A stretch of DNA of 64,000 nucleotides, from contig BCJC01000001.1 of the NCBI GenBank assembly GCA_001600175.1, positions 1,258,065-1,322,064 of the forward strand. Reading direction: 5' to 3'. Both the position numbers and the translations under genes were made by a program. Positions 1-64,000 of the stretch are shown in pieces (the first letter of the stretch is position 1; every line of letters begins with the position of its first letter). Origin of the DNA: Erythrobasidium yunnanense (taxonomy: Eukaryota; Basidiomycota; Cystobasidiomycetes; Erythrobasidiales; Erythrobasidiaceae). Under the pieces are notes generated by a model. It had not been told where the DNA came from, did not search any database, and saw nothing but the letters and a program-made list of their open reading frames with translations.

Positions 1-1
1 G

Positions 2-1597
2 GAAACGCCCTTCAACACGCCTTCGCAGGCCGATCTCAAAGCATCAGATCCTGTTTTCGTTATCCGTAGAGCAAGCCCTAAGGCAGATCATTCTAGGAGG
101 ATCTCGACGGACTTGTCTTCGGCCAATCAGCTACGCCCGCCAGCCAACCCGCAGAGCGTTACCGGGGTATCGCCCAGCTCATCTAGCAGATCGGTCTATG
201 CCACTCCCTCCTCGGAGCTTCCTCCAGAACTAGAGACTACGGCTGCGCTTCAACAGAGTCCCAAGGAGATTATTGCTGCACAGCGGGCAGCATCGCGTGC
301 GAACCAGGAGCGGACCATGACTTCGGCAAGAAAGAACGAGCAGTCTGGTGTCGATGTGGTTCTTCAAGACAAGACGACCATCAGAAGCTCCAAGGATTCT
401 ACAAACACCTTACGATACTCCTACATCGGGGTCGACGGCACAGAGACCGATATCAGCAGGATTGTGGAAAGCGAATGGAAGAAGGATGCGAGTGGACAGT
501 CATCAGAGTCCGACCAAGAGCAGCTCACGTCCTTTCCAATGAGAGAAGTTTCATCCTCTTTGTCGCACGCTACATCAGACAGCTTCGCTTCAGCCCTTTC
601 AAGTCCTATGACACCTCTGGCGCCTTCCATATCTCGACACTTCAATGCTTCAGATGATGATCGCTCAGAAGACGAGGATAGAGCTGCCATAATGCACTTG
701 AATGCAACAAGTCTCCGGATCGGAGGCTCCAAAGACTATCTGGAGGAAGTGTTAGATGTCAATGCAGGGTCTTCAAGCCAATCCCAGGGTCAAGTTCAGG
801 GCCGGCTGGACCGAGTTCTAGCGCGAGTCAATGAAAGCAATCCCGGCGCCGGCGTGGCATCAGCGTTACGGACCCAGGCTAGTACGCCTTCGGAGATGAC
901 TGTCACACGAGCAGCCGCCGACTCCATAGACAGTGGAAGATCAACGCCTGCAGCCGTGCCCTATCCCACGTCAGACACAGACCAGAAGAGCCTGATCGCA
1001 CCTGCGACGCTATCGCGGGTCAGGTCCAGCAGCACCGGAAGTGCGGCTACCAGCGGACGCGGATCGCCCGCTCCGCAAGAGGTCTCGTCTCGCTCCACAC
1101 CGCAGCCAGATGCACCGCCTTCCTCGCAGTCTTCTACACCACGACGAATGCCTAGCAAGGGGCATTACAATCACACCTCTACGGCTTCGATACATTCCGA
1201 AGCGTCCACCGCTAGTCCAGATACAGTAACGACCGCATCTGTGGCTGGACAAGCCACTTCGACGCCTACCTCGTCTGCTCGCGACGATTCCAATTTCGCG
1301 GTTCCGTTGCCATACAGAGAAGACCATGGACTAGATTTCCTGCTCCATTTGGTCAACTCGGAAAATACCCACGTAAAGCTACCCCGACGAAAGAAACCCA
1401 ATATCCTAGAAGTGATACAGGGACATCGGTCATTGCAGCTCAGTCCCAACGCTTCGCAAAAGTATGAAAGTACCCGTCGTAAAGTCGATGCGCTGGAAGC
1501 AGTGAGTACACCCATGCATTTATCATATTACTAACTAGCTAAATGCTGTTCGCAGCGTCTTGATGCCCTTCTTATCGAGGCCATGAACGCCCAATAA
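2..1597 (+). CDS. Ser/Pro-rich protein of unknown function, 5' end missing
   Basis: The reading frame is open from the left edge, so the true start lies outside the window. Exon 1 runs to 1501, an intron follows (1502-1555, donor GTGAGT, acceptor CGCAG), and the last 14 codons end at TAA 1595-1597. The visible ~513 residues are dominated by Ser, Thr, Pro and Ala with acidic patches, as in a disordered regulatory or scaffold protein. The last ~100 residues are more ordered: a hydrophobic stretch (GLDFLLHLV), a basic patch (KLPRRKKPN) and a heptad-like end (KVDALEARLDALLIEAMNAQ). I recognise no catalytic domain and assign no function. Confidence 0.6.
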
Positions 1598-1716
1598 CTT
1601 CACGAACGATAACACGATATATTATGTCTAGCAAGCTGTCTGTTGTCGTTAGTCAATGCACTGTACTTCAGTGTCTCTGTGGTTGGTTTCATCTATTCTA
1701 TGTGTTGTTGGACGTA

Positions 1717-2263
1717 TCAAGCTATAAATTCTCGCGCAGCCGCAGGATCCGCTGCTTTATTCATATCCTCTGCTGTAATGATCAACCCTACCTTCGAAGC
1801 ACAGCACTCTTGCAATCCCAGGGCTTTCTTTTCGACTCGATTAATTAGCTAGAGGAGGACATGGCAGAGATCACCTTCATAGTATCTGCAGGGCAGATTA
1901 ACCTTGCCATTTTCGATACACCTCGAGACCTGGCGACCACACGTCCTCATGCTGTATGCCGACATAAGTTGATGATCTCGAAGTTTCGAGGTTACATAGG
2001 CTCGTGCGACCCAGCTCATTTGGCTTGCTCGGACTTGTGCCGTGGTATGAATCTGTAATTATCAGAGACTCAGGCTCATCAATGCACGCGAAGGGGCCTT
2101 GAACGATGTCAGGTGGATTGCCCGCACGAACGTAAAGAGACCCATGAACAGTGCTGCGACAATATTCAAGAGTATGGATAAGAGTAAGAGTAGACTGATG
2201 AGTCTCCTGAATATACGATGACCTGTGGAGCCCGAGATAGATGAGCTGGTTGTAATTCTCCAT
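1717..2263 (-). CDS. possible small minus-strand gene, exon structure unresolved
   Basis: The gap between gene 1 and CTR9 holds coding-like sequence on the minus strand. The best part is a terminal exon, 1848-1717. It follows a CTCTAG acceptor and reads 43 codons from LINRVEKKALG to AAAREFIA before TGA. Upstream there are two competing frames. One stays open through 2422-1898 and could splice at a GTGTAT donor into the last exon. The other, about 2340-2095, encodes a hydrophobic segment (RRLISLLLLLSILLNIVAAL) that looks like a membrane helix. The ATG at 2263 is only a guess. I do not recognise the protein. If real, it converges on gene 1 and starts close to the divergent CTR9. Confidence 0.33.
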
Positions 2264-2442
2264 CGCTTGAAAAGCCCTGCTGCGTGAACAGCGTAGGGAG
2301 TGGAGCGCCGAGTAGATTAGAGCATTGCCTCTCCAACATAGTAGATCATGATTGTCGGACAAATCTCTGGGCGACGCTTCGAAAAGATGAGGTTGCCAGG
2401 TTGCCTCGCTCCTTTTCTCCAATATTGCAGGATCAGCTGGAC

Positions 2443-5400
2443 ATGGATGACGAGGAGCATCAAGGGAATGGTGTGGTAGAGGAGAATGGATCAGCTGTCA
2501 GCCCAGACGGCGGTAATGGTGCATCATCATCATCGCGGATCCTCGAGGTCCCGCTGCAGACTTCGGAACTTCTGGAAATCAACCTCGACGAGCTGCGCGA
2601 CGACGAGAGCATAGGGGAGATTGCAGATTTGCTGGAATCAGAGCAAGCGCCGGCACAGCTATGGATCAAACTACTGGAAGAATATCAGCGCAGAGGGAGT
2701 ATCGACCGGGCTATCGAACTGGGCGAACGCGGTGTCGCTGCCATCAAGAACCGCGGCGATGGCCAGGAAGCTGTCCCGCTACTCTGCATGATGGCCAGCT
2801 GTATCCTAATGCAAAGCAGAAGCGCTCCAAAGATCGTTCTTCCCAATCCAAAGCAGTTCAAGGCAAAGTCGGATCCAAAGCAGACCTACTTCAGTCGTGC
2901 TACATCCCTCGTCACAGCAGCTGAGGCTCTGGATTCACAAAATGGTTATGTCCTCGACACAAAAGCCACGCTCTACCTCTTGACCGGCAAGATGGACGAG
3001 GCCTATCGCATCTACGACCATGTCCTGGGCAAAGAGCCAGGGCATCTGCTGTCGCTTATGGGTAAAGCACGTGTACTCTACATCCGCAATCAGTACAGAG
3101 CAGCCTTGAAGCTCTACCAATCTGTTCTCTCCGCCGCACCAGACTTTCTTCCTGATCCGCGAATCGGTATCGGACTCTGTTTCTGGAACCTGGGAGAGCA
3201 CAACATTGCTCGAAGAGCATGGGAGCGTAGTCAGACTGTAAACCCGGGGAAGGCATCAACTGGTGCTACTCTCCTTCTTGGGCTGTCCTGGCTCAATGTA
3301 GCACGAGACCCCAAGCTCGACGAAGAAGACAAGATCGAGTTTTACACTCGAGGTATTCAGCAAGTCCAAGCAGCATGGGCACAAGACAAGACGTGCGCTG
3401 CGACAGCTGCAGCTCTTTCTGGCTACTTTCTGACAAGCGCAAACAAGTGGGATACAGTCGTCAAGCTCGCAGAACTCGCTGTACAGCACGGTGACTCTCG
3501 CGCAATCATCTCCGACGGACATCTTGCTATAGCTAGAGCCCTACATGCCCAAGACAAAGCGGAGGATGCCACTAGGCACTATGCTCTTGCAGCGGAAGCC
3601 AACCCCAATTCAGCTGTTGCAGCTCTGGGGATGGGACAGATGCATGTGCAGATTCAAGACTGGCCGGCAGCAATCGACGCATACGACACGGTGCTTCGCA
3701 AGCAACCTCGATCTATCGAGGCAATGGTCTCTCTGGCCAGCATATACTCTCATGCCGTTCTTACGGACAGTCCTATTTCGGATGGAAAAGATGGAAAACA
3801 GGAGGATGTTAGAAAAGCGCGAGACCTCTTTGACCAGGTCATAGGACTCTTTCAGGGCACGGCGCACCTCAAGGACGGCTTGGGAGATAGACATTCGCTA
3901 GACCCTCTGGGCAGCCGGATTCAGCAGATTGCAACCAAATCGGATCTATACGTCGAGATTGCAAGACTCTGGATGGAGGATGACATGAGTAAATCACTAC
4001 AAGCATACAGGCAGGGTCTAGGTGTCTGGAGGGACGCCAACAATGATCCCGATGGAGTCAATCAGGCAGGCCCCGAAGCGGGCGAGACCAGTGTCGGACC
4101 TCAGTTACTCTGCAATATCGGATGTCTAGAATACTCAAGAGGGGACTTTGAGAGTGCACAAGAGCGCTTCGAAGAGGCAATCACTACCGATCTCGAACGC
4201 CAGCAAGCTTTGCAGGATGTTGGGGGATCTCGTGAAGGAGATGCCACAATGATGACCTTGATGTACAACCTGGGTATTGTCATGGAGGCTCGAGGACAAA
4301 AGGACGAAGCCAAGCAGCTTTACGAGGGAAGGTTGCTAGCCCGCCATCCGGAGTTCATTGAGGGTGAGCGCCTACCTCTGCACCAACCTTTGCATACTGT
4401 CTGACACGCACTTGAATCAACAGCGAAAGCACGTCTGGCTGCACTGGCGCTGGCCGAGAAACAGCCGGAACGGTGCAGTGACCTGTTAAAAGCGGCACTC
4501 ACAGCGAGACCTGAGCACCTCGATGTCAGAGCACTCTATGTCTACTTCCTTTCCGAAGTCGGCAACCTACCGGCTGCAAAAGACTTCGCTGTTACGACCC
4601 TGAAGGACTTTGACAAGTCGGATACGTATGCTCTGTCCGCCATGGCTCAATTCCTGTACTCCCAAGCACGCGAGTCTAGAGGGCAAAAGCCGGAGGATGC
4701 GAAGGACCGAACTTCCCGCTACTATAGAGCTTGCGAAGCATTCGACAAGGTCATACAGCTGGATCCGCACAACTGTTATGCAGCTCAAGGAATCGCTATC
4801 GCTTTGGCAGAGAACAATCTCGGAGGCAAAGCTTCACCGGGTCAAGCTCCGCACTTAGCGAGCAGCGAGTCCGCTCAACGCGCTCGAAATTTGCGGGATG
4901 CATTGACAATATTTACGAAAGTCCGAGAGACAGTGAATGATGGGAATGCATATGTGAACATTGGTCTATGCCATGTTCAGCGCGAAGAATGGGAAAGGGC
5001 AATCGAAAGCGTGAGGGATACAGGTTTTCGAGAGTGCATGCGATGAGACTGAGATACTCCAACACAGTTCGAAACAGCAAACAATCGCTTCTATCACAAT
5101 AAACATTTACCTACGCTACTATATCTAGCTCGTGCTCGCTTTCATAAAGCCAACAAAGATCAGAGCTTCACGACACTTCAGGCGGCACTACAAGCTGCAC
5201 ACACGGTACATACGCAACACCTTAAGGTGCCTGCCTAGTGCTAATTACATTCTCTGTCCTTGAAGGCCCTTCTTTTGGCACCCTCCGATGATGCTATCCG
5301 CTTCAATATCGCTCTCATACAGCAGAGGGGTCTCGAAACCGTTCAAAACTTACCCGCTGCGAAGAGACGAGTTACAGAAATCCAGACGGCTTTCAAAGAT

Positions 5401-6145
5401 GCCGAAGCTGCCCAAGAGTGGGTCTAGTTCATGCAGACATGTAGACTTTTCGCTGACCTCCAGCGCTACTTACAGATCTTTCTCAACTCTCGCAAACAAC
5501 ACAGCCCCGAATCTTCCCTACAGTGCCGACCTTGCTGATCAAAGACGACGATACGGAGAGGGACTGATCAAGCGTGCTCCGAATACGATACGAGATCAGG
5601 AAGAGTGGGAACAGAGCGAACAGAACAAGGTAGAAATCGCCAAGAGGGATCGTGAAGCCGAGCGAGCTCGTCAAGCTGAAGCCGAGCGTCAAAGGCGAGA
5701 GGAAGCTATGCAAGAGGCTGAAAGACTGGCCGCAAACCGCAGACAGATGGCAGAGGATGCCAAGAGCTGGTATGTCAAGCCAGTTGAGGAGAGTGAAGAC
5801 GATGAAGAGAAGGGCAAGAAGGGTCGAGGCAGAAAGAAGAAGGCTGGAGATGATGGCATCGTGCCCGACGGTGAGGGAGAAGAGGAAGTTGTCAAGCCTA
5901 AGAAGCGCAAGAAGAAGGAGGCTGGTGAAGGAGCTGCAGGTAAAAGGAAGAAGAGGGCCAAGAAGGATGGATCTGCTGATGCAGCCGCCGGTACTGGCGC
6001 AACTGCAATTAATGGAACTGACGGCGTCAAGGCTGAGAACGGTCAAGATGAGGAGGATGAAGGACCTAAACGAGCAGGCGGTCGTCGTTCCAAGAAGCAA
6101 TTCCGTACAGCTGAAGTGGTAGAAGACTCGGACGTGAGTGACTAG
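2443..6145 (+). CDS. CTR9: Paf1 complex subunit Ctr9 (TPR protein)
   Basis: Predicted 1159 residues from five exons: 2443-4363, 4424-5010, 5068-5205, 5266-5417 and 5464-6145. All phases agree; intron 4 uses donor GTGGGT. Ctr9 is the TPR scaffold of the nuclear Paf1 complex, which travels with RNA polymerase II and supports H2B ubiquitylation and H3K4 methylation. The N-terminus (SELLEINLDELRDDESI, then ApxQLWIKLLEEYQRRG) and repeated TPR helices through about residue 850 match the family. The last ~230 residues turn into a Glu/Arg coiled coil and then Lys-rich and acidic tracts ending EVVEDSDVSD, as is usual for Ctr9. The ATG at 2443 is preferred because the conserved part begins just after it. 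A GTGAGT overlaps the final codons, so a further 3' exon cannot be excluded. Confidence 0.93.
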
Positions 6146-6293
6146 ACTAGACGGAACAAGATGGAATCATCTGCATGTTGTCACAGTAGACAAGCTATCT
6201 AGCTGCTCTCACTGCCAATTTCAGCTACATAAGCTTCGAAGATTCTGTGAAAATCTTGCTAAGACGGATCTTGCACCAAACTGACTGCTCGAA

Positions 6294-9200
6294 ATGGGCG
6301 GAAGTCAGCTTTCGCAGCTCAAGACGGCGCTTGCTGGTGCTGGACTGAGCAGGCAGAACAGCAGCGGTAGCGGGAGCAGCAAGAATGGTAAAAAGAAACG
6401 GTCGGGCGCGGCAGCTGCAAAAGCCCGTATGGCTGGCGACGCAGAAGCCAGGAATCGCAAGCTCGAGGTGTGCCATAACAGCATCAAAGCTACGTCGAAA
6501 TCTGCGACGAAAACTGAGACTTTCTCGGACATCTTTGCAAGGCCATCAGCCAGTCGATGAACAGATTTGACACGAAAACTACGCGAACCAAGCATCAAGT
6601 ACTCAATGCTAAACCTACCAAAGGCGCTACTGGAAGGCCAGGCTTGTCCAAGCAGGTCGGCATCGACAATGTCCGTGACTGATATCTCTTGGAAGTTCTG
6701 GAAGTACCGGCTGATGCAGCATGCAAACAGCGTCGCAAGACACTTCTGCCCCAATTTCTCGATAGAAACCGGTCTGGTGGCCTCGTAGACAGACGTTTCG
6801 GCGAAGGTGATGCTTCCTTGACACCAGAAGAAAAAGCATTGCAGCGCTTCACGGTTGAGCGTCAACGTAAAGCTAGCAAGAACTCCCTATTCAATCTGGA
6901 TGATGAGCAAGATGGCGAAATGCTCACTCACTACGGCCAGAGCCTGTCCGAAGCTCCTGCACCTCTGGCAGACCAGGAAGACCTCTTTAGACGAGCGCTT
7001 GAGAAGGACAATGCAAGCGATGAAGAAACAGCAGGAAGGAAGCGAAAGAGCAAGGCAGAGGTCATGGAGGAAGTCATCGCGAAAAGCAAGGCGTACAAGG
7101 TGAGATCGACTAGATTTCGCTTCTCTGGCCAGAGCATCATGATCTGATTTATCCTGTGTCAACAGCATGAACGTCAGCGCGTGAAAGATCAGGACGAAGA
7201 TGTGCGCCTCCAGCTGGACGACGAACTTTCCGGCATCAGGTCCCTGCTTGGTGCTCCCAATACTCGCACCGAAGATCCTTTGGAGCAATACACCAGGCGA
7301 CCTAGACCGGCTGCTGTTCCCAGTACCGATTCGCAGAAGCCAGAAACTACCACAGGAAAGCCAGCAGCAGGCACCTTACCCGTTGCCTCTACTAGCAATA
7401 TCACCCTCACATTTGTTCCAGCCGCCAAGCTTCAGTCATCGTCGGTCGATAGGGACCTCCTGAATCAGCTCGTTGGAACGAACGATGACGAAGAGGACAA
7501 GGAAGATGACGACGTTCTTAGCGGCCTTGCCAGAGTCAACAATTCGGATTTCCTTGCGAACGAAGCTATAGATGACCCATACGACCGCTTCGTAAAAGAG
7601 CTCGCCTTTGACAAGCGTGCTCAGCCAAGCGACCGCCTTAAGACGGATACCGAGGTAGCACAAGAGGCTGCCGCTGAGCTTCAGCGGTCAGAACAAGCAA
7701 GACTCAAGCGAATGAGAGAAGTCACGGAGGGTGGTGCAAGCGATGACGAGGATTTAGATGACACGCGTACCTCGAGGAAAAGGCGCATAACCTCGAAAGG
7801 TAAACAGAGAGCACCACAAGGTGATGACCTTGGAGATGAGTTCCAGTACACGGGAGACCAGCCTTCTGGCTTCGGGTTGGGTGAGGGCTTACTGCCTGAG
7901 ATTGATGGCGATCCTGCAACGGAAGATGTTGATGGGGCCGAACTGAAGGATGTAACGCTGGAAGATCCGACGGAATCGGACGCAGCAGAAGAGTCGGAAA
8001 ACGATGATGATGAGGAAGACGAGGACGACGAAGATGAAGACGAAGGCAGCGAGAAAGAGGAAAACGAAATGCTTGCCGACCTTCTGCACGATGATGTGGA
8101 CAGTGCCGATGAAGATACTGGCTCCCAAGCCCTTATCGCTTCTCGCAAATCGCTTCAAGCTCGCAAGACCAAGTCGAAAGAGCTTCCCTTCACATTCCCG
8201 TGTCCAACAACGCATGACGACTTTCTCGATATTCTCGAATCTACCACGCCCGACCAGCTGTCCACGATCATTGAGCGCATCCGCGTCCTCTATCATCCTT
8301 CTCTTGCGGAAGGCAACAAGCAAAAGCTGGCCCTCTTTCTCGGAGTTTTGATAGATCACCTTCTGTACACGGTCTCTGCGGCGGATGCACCCACCTTCTC
8401 TGAGAATACCGTTCTCCTCCAGCCTATCTTGTCTATGGTCAAAGCTTTTCCGCTTTCGACTGCAAGCTACTGCGTGCGCAAACTTGGTCTTATGCAAAAG
8501 AACTTGGTTCGAGGACTACAGTCAGGGCCCAGCCAGGCCGCATCGAAGACCTGGCCCGGTGCGGCTGAGCTTACCCTTCTCCGCCTCATTGGCACTACAT
8601 GGAGCACGTCCGACTTCTCACACCCAGTTGTGGCTCCAGCTATGCTCCTGATATCGCAGTACCTCGGTCAGTGTCGGGTGCGAGACGCCAAAGATATCGC
8701 ATCCGGCCTCTTCCTCTGTACTCTGGTTCTGCAGTACGAAAGTCAGAGTAAGAGACTCGTACCGGAAGCACTTGGCTTCCTAGCGCAAGTGCTGCTTCTC
8801 ATGCTGCCCCTGAAAGACGAGATGCAGAACTGCGGGCATTACTCTCTGCCGGATCTCAGCAAGCCAGAACTAGCAAGCCTTCGCATCAAGAGCAAGGCAG
8901 AGGTACCATCCGATATACCCTTGAACATGCTCAGATCATTGAAAAGTGACACAGCAATAGGACAGCAAGCAGACCTACTTTACTTGGCGATGACCCTTTT
9001 GGTCGAGTTCGCTACTATGCACAATTCGCTACCTGCATTCATCGAGATGTTTGCTCCGATATGTGCACTACTGGAAGGCGTTGTCTCCAAACGACTGTCT
9101 GCTGCCTTGGCGGTACGTGGGCTCTACTCTGTCATGACTATGGAATACTGACACGCGATGATACAGGCAAAGTTACAAGCAACGTCGGACAGTCTATCAC

Positions 9201-9595
9201 GTATGCTCAAGTTCTCCCGGCAAGCTCGACGACCTCTTACCTTGCAACAGCACAAGCCGATCCCGATCCCGTCGTATGTTCCCAAATTCGACGCTGGGTA
9301 TGCTCCTGGGCGTCGTTTCGATCCAGATGTGGCTCGTAATGAAGAATCAAAACTCAAAGCGCTTGTCAAGAAGGAGAAGAAGGGAGCGGTGCGGGAGCTT
9401 CGCAAGGATGCACGCTTTATCGCGGGAGAGAAAGCTAAATTGCAGAGGGAGAAGGATGACGCATACAAGAGCAAGATTAACAGAATTACAGCAGGTCTTG
9501 AGCAGGAGCGAGCAGAGGAGAAACGATTTGAGCGTACGAAGGAAAAAGAAAAGGCGCGCGACAAGAAGCGAGGTAGCTCGTCGGGCAAGCGGTGA
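6294..9595 (+). CDS. NOP14: Nucleolar protein Nop14, small-subunit processome
   Basis: Predicted 1010 residues in five exons: 6294-6467, 6542-6655, 6731-7099, 7166-9112 and 9167-9595, all joined in frame. Nop14 is a nucleolar component of the SSU processome (U3 snoRNP), needed for 18S rRNA maturation. The start MGGSQLSQLKTALAGAGLSR is the family hallmark. It is followed by the conserved region with GRPGLSKQ and RRKTLLPQF, then DRRFGEGDASLTPEEKALQR and SLFNLDDEQDGE. The centre is strongly acidic (about 7975-8090), the later part is helical, and the C-terminus (YAPGRRFDPD, then Lys-rich) matches the family end. The short first exons let the conserved N-terminus be read only after splicing. Confidence 0.93.
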
Positions 9596-10152
9596 GCGTA
9601 AGGTAGTAGCAAATGCAGTCAGATGCTGTGAATCGTTGTTGTGTTTAACAAGACTTGCAACTTGCAAACTTCATACTTTTACGTCCATTCCACTCGTATG
9701 CTTCCGCCTGATACGTTAACTTCGCAAAAATGAATTGTCGAAATAACGAGTCCAGCTACACTACCCTAATGTGAGTGTGTCCAACGTATTACACGCTCCT
9801 TCCTACCCTCTCGCTGCTCTTTTTGGATGAAAATTTTCCATTTCAAACATTTTCCCAAGTCGGTATACATTCCAGCTGTTATGCAGCAAGGGAGACGACG
9901 ATGCGGGCATATAAAAGTCATAGTTACACTGAAATCTCATCCTGCTCTCTCCAAATTTATCCATTCAAGCGAGCGCGAGGGCTGCTTGCTGACTTTGCGC
10001 GAGCTGCAGGACGTACTCATCAAGCTGGCGTTGTCTAGCAATGTAGATGTATCATACTGTTGTTGTGTGCTGCTGTGCCAATGTAGTCACCGTCATTCGC
10101 TGCTTCGTCGCTCGTTTCTGCAGTCCCAATTCGTGCCAGATTCGCAAACCTC
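9596..10152. other. intergenic, NOP14 3' end to F-box/JmjC gene
   Basis: This 557-bp stretch separates two plus-strand genes. It should hold the NOP14 3' UTR and terminator and the promoter of the next gene. It is locally T-rich around 9815-9860. No long coding frame with family character, tRNA or repeat was seen on either strand. Confidence 0.6.
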
Positions 10153-11938
10153 ATGAAGAGAGCTTTTCGCGATGCAGATACGCCTTGCAAACGGCAGCAC
10201 GTCGGTTCTGATAGCGACAGGACCTCGAAGCCGCTGCGCTGTCCGCGACCTCTGGGCAATCTGCTGCTGAGCACCGCAAGAAATGCTCGAAATTCTGGAC
10301 TGGGCAATCTGGCCATCCTTCCTGACGAGATCCTGGCTGCCATCTTCAGCGAACTGGATGCTATGGATGCTCTGCGATGTCAAGGAAGTAGCAGAGCTTT
10401 CTTTGCCTTTGCGACTATCGAAGCCCACTTCAAGCTCGCATACATCAAGCGCGCAAGAGGTACACTGTCTACCTGGAGAGGCTCGTGGAGAAGCACCTAC
10501 ATCCACGACTTTGTGAAGCCACCATCGGCGAACCAGCTGGACGCGCTACCTTCAGACTCGATTTCCATAGAGAATGTCTTTTCAGACGTCCTCTATCTCC
10601 CATATCTGGCCGCATGCTATGACTCCAACATAGTTACTTCTGCAAGTGCTTTTGCGAACAATATACTGCGAAGAGAGGGCAGAAAGATGGTCGCGGCCGA
10701 GCTAGGAGAGACACCCATGATCCTGACTGGTATGATGGACGATTGGGCAGCCATGTCATCTACGAGTGGGAAGAGATGGTCCTTAGCATCAATAGCTGAA
10801 CGCTATCCCGAGACCAGGTTCCGAGCCGAAGCTGTACTGGCAACAATGCAAGATTATCTGCAATATCACAACGATTGTCCCGCCGACGAGAGCCCTCTGT
10901 ATATCTTTGACGCCGACTTTGTCGAGAAGACGTGCAACAACGACGATGGAGCTGGTCTAGGTGCCGACATTGTCGTACCTTCCATCTTTGCGGATGATTT
11001 ATTCAAGGTGCTAGGGACCGAGAGACCCGACTATAGATGGCTAGTACGTGTATTCTATCACCAAAAAGACGGCACAGCTGATGGCTTACAACACAGATCG
11101 CTGGTCCCGCGCGGTCTGGGTCGACTTTCCATTGCGACCCTAACGGGACTTCGGCTTGGAATGCAGTAGTGACAGGGCGGAAGCTCTGGATACTATTTCC
11201 TCCAGATGCGATTCCCCCCGGTATTATAGTATCCGACGACCAGTCAGAAGTCGAGGCGCCGCTGTCCTTGGCCGAATGGATGCTCAACTACTATGCTCAA
11301 GCCAAAGCTCTGTATGGTCCCAGAGCAAAGGATCCACAGCATCGAGGCAAGATGCTTGAAGGCATATGCGAGGAAGGGGAGATCTTCTACGTCCCTTCAG
11401 GCTGGTGGCATTGTAAGCTGTTATTTCGCAGCCGTGGAGACGGGCTAGACAGCGCTGACAATGCTCTCTAGTGGTCGTTAATCTGGAAGCATCCATAGCA
11501 GTCACTCAGAACTTTGTCTCGCCGTCGAATCTAAGTGGCGTTCTATCTTTTCTGAAATATCGGCCTGACCAGGTGTCTGGCTTCAAGCTTCATTCTGCCG
11601 GACAAGAAAGTAAAGGCAACCATCTCAACGAGGCGAGACAAGAGTACTGCGGAGAAGAAGAAGACGAGACCGGAGGAGGAGCAGTCTATAGCCGATTCGT
11701 TGATGCTCTGACCAGGCACGATCCCGAGCTCTGCATGGAGGCCATGAAAAGACTAGCTCAGCTTGAATCACAAAAGATGCACAGCAAGCTGAACAGCAAG
11801 GACGCATCTCGATCCAAGGCAGACGGCAGCTTGTGGCATACAATGGTAGGCAAGGACAAGCCGGAAGTAGGCGAAGAGCAGTCATCAGGCTTCACTTTTG
11901 GCTTTGCCTTAGATGTGGAAGAAGGCGACGTGCTCTGA
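10153..11938 (+). CDS. F-box plus JmjC (cupin-like) dioxygenase protein
   Basis: Predicted 557 residues from exons 10153-11043, 11097-11412 and 11472-11938, in phase. An F-box-like segment lies at about residues 56-100 (LPDEILAAIFSELDAMDALR). A JmjC domain follows. Its Fe(II) ligands are visible as His309 and Asp311 in TFHCDPNGTSAWN and His402 in SGWWH, and the 2-oxoglutarate lysine is probably in TGRKLW. These are Fe(II)/2-oxoglutarate dioxygenases; F-box/JmjC proteins of this type occur in fungi and plants, near the JMJD6 branch. All metal ligands are present, so it is probably active as a protein hydroxylase or demethylase, with the F-box linking it to SCF ubiquitin ligase. The substrate is unknown. 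The C-terminal ~150 residues are charged and look disordered. Confidence 0.85.
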
Positions 11939-12179
11939 GCGTAATTCGGCAGCATATTCGGCATAGGTACCTCCCGCTCATCCTACTCAAGATGCATAGG
12001 CATCCCTCTCTGTAGCTACGTACAAAAGCATCGCATAGAATATGCTACCTGTATTCCCACGCATGTGTATAGCCCACGCTCCCATTCCCTGTAATGTCCT
12101 AGAGAAGAACACGTCGGATCGAGCTTGAGCTCCTTACTATCACTGACAGCATTTCCAGCATCAGATACAGATATAATGA

Positions 12180-12468
12180 TTAGCCATATATCATTCCAGT
12201 GGACGCATTACGAGCTTGCAGGCTAGACGGTTCATGACCAGCTCTTGCGAGATCCAGCAGAAGTCGAGCATGCTTGGGCAGCTGACACCATAGCAATGTC
12301 GATTCATAATACGTAGATGTGCGATCTCGACGGCCTTACCGGTAATCAGTATGGGTGCGAGCGCACAACGGGCGGTTGCTCGAGCCTGCTGAAGTCCTTG
12401 AGCCATGCGCCTACCAAGCAACAATGCCTCCCGTCCCCAAGCCAGATCTCTCTCGCTGCTCTCATCAT
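12180..12468 (-). CDS. possible small two-exon gene, unknown function
   Basis: This is a minus-strand reading between the JmjC gene and the divergent GT64 gene. Exon 1 (12468-12367) reads MMRAAREIWLGDG..WLKDFSRLEQPPV. Exon 2 (12281-12180) continues in phase as LPKHARLLLDLARAGHEPSS..GMIYG and ends at TAA. The intron donor would be GTGCGC, which this window also uses in NUP82 and PRM10. The result is only 67 residues, or slightly longer if an upstream exon beginning after GCGTTAG (near 12511) adds an acidic/basic segment. I recognise no family. It could be a genuine small protein, a 3' remnant, or chance. Confidence 0.3.
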
Positions 12469-12585
12469 GTCGACCTCGACCTTCCCATCATCTCTACGTC
12501 TTTCAGCTAGCTAACGCGACTCCGACTGGTTCTGCCTGCTCGCAATAGCATAGCATAGCAGGCTGAAAGTCTCGGCCCGCTGCAC

Positions 12586-14022
12586 ATGGCGACCAACAAT
12601 GTCCGCAGATCTATACGGAAGCTTGTCACGATGCTCTCCTTCGGCAATATCATCGTCTGGATCGTGTGGGCATTGAGTGCAAGAACGGACAATGCAGCAG
12701 TCAAAACAGCCAACTCTGTGGATCCAGTAGTCGCCTTGTCACAGAATATTCAGCAGATATCTCCAGAGTGTGTCGTACCAATGCGGCCAGACTCAACCCA
12801 ACCTACTCCTTTGGAACAGGCTTTCGCAGACTCATGGAACGAAAGGTGTAAGCTGGATCAGGTCAGTAGATCTAGCATCGGTGTGAGCACTGGCACTTAC
12901 GCTATTGTATAATTGCACAGACCAAGTTCACAATCATAATGACAAGCAACAATGACCGGATAGACATAGTTCGAAGGTGAGCGCTCCCTGTTAGGAAGCT
13001 GCGAAAGAGTTCCCGGCTAACATTGTCTCTATACAGGAATCTTGCGCTTACACATCAGGTCGAGTGCCCTCGATAGCAGAGATTTACATTCGGTGGAATG
13101 GCGACCCACCTGCAAGGCCCGGCCTATACAATCCAATGACAGCCAACGGTGAGTTTTTGAGTATCATGAGAGGGATTTGAATTTTTCTGAGTATATATTT
13201 ACATCAGTTCCTGTCCGTCTGAGTCGGAACGACAATTCTTCTCTAGTCAATCGCTGGATGCCCATTCCGGACTTGAAGACTGCTTATGTCTTCAGCCACG
13301 ATGACGATATGGAGATTGATCCTGATGATCTCGAGTGGGCATGGAGAACATCTCGGCAATTTCAGCCTGCTTTCACAAGCTTTGTTGGGCGCAGGTTTGA
13401 TGTCTGGGGCGTACATCGGCATGCAAAGTACAGAGTTGGGAGCGAGGGAGAATCTTACAGTATGGGGTCAGTAGTCACACAGCTCCCGAAAGTATGCGTA
13501 GGCTGAGTATGTATCTCTCGGCGGCAGCACCTCTGCATCATGGGTACATGCATCGTTTATGGATGTATGGAGCCATCCTTCCCTTGCGCCTGTTCACGAA
13601 GAGGTCGACAAAAAGAGGAATTGCGAAGATGTGAGTCTCGACATGCCACTATCGAGTAATTCCATACTGATCCTGTTACCTTAACCCGACAGATTGCAAT
13701 GGCCTTCTTGATACCTCGTTTGACCAGAATCCCGGCACTAGTCATGACACCCAAGAACGACATCAAACATTGGCAGTTCAGGGAGTCGATGGTGTCAGGG
13801 GCTGCGGATCACTGGGTCAAGCGTGATACGTGCTCGCAAAATTTGTTCGTATCTGACTCATCGACAGGCTTACGAATGCCAGAAGGGCTAATGCTTGCGT
13901 CTAGTCTCGACTTCTTTGGCGAGATGCCTCCAGAAAGACAATTCAGCGTTCAGAGAGGTCTCAGCAGCGGCTATCGGAAGATTAAGACGCAGAACGTTCC
14001 GAGTTTCTCCAAGCGCGCCTGA
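12586..14022 (+). CDS. GT64 (exostosin/EXTL2-like) glycosyltransferase, apparent frameshift
   Basis: Exons read as 12586-12861, 12921-12976, 13037-13148, 13208-13466, 13528-13630 and 13693-14022. The N-terminus has one membrane helix (about residues 15-35), giving a type II Golgi protein. Family GT64 features follow: TKFTIIMTSNNDRIDIV, a DxD motif in FSHDDDMEID (Mn/UDP-sugar site), FVGRRFDVWG, ESYSM.TSASW, and NCEDIAMAFL, the EXTL2-type acceptor region. Such enzymes transfer N-acetylhexosamine to glycans. The odd point is exon 3. Splicing from exon 2 arrives in phase 2 and gives RNLALTHQ then a stop within ~13 codons. The family-like reading YTSGRVPSIAEIYIRWNG lies in another frame, and the exon 3 to exon 4 phase agrees only with that frame. 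A one-base change in the genome or assembly, near 13040-13060, best explains this. Confidence 0.75.
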
Positions 14023-14229
14023 CCATACATACCATATCGTAGTCTCGCAGTTTGTATACCCGGTGTTTTCGATTTTCTGGCTGTCAGGCTGCTGCTTTTG
14101 GCTTGTTTGTACCTTTCGCGCTGATGAAGTGCAAAGATATGTAACGATATTAGGGAGTACTGCATTTGCCTATCGATGTACTTCGGCAATTGATAAATTC
14201 GAAACCCTTGTAATTTATACGCGTATTAC

Positions 14230-15948
14230 CTACCTCTGCGCATGTTGTCTGTCCGCGGCTTGTACAAGAAACGACGTCGATGACTTGGCCTGCAAGTCTG
14301 CGACTCGATTACCCGGTGGAGCTTTCCAGGCACACTGCTTCCAATCCTGCTTGCCTTCATATCTAGCATAAGCCCGACTCACTACGAAAGCATTCAAGGT
14401 GCAGGTCTCATCCTTGGTCATGCCATTATTGCAGAATGGCAAGGGAAGTAGAGCATCATCGGCCAATGCCCTGATGAAAGGCACCGATTGCGATACTCCT
14501 GTCTTCATGCAGGCCAGACGCTCGAAGACCAATCTACCAGAGAAAGGTGCAATGTGACCAAACTTCCACTTCCTTTGCGTAGGGCGGTGGGAAGTGGGTA
14601 GCGGAGTGTCTTGCGGATCATCCTTGAACAAGCCCAAAGCTGAAACAATGGCGGCCATCCTGTCTCCATACCATCAGCTTAGGTAATTGACAGGAAAGAC
14701 CGGTCATACGTGTTGTCATGCGAGAAGTCGACATAAAGGGCTTTATCTAGGGGGAAGGTAGCTGATGAGTTATCGAGTGTTCTGTTTGAATTTGCGTAAT
14801 CCTCGACAGGCGAGCCGGTAAGGCGGGCCAGAAGCTCGTTCACGTAGCCTACACCTTGAACCGGGCCTAATGGATTCCCATAGCCACGATTGTAGTATTT
14901 TTCAAGATCCTGCCAGGGCGATTGTGAGTGTCGTTATGCTAGCTGATGCCTTTTTCCTCACCTGAAAGTACTCGTAGTCGAGAAACTCGCTGTCCGTAAA
15001 CATATCACAGAATCGACTTTTGCCCTCGATGGCAACGCTGTCAAATGCGCAAAGACCGAACAAGATAATCACATCTTTAGCTTGAAAGGTTGTATCGATA
15101 AACCAGGTTTCGAGACGATTTATAATGGGTAGGGTAAACTGCCTAGCCCATTCGTAATGAGCGTGTGAAGGTCGATGGGCCGGGCAATTGTTGTTTGCGA
15201 GAGTATCGTTGGACTGCAATGAAACTCGGTCAGTGCGCTATGCTTATTCATGCGCTTATACGTCACTTGCTCCCACTGCATCTGAGAGGATTAGCGGATC
15301 TTGTACTGGTATGGAGCCATTTGAGGCCATTCGAAAGCCTGTATCCTGGTTCAATACAATGAGGGTAACCCATCGTCTGCTGCATACCTTCGATCCAAGT
15401 ACGAGCAGTCTCTGCCACTCTGTTGCAGCTCGAAGCCCGCACAAAGACACCTCGGTCTGCAGCAATTTGGCTGTAGCGCGAGTAAGCTTCTTGCCCTGCT
15501 TCTCGGGATCTAAGATGCACAAGGCCGAAACTCAACTCTACTGAGTCTATGTTACAGCTGTTGAGCATTGCACTGACTGTCGTACACCGAGTGGGACCAT
15601 GTCCTCGGTTGCAAGCGAGTAGGAGTAGTTGCTGAGCCAGCCTAGGCCTTCTGCAACACCTTGAGGAGATAAGGGCGCTGCCTTCAGACGCTCGACAAGC
15701 TCGATGATGCCTGGAGTGACACCGGCGGTAGGATAGCGAGCTCCATGTCGCTGAAGGATGGAGACCATATCGACAGAACAGCCATCAGGGAGAGGGATGG
15801 AAGAATAAGGGACGGAAGGGAAGGGCGTGAAGTAAGGAGAGTACTGTGCGAGGTGACGGGATACCTCGATAGCAGGGCTACTAGAGAAGGCCAGGATGAG
15901 GAGGAGCAGGATGAGGGCTACCAGGACCATCTTGCAGGCGGATCGCAA
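14230..15948 (-). CDS. Histidine acid phosphatase (phytase-like), membrane-anchored or secreted
   Basis: Predicted 478 residues, six exons on the minus strand: 15948-15578, 15509-15388, 15338-15277, 15213-14962, 14909-14710 and 14659-14230. A strongly hydrophobic segment (residues 7-21) acts as a signal peptide or anchor. The branch-2 histidine phosphatase signature RHGxRxP is seen as RHGARYP (residues 67-73), where His68 forms the phospho-enzyme. The distal HD proton donor is in DFSHDNT. The C-terminal part ([17 protein letters not shown], then a Cys pair) matches phytases and acid phosphatases that release phosphate from phytate or other monoesters. Donor GTGGGA in intron 3 is unusual but matches others here. 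The upstream region is shared with the divergent CAF1. Confidence 0.87.
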
Positions 15949-16289
15949 ATCTTGTCAGATCACGGCAGGGAGAACATGGTGAGGTGAGCCAGAGCCAGAA
16001 AGGTCAGCAGGGTGGTCAGTTGGTAGGAAGCAGAGGGGCGTCATGCAGCATCTACCATCATATATATATGCGCATCGCGCTGAAAGATCAGGAATGTCGT
16101 AACATGAAACTTCCATCCAATCAAACAATAATACTTCGAATACTTGCAACATCGAGCACTATCGACATCCAAACAACCAAAGCTATCTTGACTACTCAGC
16201 GATATCGTAATCTACCTTGGACAATACACAGCCCTTTGCAGCGTAACATCGCAGCATCCATCGGTCTATACATCGGTCCATCATCTTAG

Positions 16290-16724
16290 CAAGCAGCAAC
16301 GACGACGACGACGGCAGGAGGGAGCGGGATTGCAGGTCCAGCGCCAGGGCCAGCCAGCGCAGGGCGGCGAGCTCGAAGCACCAGCAGCAGACTCGCTGGA
16401 GGCGCAGCAGTAGTAGGCGCAGCAGGATCGACGGGCGGACTTGGTGGTGGATCAGGCAGCGTAGCGACTTCGACGGGCTCACCGAAATCCACGAGAAGCC
16501 GCCGGCAGAACAACCATCACCATCATCATCACAATCACAGTGGGCACAACCACAGATACTCCCATTCAAATCCGCACGCTTTGGCGTCGACGCTGTCCAG
16601 CTACCATCTCCAGGTTGAAGACGATTACGAGCAGCAGATCCAGAGCAGCGAAGGCCTCAGAAGCGTAGCAAGCAGCAGTAGTAGCGAGTTTGCACGAAAC
16701 CAGCAGTCTCAAACGTCAGGCAGC
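16290..16724 (+). other. in-frame open extension upstream of the CAF1 start, His/Gly/Ala-rich
   Basis: The CAF1 frame is open without a stop from 16290 to the ATG at 16725. It encodes about 145 residues of low-complexity sequence: Gly/Ala/Thr-rich, then a His-rich run near 16512-16560, then Ser/Gln-rich. There is no in-frame ATG. The segment begins right after an ATCTTAG that could be a splice acceptor. It may be a translated N-terminal extension fed by an unseen upstream exon, or simply the 5' leader. Confidence 0.45.
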
Positions 16725-17957
16725 ATGCCCCAGCCTACCCTCCTTCCCGCAGACGGTATCGTCGATGTATACGCAGACATTCTACAAGAGCAGCTAGAAC
16801 TCATTCGAGATGCTATAGAGGACTTCCCATACGTAGCAATGGATACAGAGTTTCCAGGAGTGGTCGCGCGGCCTATCGGATCTTTCAAGAGCTCGTCGGA
16901 TTACCACTACCAGACTCTGAGGTGTGCTAGAAACCTTCAGCTTCAAGCATATATATGCCCTGCTGACTCTCCGCATGTAGGTGCAATGTAGATCTCCTGC
17001 ATATCATCCAGCTCGGCATCACTCTGTCGGATGGCCAGGGCAATCTCGCACAGCCAATATCGACCTGGCAGTTCAACTTTGAGTTTAGCTTGAGGTAGGC
17101 GCAAGTGTAATAAGTATAGACAGACCACACGCTGATTGATAATGCAGCGAAGACATGTACGCGCGAGAATCTATCGACTTACTCACGAAGAGCGGGATAA
17201 ACTTCAAGAAGCATCAAGAGAATGGAATCAATGTCGAGACTTTTGGAGAACTTCTGATCAGCTCTGGCTTGGTGCTCCTCGACGATGTGAAATGGATCTC
17301 CTTCCATAGTGGATATGACTTTGGCTATCTCCTCAAGCTAGTTTCTTGTGCACCTCTACCTGCGACCGAGACCGAGTTCTTCGAAATGCTCAAGATCTGG
17401 TTCCCGTGTATCTACGATATCAGTAAGCACGGGGATACGCCAGGCGAATTACGCATTTTGACTAATTCCTCTGACCAGAATTCCTGATGCGATCATGCAA
17501 ATCGCTCAAAGGAGGACTCCAAGACGTGGCAGACGAACTTCAGGTCGCACGGATAGGGCCGCAACATCAAGCGGGCTCGGACAGCCTTCTCACGCTCAAT
17601 ACCTTCTTCAGTATGCGCTCCAAGTTCTTTGAGGATGAGATAGATCCAAAGTATCTTGGCAATCTGTACGGCTTGGGGAGTAGCAATACCTTCGTGCATA
17701 CAGGAGAGGGCATAGGTACGGGCGGACGTGGGCCAGGCCATCACGCTACAACCCCTCAGATGACGCCTGGACTATTAGCGACTACGCCAGGTAGTGCAGC
17801 AGCGCCGCCATTACCAGCTGCAGCAAGTGCGGCTCTTCAGATTAAGGATCCCTTCCTGCCTAGCCCGTTCAGAGGCAACTCTACATCCGGTTCAGTTAGC
17901 ACACCTGGCTTGGAGAATGGACCGAGTCCAACCTTACGCGGTATCGGAGTAGCATAA
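16725..17957 (+). CDS. POP2: CCR4-NOT deadenylase subunit Caf1/Pop2
   Basis: Predicted 354 residues from the ATG at 16725. Exons are 16725-16921, 16981-17094, 17148-17422 and 17479-17957. It is a DEDD-type 3'-5' exoribonuclease that removes mRNA poly(A) tails in the cytoplasm. The catalytic Asp/Glu pair is in [19 protein letters not shown]; the later motifs are [14 protein letters not shown] and LQDVADEL. The family core [19 protein letters not shown] is rebuilt exactly at splice junctions. After the nuclease domain (about residue 270) there is a Gly/Ala/Pro/Ser-rich tail. The start at 16725 is the first in-frame ATG and lies just before conserved sequence, but an N-terminal extension is possible. 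The gene ends only 108 bp before NUP82. Confidence 0.93.
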
Positions 17958-18065
17958 GTCAGCTAGCCTACATCATTGTGATGCAGATTCGAGTAGTTGT
18001 GCCGGTGTCAAGTATCAATACAAGCTTGTTCTATCTCTTTGATCTGGCCCTACTCGCGCTCAAGT

Positions 18066-21000
18066 ATGGATCAGCCATCAGCTTCGTGGTTGAGCGCTCT
18101 TGCATCGCATCCGATCTTCTCAACATCGACCGTAGGCGGGTCAACGAGTTCGTTTGCTATTCCTGCGCCTCCTTCGCCAAATGCTTCGAGTATCCGCAAC
18201 GACGAAGACGACGAGGAAGAAGAGCAATTCCATAACGAATCTATCTTTCGCCATAATTCCGAACAGCCCCAGAGTTCTGGCATGAAGAGCAAAGCATGCA
18301 TCGTCAGAAACACCGAAGTCGCGCTGGCTGTCGGAAAGACCGTCAGGATAGCGAGCCTGGCAGCATTCAAAACGAGAATCGAGTCTGCTAGATCTAGTCA
18401 ATCATCTAGCAGTGCCGGCGCTTCTAATCAGTACAAAGTGCGCGCATCTGCAGGCCAACCTATGATCCGGTATCTCGAAGGCTGACCCCGCTCGCAGACT
18501 CTCAATACACCTGCACTCGACTTTGAAATCTACTCTTTGGTGCCGTCTACGAATGATAGGTTCCTGGCGTGCGTGGGAAGAAGCCAACTTGTCGTCCTCG
18601 AACTGCCTAGGAAAGGCTGGGAAGGACTGCAGAGCGGTCTCGTCGAATGCAGGTGGGCCTTACAGGCCCCTGAATAGCCTGGTGTCTCACTGACCCTGAC
18701 CTGAAGCCACGACCCGATAGGATCATTCTACCATACACCATCTTCTGCCAGTATTGCCAAAGTAGCATGGCATCACTGGGGAGACAAGGACAGCACTCTA
18801 CTCGTCCTGACCTCCGACGGTCTTCTCAGGGAATACGATGTTCTGCAAGACGTAGAAGAGCCTACTCAGATCGTGGATTTTGTCGGGACCGGTACACGCG
18901 CGCCAGAAGCATCTCGACATTCTGCATCTCGGGCCACCAACCGAAAAGCGAACGAGAGAAGCTTCAGCAGCCGGAGCAAAGACAAGCAGCGAGAAATATC
19001 TACTACGGATCTTACAAGATATGGGGACTATGCTCTCAGCGACGAAACGTCTGGAACTCCCAAAAAGCTGCTCAAAAAGGGGATAGCTTACCTAGGAGAC
19101 GAAGAAGGAGAGGACGTTGCCGTTTCCTTTTCTCTCGGCTCGACACATGCAGGAGAAGACAGCGGATGGGCTTCATTTACCGTCTATTGCCTGATGCAGA
19201 ATGGCGATTTATATTCTGTCTGTCCATATCTGCCGAAGTCTGCTACCATACAGGCAGACTATCTGTCAACTCTCAGCGCATACACCAGTGCTCGATTGGA
19301 TCTTCTGGCTCGCGAGGACGGCATCTCCTTTGCGGAGAAACAGATGCGGGAGTCGAGATATGCACAACAGCTTAAATTCCTCAACTCGCTGCTCATGCAA
19401 GGCGCTTCGGCGAGCGAGACTGAGGCTGAGAGCCACAATGGATCTATTCGAGTGCAGTATCCCAAACATCTACGGCATCTTCAGGTTATGAAGCAAGGGC
19501 CTTTCAACATCGACCCCATACCACAAGAATTGGACAACAAGCAGCAAAGCCTGGCTTGCGACGTGGCGATTGCCGATGTTTGCCAAACAGGGAACACTAC
19601 AAACTATCAGGAAGGCATCTCCATCTTCCTCGTCGCCTATAGTGATGGGAGAGTCGATTTGCTGCTCGAAGCCGAGAGAATTGAGCCAATCTGGGCTGGT
19701 CCCACCGCTTACGACGTGAGCCAAGTGGTCTGCCTTGGACTAGCTACTTCTGACACATGTCTCGCCACAGATCGACGCACCCATGTTGCTAGCGTATGCT
19801 AGCTGCGATTTATTCGAATCTGCGCCAATCTCGTCAGATCACTTCATTATCGTTCCTGACTCTGAACAAGCCGAGATTTTCTACCTTTATCACGCATACG
19901 GCGCCCACTCTATATCCCTGCGTACTATTCGCGACAGTCTCATGCCCCTTCCACCGCAAGACGACTCTAGCGCTTCGACTCTGCCACTTCTCCGCAAGAA
20001 AGTACATGCCGACGTGTCTAGCATCTTTCAGTCTTCTGGCACTGCAGATGGGCCGTCTATACGGTCCTCACAGTCCGCAGTCGTCACATTGCTTGTCATC
20101 AATGAAGTCTATCTAGGATATGCCCTCCTCATTCTCACTGGAGCAGGAAGCGCTGTGACAGTGGAGTTAGCATCCCCGAGTACATTACAAGAAGTCCCAG
20201 GCAAGCATCTGACACTGTCAAATGGAAAGGCAAATACATCTGCGATGCAGCTACTTGCTTCGGGAGACAAGCAGAGTTATGTGGCTTTTCCGGACAGCGC
20301 TCAGTTTGACCTCCCGCATCTTCTGCTCAAGAAAGGCAGCACACCGACAACGCGGTTCGCGTCGCCTCCTGCCACTGCGCGAGCCAATCGTGTCAGCTCA
20401 ACCGGCGAGATCGAACTCACAGTTGACGCTCTGCGATTCGTCGGACAGACTGTTGAAAAATTGGATGCCCAGATAAAAGCCTTGATTCAAGCGGGCAATC
20501 TAGTACAAGAACGACTGGAGTTGCAATTAAAAGAGCTGCCGCGTCAAGCTAGTAAATGCCACGAGGTGGATGATGCCCTGCAAGAGAAGTCGACAATTCT
20601 GAAGGACGAGTACTCAGCTCGTTTGAAGAAGATTGAAGATACTCAACGACTTCTGGAAACAAGGGCGGACAAGCTGCTACAGCGCTTGATCGACAACTCG
20701 CAGCCTGAACTTTCATCTTTCGAAAGGCGGTGGATGGAAGAATTGGACAGGATACAAAGCGCCGTCGGAATGTCTTCTAGCGAGAAACAGGAACGAAGTG
20801 CAGGGCTGCAAGGCCGCCTACAGAAGCTTCAAGAACAGCTTGAAGTATTGAGACCTCAGCTAGAGCACATCAAGAAGACAGGCTCCGTAACAGTCTCGGC
20901 AGATGATCGACGCCTTGGTGCAGCTCAGCGACAACAGATCGAAACCGCATTGTCGGAGGAGTAGGTCCGCTCATCAGCTCGCCTTCTGACAGTACTGACG

Positions 21001-21100
21001 TTGAAGCTGGCATAGAACACGGCTTCTGAGTGAGGTGAAGTCGAAGATCGATAGAGTCACCAACAGGCTATCCAAAAGCCGAGGACAAGCAGAACCATAG
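18066..21100 (+). CDS. NUP82: Nucleoporin of the Nup82/Nup88 family
   Basis: Predicted 936 residues from exons 18066-18437, 18498-18652, 18707-19715, 19771-20960 and 21016-21100. The N-terminal half has Nup82/Nup88 beta-propeller features: LDFEIYSLVPSTNDRFLACV, VLELPRKGW, and VAWHHWGDKDSTLLVLTSDG followed by LREYDV. The C-terminal third is a coiled coil starting with LTVDALRFVGQTVEKLDAQI and running to the end. Nup82 sits on the cytoplasmic face of the nuclear pore and anchors the mRNA export platform with Nup159 and Nsp1. The last exon (TRLLSEVKSK..GQAEP) continues the coiled coil past an unspliced stop, which supports the splice. Family membership is clear; one-to-one orthology with yeast NUP82 is inferred. 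Confidence 0.82.
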
Positions 21101-21370
21101 CAGAAGAAGCTTGATGTCAACCAGTCTTTTTGCCCAAGAACCGTACCATCAAGCGTTATAGCGAAGCCGTCTGGTGCTCTTACTCGACATGTCGGTCTTG
21201 GCTGTGCACTTTTGGCTGTTCACCAAAGCACCATCTCTGACCTCAGCATCGAGCTCAGAAAGGGTGTGGCTCAACGCATAGAAAGTGAATGAAAGCTGTG
21301 GTAGTAGAATGAACGACAAGCGAGTGTATTGATACATCACTGCATGCTCTGTTCGGAATACCAACTGGCT
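21101..21370. other. short convergent intergenic region
   Basis: The 270 bp between the ends of NUP82 and RPN12 should hold both 3' UTRs. I see no further feature. Confidence 0.5.
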
Positions 21371-22338
21371 CTACACGATTGTTTCTAATTCTTTGGCGTA
21401 ACTTAAAATGGTGTCTACCACGCGCTCCTTTGGCAGCTCTGCTTTGCTTGCTTCATCTCGCTCATCTCCTACCGTTCCTTCGAAAGTGATCACCTCTGCT
21501 GTCGGGTTGACTGACCATCCTTTCCTCTGACTTGCAAACTGAAGGAGCTCTTCCCTGTTCTGGAAGAAGAGGAGGACTGCTGCGTCGTGCAGCGGTAGTG
21601 ACGTGTATGCTCTCTCTCCACACGATGCTATCTCGTTTCTGACTGTTTGTATGAGCTGATCGAGGAAGATCTGGTTTTCAGGAAGGGGAGAAGAAGCGCG
21701 GGCAGACCAGACTTTCGAGTATGATCCTTCCATGAGCCATCTTTCGAGATCAAGAGGGAATTTGGTGTATTTGTCATTCATGAGCTGGTCGAAGCCTGTA
21801 GGAATAGACGCGTCATGCGTGCATGTTCAGCTTGTTTGTCTAGCCAAAGCCAAGAACAACACCTTACTTGTAGTTGCTGCGAGTTCTTCTAGCATGGTAT
21901 GAAAGCCTGCAATGTCGTTTGCAGCGAGCAAGCGTAGGAGGGCCAGTCCGGTCAACGGCTGCTGGAGATCTGACGGGGATAGACTGGCAAGCGATAGGAG
22001 TGGGTCAATTGGTTGGAATACTGTTAGTATAGCTATGCAGCCCACTCCTTGCGCTCCCAGAATGGTTTGAGCTGGGATAGATATCTTGTGAATCCGGCAA
22101 TGTCGCCTCTTTGGACGCTGAGCAGTGCGCCGTAACTGAGGATATCCCTCGCTGTTTGAATGTCGTTCTTGCTATGACTTTCCTGACTTCCTGGAAGCAG
22201 CAGCCCTCGCTGGGCCAGCTGGATCTTTGCCTGAACAAGGGTAGCGCTGGCGTCGCCGTTCTTGTTGTTTTTCGTGTCATTTCTGCTGTTACTCGTCGTT
22301 TGGAGCTGCTGCAGCAATGTCTGCAATTCATTGGCCAT
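21371..22338 (-). CDS. RPN12: 26S proteasome regulatory subunit Rpn12
   Basis: Predicted 277 residues from three minus-strand exons: 22338-22046, 21983-21868 and 21795-21371. Rpn12 (PSMD8) is a lid subunit of the 19S regulatory particle and is added last in lid assembly. Diagnostic segments are LERWLMEGSYSKVWSARAS, IRNEIASC-like (VRNEIASCGERAYTSLPL), VLLFFQNREELLQFA and the end YAKELETIV, which corresponds to the YARQLEMIV end of human PSMD8. Intron 1 starts GTGGGC and contains TACTAAC. The gene is head-to-head with PRE3, with 141 bp between start codons. Confidence 0.93.
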
Positions 22339-22479
22339 GATGTATGGATAGATAATGTCCGGAAGTAAGGCCGCGTCAGAGGTACAGGGTCAGCTTTTGG
22401 ACGATTTGAAGGCAACGACGACGGCGAGAACAGCGCCAGATCACAGCACAGAATATACACAGAAAACAGCGAAACAACG
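22339..22479. promoter_or_regulatory. shared divergent promoter, RPN12 / PRE3
   Basis: Only 141 bp separate the start codons of two proteasome genes, one for the 19S lid and one for the 20S core. The region must hold both 5' UTRs and any shared control sites. I looked for the yeast Rpn4 site (GGTGGCAAA) on both strands and did not find it. A purine-rich CGACGACGGCGA stretch is present near 22412-22424. Confidence 0.7.
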
Positions 22480-23417
22480 ATGGAGCGCATCGACTGGAAC
22501 AGGCTCAAGCAGGGAGAGGGTGGGCGTCGTATTATCCCAGGACCGACATGAAGCAAAGGCAGCTGAAACCGCAACGAGAACACAGTCAATCTCGGAACAT
22601 CAATCATGGCTGTAGCCTTCAAGGACGGCGTCGTTATCGGCGCAGACTCGAGAACAACCACCGGGTCATGTATGCTGCAATCTCCCTGGCTGCCACTTCT
22701 TCTGCTAATACATCGATTCAACTCCTTCAGACATTGCTAATCGCGTTACTGACAAGTAATCAATCTGCCTTCAACACCTCCTGCCCTTCTTTCCACTGAC
22801 TGACGCAACCCAATCCAGACTCACAAACCTACACGACCGAATCTATTGTTGTCGTTCGGGATCTGCAGCAGATACGCAAGCAGTTGCTGATATCGTGAGC
22901 CTGCTCACTGTCCCCCCAGGCGGAAGCAAGCTGATGTTCCCGCCAGGTCACCTACCAACTCCAACTGTACGCGCAAGTTCATGGCAAAGCACCACCTACA
23001 CATATCGCTGCAACAATGTTCAATCAAGTCATTTATGCCAATAAGGACCGTCTGTCAGCTGGTATCATCGTCGCAGGCTGGGACGAAGAAGTCGGACCTT
23101 CAGTCTACAACGTGCCGTTAGGAGGAGGGCTCTTCAAGGGACCTTGGGCGATAGGTGGTTCAGGATCATCTTACATTTACGGTTTCTGCGATTCAAACTG
23201 GCAAGAAGGATGGGGAAAAGACGAGACGGTCGCGTTTGTCAAGAGCGCGCTCAGTCTGGCCATGGCAAGAGATGGCTCATCGGGTGGCACGATCAGGATG
23301 TGTGTCATCACAAAAGACGAGGTAGAAAGGTTATTCGTCCCTGGAAACGAACTGCCGCATCTAGGCGGTCTTTGGGGTTCAAAGCCGGTCGTGGACTCTG
23401 GCAAGTTAGTAGTATAA
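22480..23417 (+). CDS. PRE3: 20S proteasome beta-1 subunit (caspase-like)
   Basis: Predicted 231 residues from five exons: 22480-22519, 22586-22669, 22731-22755, 22819-22894 and 22947-23417. The 13-codon first exon encodes [13 protein letters not shown] and splices into [10 protein letters not shown]. This places the catalytic N-terminal Thr at residue 18, after propeptide cleavage between Gly17 and Thr18. [20 protein letters not shown] and [19 protein letters not shown] are specific for beta-1 (PRE3/PSMB6), which cuts after acidic residues. Exon 3 is only 25 nt. If introns are ignored the gene seems to start at an internal Met and lose its active-site Thr, so the small first exon matters. 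Confidence 0.94.
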
Positions 23418-23602
23418 GGGACCTGATAGTGTAGAATGTAGAACAGAAGCAATGGTAAAAGTATCTCGTTCATGTCTTCGTTGCAATTGCAGAACCAGCT
23501 GCATCGGCACAATTCTGACAGGCCTCGCAGAGTGCCTACAAACTGCTATGCTACCCCATCGATCACAATCGTCCCGCGCTACCCCAACTCTGTTCTCTGT
23601 AC

Positions 23603-25081
23603 TCAAGAAGACGAGGCGAAGAAAGATGTGGTTTGTTGGGTCTCAGAAGCCCCAGAGCCGGTCACCAGTCTGAAGTCAACACCGCCTTTCAGGAAGCTGC
23701 ACAAACAAGTAGGTACCTTATTAGTTCCTGGGCGCTTGCACTCTAGACGTACGCAACTCACTTGAACCAGGTGCAGCCGATGTAGTTAGGGAGGGCTTTC
23801 ATAGTCTCATCGCTCGTCAGCTCGGCGACATACGCCAAGCGGTTGCCGATGTCCACCGTCTTTGAGAGACCAGTCTCTCCGATGGCGAACTTGACAGAGT
23901 CTGAGGTGTATTTGTCTGAAGAGGCTGTCATTAGCGCGCATTAGAGTTGACAAATATTAGGAACTCACCATGGAAGTACTGCATTGTCGAGACAAAGTTG
24001 CCGGCTGCGCTAGGATAGTAGTCGATTCCGATAATGTCGACTCGCCCGTTTTGAGGGTAGTATTGGTCATACGCGTCGTTACCACCGACATTGGCTGGAA
24101 GGCGTAAAAGGAGTGATATCAGATTTGGCTTGACGACGAACAAGGTACTACACGTACGCGTAAAGAACATCTTGACGTCTGGAGCGTACTGGTCCATAGC
24201 CGCTGCAACAGCTGCCCAGCCAGCCTGGAAGTCTTCTACGCCGCCTTGATCTGCAGGCTAGTCAGCTTCAACTCATTTGACGTTCACTGCAGGTATGCTC
24301 ACAGGTGCCGTCGGTCTGATACCAGTTGACTTCATGCGCGAATCGAAGCCAAACTTCGATGCCTTCGTCGGTGAACTGTTTCATGACTTTTGCAATGTTG
24401 ACAGCTTGACTGTTGTCGCTGGCAGTAAGGCCTTGCCAGCCGCCAGTGGGCATTACAGCCGGTTGACTAAGGAAAGTCAAGGTTCAGCTATGTCATAGGA
24501 TACATTCGCGAGTGCACTCACAAGATCGCACCAGATGCCTTGACATCATCGATGACAGCTAAAAGCTGACTGCCATCGAAGGTAGAGCCTGAATGGGCCT
24601 GTGCATAGTAGCCATAGAAGGCAGACTTGGAGTTGGTCCAGGAATTGATCTGTTCCATTGTCTGCTTGGTACCACCAGCGTCGGCTTCATCAGGCAGATA
24701 GCCCCAGTGTAGGCCGTTCTTGTTGAGGAACCCGCTGCTGACAGAGGATAGATCGCCCGATCCGCTTGACGAGGTAGACGTGCCGGACGCGCTGCGAGAC
24801 GAGGCAGTAGTATTACTGATCGTGGTGCCATCATTCGAGCTACCAGAGCTCGACGAGCCTGAAGAGGAGGACGAGGTAGAAGCTTTGCAGGCGCGCTTCT
24901 TCTTGTTCGAGGATCGCGTCTTGAGCTTAGAGCCGATGTGATTTCCGTGCTGTACGGATCTCTGATGTGTGTGTGATATACGTAGTGATGAAGATGAAGA
25001 CACTCGAGCCTGTGTCTGCAGCATGAGGGTGGATGTGGCGATTAAAACTGCGAGCGCAGATGTCGTGAGAGAGTAGTGCAT
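23603..25081 (-). CDS. Secreted GH26 glycosidase (endo-beta-mannanase-like)
   Basis: Predicted 396 residues from six minus-strand exons: 25081-24522, 24466-24303, 24250-24158, 24094-23969, 23915-23762 and 23696-23603. The N-terminus is a signal peptide (to about residue 25), followed by a basic site (NKKKRAC) and a Ser/Thr-rich linker. The GH26 barrel starts near LHWGYLPDEADAGG. The acid/base Glu232 lies in RFAHEVNWY and the nucleophile Glu328 in FAIGETGL. GH26 enzymes retain configuration and mostly cleave beta-1,4-mannan. The exact substrate is inferred from the family. Splices rebuild the conserved strands (FFTPNVGGND, IDYYPSAAG). Confidence 0.86.
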
Positions 25082-25822
25082 GTTGATGTGATGTGGTTGC
25101 TACAAGGCTGAGCGTTAATCTGCAAGCATCAAGTCCTGCTAATAAGCGGAACCTACGTTGATTGGTGAGGCTTAACGAGGACGTGACGCTCCAGGCGTGT
25201 TTCGTGCGATGTGTCGTTAGTACTGATAGAAGAGGGAGAGAGAGAGAGATGCAGAAGCAGAAGCAGGCGAAAGAGAGTGAAGGTGTTTGTGCAGGACAGT
25301 CGCTGCGGACGGTTTGGATTCTTTTGGAGAAGGAAAGGCGCAGAAGCGAGAGGCGTCTCGTCGTACATTGGATTGCAGTAGAGCAGCTATTAATGTCAGT
25401 CCAGGAATAGATATAGAGAGGGTTTGTGTGCTCAGATATGCGCAGTCAGGCATGCTGTTCAGCAGGACGCGTAGAGTGTGCATTTTCAAGGCAGGAGAAC
25501 GAATGGATGCAGCACAGGAGAGGTCAGTCAGCATATAATACAGCCTCAGAGAATTGGCTGTTCTGATAACGAGCCTGCTCGAAGTGCGTCGAAGTAAGAG
25601 GAAACCCGAAAAGTAACCAAGAAGGCATTTCAACTTGCTCACGACCGTGTTATTTTCTGTTGTGCTACATGGAGTATCAATACGAGATACTACTATGGTC
25701 AAACACCAAAGACGCTGCGGGCTTGGATGCAGGACGGTAAGTACAGAGCGATAGCCTTTAATAGTCCACTATAACCAAGAATTTCTGTCTCATATTACGA
25801 CAAGTCTCTCCTGAACGGTCCA
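25082..25822. other. intergenic, upstream of the GH26 gene
   Basis: This 741-bp region lies between the GH26 start and the end of a small membrane-protein gene, both minus-strand. It should hold the GH26 promoter. It includes a short purine-rich GA/AG repeat near 25227-25262. No convincing coding frame was found: the longest minus-strand frame (about 25217-25702) lacks family-like sequence. Confidence 0.5.
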
Positions 25823-26278
25823 TCACGCCCGATCTCCTCCCCTGCTATCTGGCGCAACAGGCGGTTGACCTTGTGCCTGCGATTCAGCGTACTTCGGCAG
25901 CTCTGTATCGTGATCATCGGGTCTTTCAGTCGAGAGAGGTGCGGCAGAGGGAGGATATCGTGTCGTATAGTCTGCGTGGTTCCGATAGTAGTCTGCAGGC
26001 ACGATGGGCTCCTCTGAGGGTGCCTCGCCGCGTTTGAGGGCTTGTTCTCTCGCCAAAGCCCGCTCAACAATGCCTTTGGACATGGCTCTTCTCGCTGCTC
26101 GAGCCTGGTCGACCTGCTCCTGCGATGCCCCAACTGGAGCCAGACTGGCATCGGCTGCTTCGACGTCTCCCCTCCAGCCCTTGGCAAAAGTGCGAGGAAA
26201 CCACAGCCAAATTCCTATGAATGATATCAGGCAAATACCGCCAAGTGTAGCCGATGCGATGATGTATCCTTTGACCAT
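25823..26278 (-). CDS. small single-span membrane protein, unknown function
   Basis: Single exon, 151 residues. It begins MVKGYIIASATLGGICLISF, so a hydrophobic helix spans about residues 5-27 with a flanking Trp/Arg boundary (WLWFPRTFAKGWRG). The remainder is hydrophilic with a helical Arg/Ala-rich section (QARAARRAMSKGIVERALAR) and a disordered Pro-rich end containing DTELPKYAES, an LPxY-type motif that in other fungal membrane proteins recruits Rsp5-like ligases. The function of this motif here is inference. The upstream leader may contain an intron (GTGAGTCG ... TTTTCCCCCAG). Confidence 0.55.
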   Translation of the reverse strand: MVKGYIIASATLGGICLISFIGIWLWFPRTFAKGWRGDVEAADASLAPVGASQEQVDQARAARRAMSKGIVERALAREQALKRGEAPSEEPIVPADYYRNHADYTTRYPPSAAPLSTERPDDHDTELPKYAESQAQGQPPVAPDSRGGDRA

Positions 26279-26963
26279 GCTGACGAAATTTGGGGCTCGT
26301 TTGAGGTTTGAGGGGGATCCAACGAGACTGGGGGAAAATGCTCAGACTTTCCAGGCTACGAGGTGATAGCATCATGAACACGACTCACAATCGCTTTTAC
26401 TTGAGCTGGGCAACGTGTTTGTCTGCGATTCCCGCTGGTGCACGGCGATATGGCGGCGCTCGCTGTCCGGCTTCAAGTCAAGGACCAAAGTGCAAAGGGA
26501 GATGGACTCGGACGATGTCAGAGATGCAAACAGCTTGTTGCGCAACTCAAAGATCAGAAAAGACTCCCTATATATAATTAGGAACTGCCGGCACTCACAG
26601 TCGCCGGCAGGAAACATGTGCTCATCGGTCCATATCTTCGATGACGCAGGGCATTCAAGATGTTTCCCCTTGCAAGGCGTCTGTACCTCTCACACTTGTA
26701 CTGCATTTAGCCTGTCTAATTACTTCACTCTGACTTCTTGGCGACCTTACCGCTATGATACATGACTTTCTACGTCTAATTTCTCGCATCTACTGAGTGT
26801 CCGTCTATCTACGTTAGAGCACTGCAACTTCTAGCGAGCTGTCTCTCTATCCTAAATCTAAATGCGAACGAAAAGATATAAACCTCTAATAAAGACTACA
26901 AGGGGAGATGAAGTTCGGCTTCGAAAGAAGGTGTGTTAAAAAGGGATAACCGGATCGACAGGT
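26279..26963. other. intergenic between the small membrane protein and PRM10
   Basis: 685 bp holding the promoter of the small membrane-protein gene and the PRM10 3' end. A perfect 8-bp inverted repeat (CTGCCGGC .. GCCGGCAG, 10-nt loop) lies at 26585-26610. No gene recognised. Confidence 0.5.
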
Positions 26964-29900
26964 TTAGAATGTCATTAGGCCACCACGACGTTTGCCTAAA
27001 GAACGAAGAGATCAGCCGATTCCATTTTATCGAGGGACTTGGCACGCACCGAATGGATAGCACAAGGCACAAGAAAGAAGCAAGCCGACGACTAAACCGA
27101 TCACCACAGTTAAGAGCTGTTGTGCGACGGCAAAACCAGAGGCAAACACGGCGGTAGAATCGTTGGATGTCGTTGCGAAATTGAGGAGACCGCCCTGCGC
27201 GGCAAGGCTTAGCATCCGAAGGAGAAGCCTCGAGAGAGGAGACATACATTACCAAGACCAGACGGAAGCTGGAACAGGATGGGAACGCAAGAAACGATGA
27301 AGGCGGTATTCTGGAAGAATTTGCCCCAGATGTTGCCGAGCAGGCCAACAACCAGAGCACCAAGAGCACTAGAGATGTCCGACCTTCCAGGAAAGCCATA
27401 CGTTGACCAGTGATTAGCATTCCAACCGATGCCTGCTATGACTACCATGGCGATCAGTTCCTTGTTGATTCTAGCCTGATTGCGGAGAGCAAGACCAAGT
27501 GGAAAGCCAGGAACTGCCAGCCAGAAGAACCATTTGCCGATGGTCGACTGGTACCAGGGCGCTCCAAGAGGATGAGCGCCTGCACATAGGCCGTCGTTGG
27601 CGGTGTATACCTGCAGGCGCGACTTTAGCCAACTCGCTTGCAAGACAGAAGCGTCTTTCTCTTACCGCCTGATTTGACACGAGTTCCCATACGTTAGCAC
27701 CCAACGAGATGCCGAACCCAAGAAAAAGAGAGCTGATCGTATCATCATCAGTAAAGGAAACTTACAGAATGAAGACTGACGCACTACACCACGGCATAGA
27801 CGATGCGGACACTGCCAGAGACGATCGACCTCGTCTGTAACTCAAGAGCAGCTACGCATACGGGCCTAAGTTGGGGCATGCAGTCAGCATCTTCCGGATC
27901 TCTCTCACTTCCACCACTTACCATCCGGGTAAAATGAGGACGATGGATGCGCTCGTGATCGAAGCGTAGCAGAACATGCGTGTCGAAGCCAAAGCGGAGG
28001 CCGTGAATGAGATAATCTGGCCATGCAAAAGTCAGTGACGGCATTATGTTCCTGCCAGTACACCACGACTTACCGCCGCGATAAAGATCTCGAATATCGA
28101 CGATAAGATATCGCTGCGTGCCGCAATGAAGCACTGGACGGCCACCAGCAGAGCGCCCAGCGGCGCAATGACTAGCAAGTCAATGAAGCTAGCATTGAAA
28201 GCAGCTATTGATATCATCGAAGAAGCCCAGGCTCCGAAAAGTACGAGCCAGTAGTTGTTGTAATGCGGCTTTGCCTTCATGATATTGCTGATCTCGATAG
28301 ACGCCTCCTCTGCGCCAATCTTGTCGTGCATGACTTCCCAGTGCAGGACGGCGATGTCTGTCAACTTACCTAAATCAAGTCCGGCGGTCTGCTTGATAAA
28401 CTTGATCTCTGATGTGTGTGTAGCGGGATCGGTGAAGGAGACGATAAGGAAGTTCACAATGTAAATGACTTGTATATCGATATCGAGGACTTTGGCTGTT
28501 TGCTGAAGCTGGTACTCCAGGCGATGCGACGGCGCACCGAACATCATAAGTGCTCGGCCTAGACGTAGAATGAAGTCTTGCCTCTGCAAGATAGCAGCGA
28601 CATGCATAGTGATGAAAATCTCATCCTGCCTTCGTCTATCCTTCCTGCGCCGAACAGGCTTGCTCTTCTCGCCAAAATTCACCTTCTCGTCGAAGTATCC
28701 GCTTTCCCTCGGCGACTCTTCTACCGCAGGTGTTCCAGGGACAGAGCCTGAAGTCTTTGCTTTGTATACAGCTGATTTGTGGTGATACTTGTCGGCACGT
28801 AGATGCTCCCTTGCTAAGGATTCAGACTTCTTTGCAATGTCCTTGTTGAAGTCCACAACCTGGCCTGGAAGTTTCCCTAAGCTACTCAGATTGAGCTGCG
28901 ATCCGGTCTTCCTCTGATACAGGCTCGGCTTTTGTAGAGGTGGTGTTATTGCAGGACTTAGGAGGGGCGATCCCGTGGGCGATGTAGGGGCGGATTGGGA
29001 GAGGCTACGATGCGTTGGCACTTCAGGTAGGGAGTGACGGCTGAGAGAAGTTGCTATAAGCCGAAGCTAAGAATTATCCCGATTTGCTATCTCACCTTAA
29101 CTTGTATGCAGGTCGCTGTGGGGTCAACGTGCCAGTCCCCGGCTGAGCTGCACCTGTCAAGTTGAGTGCTGATGTCTGCAAGGCGCCAATGACGCCGACT
29201 TTGTCCCTAGAGGCAGCTGCAACAGCATGACTAGAACCTCGGAAGAAATTGGAGACGTGATGTCGACCATCAGAAACACCTGCCGAGCTGGGACGGCCTT
29301 GTTCAAGTTCGTTCGCAGGGCTCCTGTCGCTGGGACTGCCACTACGCGACGCAACGAGTGTTGCAGAGGAGGAATATGCTGACTGCGGCTGATCGTAGAG
29401 CTTGAGAAGCGCTGAAAGCACTCCATTACCTTGAGGCGCGCGCTGAGCTCCGGATGGTATATCGTCGTCATATAAAGTCCTCGATACGCTGGTTACGCCG
29501 CGGGCGCGGGTGGGCGAGTTCTCAGCAGAGTTGTTTCGAGATTGTCCAGGACGCCTAAACATGGACTTTGCCTTATGGACGGCAACAAGTTTAGCTGCCT
29601 CCTTCGTGAAAGTTCGCCCTCTTTTGCTTGAGGAAGCAATAGGTAGGCCATCTCGTTCCCCTACCGGTATGTTCATGGTTGCATCCGGAGTGCCAGGTCG
29701 CGACGTGTTGGGCGTCACTCCGCTTGCAGGCGTAGGCGTTCCATCTGATCCTGCATCGAAATACGCGAAGGGTTCGTCGCTAGGCGTACTTGGCCTGGAC
29801 AAAACATGTTCAGTCAGCTAATCAGGATTTGTAGAAATTAAAGCTCACATCGGCAGCAGAACGTGGCCAGGGTGATTTGTGCTTGGTCCGGCCTGCTCGT

Positions 29901-30244
29901 CGTTATCATCTGGTCACGAGCATGCTAGCTTAGCGGGCGCCAGCAGCACGTATAGTTGCTCTACTTGACTCACGGCCATGCTCGTCCTCACTCAGGCCAA
30001 CCCACTGTACTTTTCGGCGTTTGCTATTCTTGCCAGATTCAGGTGACTGATTAGATTGCCCAACAGATTGGTGCGGTTGATATTGCTGCTGCTGCTGTTC
30101 AGGAGACCTTGTGTGATGCAGAGTCAGCTGCCGCCGCAGCTCGCTCAGGTTGCGCTCGCGCAAAGCAGCTTCTTCTTCTTCTTGACGTGTTTGTTGCTGA
30201 GCGTCGAGATTTGCAGTTTGCGACGTGTTTTGCTCTTCTGCCAT
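26964..30244 (-). CDS. PRM10: Prm10-like ThrE/DUF1212 multispan membrane protein
   Basis: Predicted 925 residues from ten minus-strand exons: 30244-29974, 29909-29849, 29794-29096, 29040-28074, 28016-27922, 27865-27788, 27732-27666, 27610-27248, 27194-27050 and 26995-26964. The first ~500 residues are polar and Ser/Pro-rich, with KRRKVQWVGLSEDEHG, as in fungal Prm10 proteins. The ThrE domain starts near FITMHVAAILQRQDFILRLG and has about ten helices (ALMMFGAPSHRLE, ARSDILSSIFEIFIAA, GFGISLGANVWELV, and so on). Bacterial ThrE exports Thr/Ser; in yeast the gene responds to pheromone, but its transport activity is unproven. The last exon gives YPFGKRRGGLMTF, the usual family end. The intron 6 junction is the least certain. 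Confidence 0.88.
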
Positions 30245-30955
30245 CCTACGCTGCGAACATACAGGCTTGTACTCTTCACGCTAGGCTAACTACGCGGATT
30301 CCGACGATGTTGAGGGAGACTGAAAGAGCAGGGTCTTGCGCTGATATGCCCCGGCCTCTGCTTATCCTGTGGCTTCACGGCTTGTCTTCCAACTTTTCAA
30401 AGCTGTCAGACACCAATACCAACGTTACAATATCAATAACGTACCACAGTGCACTCTAACCTTGCCTGCACCCTACAGGCTCTTCAGCCCAGCTGAAACC
30501 GAAGCGTGATGAAGATGCACCAAGAATTCTGGAAAGAACGGCGGAAGAGAGAAGGAAGGAAGGAGGGCTGACGTTGAAGATGGGGAAGATTTGCACTACC
30601 AAACGAAGCAAGAGTGCACGTTCTCGCATGGACAGGTCAACTTGGACGTCGCGCAGAGGTCTATGGGGCTACAGGAGCCTGGAGAAGCAATTAGAAGTGA
30701 CAGCAGAGGCCAGACGCGAGAAGCAGAAGCTGGTCAAGTTCAGAAGCGGGCTTCGCTTGCGAATTCCGCAACGGTGAAAGCATCTTCGAGCATATCGGAT
30801 TCGTCGCATATGTTCGCAAATGGAGCTACGCTGCAGCAGAAACCGATGGCGATATCGCAGTACGCATGAGATGTGGGTTATCGCACAATCGTATAGCGAT
30901 TCGCGCTTGGTCCGCGCAAAAATCCTGCTCGACCGTTGGACACCGCGATCATGCT
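30245..30955. other. gap with possible unresolved plus-strand coding
   Basis: 711 bp between the PRM10 start and the amidase stop. Two plus-strand frames look partly coding. One at about 30483-30775 begins SSAQLKPKRDEDAPRILERT and becomes Arg/Lys-rich. Another, about 30530-30869, has more normal composition and ends KPMAISQYA. A plausible intron (GTACCA, CTAAC, CTACAG, about 30438-30480) lies upstream, but I could not join these into one gene without stops. It may also be only PRM10 promoter plus amidase 3' UTR. Confidence 0.25.
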
Positions 30956-32474
30956 TCACAACTGCGACTTCCAGGTACCCTCAGCTTCGAAGACAGCAGA
31001 GACGTGGTCTGCTACATCTAGAAGGTGCATATCCCAGTATCTAGGCGCGATCAGCGACATTCCTATGGGCAGCCTTTTCGTCCCGCCAAAGCCTGGCAGG
31101 TTGATGACTGGAACATGCAGCGCCTAGACCAGTACCTTAGCCGAATGGGGATATATGCAGAGGGTAGACTTACCGTCCATATGACGTTGAAACTGGAATC
31201 ACCGGTCCACTTCAAGCCTTCCGGTGCTTCGCCCGGTGCACTTATAGTTAGGACGGCATCATACTCCTTTGCTAGAGCATCAAATCTTGGGCGCAGCGTA
31301 GCATAACCATCCACTGCATCTCGATACTGTTTCCAGCTCTGGCCCTGTCCTTCATTTACGAAGGACAGTAGCATATCGTCCAGCTCATTCGCTCCCGGCT
31401 TCCTTTCCGCTATAATGTTGACACTGAGCTCCTTCGTGGCGATTGTCCTGAACCAAGTAGGCGCCTGGTCAAACTCAATCGGTAGTACCAGCTCTTCGCA
31501 CTTGATATTCCGGCTTTGCAGTGCAATTATGGCAGCTTCAATCGCTGCGACAGCATCTTGCGATGCTTTCGGCCACATAGGGCTCTTACACCACCCTATC
31601 CTGATACTGGAAGGCGATTCGATGGCTTTCCGCGGGTTCTCTGGCAGCTTGAGCTGGGCAGCCAATAGTTGTATATCGCTCATTGAGCGTGCGAAGAAGC
31701 CAATGGTATCTAGGCTCTTGCAGAAGCCTTTGCAGCCTTGCAGAGAGATCACCTCCCATGTCGACTTGAAGCCATATATCCCGCAGAAGGATGCTGGTCT
31801 GACAATAGATCCGAAGGTCTGGGTGCCAATGGAGAGGGGTACGTGGTAATCTGCGACGGCTGCCGCAGATCCGGAAGAACTGCCGCCTGGACTGTGAGCT
31901 AGATTATGGGGATTCTTGGTGTCTTTGCCGTTCATGGTCATTGCGAGGTCGGTCGTTACCTGCGGGTACTCAGCCAACCCTAGAGCTCTTAGAGAGATGT
32001 AATACTGACCGTCTTGCCTAAGAAATCCTGCTCGTCAACGAAAGATCGCCAGGCTGCAGAAAGCCCAGGCACCTACCCATCACGAGACATCCAGCACTTC
32101 GCAGCAGAGTGACTATGGCTGCGTCAATATCGCAGAGATGATTGTTGTAATTGGACGAGCCAAAGCAGGTAGGCATGTCTAGATGCGATACGTCAGGTCC
32201 AGCATGCATTGGCTCTTGTCGATACATCAATACCGGAGGTGTAGAAGAGATCCTTGACGCCGACTGGGATACCAAAGAGAGGACCGCGTTGATGTACTGG
32301 AACGTCATCCAGCTGTTGCGCTGCCTTCAGAACCTGGCTTTCGTCGAGATGCACCCATGCCGCAATGTCGCTTCTATCTTGAATCCGCTGCAACAGGGGC
32401 CGGCTTAGCTCTTCAACAGTCAGACTACCATCTCGTATCTTGTCAGCGATCTCGCATGCGGATAGGCGCTCCAT
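30956..32474 (-). CDS. Amidase-signature family hydrolase
   Basis: Predicted 434 residues from five minus-strand exons: 32474-32234, 32178-32077, 32017-32010, 31959-31174 and 31123-30956. Amidase-signature enzymes hydrolyse amide bonds with a Ser-cisSer-Lys triad. The Lys is in GIPVGVKDLF, the Gly/Ser signature in HSPGGSSSGSAAAVA, and the nucleophile Ser in TFGSIVRPASFCG. Exon 3 is only 8 nt and supplies the codons for Lys-Thr in MGKTVTTDLAM; without it the frame breaks, so the micro-exon is well supported. The C-terminus HVPVINLPGFGG matches the family. The substrate is unknown. No signal peptide, so probably cytosolic. Confidence 0.88.
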
Positions 32475-32934
32475 GAGTGAATACGAAAGAAGCCGAGCTG
32501 CGACCGCCGACCAAAATGGCTGTCCTTACTTGAGTGCACAAGTCTGAACACACGAGTCGTAAAACGCATACCCATTCCTACTTGCGTCGTCAGGTCGCAA
32601 ACGTCAGACCTTCCATCCGGTCCGCAGTCGAGATCCGTATGCACACCTCTCTAGCAACAAACAACCATCAACTTAGGCTGAACCGAAGGTGGATGGGATC
32701 ACTTTACTCGACCAGTCAACGTAGTAGCTGTCTGCGTTTCTTACCATGCTATGTGGTCAGACTTCACCGCCAGCTCGAGGGATCGACTTTCTCAGTTCCA
32801 TAATGCATACCGGTCATCGGTGAACGCGTACAACCATTCGATCTCAACGATGTTGATAAAAGCTCTGCGTCAGTCTGTCTGCCTTTTAGAACGCAAGAGA
32901 ATGAGACATCGCATTTAGCTGAAGTTGCCCATCA
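32475..32934. other. intergenic upstream of the amidase
   Basis: 460 bp holding the amidase promoter and the 3' side of the unresolved minus-strand region that follows. No clear feature on either strand. Confidence 0.45.
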
Positions 32935-33873
32935 AACAGGCCCTATCAAGCGTATAGGAACAACGGGCTCGCAGTAGGGCTCAGGCAGTCTTAAGAGAGG
33001 ACCGGCTTTGGCCTCTTCTTGTCCGATGGTGGGCTTGATGGCCTGTAGACACACGTGTACCGGAGTCGTACAACCGAAGCCTGCCCAAGCCTTACTCCAT
33101 TTCGTAGTCAGATCGCATTTGGATGCGCAACATGCGTTAGGTAGATTTGCAGGTCGCGAGTCTAGCGAGATATGTCCGGCTTTCCGCTCCATATTGCTTC
33201 CACAAGCTTGCCGCTCTTTTGCTTCTCAATCATCTGCACAGCCAGCGACATTTGCAAGCATTGACAGAAAGCTATCTGACTGATGTAGTCAACGTCCTTG
33301 CAAGTCCGCCTTGCGAAAGCAGCAGGAAGAAGATGAAGAAAGTTTGAGGATAAGCCGTCCCGCGATATGAGCTTTTCATCACAGAAATAGCTTTTACCGT
33401 AAGCTACCATGATTGAGAGTCTGTAACTCAGGTCTCCCTCCCAAATCTGCCCAAACCCCGCAACCAACCTCCCTACGCTTTCTCCTCCCTCACCTCTCGC
33501 GACTGATTTCGACAAAATCTCAAAGTCGACAGTTTTCAGCTCAAATCCTCAAGGGATATCACAAGACTCATATCGAACGGTGATGGTGATGCAATGACTG
33601 CTCGAAAGCGGACCTGTGTGTCTTCGTCCGACAGCCAGACCTCGAAGGGTTGCTCGACGCTGACCACGACATTTCGTAGATTTCGCTCGAAGACCACCAA
33701 TGATAGCTGAAAAAGCAATATACAACAACTATGCAGCCCTCGAAACCGCGGTAGCTCAGCTCATCCAGAGGCAGGACCTCAAGCTCGCCAGGAGGATTAT
33801 CGCGCCGGCACGAGATCGTTGTCAATCCTGGTACTGCTGCGCTGGCGATACTCTCTACAATATACCTGGCCAT
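32935..33873 (-). CDS. unresolved minus-strand gene, several coding-like exons
   Basis: Coding-like pieces on the minus strand suggest one gene, but I could not fix its splicing. The likely start is ATG 33873 (MARYIVESIASAAVPGLTTI). After a TTTTTCAG acceptor at 33707, the frame reads LSLVVFERNLRNVVVSVEQP, then FEVWLSDEDTQ. A third piece gives LKTVDFEILSKSVARG (about 33540-33490), perhaps after a TTTGAG acceptor. Near the end, GFGCTTPVHVCLQAIKPTIG and LRLPEPYCEPVVPIRLIGPV precede a stop at 32932-32934. Several candidate donors are weak (GTCCTG, GTCCGC). I recognise no family. It is divergent from the PHD-like gene with 185 bp between starts. Confidence 0.35.
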
Positions 33874-34058
33874 GTCGATTGTCCTTATAAGGTCAGCGCC
33901 TTCGGCCTGGACGACGGCACATGGTGAATATCCTCTTCCCTGAAAGAGATCGCTCGTTCAACCAGCTTGCTCTTCCCTCAGGCTCGTGGGAAAGTTTGAA
34001 CGTCATCATGTATGGGAGCTGGAGCAAATGACGGAGGTTGGTCGCTTCCGCTTTCATT

Positions 34059-37000
34059 ATGCAACGCCCTCAGATGGAGCTTAGATCCCCTGTCAACATC
34101 GCAATCATATCACAGGAGAACGACAGCAGCGATTCTGAAGAACAACCTCCTCCTATACTTATACAGCACGTCGATAATGTGGCTGGGCCTTCTACGAGCT
34201 CAGTCGAGACTGCCGACCTGGTGATGCTTTCCGTGGAAGACGTACCTTTTACGCCCCTTATTGATACGGCTCCTGATGGCCCAGATTCTATAGAATCTGA
34301 AAGGTATGTTAAAACAGCCTTTCGCTGTCAAGTTCTTCTTTAAGTGATTCGGGATTCGAGCAGCCATGACGTCGACAACACCAACCTTGCGGAAGGATCA
34401 TTATACTCTCAGGACCAGACACCATCATCTCCTAGTGAGAATCGTAGGGCGCTTCCCGATATCACCACAGCCGTACAAGCACTAAGCTGCTCAGACGAGG
34501 TCGAGGAGGCCAGCTCGACTCCTCGCTTTCAAAGTCCTATCGATGAGATGGTGAAGTACGATGGGACAGCCATTGATCCCTAGATCAACCGTCAACTGAT
34601 TGCCGTTCTTGAGCAGCCACGATGTACAGACGGACCTGTCTGCAGATGCCGCGTCGCCTATTCAGGACAAAGCACTCTCGATCTCGAATGATGATCACGT
34701 ACCGGCGCCGGATTTAAATGCAGCCACAGAAACTGAAGATCACTTCGAAACTCCGATGAATCTCTCTGGAGCCCTCTCTCCTGGCGGCCTGGATGATTTT
34801 TTAGCTGCGGCAGAACGGTGTGCTCAATCTGCAACATTATCTTGCAGTGCGCCGAGTGTTTCCCTATCCTTCGACCTAGAAAGAGACGACCCTCTGCATA
34901 TCATAAGCAAGGCAGCAAGGTAAGTGCGATCGAAGCGCATATTTAACCTTTTTACTAAAGTGTCTGCTAGACCTTGCTCTGCTAAAGCTGCTTGGGAAAG
35001 CAGCAGCTCTCCTCCTTTGCACCCTTGCCAAGCGGCAGTCGATGGCCTGAGTACCTTTCAGGCGGATACCGCCTATATGAGACCTCTTCCACAAGATCTC
35101 ATCGCTATGCCTGTTCAGATCACTCAGTTTACCGGTTGCTTCCTACCTGCCACGCATGCAGCCAAGCCGATGGAGGTGGACGAATGCTCTACGCCGGAGG
35201 CATCACCAGAACAGAGAGAGGTGATGACTTTCACTGCTATCGGTGCCTTACCATCGCCGCCACCTACTCCGACAAGCTTCCCAGACATTGATGTTGCAGG
35301 TGAAGGGGATTTCCCATACTCGGACTACTTGGTATTCAGTCCAGAGCCGAAGTGAGCCTGTAGAGCATACGGCGACAGAGCGAAGCTGATGAACACTCTG
35401 GTAGATCGTCCCCGCTGCAGAATTTCCCAAATTTCGAGCTTGGCGAAAGTACAGCTTCAGTGGTCGACCTGGACGTCATGGAAGAAGTATCTAAGATGCT
35501 GCAGCGCCATCCATCTATGAGTGCTCAAGGAAGCCCTGTGGTGGATAAGCACTTGCTCGCCGTGGACGCTATCAGCAAGGCGGACCGAGTCAGCAACGCA
35601 TCATCCGAACTCACATCACTGGCAAGCCTAGACGGATGTAGCATGACTTCAATCGCAGCATCGACCGATGTACCAGTCCCTCCGTACGGTGAGATGGATA
35701 CGAGCGATGAGCAGCCCGAATTCACTCCGGCTCAAATCTGCAACTCCTGCAAATCGAAACAACGCGCCACGGAAATGGTCAAATGCACCGGGAAGCACGA
35801 TAAACCGCAATGGGTACATCGTGGCTGCATGTCTGCATCCGAGCGAAGTGTCTTGATGTTCAAGACGGAGCAGGGATGGCTATGCAAAAGATGCGATTCT
35901 CACATTGTTGAGGACACACAAGACCTGGTGGAGTCTATGCCATTGGCCCGAGGAGAGTACACACGGATTTTGGAGCTCTCATCGAAGTTGGAAATCAGCG
36001 CGAGCTTGTCGGGTCGTGCGATGACAGAGGAGCAACCGGGTATGATGTTCGATGGGTGCTATATCCCGCCGGAGGAGCCTGAAAGGCGAGCCTCGAAACG
36101 CCTCTGCAAACGCAAGTTCGAGGAAATCGTTGAGCGGCCGAAGAAAAAGGTAGCCTTAGCAAAGGAGGCTATCAAGCCGAAGCCAGCGCACAAAGCTTCC
36201 TCTCGCTTGGTAATTCCAGAGGCAAGTAGTAAGGCCAGCAAGAAAGCGAAGAAGGCTGTCGCAGAGGAGGATAGCGGGTCTGAGCCTGTTATCACGGTGT
36301 CGGTGAGTGTGTTCTTGCCGTTACATATACGCAGTCCTTGACAATGTCTCGCACGTCAGGCCGGAGTACGCGGTCTCAGCAGAAAACGCAAACAGGCTAA
36401 TGAAGATCCTCAAGAGCATATAACTGTCAACCAGAAATTGCGCGAGCCTTCACCAGCCTTGCAGTTGACTATCAAGCCGGAAGTATGGGACATCAGCGAA
36501 CTACCACCTACGCCATGCACTTCAGGCTCACGTTCGCTCTCGCCGGCGGCTTTGCAGCCCGGTCCTACCTTTGACCTGGCAGATTATCCAGAATCTGTAC
36601 AGGAAGCTCTGAAACGTACAGGCATCGTTGATAATGCCGCCTTCCAGGCGCTCCAGCTAGACGAAAGTGATATCACCGCTTTCATCCACTATCTAGAGAA
36701 CGTTGATGATGCTGGAGAGGAGGATAGTGATTGTGAGCAGGACGACGCAGACATGGAACAAAATGATGTTAGTCAGAGCGATGGCGCCGAGAAGGACGAT
36801 GATGGTGCCGAAGAGAATGAGGCAGACGAGGCGGAGGAGAACGAGGAGGAACAGGAGGAAGAGGAAGAGGAAGACGACCGACCCTCGCCTGACACTATTG
36901 AGATTTGGCAGGCCAAGAATACGATGGCCTGCACTATAGCAGAGAGCTGGCGGAGAGGCGATTTGGGGGACCATCTATATAGCCTGTTACCCAGGGCTTC

Positions 37001-37322
37001 GGTGCAGGCACTGAAAGAGATGGGAATAGACAGCAGGACACATCTATTGAGCAGATTCGGTCGGGAATCTACAGAAGCCTTCGTCGCAGATGCTTCGGCA
37101 TTCGTGAAAGAGGGTCATATGGGGATTGTCAACGCCGCCACGCGCTGGCTCACGCTGCGCCGCATACTTCAGATGTATGACTGGGAGTACATGGACGGGA
37201 CTACGGACTCGACAACTCTTTCGGAAGTCTGGGCTTTCAGGCAGAGATGGCCGATCTGGCAGAAACTAGCGATTTGGGGGAGGTTTCCAGTGGGCACAAG
37301 AGCGAACGCTATCAGTGATTGA
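34059..37322 (+). CDS. large acidic protein with variant PHD-like zinc finger
   Basis: Predicted 995 residues from exons 34059-34303, 34361-34555, 34614-34919, 34971-35351, 35405-36302 and 36360-37322. The N-terminal ~480 residues are Ser/Pro/Asp-rich. A finger at about residues 488-540 reads ICNSC, MVKCTGKH, WVHRGC, WLCKRC. That is the spacing of a PHD finger, but the fourth ligand appears to be His (CTGKH) rather than Cys. Basic tracts follow (KRLCKRKFEEI, PKKKVALAKEA), then a long Glu/Asp run (about 36715-36885) and a folded-looking C-terminus (MACTIAESWRRGDLGDHLYS). This suggests a nuclear chromatin-related protein; the function is not established. Exons 2 and 3 both begin with Ser-His-Asp-Val and are alike. 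Confidence 0.72.
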
Positions 37323-37645
37323 AAAGCTTATGTAGCATATGCTGCTAGACAGCTAGGCCAAATTTTGTAACATTATTTTACTGTAGAATTAGAAGTTTCT
37401 TCTGCTTCTTGCTAACTTCGACATCCCGATTCATTGTCCATCTGACCTGCTGCCCACACCTCCACAGCCCTTCAAGAATAAACCCTTTCCTCAGTCTGCA
37501 GAATTCCTCCACCACTGGAAGTTTAGAGCCCGATCACTTTCTCAAAGTTGGCGAGAAAAAAGTTTCGGCGCAGGGCGTAACTTGCGTATAGAGAAGATAG
37601 AGAAGGCCGCTTCTGCTAGGGCATCGATACTCTGCAACATCAAGG
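37323..37645. promoter_or_regulatory. upstream region of the RPL2 gene
   Basis: 323 bp between the end of the PHD-like gene and the RPL2 ATG. It contains T-rich and pyrimidine-rich stretches (for example about 37392-37412), common in fungal ribosomal-protein promoters. No specific factor site is claimed. Confidence 0.4.
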
Positions 37646-38909
37646 ATGGGTCGAGTCATCAGAAAGTGAGCATACAGCACTCGACATTGGCGGCATCAGG
37701 CGGGACGGCAGCGAATCCGTATGGGCGACTTCATATGCAAAACCGAACTTCAAGTATCGAAGTGTCAGATCGAGACGATACCTATCGCATTCGAATCCTA
37801 CATACACAAGCAACATAACGGTTCATGTTTCAGCGCCTTGGCTCTTCTGGAACGGCTTCAAGACCGCCTGATGCCCGCCAACGATTCCTAGCCCTGTAGG
37901 CCTCTACTGATGTACCTTTAAACGAAAGTCAGCGTAAGAGCGGTGGAATCTTCAAAGCCCATGTCCACAAGAGAGTTGGCGCAGGTGCGGCCTCTACGAT
38001 TTCGAGTTTGGTCCGACAGTCGACTTATTTCTTCGATTGCTGCTCGCAGCCAAGCTACGAAACCTCGACTTTGCAGAGAGAAATGGATTCGTAAGAGGAG
38101 TAGTGAAGGAGATCATCCACGATCCCGGCCGTGGTGCTCCTCTGGCCAAGGTTGTCTTCAGAGACCCTTACCGATACAAGCGTGCGTAGCAGCTGGCAGG
38201 AGCGCAGATCAACACAGACTAAGTATATGTGATATACAGTCGCCTCTGAGCACTTTATCGCTACCGAGGGCATGGCTACCGGATCTTTCGTCTACTGCGG
38301 CAAGAAGGCTTCCCTCGCTGTCGGCAACGTTCTTCCCCTCGCTCAGCTACCCGAAGGAACCATCGTATGCAACGTAGAGGAGAAGCCCGGTGACAGAGGT
38401 GCATTGGCACGAGCTTCCGGAAACTACGCTACCGTCGTCGGTCACGATGCAGACACTGGCAAGACCCGTCTCAAGCTTCCTTCCGGCGCAAAGAAGATTG
38501 TCAAGAGCGATGCACGAGCAACCATTGGAATTGTAGCTGGAGGTGGAAGAATCGACAAGCCCATGCTCAAGGCCGGAACAGCCCACCACAAGTATAGAGT
38601 CAAGAGAAACTGCTGGCCTAAGACTCGTGGTGTTGCTATGAACCCTGTCGACCATCCTCACGTACGTTACACTCTTAATATGCATTCTGCTACAACTCAC
38701 ACTCTTCTGCTACCCAGGGAGGAGGTAACCACCAACACATCGGAAAAGCTTCAACCATCGCCCGAAATGCAGTCTCTGGACAGAAAGCAGGTCTCATTGC
38801 AGCCCGCAGAACAGGATTACTTCGCGGTACAACCAAGGTAATTGCCGTTTGAATCGCCTACCTTTCACACTCGCTAATTTTCAGCCTTTTCCAGGTCAAG
38901 GACGCATAG
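37646..38909 (+). CDS. RPL2: 60S ribosomal protein uL2 (Rpl2/RPL8)
   Basis: Predicted 254 residues from six exons: 37646-37665, 37929-37984, 38050-38181, 38240-38661, 38718-38837 and 38895-38909. uL2 lies next to the peptidyl-transferase centre and is needed for subunit joining. Conserved stretches are [79 protein letters not shown] and, across a splice, [20 protein letters not shown]. The invariant His of [14 protein letters not shown] is rebuilt exactly at the intron 4 junction. Exon 1 is 20 nt and intron 1 is 263 nt, by far the longest here; a long first intron is common in ribosomal-protein genes. Confidence 0.96.
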
Positions 38910-39370
38910 ATGGCGTCTTGATGTCGCTGTGGTGCACACGAGAGGAGCACATTCATGTACTCTGCCTCACCCTAGTCGTTCGTATTGCAACCTTTGTACG
39001 AGGCAACGTCGACTTTTTCTCATGGATACCCCTAACTCCCTAACTTGCGTTAAGGGCAGCCTCGAAAGCTAACCAGAGTATACACCGTACTGATCATATA
39101 TTACAGCTAAGTAGACAGCTGTCACATCACTCCGCTTCCTTGTCATCAAAGTCGACCTTGCACTCTTTGGTATTCCGAGGAGTATGTCTGTTTGAGTGTC
39201 ATGAAACTCTCAACCCCATAGGTTGTGGTACAGCAGATCTGATTCTTACATGCGGGTGGTGCGAGACTATAAACAACGACATACTGATCGCAACGGGCAT
39301 TGATGCCACAACGAAAGGGACACTGATTGGTGAGAAGTAGCATAGAGCAATAGGCTATATAGTTGTACTA
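38910..39370. other. convergent intergenic region holding the rDNA fragment
   Basis: 461 bp between the stops of RPL2 and the GRF-finger gene. Apart from the 5.8S/ITS2-like piece (39156-39216, similarity possibly to about 39350), I see no gene or repeat. Confidence 0.5.
39156..39216 (+). rRNA. fragment of 5.8S rRNA 3' end plus start of ITS2
   Basis: The sequence CCTTGCACTCTTTGGTATTC, followed by CGAGGAG..TGTCTGTTTGAG and TGTCATGAAACTCTCAACCC, matches the well-known fungal 5.8S 3' end and its passage into ITS2. In canonical copies this reads CCTTGCGCTCCTTGGTATTC, then CGAGGAGCATGCCTGTTTGAG, then TGTCATGAAA. Recognisable similarity may begin a little earlier (TCATCAAAGTC, from 39143) and ITS2-like sequence may extend further right, but I see no 28S start (TTGACCTCAAATCAGG). 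It sits between the 3' ends of RPL2 and the GRF gene, with no complete rDNA unit. It is therefore an isolated dispersed rDNA fragment, not a functional gene. Confidence 0.85.
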
Positions 39371-40611
39371 TCAGTAGCGACCCAGCTTGAGTTCCTCGTT
39401 CTCCCGCTTGAGTACGCTGATATTGGTCTTGAGCTGGTCCGCTTCCTCCTGCAATCGACGCTCATTACGCTCATGATAAGCTGTCTTGAGGTTGGCAGCT
39501 TTCAGCTGTCTCTCCAGGGTCTCTATTTGCTTTTGCAGGGCAGAGAGCGACTCGTTGTGCGCATTTGCGAACGAGGAGAAGGATGAAGACAGGTTCGTAA
39601 GATGAGCAGATGGTATGGAAGGAACAGCGCCGTCTCCGTTGGCGGCGTTGGGTTGACTGGAAGGAAATAGAGGAGAGGTACGAGCGGAAGCCGGCGAGAC
39701 ATCATCGACTGGGCCTGGTGCGCCGGAAGCCGATGCATTCAGGGCGTTCCTTCTGGCATAGAATGGAGATTCAGGATCTCCAACTATCTCTGCCCACTTG
39801 TCGTTTGGCTTTGTGCCTATACTCTTAGGAGTAACAGGCAGTCCAGGAGCTAGAGTGCTTACTTCTCGCTCGCGCTTGGGTGTGATTGGCGGCGCTGCCC
39901 CTCCAAATGAAGTAAACTTGGATTTCTTATTACTAGATGGCGAATTGAGGATATTTGCTCTACGCTGCTCCTGCTGAGGTGGGGATGACGTTATCTCGTC
40001 GAAATCCTGGATATCGTCGAGAAAGTCGTCGTCTATGGCTTCTTCGACTGACTGAGAGTGAGGTGGCATAGGAGGTGTCTTAGGAGCTGGTGGGAGTGTG
40101 ACAGGACTAGTATTCTGCCAGCTCAGCCTCCTTCGCTTGTTCGGCGAGATCGGGGGAGGTTGGGAGGGCAGACTCTGCTGGGTAGATGATGATGAGAATG
40201 TATTGGAAGACTGAGAAGCTGTAGGAGCAGGCTTGGCTGAGGAGCCTAGGACCTGGCCACCACCGGTAAACCTGCCCGCTGAAGTTGACGCTACAGGCGA
40301 GGCGTTCGGAGTAGCGCCAGGAGGGCTATCCCACTTGAAAAATCTACATTGATCCCCACTGCCTCGAGCACACTTGAAAAACCACCTTCCGCTATAGTAC
40401 GTCAATTCGTACAGAATCAGATCAGCTTGGGTCCTAGACGAACGTTTTCGGCCATCACTCGTTTAACACACCTGTTGTTACCGTTTTTGCATAGCAGCCT
40501 TGCAGCTGGTAGATTATGGCCCGAGCATAAAGGAGCCTGTCCGCCTGGAGTCGCAGGTGCTGTACTGCTGCCTCGCTGGGTCGTCGTTCTTGCAGCAGAG
40601 AATGTAGACAT
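39371..40611 (-). CDS. GRF-type zinc finger protein with C-terminal coiled coil
   Basis: Predicted 386 residues in two minus-strand exons, 40611-40472 and 40391-39371. The intron splits the finger. Splicing rebuilds APLCSGHNLPAARLLCKNGN, then NSGRWFFKCARGSGDQC and RFFKW. This is the GRF zinc finger (Cys-x-x-His...Cys...Cys, with Gly-Arg-Phe/Trp), which binds single-stranded nucleic acid in proteins such as topoisomerase III, APE2 and NEIL3. The middle is Pro/Ser-rich and disordered with an acidic patch (EEAIDDDFLDDIQDFDE). The last ~70 residues form a strong coiled coil (ALQKQIETLERQLKAANLKT). There is no nuclease or topoisomerase domain, so it is probably an accessory DNA- or RNA-binding protein. 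Confidence 0.83.
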
Positions 40612-40725
40612 AGTGAAGGTAACAAGTAGACCTTGAAAGCCTTGCTGTTTCGTTCAGATTCCAGACTTTATTTCACCTCCTCGAGTGATAGCCGGTTATC
40701 CTTACATCAAGCAGCACCTAGAGTT
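40612..40725. promoter_or_regulatory. short divergent promoter, GRF gene / SUB1
   Basis: 114 bp separate the two start codons of head-to-head genes that both encode predicted single-stranded nucleic-acid binding proteins. No element recognised. Confidence 0.5.
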
Positions 40726-41788
40726 ATGGCCAAACGCAAGAAGGACGATTTCATTGCAGACGACGACGAGGAAGTAGAACAAGAAGCAAGCAGCAACGAC
40801 AACGAACAAGATGACAGCGAAGAAGATGGCCCCGTAGTCTCGTCGAAAGCCGGTGCAAAACGCGCAAAGGCAGACAAACCTGCATCAAGCAAGCAGCCTG
40901 CTCCAAAGGTGCATCATCAGATGATGCTCACAGGCTGATCTTGCCCGAAAAGCTGACTTGAAATGCCTTGCGATCTTGTGCAGCGTGGAAAGGCCAAGCA
41001 GGCAGAAGACGATGAGGAGCAGGAAGCACCTCCCAAGGGTAGGCTTTCTTCTATCAGCTTACTATCTCGACTTCTTTTCATCTCATCTCATTGCATAATA
41101 TCCCATCCTATCGCTTCCCTCTCCCTGTCGTATTAACATGTCATTATGTCATCTTACTTATTCTCTATCTAACCTTGACCTTCTGTCCATTCACCTCTGT
41201 CCCTAGCCTCCTCTTCGAAGGTCAAAGCCTCAAACAAGCCTCAGCTTGATACCTCCAAGCCTGCTGCCCGAATGGAGATCGATGCATCGGGTAACAGTTA
41301 TGGCGAGGTGAGTGTTCACATTGAGGTAAACATCCATAACCCCTTGTCTGATCAGTCGAGATCAGCTTGGCAACAAGAAGCGCGTCACTGTCGGCGAATA
41401 CAAGGGCAAGACCCTAATTGGCATCCGAGAAGTACGCTCGCTGTGCTTCGGTGAGAGTAGGCATCAGCTAACAGGGTTACTATACGTTATCAGTATTATG
41501 AAGACAAGAACACCGAAGAGTGGAAGCCTGGCAAGAATGGCATTTCGCTAAACATGGAGAACTGGGAAAAGCTGAAGGAGTTCTTCGTTGCCGTAAGTGA
41601 CTGGCTCAGGCAAATATGTCCACGAGAGATGTGTCGAGGCTAAGTGATTCACTTATTCCGTGCCTTCTATACGCCAGGTTGACCTAGAAGTCGAGAAGAA
41701 AGAAGCCAAGAAGCCGGCTGCAGCTCCAGCAGCGAAAGGCAAGAAGAAGGCTCCAAAGAGCCCCAAGCACGTTGAAGACTCGGAATAG
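40726..41788 (+). CDS. SUB1: Transcriptional coactivator PC4/Sub1
   Basis: Predicted 204 residues from six exons: 40726-40908, 40984-41038, 41207-41307, 41366-41431, 41494-41592 and 41678-41788. The PC4 ssDNA-binding fold is rebuilt across two introns: LGNKKRVTVGEYKGKTLIGI, then REYYEDKNTEEWKPGKNGIS and LNMENWEKLKEFF. PC4/Sub1 binds single-stranded DNA and acts in RNA polymerase II initiation and elongation. The N-terminus is Lys/Asp/Glu-rich, like the regulated N-tail of PC4; the C-terminus is Lys/Ala-rich. Intron 2 is the longest (168 nt). Exon 4 is chosen at GAGATCAG|CTTGGC because only that acceptor keeps the frame. Confidence 0.9.
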
Positions 41789-42346
41789 ATCGTCCTTAGA
41801 AGTACTATTCGGATCTACTTGTGCAGAACCCTGCACTTCGTGTGCTGATTGCAAAGTTGCTTTCCTGAAACCGAAATCGCACCTGGGTCCGCCAGTCCGA
41901 TTATATGATTATACGAAGCCGCTCAAGTCATCACTGAGTGCCTGACTTAACGTCTGAGGAGCTTCATAACGAGGAGTGCGCTATGCGGCCTGCCTCTGGT
42001 TGGAGGGTCTCAACTGATTGCTGAAACGAAGCAGACTAAAGCATATGACACCTATAGCAAGTAGTATTACAACATCATACTGACATATCTTCTTACTGCT
42101 ACTTCGGTTGTAAGGCCATACGCTGTCTGCTGGTACACCAAATCACAGCATTTAAGCGGTGTCTGACATCTATATCAGCCTTCTTACACTTATCCTCTTT
42201 CCCTGCATCTCCAAAGGCTTCTCGTGTATAAGAAGGATGGGATGCGTGGTATATACTTGGGGTCGTCCTACTATCCTGACAGTCGTGGAGCATAGTCACA
42301 GTTCGTTATCGTAGCACCGCATGCTATCTCGCAGACTTGATGCTAT
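41789..42346. other. convergent intergenic, SUB1 to SPO7
   Basis: 558 bp between two stop codons. A minus-strand frame (about 42099-42293) contains a hydrophilic stretch (EAFGDAGKEDKCKKADIDVR) that might be a small exon, but it has no clear splice partner or family. Otherwise nothing is seen. Confidence 0.4.
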
Positions 42347-43745
42347 CTACCCTTCTGTTCTTGCATCTGATAATTTCTCGAGAAGCTTATTCAAACCTTC
42401 CGCCCTCGACCTTGATGCTCTGTATTTCGATGGTCGCCTTGATAGGGTCGCAGACTCCGTGTAAGATCCGTCGGACGCACTCGGCAGATCATAGGCACCA
42501 GCTGCATCCTGCGGGGATTTGCCTTTTGCATCGGGTCTTAGAGGCGATACCTCCTCTTCATCTGGACTCTGAAGTATAGAGTCTTCCGAGGCACTGTGCA
42601 CTCTCCTTATAGTACGCTGGCCACTTCGGTGGGGCTGCTCAAAGTATTCGTGACCGTCCAATATCTCCTCTTCGTCCTCTTCGCGAATCAGATCCGGCGT
42701 TGGCGGTAGCGAGCTTCGCGGACTCGAAGGTGCAGAGGAGTCGGGTGTACCAGCGCTGTTTCGCAAAGGAGAGGATCGTCTGCTCTGAGGTGGAGAAGCG
42801 GAGAAGGCGCTCGATAGAGAGGACGAGGAGCCTGAGCGTAAAAGAGGGCGTGCTCGTGAATCTCTGCCACGTGAAATAGTAGTGCTTGTCGATGCAGTAA
42901 GCGTGACGGGCGGTGAAGCTGGGTAGACTACCGACGGCTGCTTTTCGCTGCTCTTCGCAATACCTGCTGCGCGTGGCTCGTTTGCCCTCGAGGTTGATGA
43001 AGTAAAGAATGAACTGATGTAGTCCCGCCAGCCGAGTTCATGCTTCGATAGCTTGCGCTTCTTCTCCCAATCTGCGCGATATTTCTCGTATCCTCCCCTA
43101 TACGGCGCGCTTACTTTGGAGGAGAAGATGAGTTCGCCGCGTGGGTTTGAGGCTGGTGGAATAGGTGCGAGAGGAACAGACTGGCTGCGAGCGGTCCCTG
43201 AGCGGGGCGACGTCGAGCGGGCCGAGTTCTGATTGAGGGGCTGCGATTGCGACTGGCTCCGATAGAAGAGACGGAGAGGATTGAGTAGCGAGGAAGATGA
43301 AGATCTCTGCTTGGTGTTCAGATAGATATTGAAGTAGCGGAGTGCTCTGTTGGCTTGGGGCACGAACCTGTCGATCAATTGTCATCAGCTCCGCACGCGA
43401 TACCACGATGGTCCATACACACTTGTATGCATATGCTATCTTCTCAGAGTACACGCCAGTCGCAAAGAACAGGAGGAGGGTGACTAGGGAAATCAGGAGG
43501 AGGCCAGCGTTGATGACATTGGACGGGTCGCACGAGACCAGGTAGGCCAGCACAGCGATAGCAGCGACAAGGACACCGAGGAAAGCTTCGTACTTCAATC
43601 TTTGGCGGGACAAACGCATGGAATTGTGCTTGAGCCTTTCTTCGAAAACGAGCAAGTCGCGGTAGGCGGCTTTTGTGTTTGCGAGCGAGTAGTTGTAGCT
43701 GTTACTGCTGCCATTCTGCAGTGGATTGGCCCTCCGAGGAGGCAT
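42347..43745 (-). CDS. SPO7: Nem1-Spo7 phosphatase regulatory subunit Spo7
   Basis: Predicted 447 residues in two minus-strand exons, 43745-43423 and 43367-42347. The conserved core is YRDLLVFEERLKHNSMRLSR, then QRLKYEAFLGVLVAAI, with two close membrane helices (about residues 53-70 and 78-96). Spo7 holds the catalytic Nem1 at the ER and nuclear membrane, where the complex dephosphorylates the lipin Pah1 and so controls phospholipid versus triacylglycerol synthesis and nuclear shape. The C-terminal ~300 residues are Ser/Arg/Pro-rich and acidic, an extension far longer than the yeast core and probably regulatory. The first exon lies only 43 bp from the RCY1 start on the other strand. Confidence 0.87.
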
Positions 43746-43788
43746 CGCTACCTTGCACTTTCGACTTAGCCGTTTTGGCCTAAAGCCA
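43746..43788. promoter_or_regulatory. 43-bp gap between divergent SPO7 and RCY1 start codons
   Basis: The two start codons are only 43 bp apart if the ATGs at 43745 (minus) and 43789 (plus) are right. The RCY1 frame is open further upstream, into SPO7 exon 1, but without an ATG. Transcripts of the two genes must start within this gap or overlap each other. Confidence 0.55.
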
Positions 43789-46700
43789 ATGGACAAACGA
43801 TGGACAGCGTTGATACCGAAGAAACAGGCCACAATTCCCGCGAAATACATCAGCAAAGACACATATGCGAAGATTGGTGACCTCCCGCAAGCTGCTTGGG
43901 TCAAAATACTAGTCCTTGTCCCGGTCGCCGACGCTGCCAGGCTCGCAAGATGCTGCAGGAAGCTCGCTGCTCTACACAAGGATGAACGAGTATGGAATCC
44001 ACGACTTGACGCGCTCAGCTATGCCGGGCCGGTCACTTCGGATATCGAAGCTCTCGTCAGCAAGAGATCCCTCTACTATATCGACAAGAGCCAGCAGGCC
44101 GCTAGTAGGAACAGCATCGTTTCCGGAACTGGTCAAAGTAGTGCTATGTCCCCTCCATCAACCAGCCAGGCCAAGTTTGCAGCAGAAGAAACGCCAGATT
44201 TCTTTGGAGACTTTGTTGGCACTTCTTCCGCCAATCCACGCAACTCCATCTCCTTCAGCTCGATAGACCTTTCACAACCTCTTCCAGTCCCCAAGCCTGC
44301 GAAGCCGAATCGCAGGGAGGATGATCTGTTAATGCTCTTTGACGACGATGTGGAGGATATGGGCTTGGCGACCGCAAGTCCAGCTAAGAGCAATCGCCAG
44401 TCTACATACGCCAACAATAAGCGGAACTCTGTTCTGTCTTCCTCTGCAAAAGCAACTCAGCCAACACATTCGGCTTCTCCAGCACCATCGCACGATCTCT
44501 TCGCCGCATACTATGCCATACTCCTTCCCTTCTTTGTATCTTTGCAGACACAGACTACTTCGTCCCTCATCTTTACTTCGCATGCCTTGTCGGAGTCCCC
44601 TCTGGCTAGAGCTCGCCTACTTTCTACCCTTTCGCGCTTCCTGGCTCCCAATCTTGCACCTTCGCGCAGCATCACTACACTCTCGGTTGTTCGACGGAAT
44701 CTTCAATCGTCGATAGACTATTTCGAGGCATCTCTGCTGTCCTCGTTCGAGAAGGCAGTGGACGCGCACAATTACCCATCGATGCGCGATATTGCGCAAG
44801 CTTTGTTCAAGTTGACTGGAGGGCAATCTGTCGTTCAGATCTTTATCAACAAGGTTCCGCTATTCTACGAAGGCCAGACGCACGATCCGTTGCGAAATTT
44901 GACGAGTTCAAATATCGGGCCAGACGGCAATCCAGTGGATGGGATAGATTTTTCAGCAATGGACGGCTATATCAACTATATCTTGAGCGCTGTCAAGAAG
45001 CAGGGAACGGTCATTGGCAAAGTATTTCCAAAAGAAGAGGATGTTCTAGTAACTTTCGCGGAAAGGATAGCCGTGGATATCGTAGGTAGCAGTCGACACT
45101 CTCAACGCCCATAGCGCTGACTAGTCATTGTTCATAGCTGGACGACTATATTACACCTCTTCTATCCGCATCCCAGTCACTTACTCCACCTTTGTTCCTC
45201 CTGACCACCGCAGCGACATTCGGACAATGTAATCGGATAACAGATCAGATTATGCAAATAGCCACGGAGTACGGTCATACTGCCAAGGTTACCCGTGCGA
45301 AGCTGGACGATATCAATTTCCGGCTGTTCGAGCTGCATATGACGGATTATTTGTCGGAAGAGATTGTATGGTGCAGAGACTTGCTCAAGGGTATCTGCAA
45401 AGAATGGGACAAGAAGGTAGGCTTCGCCTGTTCCAATAGCGCAGATATTAGCTGATGAAACTATTTGCCAGCTGGAAGAAGAGGCTGCCTCTCTCGACCC
45501 GCAATTCTTGTCTTCTGCCAATCCACAGCAAGTTAAGCGGAACGTGTTGGCTAGCTTCACCAAGGCTCTTCTGTTGCCTGTTACTATCGTCCCGAAGACA
45601 GTCGCTCTGTCTGTGAATGCGATAGCTGCAGGCGGTACCATGGCTTTCAACGCCATGACTGGCTCCTCCGCCGCCGCAGTGAACGGCAAAGTCAGCCCAT
45701 ATAATGGCAAGATGGTCTCGCCCACGCAAAGTACTGCGAGTCTGTCGTCTGTTACCTCGCCCAATGGCACAGTTAGCCATGCTCGCCAACGGACAATCAG
45801 TGCGACTGGGACCGAAGATAGCGGTCACCTTGTGCAAGGCGGCTTCCATATGTTGCTCAGCATCGATACTGCCATGCAGCTCGTGCAGGCCGACCGAGAA
45901 TGTCTGAAGCGGATACAGACCTTCAATGGCTATAGTGAGTAGTCGATTATGAGCCCACTTGGCGGACAGCTGACCCTCTTAAACAGCCGGGAAGATGGGA
46001 GCAAAAGTTAAGAGCACCATTGAGGAGGTCTTCATCATTTTGTGCCAGACCCTATCCGACAGTCATCTTCAGCCAGCTTTCGTGCGGTAAGCGGAGCCCG
46101 GCCTACCCTGCGTGTCTTGCATGACGCAGCTAAAACATGTTTTCTCAGAGCTACTAACAAGATGAGCTTGTACAAGCCTGCCGACCATGCGGTCGACGAT
46201 AGCGTTGCGCCGCTTGTGCAATTCTTCGAGCTTGTCCACATTGGCGATACCATCGCTCAGATGGTGCAAGTATACTACGATCGAGAGCTGGTATGTATTG
46301 CTATCTTAGCCAAGAAGGGTACCCTGCTGAGGTCGAGCACAACGTAGGCCAAATACGTTGACCGGAATGATTTCTTATCTCTGGTCATCCGCGAAAAGAA
46401 GAAGTTTGAGAATACGCTTGACGAAAGCGTCGCATCAGGCTTGAATGCAGGTGTCAATATATTAATGACGCAAGCAGAATACATCCTGCAGACACAGCAG
46501 GATCCGCGGGACTTCTGTCCTGGAGAACAGCCTGATTCGAGGCGACCGTCTGTACAGTCTTTGGCTATAGTGACAGATATCGAGGGCCCTACGAAGGCTG
46601 CAGAAGCTGTCGTGGAGTGTTTGAGAAGCCATTGCGATATGCTGAAAGGCAGTACCGACAAAGCGATTCTGGAGATTTTCCATCAGGAAGTCGGTCTTCG

Positions 46701-47046
46701 ACTACACACCATCCTACTCAAGCACCTGAAGAAGTCCATCGTGTCTATCCCTGGAGGCTTTCAGCTCATAGCCGACCTGAACCTCTATACAAGTTTCATC
46801 GGCAGTCTAAAAGTGCCGATAGTCATGCCTTACTTCGTAGCCCTGAAGATGGCAGCAAATGTCTTCATTATAGACTCTCCTAAGGATCTAGGCAATATGG
46901 CGAGAGATCTGGATCGATACGAAGGGACGTTGCGGATTGAGGACGTCATGGAGATGGTTCAATGTCGGACAGATTGGAAGAAGATAGAGAAGCAGGTGGA
47001 GAAGGAGGTCTTTGGGTTCAAGGCGGAGGATTGCATTATTCAGTAA
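43789..47046 (+). CDS. RCY1: Recyclin-1 (F-box, Sec10-like, CaaX)
   Basis: Predicted 991 residues from exons 43789-45081, 45138-45416, 45472-45934, 45987-46086, 46149-46290 and 46348-47046. An F-box lies near the N-terminus (IGDLPQAAWVKILVLVPVAD). The rest resembles the exocyst Sec10/recyclin family: FEKAVDAHNYPSMRDIAQAL, LDDYITPLLSASQSL, GGFQLIADLNLYTSFI and the end KKIEKQVEKEVFGFKAED. The protein ends CIIQ, a CaaX prenylation box, as in yeast Rcy1. Recyclin acts with Skp1 in endocytic recycling of membrane proteins such as Snc1. The start at 43789 is the first ATG in the open frame. Confidence 0.9.
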
Positions 47047-47198
47047 AGATGGAATCGCGCAGATTAGCTAGCTTAGTCCTGTTGTTGTCTCAGTTGCAGC
47101 CTGTACATAGGCATTCGATTCTGTTCTTGGCTGCATCAACCTACTAGCAATACAGAAGTACAGACACTGCATGATTCTCTACTCTCGGTCACCACGGC

Positions 47199-48054
47199 CT
47201 ATACTGCTATCGGCTGCGGTTGAGCTGACGCGTCGATGGGCACTTCTTGAGGGTTTCGAGCACCGGTGGGAGCAGGGATTGCGTTGAGAGTCATTTCCTT
47301 GATTCCCTCTGCTGTAATGATTCGGACATTCCATTGTCCGCTGTAATTGTTGAGCGTCAGTATAATCGTTCCGGTTCAGGAGAGATGGGCTTCAGCGTAC
47401 AGGTCGATGATGAATCTCGTCTGGAGCTCGCTGATACACCTCTTGAGGCAGTCTAGCCCGTGCTCCCATCCTTGGTCTGGCTCATGGTACCTGTCCAAGG
47501 TCGACAGACAGAAGTAGCTTGCATAGCCGTGAGCAGCAAACGGCACTTCCTTCATCGTTCCTAGGTAGTCTATCCAGTAAAGGTAAGGTGTGTCCTTTGA
47601 TTTATCGTACCCGCCCAAAAGCACATTGACAGAGTAGGGCTTGCGTGAGCGTAGGGATGTCGCAAGCGAGTTTCGGATCCAGGCAGCAGCAGCGGGCGTG
47701 GGCGTATCGCAGTGATTTCGGATAGCGTTGAGCTTGAGGTTTGCCTGAACATACTCAGCAAAGTGGACGGTGTCGCCTGTTCACAAGCAAGCCAGATCTC
47801 AGCATGCGAGATCCCCACCAAAATCAGAGAGACTATCCCACCTGGCTCGCCGTTGTATGCCATGACCTGATGCTGCGAGATGACTGCCATCTTGTCCTCG
47901 CTGTTCTTCATCTTGACTATCGACCGCGCCATCGTCATGTCGCTGGCCAGAAGCACGTAGCCCTTTCCTCTGCAAAGGCGCTGGCGCCGTCAGCTCACAC
48001 AGCTATACGCTATTGCGTATTCTGTACTGACTTGATTCCGAATTGGCACTCCAT
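47199..48054 (-). CDS. PRE1: 20S proteasome beta-4 subunit (PSMB2-like)
   Basis: Predicted 222 residues from four minus-strand exons: 48054-48032, 47969-47842, 47776-47401 and 47340-47199. The start MECQFGIK and GYVLLASDMTMARSIVKMKN, then VHFAEYVQANLKLNAIRNH and VNVLLGGYDKSKDTPYLYWI match beta-4 (yeast Pre1, human PSMB2), a non-catalytic beta subunit that lacks a processed Thr1. PFAAHGYASYFCLSTLDRYH and ELQTRFIIDL are also diagnostic. The last exon (GQWNVRIITAEGIKEMTLNA) is reached only by splicing at a GTACGC donor. It is the third proteasome gene in the window. Confidence 0.92.
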
Positions 48055-48278
48055 TGTGATAGGCGAAGTAGGTACCGGTTGGCAGAAGGGGTAGCTTGTC
48101 GAGCACAATCAAGATTGTATGAACACCCAATTATTTACGCACATACTCATCAAATAATTCCAATCAGTCCGTAAGAACGACAGGAGGTAGCAATAGCATC
48201 TATATTGTACCGCGGCGGCTATTACAATCTAAAGAAGCGTAATACTGGCGACATAGGCTCCAACAGCTTGTTACGGGA

Positions 48279-50111
48279 TTACATGTTTTCGATGACTGCC
48301 TTCGTAAACTCGGTAGTGTGTGACTTTCCGCCCATGTCTGGTGTACGGATTTTGCCGTCATTGACAACCTTGTAGACGGAGCTTGCAATACTGTTGGCGT
48401 AATGATCCAGTCCAAGATGTCTCAACATCATCGTAGCCGAGAGAATCATCGCTGCGGGATTGGCTACGTCTTGTCCTTGAATATCTTTCGCAACGTGTCT
48501 GCAACCTGGCTCGAAGAGTGCGAATTCCTGTTTCCTGAGGTTAGCAAATGGAGAAACAGAGAGTATAATGATATGCTCACTCTACCGATGGAAGCGCCTG
48601 GCACGATACCGGGACCGCCAACCAAACCGGCACCGATGTTGGAAATAATCGATCCGTACCTGCAGGCGCCGTAAGGCATCTGCCTTATGCTAGTCATAGT
48701 GCAGGACTTACAAGTTAGGAGTTACCATAACATCGAACTGTTGCGGCTTAGCGACCAGTTGCATCGAGCTACGGGGGATTTCTTTTAAGATCAGCTGATA
48801 AATCGTGGAATACCAATACGTACGTGTTGTCGACAATCATCTCAGCAAACTGAATGCCGGAGCTCTTGTATTCTTCTGCCACCTCTCGGCAACTGCGGAG
48901 GAAAAGACCTGCACTCGAGGCAGTGAGACATGCCATGAGACCAAGCCAACCAAAGCATCTACTCACCATCACCTGGGAAGATTGAAACGTTCATAGTGTT
49001 AGCTGGCGTCCAAAGCATTCGGACACTGAATAAAGATGGACGTGCCCTGTTGACGAAAAAAAAAAGGAAGATTAGCCAAAGTAAGCGAAATGAGAGAAGA
49101 TTGCGACGCAATAATTTCATAATGTTCGCCTTGTGGACACAAGTGACCTTCTTGCGACCATTCTTGAGTGCGAAACTGCGCAGAAAGTCAGAAAACGGCC
49201 AAATTGGCGATGCAGAGGGCATTTACTCGAAAGCGAAGCTGCAAAGCGTGTCAATACCTTACAAGCCCACAAGACATGCTTACATACCGAGCAATGCGGT
49301 CACACTTGGGCTTTGTCATGATTTTCAGCGACTCGACAACTCCGGGCACGGCTTGATGTTCCAGACCAGAGTACTCTCCCTCAGTGTTCTCACGGATGAT
49401 AGCAAAGTCTACGTTCTTGTGTCTTGTTGGCAGTCCATCTAGGGACTTGCATAGGGTAAGGGAAGCGAAGATGTCTAGCTGCTGTCTCATGGCGACGTTC
49501 CATGATGTGTGTCCCGATCTGTCGTGAGGAGTGTACAGAATACCTGTTCTCTATGTAAGCATGTAATTGTGTACCGAAAGCATCGCACTCACCCTTCAAT
49601 CCAACCTTATTACGCCTCAGACTGTCCATAGCTTTTCGGAATTCGGAGTCGGTAGGGTCATTCTCGCCAGAGACTGCAAACTCCTCGAACTCCACAGGTA
49701 CGTTTGCAGTGTCGAAGATCTCCTTTACACTGGATGTAATTTCTTTTCCTACACCGTCTCCGGGGATCAGTGTGACCTAGATTATGCGAGAGAAATCAGC
49801 TCGATAAGCAGAAGAAGGGTATACTAAGTCCACGCACAGTGTATACACCACCGTACTTGACTGGAGAGGCAGCTGTGACGCGGGGAGAGCCCATTCCGAG
49901 ACTTGTGGCCGTTCTTGCCTGTCCGGCGAGCTGGGCAACCACAGGCCTGTCAGTATGAGTATCTATAGGATCCCTGAGATGTTGCGATGCAGAATCGGGC
50001 GTTCGTTCGACGTTTGCCCGTTCTTCTGGCTATGATTTCCAGCATCGACGTAGTGGTATTATGCACCTTTGCGGCTCTTGGGATGATCCTGGACGCAGAT
50101 TGGGCCAGCAT
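48279..50111 (-). CDS. IDH1: NAD-dependent isocitrate dehydrogenase subunit 1
   Basis: Predicted 377 residues from eleven minus-strand exons: 50111-50067, 49930-49838, 49776-49593, 49543-49288, 49238-49227 (12 nt), 49175-49108, 48972-48967 (6 nt), 48908-48824, 48768-48712, 48659-48581 and 48527-48279. A mitochondrial presequence (MLAQSASRIIPRAAK) precedes VTLIPGDGVGKEITSSVKEI. Idh1 is the allosteric (AMP/citrate-binding) subunit of the mitochondrial TCA-cycle enzyme. [40 protein letters not shown] and FEPGCRHVAKDIQGQDVANP are Idh1-type. The weakest junction is exon 6 to 7 (donor GTCGCA), which gives KLLRDGLFL where KLGDGLFL is usual. The gene is head-to-head with IDH2. Confidence 0.9.
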
Positions 50112-50349
50112 GGTGGGCTATGGATGGTTTGAAATGTTGCGATTCTGATGGTACTACTTGCGCCCCGAAAAGCTCGCTACCTGATGAATGCGAACGAGAA
50201 AGACAAAGGGCTGCAGCTTCGCCTTTCTGTCTTTTTCCCACACAAACTCAAGAAGATTGCCCAAAGGGTAGCTGATTTGAAGCTTTGATTTACAGCTGGA
50301 TATAACACTTATCGTACGCTTTGACAACAGCAGAAACCCCGAAAAAGCC
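50112..50349. promoter_or_regulatory. shared divergent promoter, IDH1 / IDH2
   Basis: 238 bp between the start codons of the two subunits of one heteromeric enzyme. It should hold both promoters and could give balanced expression. I see no CCAAT box or other recognisable site; there is a T/C-rich run near 50222-50238. Confidence 0.7.
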
Positions 50350-52162
50350 ATGCTCTCCCTCGCCAGAAGAGCCTCCCCACAGGTCGTCTCGTCCTTCAGA
50401 AGCGCCGTGAGCTGGCTGTCGCGGTCATTTGGATGTTGAAACTATGGCTGATGCATCCCTTCGATCTCTGAACCCTCCTCTGCTGTCTATTCTGCCCGTG
50501 CGAACCTCCGTTTCTATGATGTCTTGGGATGCTGGAAACGCTATTAACAGGCTGTTCCTGCTGTAAGGTGCTACGCAACTGAAGCAGAGCCAAAGAAGAG
50601 CGTATCATCAGAGAACAAGGTCTTCACCGGTGTCAAGAACTCGAGGGTCAGTGATCTCTCATAAGCTTTGGAGATTCAGCTCAAGTTTGTAATACCAGGG
50701 CAACTACATCGTTTCTTATGTTCGTGGAGATGGTATGTTGACTTCCAACGTCAACTGCAGCTGTACTTGCTGACCTACTTACTACAGGTATTGGACCTGA
50801 AATCGCAAAGGGTGTCGAGGATATCTTCGCAGCTGCCAAGGTAGACAACCGATAATGTACGGAGACGAAAGCAGTGCTTATCAGTGCTCGATACTAGGTC
50901 CCGATAGAATGGGAGGATATCGAAGTTAGACCCATCCTGCACCCAGACGGTCGCCAAACAATTCCAGAAGAGAGTATCGTCAGCATAAAGAAGAACAAGG
51001 TCGCTCTGAAAGGACCTCTCATGACGCCCGTCGGCAAGGGTTTCAAGTCGCTCAATCTGACCCTCCGTGTTACTTTCGGTCTTTTCGCGAACGGTAGGTC
51101 TACTGAAAAGGAACCGCTTGAGATTGTCTGCTGAACTCATACTCTTTAGTACGACCTTGTAAATCCATCCCTGGCTTTAAGACTGCATACGATGACGTAA
51201 ACTCGCTGCTCATCCGTGAGAACACTGAAGGAGAGTACTCTGGCATTGAGCACGAAGTTCAGCCAGGCGTCGTGCAGTCCATCAAACTGATCACCCGAGA
51301 TGTGAGCGGCGCGCAAGGATCTTGGCGCTTTTATGAAATGCTGAGTTGCTATTTCTGTCCGCCAGGCCTCCGAGCGAGTCGCTAGATACGCATTCGAGCA
51401 TGTACGTACAGTGCAAACATCATTTTTGACGATGCTTGCTGAGTTACTGTGAGTGTAGGCTGTCGAGACTGGAAGGAATTACGTTACTGCCGTGCACAAG
51501 GCACCTATTCTTCGTCTGTCCGACGGTATGTTCTTGAATGGTGAGTCTGCAGCATACGCAAGAGTAGTACGGGCAATGCTGATCTGACTACTTTCAGCAT
51601 GCCGAGATATTGCAAAGCTCTACCCCAATGTCAAGTACGACGAAGACATCCTTGACCGAGTCTGCCTGCGTATCGTGCAGAACCCAGCACCCTACAGCAC
51701 GCGTGTGATGGTCATGCCAAACTTGTACGGAGACATTTTATCAGGTATGCTGCCAGTTCGGGGAACTCTGAAGATCAAGCTGAGTCTAGCGTCCCAGATC
51801 TCTGCGCCGGCTTGATTGGAGGTCTAGGTTTGACACCTTCAGGAAACATCGGTAGCGAGGCATCCATCTTTGAGGCTGTGCACGGTTCCGCACCAGACAT
51901 CGCTGGCCAAGGCAAAGCCAACCCAACCGCCCTCCTACTGTCTGGAATCATGATGTTGCGTCATATGGGTCTTTTCCAACATGCTGACCGCATCGAAAAG
52001 GCTGTCCTCTCCGTGAGCTAGCTCACGATTCTTGATGTTTAAGCGTAAGGCTGATAGATTCCGTCTGCACAGACCATTGCCGCTGGCAAGACCATTACAG
52101 GCGATCTAGGAGGTTCTGCTTCGACCTCGCAATTCAGCGAGGCCATCATCAAAGCACTGTAG
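50350..52162 (+). CDS. IDH2: NAD-dependent isocitrate dehydrogenase subunit 2 (catalytic)
   Basis: Predicted 385 residues from eleven exons: 50350-50406, 50551-50646, 50699-50732, 50788-50840, 50898-51093, 51150-51301, 51366-51401, 51459-51540, 51598-51744, 51798-52012 and 52073-52162. An N-terminal presequence ([19 protein letters not shown]) targets the mitochondrion. IDH2-type segments are [79 protein letters not shown] and [20 protein letters not shown]; the last lies near the NAD site. It catalyses oxidative decarboxylation of isocitrate to 2-oxoglutarate together with Idh1. Intron 1 (144 nt) is longer than the rest. Confidence 0.94.
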
Positions 52163-52296
52163 AGTTGCGTAGTGGCCGTTCTGATTAAAAGCATCGTGAT
52201 GCTGCAAATCACGCATGTACCAGAATATAGACGGGGTGCAACGATAGCCAGCTATTGTGACAACATCAATCTGAGATGCGTTGCAGCAGATCTAAC

Positions 52297-54111
52297 TTAT
52301 CTAGGATTAACAGGCATTGCTTGTCCACCATATTTTATGCAGCCGGGACAATGTGTCCTACAAGACTTGTTGGGGCATACTGGAGACGGTTGGTTGAGAC
52401 AATGGATCGCCGACCCAAAGCACTTCCTAGGGTTATGAAGAGCAGCCATTGCCGACGAAGGCAGTAGATGTGAAGCTGCTTGTGTCATGATACCGTGGTA
52501 AAAGTCTTCGAAATGATCCTTCCGTTGCCCGTCCACCTCGTCCAAATAGGTCTGATAATCGATCTCCTTGGTCGCAAGATAGTCTAGCCAGGTATGAATC
52601 GAAGTGTTGCGGAGATTCGGCTTTTGCTGTAGCAGGGCACGCGCACGGCGTTTTTTGTCTGTCGGGAAGGATGCTAGCCGTCTCTCGAGCTCCGCCTTGA
52701 CTTCCAGTATATCGATGAAATGCTCAACGAAGGCTGCCGCATAATCATTGGTCGCGACAGCACCGTGCTTGTGGACTTGGTTGGCCAAAAAGTAGAGCTT
52801 GCTAGCCTTCAAGCGACTCGCGCATTCGACTGCAGACAGTACTAAATCCCGACTTCCTTTGTAAGCCTGAAGTATCGCGTAATAAGGCGATGTACTGGTG
52901 TTGTGAATCTGTGCGAAGCCCTCCCTCTTCGCAAGCTTATGAAGCTCTGTCTTCTTCGCGTCTCTTTCTTTCTGCATGTCCTGCTTCTGCTGCTTGATGG
53001 CATCCTTAGCGCGACGTTTCTCCTCCCATGCAAAACGCTTCGCCTCTTTGCGTTGTTTCTTGTTCATCTTCTTGGCAGTGCTATGACTGGGTGCCTCATG
53101 AGCTTGTAGGCGCCGTGTACGCTTTCTCTGCATGATTGTAGGAGTTGGTAGCTGTCCCAGCGCGCTACGATATAAGTATTCTTTATGCCATCTTTTCTTG
53201 CGGTGCCTCCAGTTGTACGGTAGACGATTAAGAGTACCTCGCTTGGCACCGAGGGTAATCGCGTCTGCCTCGATGATGCAGTGGTGCATGGGCGAAGTCC
53301 ACTGACACTCCAAGCAGACGACTGCCCAATCTGGACCTTCAGGCCATACTGTTCCGAACGATGCAGTCGTAGGTTGAAGACATCGCATGCAGCGTCTCTT
53401 CAGGATGCGGATGTAGCTTTCTCGCCAAGTCTTGCACCCTCTTGCTCGAAGCTGTCTCGTTGGCTCTACGGCGCGACAACGCAGCCACCATAGATGATCT
53501 GCGCCTGGCCCGTGGTTGAGCGTGTTGTACCATTGGCGAGAAACTTGCTTCATGCACAGGATGGCATACGGATCACGATTAAGATGGGAGAGGATGAGAT
53601 AGCGGACTTCCAAGGGCAGACTGCTCAGCTTGTCCTGAACGCTAGGGCGTCCCACAAGTAGAGCTGATGATCCGTTGCCGGTTGCCAGATCTTCTAGGCC
53701 ATCGTCTTCCTCGTCATCGCTTACGGGCGCGACTGCTTCCTCTTCTGCCGGTTCCTCCTCCTCGGACTCTTCATCACCGTCAAGCTCGTCGTCTTGTGCG
53801 CGACTGTCCTCCTCGTCGTCTTCCAAGCCTGAGCTTTGCGAACCAGAATAATCGGCCTCAGAATCTGCGTGATCTTCGTCGTCGGGAGCAGCATCTTCAG
53901 AGTCGGATGAGATGTCGTAGCATTGAATGTTTCGTTTGGCTCTTTCGCGCTCCTCTTCTGCTGCTGCGTCTTTGCCTGCGAAATATTGGATGGCACTTTG
54001 CGCGCTCTGTGCTGCCGTTCGCACTGCAACATCGGAAGTCAGGATCGCCTGTTTCTTCGCTGTCGACGTGTCATTCAGCACAAAGATGCACTTACAAGGA
54101 CGAGCAGACAT
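52297..54111 (-). CDS. array gene A: long F-box/Cys4 protein
   Basis: Most divergent and longest member of the array. Read with the family intron (54095-54024, donor GTAAGT) it gives 580 residues; unspliced, the frame stays open for 604. The N-terminus is very acidic. An F-box lies near LSSLPLEVRYLILSHLNRDP. Next comes RGCKTWRESYIRILKRRCMR with CMRC, then WPEGPDWAVVCLEC, forming a CxxC...CxxC zinc-type motif. A long Lys/Arg/Glu helix follows (KKMNKKQRKEAKRFAWEEKR), then WLDYLATKEIDYQTYLD and a Cys-rich tail (CPNKSCRTHCPGC). F-box proteins bring substrates to SCF ubiquitin ligases; the target is unknown. It may be the founder, since its sequence is furthest from the other copies. Confidence 0.78.
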   Translation of the reverse strand: MSARPCKCIFVLNDTSTAKKQAILTSDVAVRTAAQSAQSAIQYFAGKDAAAEEERERAKRNIQCYDISSDSEDAAPDDEDHADSEADYSGSQSSGLEDDEEDSRAQDDELDGDEESEEEEPAEEEAVAPVSDDEEDDGLEDLATGNGSSALLVGRPSVQDKLSSLPLEVRYLILSHLNRDPYAILCMKQVSRQWYNTLNHGPGADHLWWLRCRAVEPTRQLRARGCKTWRESYIRILKRRCMRCLQPTTASFGTVWPEGPDWAVVCLECQWTSPMHHCIIEADAITLGAKRGTLNRLPYNWRHRKKRWHKEYLYRSALGQLPTPTIMQRKRTRRLQAHEAPSHSTAKKMNKKQRKEAKRFAWEEKRRAKDAIKQQKQDMQKERDAKKTELHKLAKREGFAQIHNTSTSPYYAILQAYKGSRDLVLSAVECASRLKASKLYFLANQVHKHGAVATNDYAAAFVEHFIDILEVKAELERRLASFPTDKKRRARALLQQKPNLRNTSIHTWLDYLATKEIDYQTYLDEVDGQRKDHFEDFYHGIMTQAASHLLPSSAMAALHNPRKCFGSAIHCLNQPSPVCPNKSCRTHCPGCIKYGGQAMPVNPR

Positions 54112-54313
54112 CGAGGCAAGCTGCTCAGGTCATGATGGGTGAAAGAAGATGAACGCGATCGTAGTTGCTGCGATTGACAATTAAGCTACAAATAGTGTAA
54201 GTACAACGTCAAGTTGGACTGCTCAAGGTTCTTCATGTCTGCGAAAGGCCCGCTATGCCTGCTGTCCTATAAATACGCTATAGATAGCCTGAGACGACTG
54301 TAAAGTCGTTTGT

Positions 54314-55652
54314 CTACATGAGATAATAGTCGTCCGAGTCATTTCCATGTCCATGTCTTTCGCATGGCCCAGTGCAGCAATCACCGCATTGATCTTGCCA
54401 ACATGTGTATGCTGGCAGATTGGTGCAACTTCCGTTCGCACATTTCCTGATCACAGGCCGGAGGACGCAGAACTTGTCGAGATAGTCTTCCTGTTCTAGC
54501 TCCTTCAGACAGAGGGAGTCTAGCCAGCTTCGGCCTTGCAGGGCTCTAAAGGAGTCCCATCTAATTGGACGACTTGGCAGTACGCCTAAATTGACGTCGT
54601 TGTATTCTGCAGACCACCTCTTCCTGTCCGTCGCATAGAGGACGGGCAAGCTGACGAGAACAACCAGGATGGATCCGTACAGTGCGATAATTTCTTGGCC
54701 GGCAAGTGTCGAAATCGACTCCTTGTTATCGACTGACGCAGTGAAGAGTTGCTGCAGATGCCGAGACCATCGCAGAAGGTCTTTATCTCGGCTGTCGACA
54801 ATGGCGGCACGCAATTGCTCTTGATCGCCTTGAAAGCTTTCTACCAGGAGCGCTAGCTTGCGCTTCGTCTCTGCTTGCACCTCTGCGATTTTTTTGTCGA
54901 TACCACGCCGCCAGTAGGTTCGCCACGGGTAGGAAGCTTCTTGTAAGGAGGGGAGAGTAGCGAGTTCGGTTCGAGAAAGCCCCGCCAAGCGATCGTGGTA
55001 GTCTGCAGCTGAGATCGTTTTCATCTCAAAGTAGCGTTTAATTTGGGCACAGCTGCCGCATATCATAGCCCAGGCTGGTCCCTCGTCCCAGATACCACCG
55101 AACCGGCGAAACGGCTTTGGCTTAGTCTTCTCCTGACAGCTGATGCATCGCATATGCATGAGTTTCATCCAGCTCTGGTACCACGTACTACAGCCTCGAC
55201 ACTTCGCCTTTGCGCCAAATTGCTTGCACTTTTTCTCCCATTCGGCTTCTCGTCGGGCGGTCAATGTAACATACCACGTCTTTGAAGTTCGCATGAGCTG
55301 TAAGACCTCATAGTCCTCTGGTTCCAACTGTGCGATGATCTCCGTAAGTATTTCGAGAGGAAGAAAGCGAAATGGGTCGGTAGAATGAGCGGGAAGACCA
55401 GGCTGGATGGCAGCGTGAGCAAGCTTTATGCGCTTCGCTGCGGTACATTGTAAATAGGAGGTGTAGATCTGTTGCTGTGTTGTGACTGCCTGCTTCAGCT
55501 CGTCAACGGTCACGCCTTGGTCGTCGGCAGCGGTCGACGTAATAGCTTCTCTAGCCGCTAAAGCAGACTTTCGAGCTGTGCATAAGATAACAATTCAGCT
55601 TTGATGCCTGAAAAGCTGCCAATGTTGACTTACAGGGTCGTGGAAGAGACAT
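54314..55652 (-). CDS. array gene B: F-box/Cys4/Cys-tail protein, intact
   Basis: Exons 55652-55634 and 55575-54314 give 426 residues. The first exon encodes MSLPRP and a phase-1 intron follows, as in gene D. Domain order: SRKSALAAREAI helix; LPAHSTDPFRFLPLEIL leading into an F-box (about 77-120) with LQLMRTSKTWYVTLTAR; Cys4 motif with Cys150, 153, 179 and 182 (RCISC ... CGSC); helical middle with SFQGDQEQLRAAI; LYATDRKRW; SWLDSLCLKELEQEDYLD; tail with Cys385, 390, 398, 403, 406, 407 and 411 and His414/416 (CWQDQCGDCCTGPCERHGH). The tail looks metal-binding. No known full-length family is recalled. It is the best reference copy for the array. Confidence 0.82.
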
Positions 55653-56472
55653 GGGGGCCAGACCAGGACAAGCGCGAGACAGACCAAGGCGTCAAGATCG
55701 TGAAGAGACGAAACAATATGGGATCGCAGCGATATGAGCTGACGTTGAAGCTCTTTGAGACAGAAAGATTGGATTGCAGGATCGGCGTTTGTTTCGATGG
55801 TCCCAAATTTGAGGTTGCTAACGCGTCTTTTCCAGTCTGAGATCTGCTATACGAAGCTGCGAGCTGCTTTGGCAATGTCGTACTAGCGCTTGAAGCTGAT
55901 TCAGTCGACAAGTTGCATTGCTTGGCCGAGAAACAAAGCGCGTTGCTTGTCGCAGGCATTACAGCCTCAAGCAGAGTGATAGGCAGCAGCAACGAAAGAC
56001 TCTAATTTATACAAGTACCTCATGCTGGACGAGCAGCGAGACTCCGGCAGAACTGACAGACGGCCTTATCCGGCTTATCGCGACTTCGGGTATCGCGAAG
56101 GCGGAGGCTACTAAGGTATGCACAACCTTTGTGCACATATAGCAAGGGATTCCCTTGCTGACATTTGGAAAGCGCACGACGCTTGCTTGCATTACTCCAG
56201 AATAATCTGGAAGCCGGTTCATTGCGCAGGGGGTTTTTTATTCGACGCAGCGATAACGCAGAGCCCTTGCGAGCATTTGGGATGAGGTGGTCACGCCCTA
56301 GTTTAGGGCTACCCTTGTTGGACTGGAGCGAGAGGGTTCTACTGAGATGGATTTCCTCGCTGATGTCTGGTTGGCATGAGTGATGCGACCAAGAGATAAT
56401 CTGCATGACTTCCAGCAGCATTTTTCCCCGGAAGTACTGTACTTCTAGGGTCTAAGGCATTTGCCAGTCCCG
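55653..56472. other. intergenic between array genes B and C
   Basis: 820 bp holding the gene B promoter and the 3' side of truncated gene C. No coding frame with family features was seen, so the lost 3' half of C does not appear to be lying here in recognisable form. Confidence 0.45.
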
Positions 56473-57327
56473 CTACTGAATCTCCTTGCATCTGTCAGAG
56501 TCTGGCTTTGCCCTGAGTTCTGCAATTCTTTCCTCAATCGAAGGGCGCCAATAAGCTCTACGTGGATCGCGCATGTCGGAAACGACCAAGCAGGGAAGTG
56601 CATCGAGATCGCTTTGCGATAAGCCGGTTGGGATATCGCCTGGGAATCTGCCAGTGGTTGTTAGATTGCGAAAGTAGCTGAAGTAGCCATTGTATATATT
56701 GCGACAATCATGGCAGCATAATGCCCAGGAAGGACCGTCTGGCCAGATATGCCCGAAGCGGATGGAGGTCTTGGCTTTACAGCTAATGCATCTCTTGTGC
56801 ATCAGCTTGAGCCAGGTAAGGAACCAAGTAGCACAATCTTTTGCCATTCGCGTCCTCCGCATCTCCCTGCATTTGTATTCCCACATTTCCTCGAGGTCTG
56901 TAGTCAGGCTGACGCGCCATCTTCGCGAGATTCGCATGAGCTGCAGCATCTCGTATCCCTCTGGATTGAGATAGTCCAGTATCAGGTTGAATGCTTCGTA
57001 TGGAATGGAGCGAAATGGAACAGGAGAGGTTATCGGGTACGGGACAACGGTCGCCTGCACAGAGGCGCATCTGGCGCGTTTGCAGGTGGCCAGTATGATC
57101 GCATCGCCATCACCAGACAAGCTGTCCTTCTTGCTCATATCCAAGATGTCCAAGTTGACGCAAGTTGACGCAGCCGCCCGTCCCGATATTAAGGCCAGCT
57201 CGACCACGGTAGGCGTCGACGATAGATTGCCTAGCGAGCTTGCGTCTGCAGGAATTGCGGCCTGGTGGTCTTTCTGCGAGTCTTGCTCAAGCGAGAAGTT
57301 GGAGATGACGAAACCGAGTAAAGCCAC
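56473..57327 (-). pseudogene. array gene C: truncated F-box/Cys4 paralogue
   Basis: The open frame spans 57327-56473, but the first ATG in it is at 57138 (225 residues from there). The F-box (PFRSIPYEAFNLILDYLNPE, then LQLMRISRRWRVSLT), the Cys4 motif (KRCISCKAKT ... ALCCHDC) and YWRPSIEERIAELRAK are present. The protein then ends, so the whole second half (SFxGDQ, WLD and Cys tail) is missing. No MSLPRP-type first exon was found upstream. A 10-bp tandem repeat (CAAGTTGACG twice, 57151-57170) lies inside the N-terminal coding part, and because it is not a multiple of three it may have shifted the frame. It could still make a short protein. Confidence 0.6.
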
Positions 57328-57494
57328 AATCAGATCCTGGCCCTCTTTTCGTTCACGTCCTACCGAGATGCAGGGAAAGCAATAGCATTTGTGTGCAAGT
57401 ATCGGCTACCTTTACAACGGCTCGACAGTTAGAAGAAAAGGAAACTCGAGAAGGAAACTCGAGATAGTATCGGTGTTGATCAAATAGAAACAGT

Positions 57495-58845
57495 CTAGCG
57501 TCCATGTCTCACGCAGGGACCGCGACAGCAACGACCACATCGAGACAGCGGACACTCCTGAGCCGGCGTATTGTCGCAGAGCCACCCAGAACCACGATCA
57601 AACCCACAGCTTCCAGGTTTCGGATGGGACACGCATGTCGCGTCAAGGAAATCCTCCTGACTAAGCTCCTTCAGGTACATGCAGTCGAGCCAGTCCATTC
57701 CCTCGAAGTCTTTGTCCGGCTTGGATCTCAAGCTAACGGGCGGCATAAATGCTAGTCGGGCATCGTTGAGAGGCAGCGGCCACCTTGATCTGTCTGTTGC
57801 GTGTAGATTCGGTAACATCCCTAAGATATCTTCGATTGAGGTGTGAAGTTCGATGATACTTGTACCCAGGTCGAGAGGAATTGAAACCTTCTCATCGACA
57901 TGCTGGGCGATCAGCTCTTGAAGTCTCTTAGATCGCTTGAAACTAGCATCGTTACGGGTGTCGATCACCGCCCGGAGCTGTACTGAATCGCCTTCAAAGC
58001 TAGTGAGCAGGAGCTCTCGCTTTCGCTCGGTCTCATCTTTCCTTCGCTGGGCCTCTGCTCTCAACTGTGCGAGTTTAAAATCAAGAGCCGGACGCCAGTA
58101 TACTCGGTGGTTTGGCAAGTAGCGTCTCCGCCCAGGGAGGGACGACAGGGTGGCCAAATCAGAGGTGGAAAGTCCTACGATGCCTTCGCCGTAAGGCCCG
58201 TTACTCAGTTCCATAGTTTGAAATATGGAGCCACAGACTGATTGACAGCTGTCGCATACGAGAGCCCACGAAGGAACTCCAGCACAGAGAGCCCCGAAAG
58301 CGACCGAAGTTGTGAATGTAGTTTTGCTCTGACAGCCAAGACACCTTGTGTGCATCATCTTCAGCCAGCTACTGAACCGGTGCTGCATCCTCTTGCCTTC
58401 ATCTTCGCGCCCATTGCCTTGCACTTCTTCTCCCACTCGCCTTCGCAGCGGCTTGTAAGAGCAACACGCCACGTCTTTGACGTTCTTATCAATTGGAGGA
58501 TGTTATAGTTCTGGGGGTCGAGATACGAGACGATCTCTAGGAGGATCTCGAGAGGAAGATAACGGAAAGGGTCGGTCAAATGGGCTGGAAGACCAGTTTG
58601 CTGGACTGCATGGGTGACCTTGCCTCGTTTTGTGCCTAGATAGTCCGTATCGACTTCGGAGCTGCGCTGCTTCTTGCTAATATCGCCTGCAGCTTCGACA
58701 GCCAAGTCTTGCTCAGAAACGGCCGTCGACGCTATTGCGTCTCGAGCGGCCAGGGCGGCCTTTCGAGCTGCGAAAATGATTACAGAGTCAGTAATAACCT
58801 CATATAACTGGATACACTAGCCTTACAAGGTCTGGGAAGCGACAT
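57495..58845 (-). pseudogene. array gene D: F-box/Cys4/Cys-tail paralogue with one frameshift
   Basis: Exon 1 is 58845-58827 (MSLPRP, same phase-1 intron as B) and exon 2 starts at 58767. The F-box part (LPAHLTDPFRYLPLEILLEI, LQLIRTSKTWRVALTSR) is in one frame and the rest (FSSWLKMMHTRCLGCQSKTT onwards) in another. By comparison with GCSTWYQSW in B and GSWYHTC in F, the Trp codon near 58377-58381 has lost one base (ACC GG TTC). Downstream everything is intact: ALVCDSC, SFEGDSVQLRAVI, LHATDRSRWP, DWLDCMYLKELSQEDFLD and the tail CPLSRCGRCCRGPCVRHGR. It is either a young pseudogene or a one-base sequence error. Confidence 0.72.
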
Positions 58846-59374
58846 GACCGAAGGGCAGGTAGGACGACCAAGCCAGGGTGTGAGTCGGATTGAGCGAGAT
58901 AAGACAGAACGTCAGGCAAGCAGAGAGAGATCTTGTGCTTTGTGTAAGGCTTATTGTAAAGCCAAGCCTAGTGTCGTATCTGCGCGAAGTCCAGCTGTCC
59001 GTTGGTTTTTGCTTCCGAGTCCGACAAGGTGTCCAGATGCGAGCGTTCCAGACAGCAGCTCGCTTGCCCTGAAGACTTGTAGATGCGGCACTTAGACCGC
59101 AAGGGACGATGGCTTCATCACAAACCCGAGCTACGGCTACGCGAGGGTGGGCGTTTGGAGGGGATGTAAGGTGCTCCAATTGAAGGTTCTACATGACAAC
59201 ATTGTAGTAATTGTCTAGAAACCGGGCTAACAGTGATAACACAGTTGGCTGTAGAGCGAACCATAGCCGAAAGCTTGCAGTGATGCTTTTCCCTGAGCAT
59301 ACTTAGACTGTAGCGTCTGAGCCATATCAGTCAAATGCCGGCATTTATTGTCTGCCCTTTCCATTCATTGTGCT
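58846..59374. other. intergenic between array genes D and E
   Basis: 529 bp containing the gene D promoter and the 3' end of E. No family coding sequence, repeat or RNA gene recognised. Confidence 0.45.
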
Positions 59375-60626
59375 CTAGCTGTCCTCTTCGGTAGGCGCAC
59401 AATTCGCATCTAGGAATTGTTCGAATGTCACTTGGCCGCAGGCAAGTAGGTCCATCCAAGTTGGTTTCCCCTCCAAAGGATCCATGCACATTACCCTCGT
59501 GTGTGCAGCTGAGGTTGAAGATAAAGTTGCTCTCGTATACTTCTGAGGCCACCTCTGTCTGTCTGCTGTAAACATAGCAGGCAGTCTCTCTGCCGTGTCC
59601 TTGATAGATGTATATAGCTGAACGATGTCATCACCGTCCTTCTTTAAGATGAATAAGTGGTTGTCAACGCTCTCTTGCAGAAGCCGTTCATAGATGTCGG
59701 AGGAATTGAAATACACCCTTTCCCCGGATGGCAATTGCGTCTCGCAGAAGGACTTGATCTCCCTGGTAGCTGCAGATCAGCAGCTCTAGATTGTGCAGTC
59801 TCTCTGCTCGAAGATCTGCGACTTTCTGATCGATGGCAATGCGCCTATAGACTCGCGAATTAGCCGGATACAGATTCCCTCGAGGAAGGTCCTGAGCCGA
59901 GAGTGAGGGAAGGCCTTCAAGATCGTTCCGAGACAGTCCTAAAACAGGACTGTCATCTTGGGGCAGTGTGACCACTGATAGTCCAAAGTAATCTGACGTC
60001 TGGGCGCAGCAACAGCACAGGAGAGCCCAGGCTGGTCCAGCTGGCCAGATAGCTCCAATGGGTATCGAGTTGAGCGGTGGTATGACGTGCGTCAGGCAAT
60101 CGATGCATGTCGTGTGCATCTGTTCCAACCAGGTATGAAACCACATGCCGTAGCCTTCAAGCTTCGATCTTCTGCCATTCATCTGGCATAGCTTCTCCCA
60201 CTCTGCTTCTCGCCTGACAGTCAGCGCAACGTACCACGTTTTGGACGTTCGCATAAGCTGGAGAATCTGATATTCTTTGTATTTGTACTCGAGATGTAAG
60301 AATATCTCGTCGAGAATCTCGATGGGAAGAAGACGAAACGGGTCCGTCGAGTGAGGCGGAAGACCAATCTGAATTGGAGGTGGTGGTGTCGCAGTGCGCT
60401 GAGCTGACAGCAATTTGTATTGCTTATTGGCTTCAGCGTGAGCGCTCCAGTGTAGATCACCAGCATAATGGACAGACTGCACGCTGCCGCTAATGCATGT
60501 CATTCTAGACTTAGGGGAATCTTGCTGGGCCAATGCGACGCCCTTGCGCTTTAGCAGGGCCGGGCTGAAGGTCGCAGCTGATGGCACGCGCATCAGTTGG
60601 CGGAGTCTGGAACTGCTCTTGCTCAA
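59375..60626 (-). pseudogene. array gene E: F-box/Cys4 paralogue, frameshifted and tail-less
   Basis: The upper part (60626-59688) encodes LPPHSTDPFRLLPIEILDEI, LQLMRTSKTWYVALTVRREA, the Cys4 motif (TCIDC ... LLCCCC) and SYQGDQVLLRDAIAIRGKG, then runs out. The remainder continues in another frame (59734-59375) with YFNSSDIYERLLQESVDNHL, MFTADRQRWPQ and TWMDLLACGQVTFEQFLD. A one-base shift lies in the overlap, 59688-59734. The end (LDANCAPTEEDS) has no Cys tail. The open frame begins without ATG; the first ATG is at 60593, and no MSLPRP exon was found. Two defects suggest an older pseudogene than D. Confidence 0.62.
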
Positions 60627-60948
60627 CGAGCGGGCTTGCTCTACAGATATAGTCCCAGCAGGTCAGGCCAGAGCAATCGTTCTGATCCGCAATCTGCAGA
60701 GCTCAGAGCAGAAAATAGCGATGTTTGTCTGGTGATGGTAGCATATGATCGTGGTAGCTTGATGGGTGAGATGGAAATCACAGTTCCAGGCAATTCCAGT
60801 TGGGTCGTAGGAGACAAGCGGATTGCACGATATTCAGATAAGACATAAGAGGGTCTACATTTCAATTGAAGGCAGATATATAGAGTGAGAAAGGTAGGTA
60901 CACCTCAATAAAAGAAGAAACTAGCGGCAAGCCCTTTCCGTCATCAGG

Positions 60949-62328
60949 TCAGAACTTCCGGCTATTTGCCTTCAGATGGCTACTGACTGGACAAGGCCCC
61001 CGACAACAATATTTACACTTCCTCTGTTTGCAGCCGAATGAGAACCAGTTAGGACAAGGCACGCTGCGTGCAATGCCGTATAGAGTAGTCATACTCTGGC
61101 ATGCTCCCGGAATGGGTATTATGGGCGCAAAATTTGCATCGAGGTATTGCTGTCGTGTAAACTCGCCATTGACAAGGAGGTCGAGCCAAGATGCAGTTGT
61201 CTTCCTGTTAGAGAGAGTAGCCTTGACGCGCTTTGTCGGAGACGAATAGATGCTGCTTTTGCGAAAAGGCTGAGGCCATCTCTCGCGGTCTGAAGAATGT
61301 AAATCTGGCAGCTCGGCTGCAATCCCCTCGATGATTCTGTATATCTTGATAAGCTCGTCCGCGCGCTCCCCCAAGATAAACGGCCTGTCGACGACGTATT
61401 GCTCAATGATTTGTTTGAAGACTGCGGAGTCTCTGAAACAAGGCTGAGTACGAGCCAGGATAGCGTCGCGCAGGAGGCCTTGGTCGCCTTGAAAGCTGGA
61501 GATGAGCAGATCTAGCTTACGCTGACTTTCTGCTTTGATCTCTGCAGCCTTTCTGCTGACAGCGATGCACCAGAACACCCGAGAGTATTTCAGATGCGAA
61601 GCAAGCGATGGGAGGGCTTCCAGATCGAATCGAGATAGTCCTTTTATGCGGTGTTGACCTCCCGGTATTGCTAGGACAGTCGTAGCAAAGTAGTCGGAGG
61701 TGTGCCTGCAGTGTTTGCACAGTAAAGACCATGCCGGTCCATCTGGCCAGATAGCTCCGATACGCATCGATCGCGATGGCGCAACGCAGCCCAGACAGCT
61801 GACGCATCGTGTGCGCAACATTTTCAGACAGGTATGATACCATGATCCGTAAGTTTTGAATGGTCGTTCAGCTCCCATAGCTCTGCATGCCTCTTCCCAC
61901 ACACCGTCCAACCTGACCGCCAGCGCGACATACCATGTCTTCGAGGTTCGCATAAGCTGGAGCACTTCATAGACTTTGTAGTCGAGGCGCTTGATGATTT
62001 CGCTGAGGACATTCAGCGGGAGGCGACGAAAGGGATCCGTCGAGTGAGGAGGAAGGTCGGTCTGGATGACTGGCGGCGCTCTCATCGGGCGCTGCATCGG
62101 CCTTGTCTCGAATTGGAGAGTCTCCATACGATTGACGCAGTCCAAGTAGTCTTTATCGTTGCAGGAGTGCGGGACGACGGGGTGGATATTGCCATTTTGT
62201 TTGTAGAAGTCGCCCGCAGACAGCAAACCCTGTCTTGGAGGTCGTCTTTATGCAAGTCGACCCAATTTATCGGTCAGTGATTGCTGTTGAAGCTGCTGCT
62301 TCCACGTACGCAGCTGCCGGGCAGACAT
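60949..62328 (-). CDS. array gene F: F-box/Cys4/Cys-tail protein, intact
   Basis: The main exon frame is open 62226-60949. A likely first exon starts at ATG 62328 (MSARQLR) with an intron to about 62238; the exact junction is uncertain (donors GTACGT or GTGGAA). Domains: DLPPHSTDPFRRLPLNVLSE F-box lead, LQLMRTSKTWYVALAVR, GSWYHTCLKMLRTRCVSCLG and LLCKHC Cys4 motif, SFQGDQGLLRDAILAR, LHSSDRERWPQ, SWLDLLVNGEFTRQQYLD, and tail CPNWFSFGCKQRKCKYCCRG followed by PCPVSSH. All family modules are present in one frame, so this is one of two clearly whole members besides A. Confidence 0.76.
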
Positions 62329-62782
62329 GTCAAACGCTGGTGAGGCCAATGCGAATGTGTTTGTCGCGGATGGGGCAGAGAAGCAAGACCAGACAGAAGA
62401 AGATCATCTTTTATCGTAAGGAGTGGCCTGCGAGTCTTCTAGCAAAGCTTGTCGTATCATCAAGGAGAGGAGGCAAGATCATTCTCATCTTGAGGGCTAC
62501 TGCCAGAAGCTTGTTCGATTGCTCAAGCACTAGCGAGTCTTGTAGCAGCTTTCTTAAGGGAGAATAGAAAGCATGATTAGAGCAGGTAAGTTACATGGTG
62601 CGGAAGGAAGCCCGGCAAGGTACACAGCGGAAGCAGAATGCAGTTTAGCGGCCACCTAATAGTAGATACACATCATAGAATCTCTAGCTTAATGTATCTA
62701 TGTTGTCGTTCCTGATGTGGTTGCGTCTGTCGAGCACCGCGTCTACCTATAGCTTCATGGAAATCAACGAGAGAAGCGAGAA
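62329..62782. other. intergenic between array genes F and G
   Basis: 454 bp with the gene F promoter and the 3' end of G. No coding family sequence or RNA gene recognised. Confidence 0.45.
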
Positions 62783-64000
62783 TTACGACTTCGTGTAGAA
62801 GCTCGGATTACAGTATTCATCCAAGAAGGCTTCTTGCGTGACCTTCCCGAGATGAATCAAGTCGAGCCAAGTCAAATGAACCGTATCAATCCCCAATCTT
62901 CTCTGCGCCTTGCCCAGTGGCATAGCTCCCAGGCAGCTTCTAGGTAACGCATCGGACCATCTCCTCGGGTCTAATGCGTGTAGGTGCCGTATTTTTGGCA
63001 GCAACTCTTTCAGACTGTCGCATAATTTGATGATTTTGGCGCCTGTTTCGGGAGAGATCGAGGTCTGGTAGTGGGTCGACTGCCACAAAAGCGTATTAAA
63101 GAGAGCAGAGCATCGAAGGTCCGACCCAGGTGAAGTGACTATGCAACGGACTCGATCTTGTATGCCGACCAGACTGGCCAACAACTGGCGATATCTCCGC
63201 TCCTTCTCCACCCTCATCTCTTCAGCCTTCCTCCACTCGGTGGGCTTCCAGTATGCAACTTTAATTCGGCTGCCAGGGAAAGACACTGGGAATGAAGGGA
63301 CCTCATTCATGACGAGTTGAGGCGGGCTGTTTGGGAAGGATGCGTCGGCCATGAGGGGCGATGAGCGCTCAAAGCAAAGTCCATCAATGTATGAACCATA
63401 TACACACGAATGACAAAGCTTCGCCCAAGCCGGACCATCGCGAAGCCATAGTGAGCCCAGGGGATACGATTTGAGTATTGTGGACTGGGTGCAGCGAAAG
63501 CACCTATCATGCATGAGGTTGACCCAAGTATGGTACCAAGTAGGACAGCCACCGTTTAACCTCTCTGCGTCTATAGTTCTGCACTTTTTCTCCCATTGCC
63601 GTTCTAGCCCTCGGGTCAGAGCCATGTGCCAAGTCTTGGAGACGCGCATGATCTGTAAGAGATCGTAATCTTGGATTGGAAGGTTTCCGACAATGTTGAG
63701 CAGGATCTCTAGCGGAAGACGGCGAAAAGGATCCGTTGAATGAGCTGGTATAGCAGGCTTGAAGGCGATATATGCTAGCTCCTCGCTTTGCTTATGAGTC
63801 TCAGAGGCCGTAGCATTGCTGCCATTGAGATAGCAAGCTTTTGAGATCTGGACATCGTCGCAGCACTCCGTCTCGAATCTTGCGGCTCCTGGCTTTGCGG
63901 GTAGATCCAGCGGCGAGTCTCCTGATGCTGTACGATGAGACAGAGCCAGTTAGAGTTTTGGGTCACATCAATCATACGTAAATCCAAGATACGTACGCGC
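62783..64000 (-). CDS. array gene G: F-box/Cys4 paralogue, partial at the right edge
   Basis: A long exon, 63927-62783, is in one frame. It opens ASGDSPLDLPAKPG, passes KPAIPAHSTDPFRRLPLEIL and LQIMRVSKTWHMALTRGLER, the Cys4 motif (RCFRC ... KLCHSC), LHALDPRRWSD and TWLDLIHLGKVTQEAFLD, then stops at NPSFYTKS without a Cys tail. An intron with donor GTACGT and acceptor CGTACAG (63996-63928) separates it from the last 4 nt of an upstream exon at the window edge. The SFxGDQ block is diverged (LVGIQDRVRCIV). The missing tail parallels E; whether this is loss or a tail-less subfamily cannot be told here. Confidence 0.7.

Follow-up and report, generated by a model that had tools for sequence, protein, structure and literature searches.

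The window, a stretch of 64,000 nucleotides that corresponds to C1:1258065-1322064 (contig 1) of a 20.9 Mb genome assembled in 10 contigs, harbours seven homologous gene copies between positions 52297 and 63949, all of them on the minus strand and named A to G starting with the copy nearest the window end (Table 1). A genome search with copy F recovers each of its neighbours, with best matches at E values of 2e-72 for B, 2e-60 for D, 2e-58 for C, 4e-54 for A, 2e-40 for E and 9e-16 for G, values that rule out a chance likeness between the copies; the identity of the other six to copy F amounts to 27-42%, with C, D and E being compared by their partial frames. A family-profile search found no further family copy in the 9 kb beyond A. 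The next long open reading frame (ORF) on that side (L030:1850-4993, plus strand, 1048 codons) encodes Ig-like He_PIG repeats (PF05345, E 7e-25) and is of a surface-protein type. The genome contains intron-bearing genes, and Spo7, a Sec10-like protein and Rad14 are among the proteins that it encodes, features that are consistent with a fungal origin.

Table 1. Positions of the array copies, their relatives and other F-box loci (plain numbers are window positions; C, contig)
Feature	Position	Strand	Content and state
Copy A	62786..63949	-	Open frame, 388 codons; F-box, Cys4 (x25), D..RW, WLD/FLD; no Cys-rich tail
Copy B	60952..62247	-	Open frame, 432 codons; in-frame ATG at 62127 upstream of the F-box; all motifs and Cys-rich tail
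Copy C	59378..60662	-	Split by a single frame break into 59691-60662 and 59378-59776; Cys-rich tail absent
Copy D, predicted first exon	58827-58845	-	Splice prediction
Copy D	57498..58816	-	Split by a single frame break into 58364-58816 and 57498-58502; Cys-rich tail present
Copy E	56476..57405	-	Only an F-box that stays below Pfam cut-offs and Cys4 (x21); frame stops short of the C-terminal half
Copy F, predicted first exon	55634-55652	-	Splice prediction
Copy F	54317..55594	-	Open frame, 426 codons; all motifs and Cys-rich tail
Copy G	52297..54111	-	604 aa; N-terminal part acidic, then an F-box that stays below Pfam cut-offs and Cys4 (x21); on the C-terminal side a long basic insert, WLD/YLD block and Cys-rich tail
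Contig-6 relative	C6:1325610-1326701 (L028:3610-4701)	- (on L028)	Open frame, 364 codons
Contig-3 relative	about C3:102580-103870		In-frame stop between the F-box and Cys4 regions
F-box/XPA-like locus L054	about C3:2113487-2114399 (L054:1171-2083)	- (on L054)	F-box ORF (PF12937, E 2e-7), then Cys4/XPA_C-like ORF
Other tandem F-box clusters (at least five)	C1 2.62 Mb; C1 3.29-3.31 Mb; C4 1.14 Mb; C5 0.98-1.01 Mb; C5 1.42 Mb (L031, L032-L033, L034-L035, L036, L037)		

A first-pass annotation of this DNA had described seven same-strand genes with one architecture. The seven homologous minus-strand copies and their shared motif order are confirmed by the present analysis; they do not amount to seven intact genes, as an uninterrupted frame spans the homologous region in A, B, F and G only, one frame break occurs in each of C and D and E stops early, and the sharing of motifs is uneven over the copies. 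The element present in all seven is a pair of cysteine knuckles, CxxC-x(21-26)-CxxC (hereafter Cys4), spaced by x25-26 in A, B, C, D and F and by x21 in E and G. The motifs W[LM]D and [FY]LD occur in six of the seven copies (not in E), LQ[LI][MI]RxSKTW and D..RW in five (in neither E nor G), and P.HSTDPFR in four (A, B, C and F), with the variant PAHLTDPFR in D and nothing corresponding in E and G. SFxGDQ or a near form is found in B, C, D and F, while G has merely AYKGSR at this point and the regular-expression match of copy A, which falls elsewhere in the protein, was not counted. The Cys-rich tail is limited to four copies (B, D, F and G).

Searches with F, G and the copies on contigs 3 and 6 together return the same set of at least nine genes, that is, the seven of the array and the two relatives, and this number is a lower bound, since the genome searches score the best candidates only. 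The contig-3 gene is found by F at an E value of 0.003 and by G at 1e-11; both off-array relatives have the x21 spacing. Three candidate introns (51, 60 and 102 nt) could remove the in-frame stop of the contig-3 gene, none of the three with a branch-point match. As a query, this gene has an extra, weak match at C1:1602447-1602641 (E 0.015), located over its coiled-coil part, which was not counted as a family member. The C-terminal part of the contig-6 relative contains a zf-NPL4 match below the cut-off (residues 299-331, E 0.007).

In a core alignment of all nine copies, in which the row for D is joined from its two frame pieces, the four cysteines and an inner G, P and W between the CxxC pairs are invariant throughout, and the next cysteine column is conserved in seven of the nine. 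These genes constitute a family with a common core of an F-box followed by CxxC-x(21-26)-CxxC with inner G, P and W, and the earlier proposal that the copies have more in common than a generic F-box is borne out by the motifs and by the invariant residues. In the tree of the core, the pairing of B with C (support 96) and of G with the contig-3 gene (89) stands out, with the remaining splits being weak (27-41). This pattern hints, short of proof, at an older origin of the G-like genes with the short spacing and at a local expansion that gave rise to A-D and F.

Several of these genes may begin with a very short exon that is spliced to the main frame; the calls are predictions from sequence, and alternative splice sites are listed alongside them. 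Copies F and D have in common a predicted first exon of 19 nt (MSLPRPS) with a phase-1 intron of 58-59 nt, copy A has a predicted first exon of 25 nt (L030:1061-1085), nearly all of it past the window edge, with an intron of 69 nt, and the contig-3 gene becomes readable with a predicted first exon of 10 nt. The search yielded no candidate first exon for B, C and E, and ambiguous ones for G and the contig-6 copy.

The state of the interrupted copies bears on the history of the array. In both C and D, homologous stretches in two frames abut, and the family motifs persist on either side of the break, which indicates that the breaks are either recent or errors of the assembly. That they are assembly errors, and that six or seven copies are truly intact, is a possibility to which we give somewhat less than even weight: the abutting pieces and their flanking motifs speak for it, but young pseudogenes would look alike, and E is shortened regardless. 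The frame of E ends after the stretch that follows Cys4. A tblastn search of the intergenic gaps gave no convincing match (best E 0.033), neither to extra or decayed copies nor to the C-terminal half of E, and the idea that this lost half persists in other frames was rejected on these grounds.

Synonymous divergence (NG86 dS) is finite in seven of the 35 pairs listed, at 1.61-2.51, one of these seven being meaningless as it compares the two halves of C, and is saturated in the other 28; a 36th pair, with fewer than 80 codons, was left out of the set. Because dS is finite only at such values and otherwise saturated, the array copies are old, with synonymous sites near or past saturation, and a recent tandem burst, from which low synonymous divergence would be expected, was rejected. 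The earlier annotation had pointed out that F-box families in fungi frequently expand and decay fast. Decay is indeed visible in the broken copies C, D and E, whereas the age of the copies (dS 1.6-2.5 or saturated) and the two relatives on other contigs speak against the speed. It could be argued that the array is a relic drifting to loss, in which the remaining open frames are without function, since three of the seven copies are broken or shortened and three of the seven are devoid of the Cys-rich tail. We regard this as distinctly improbable, as the core is invariant in all nine genes and A, B, F and G, four copies of the seven, stay open over about 400 codons despite near-saturated synonymous sites, which would speak for selection. 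In the same direction, pN is smaller than pS in all 35 pairs listed, although this is an outcome that the alignment step favours and the set includes forced pairs of non-matching halves.

No entry of Pfam, NCBIfam or the PDB covers the Cys4 core or the tail, and as far as these libraries go, the earlier statement that no named family has such an order of elements holds. Pfam returned nothing over a cut-off for the core and the tails, with DUF6510 over the Cys4 region remaining far under it (E 0.12 in copy E and 0.14 in the contig-3 copy), and NCBIfam gave two noise rows only for six proteins. Among PDB sequences, the family profile retrieved a single row, the F-box region of FBXW8 (E 0.37), and copy B nine rows, the best of which is an aldolase (E 0.06). 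Foldseek returned no row at E 0.001 or less, either among the 49 rows for the full model or among the six PDB rows for the core model, and a scan of viral_contigs with the core of copy F found no relative. As regards published work, the portion of a Macrophomina survey considered here reports no F-box gene cluster and names LRR, WD40, ankyrin and ZnF-C2H2 among the F-box partner domains (PMC7991009); in the corresponding portions of two other papers, PF00646 counts range from 3 to 43 over ten genomes (PMC4469406) and the F-box genes of Cryptococcus are listed (PMC9781138). The combination of F-box and Cys4 is not described in these portions of the three papers. The family thereby offers a searchable signature, namely an F-box and then CxxC-x21-26-CxxC with inner G, P and W, the module of which is unnamed in the libraries searched.

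F-box duplication is common in this genome, as judged from at least five further tandem clusters of other types (Table 1), and at least 32 F-box matches, each over a Pfam cut-off, were found genome-wide. The Cys4 pattern occurs in none of the 24 ORFs (21 distinct) listed for the other clusters and for single F-box loci, and with no family-profile match among 2720 ORFs, the other clusters were rejected as members of the family. The window itself encodes another F-box-like protein outside the array family (10153-11169, plus strand; PF12937, 27 bits, over the cut-off). It also contains two ORFs with Sec10_HB matches (43726-47043, plus strand) that are apparently one gene, the N-terminal part of which we take to look like an F-box, as in Rcy1.

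F-box proteins serve as the substrate receptors of SCF ubiquitin ligases. Since the genome encodes Skp1 (2 matches) and cullins (12 exon matches at 4 loci), an SCF role is the default reading, and in our judgement the array is probably an old tandem family that has decayed in part and whose members act as substrate receptors of SCF (Skp1-Cul1-F-box) ligases, with a module stabilised by zinc. The F-box scores over a Pfam cut-off in five of the seven array copies (A, B, C, D and F). AlphaFold models of the full protein and of the core (11 and 10 rows, mean pLDDT 70.7 and 72.5, pTM 0.51 and 0.64, respectively) show, at moderate confidence, the F-box helices and short strands round Cys4, and then a strand, two short helices, a strand and a long helix; the first PDB row that Foldseek returns for the core model is the Skp2 F-box in the Skp1-Skp2 complex, a weak match (E 4.4, prob 0.23, 43 columns). 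As a substrate receptor, a family member would dock on Skp1 with its F-box, and the Cys4 module directly behind it, which is likely to bind zinc judging from its invariance, would fold round the metal ion to form a rigid joint. The variable C-terminal half, with the SFxGDQ helix, D..RW and the WLD/YLD block, would recognise the substrate, in keeping with how F-box proteins work generally, and a second Cys-rich knuckle would be part of this half in four of the seven array copies. The SCF reading has observations against it, in that E, G and the contig-6 copy have F-boxes that score below the Pfam cut-offs and three of the seven copies are broken. A Pfam search at E values up to 1 found no known C-terminal substrate-binding domain (WD40, LRR, Kelch etc.) in nine array pieces. 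The suggestion of the earlier annotation that this is a lineage-specific family, perhaps one that senses or degrades variable targets, is conjectural.

A bolder interpretation emerges from the structural comparison. Among BFVD structures, the core model retrieves in first place a viral protein that bears the name RAD14 (E 5.6e-3, prob 0.97, TMq 0.36, rmsd 7.0), and the strand-helix-helix-strand-long helix order that follows Cys4 in the model resembles the order of strands and helices in XPA. Cys4 and the next segment (GLSRxDLxxLP, yWR and the long helix) might accordingly be a strongly diverged XPA/Rad14-like zinc/nucleic-acid-binding domain, and the tandem family might comprise SCF receptors that bring the ubiquitin ligase to DNA or chromatin, both of which we hold to be unlikely. 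Viral F-box proteins follow in BFVD rows 2-6, so that the match may be due to the F-box. Neither BFVD nor the PDB yields a row that attains E 0.001, and with the full model XPA itself (6j44) is found at rank 15 of 49 with prob 0.08, which is noise level. Literature searches for Clandestinovirus F-box proteins and, by those words, for a fungal F-box/XPA domain combination returned nothing.

In support of the XPA-like interpretation, the same genome probably encodes, apart from the array, an F-box protein that carries a domain resembling XPA. A search of the whole genome with XPA_C (PF05181) found Rad14 and this locus, L054, only, the second match lying at C3:2113487-2114170 with 18.5 bits, against a cut-off of 25, and including the stretch KKTEVKEVYGL. 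The XPA-like ORF is located directly downstream of an F-box ORF, and the two are probably exons of one F-box/XPA-like gene that is single-copy in the genome. A scan of viral_contigs with L054 found no relative. Against the Rad14/XPA profile, the Cys4-to-helix part of L054 scores 40.1, which none of 300 Cys-fixed shuffles reached, and it serves as a positive control. The array family can be aligned to L054 in register over Cys4 and GLSxxxLxxLP by local hhalign (E 0.021, in a comparison with that one sequence), and when a global alignment to the second exon is forced, E is 0.0014. However, that second exon alone produces a local alignment that is out of register, and the score of the core against L054 is reached by 160 of 400 and 105 of 300 Cys-fixed shuffles. 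Compared with the Rad14/XPA profile, the family attains only E 0.4 over 12 columns, and for the nine members taken one by one, between 7 and 105 of 150 shuffles, matched in composition and with the cysteines fixed, score at least as high. The lowest counts, 7 of 150 each, belong to A and to D, the latter tested by its C-terminal piece only, and the matches in question are short. No array member matches XPA_N or XPA_C in Pfam. With the profile and shuffle tests negative, an XPA link shown by sequence was rejected, and the likeness of the array family to XPA may be taken as a structural hint only. If true, the XPA-like interpretation would link ubiquitin ligases with a DNA-binding fold of the repair type; without it, the array would be a further example of how F-box genes duplicate and decay.

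Seen as SCF substrate receptors, the array proteins resemble the known F-box proteins (PF00646, PF12937) in the N-terminal F-box of five of the seven copies and in the presence of Skp1 and cullins in the genome, but instead of WD40, LRR or another curated partner domain they have the Cys4 module, and the Cys-rich tail of four of the seven is without a Pfam match over the cut-off. With XPA/Rad14 (XPA_N, PF01286; XPA_C, PF05181) the family has in common a C4 motif, a similar order of strands and helices in the models and a weak Foldseek likeness, whereas sequence-profile support is lacking and Rad14 itself is encoded separately in this genome, at C1:731641-731848. A third comparison is offered by an F-box clade with XPA_N/XPA_C matches that, in the part of PMC10810185 considered here, was set aside as remote XPA homologues and is said to be without conserved cysteines. 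This clade combines an F-box with a possible XPA-related region, and L054 fits the description as given in that part of the paper; the array family, unlike the clade so described, has no XPA match in Pfam and keeps all four cysteines.
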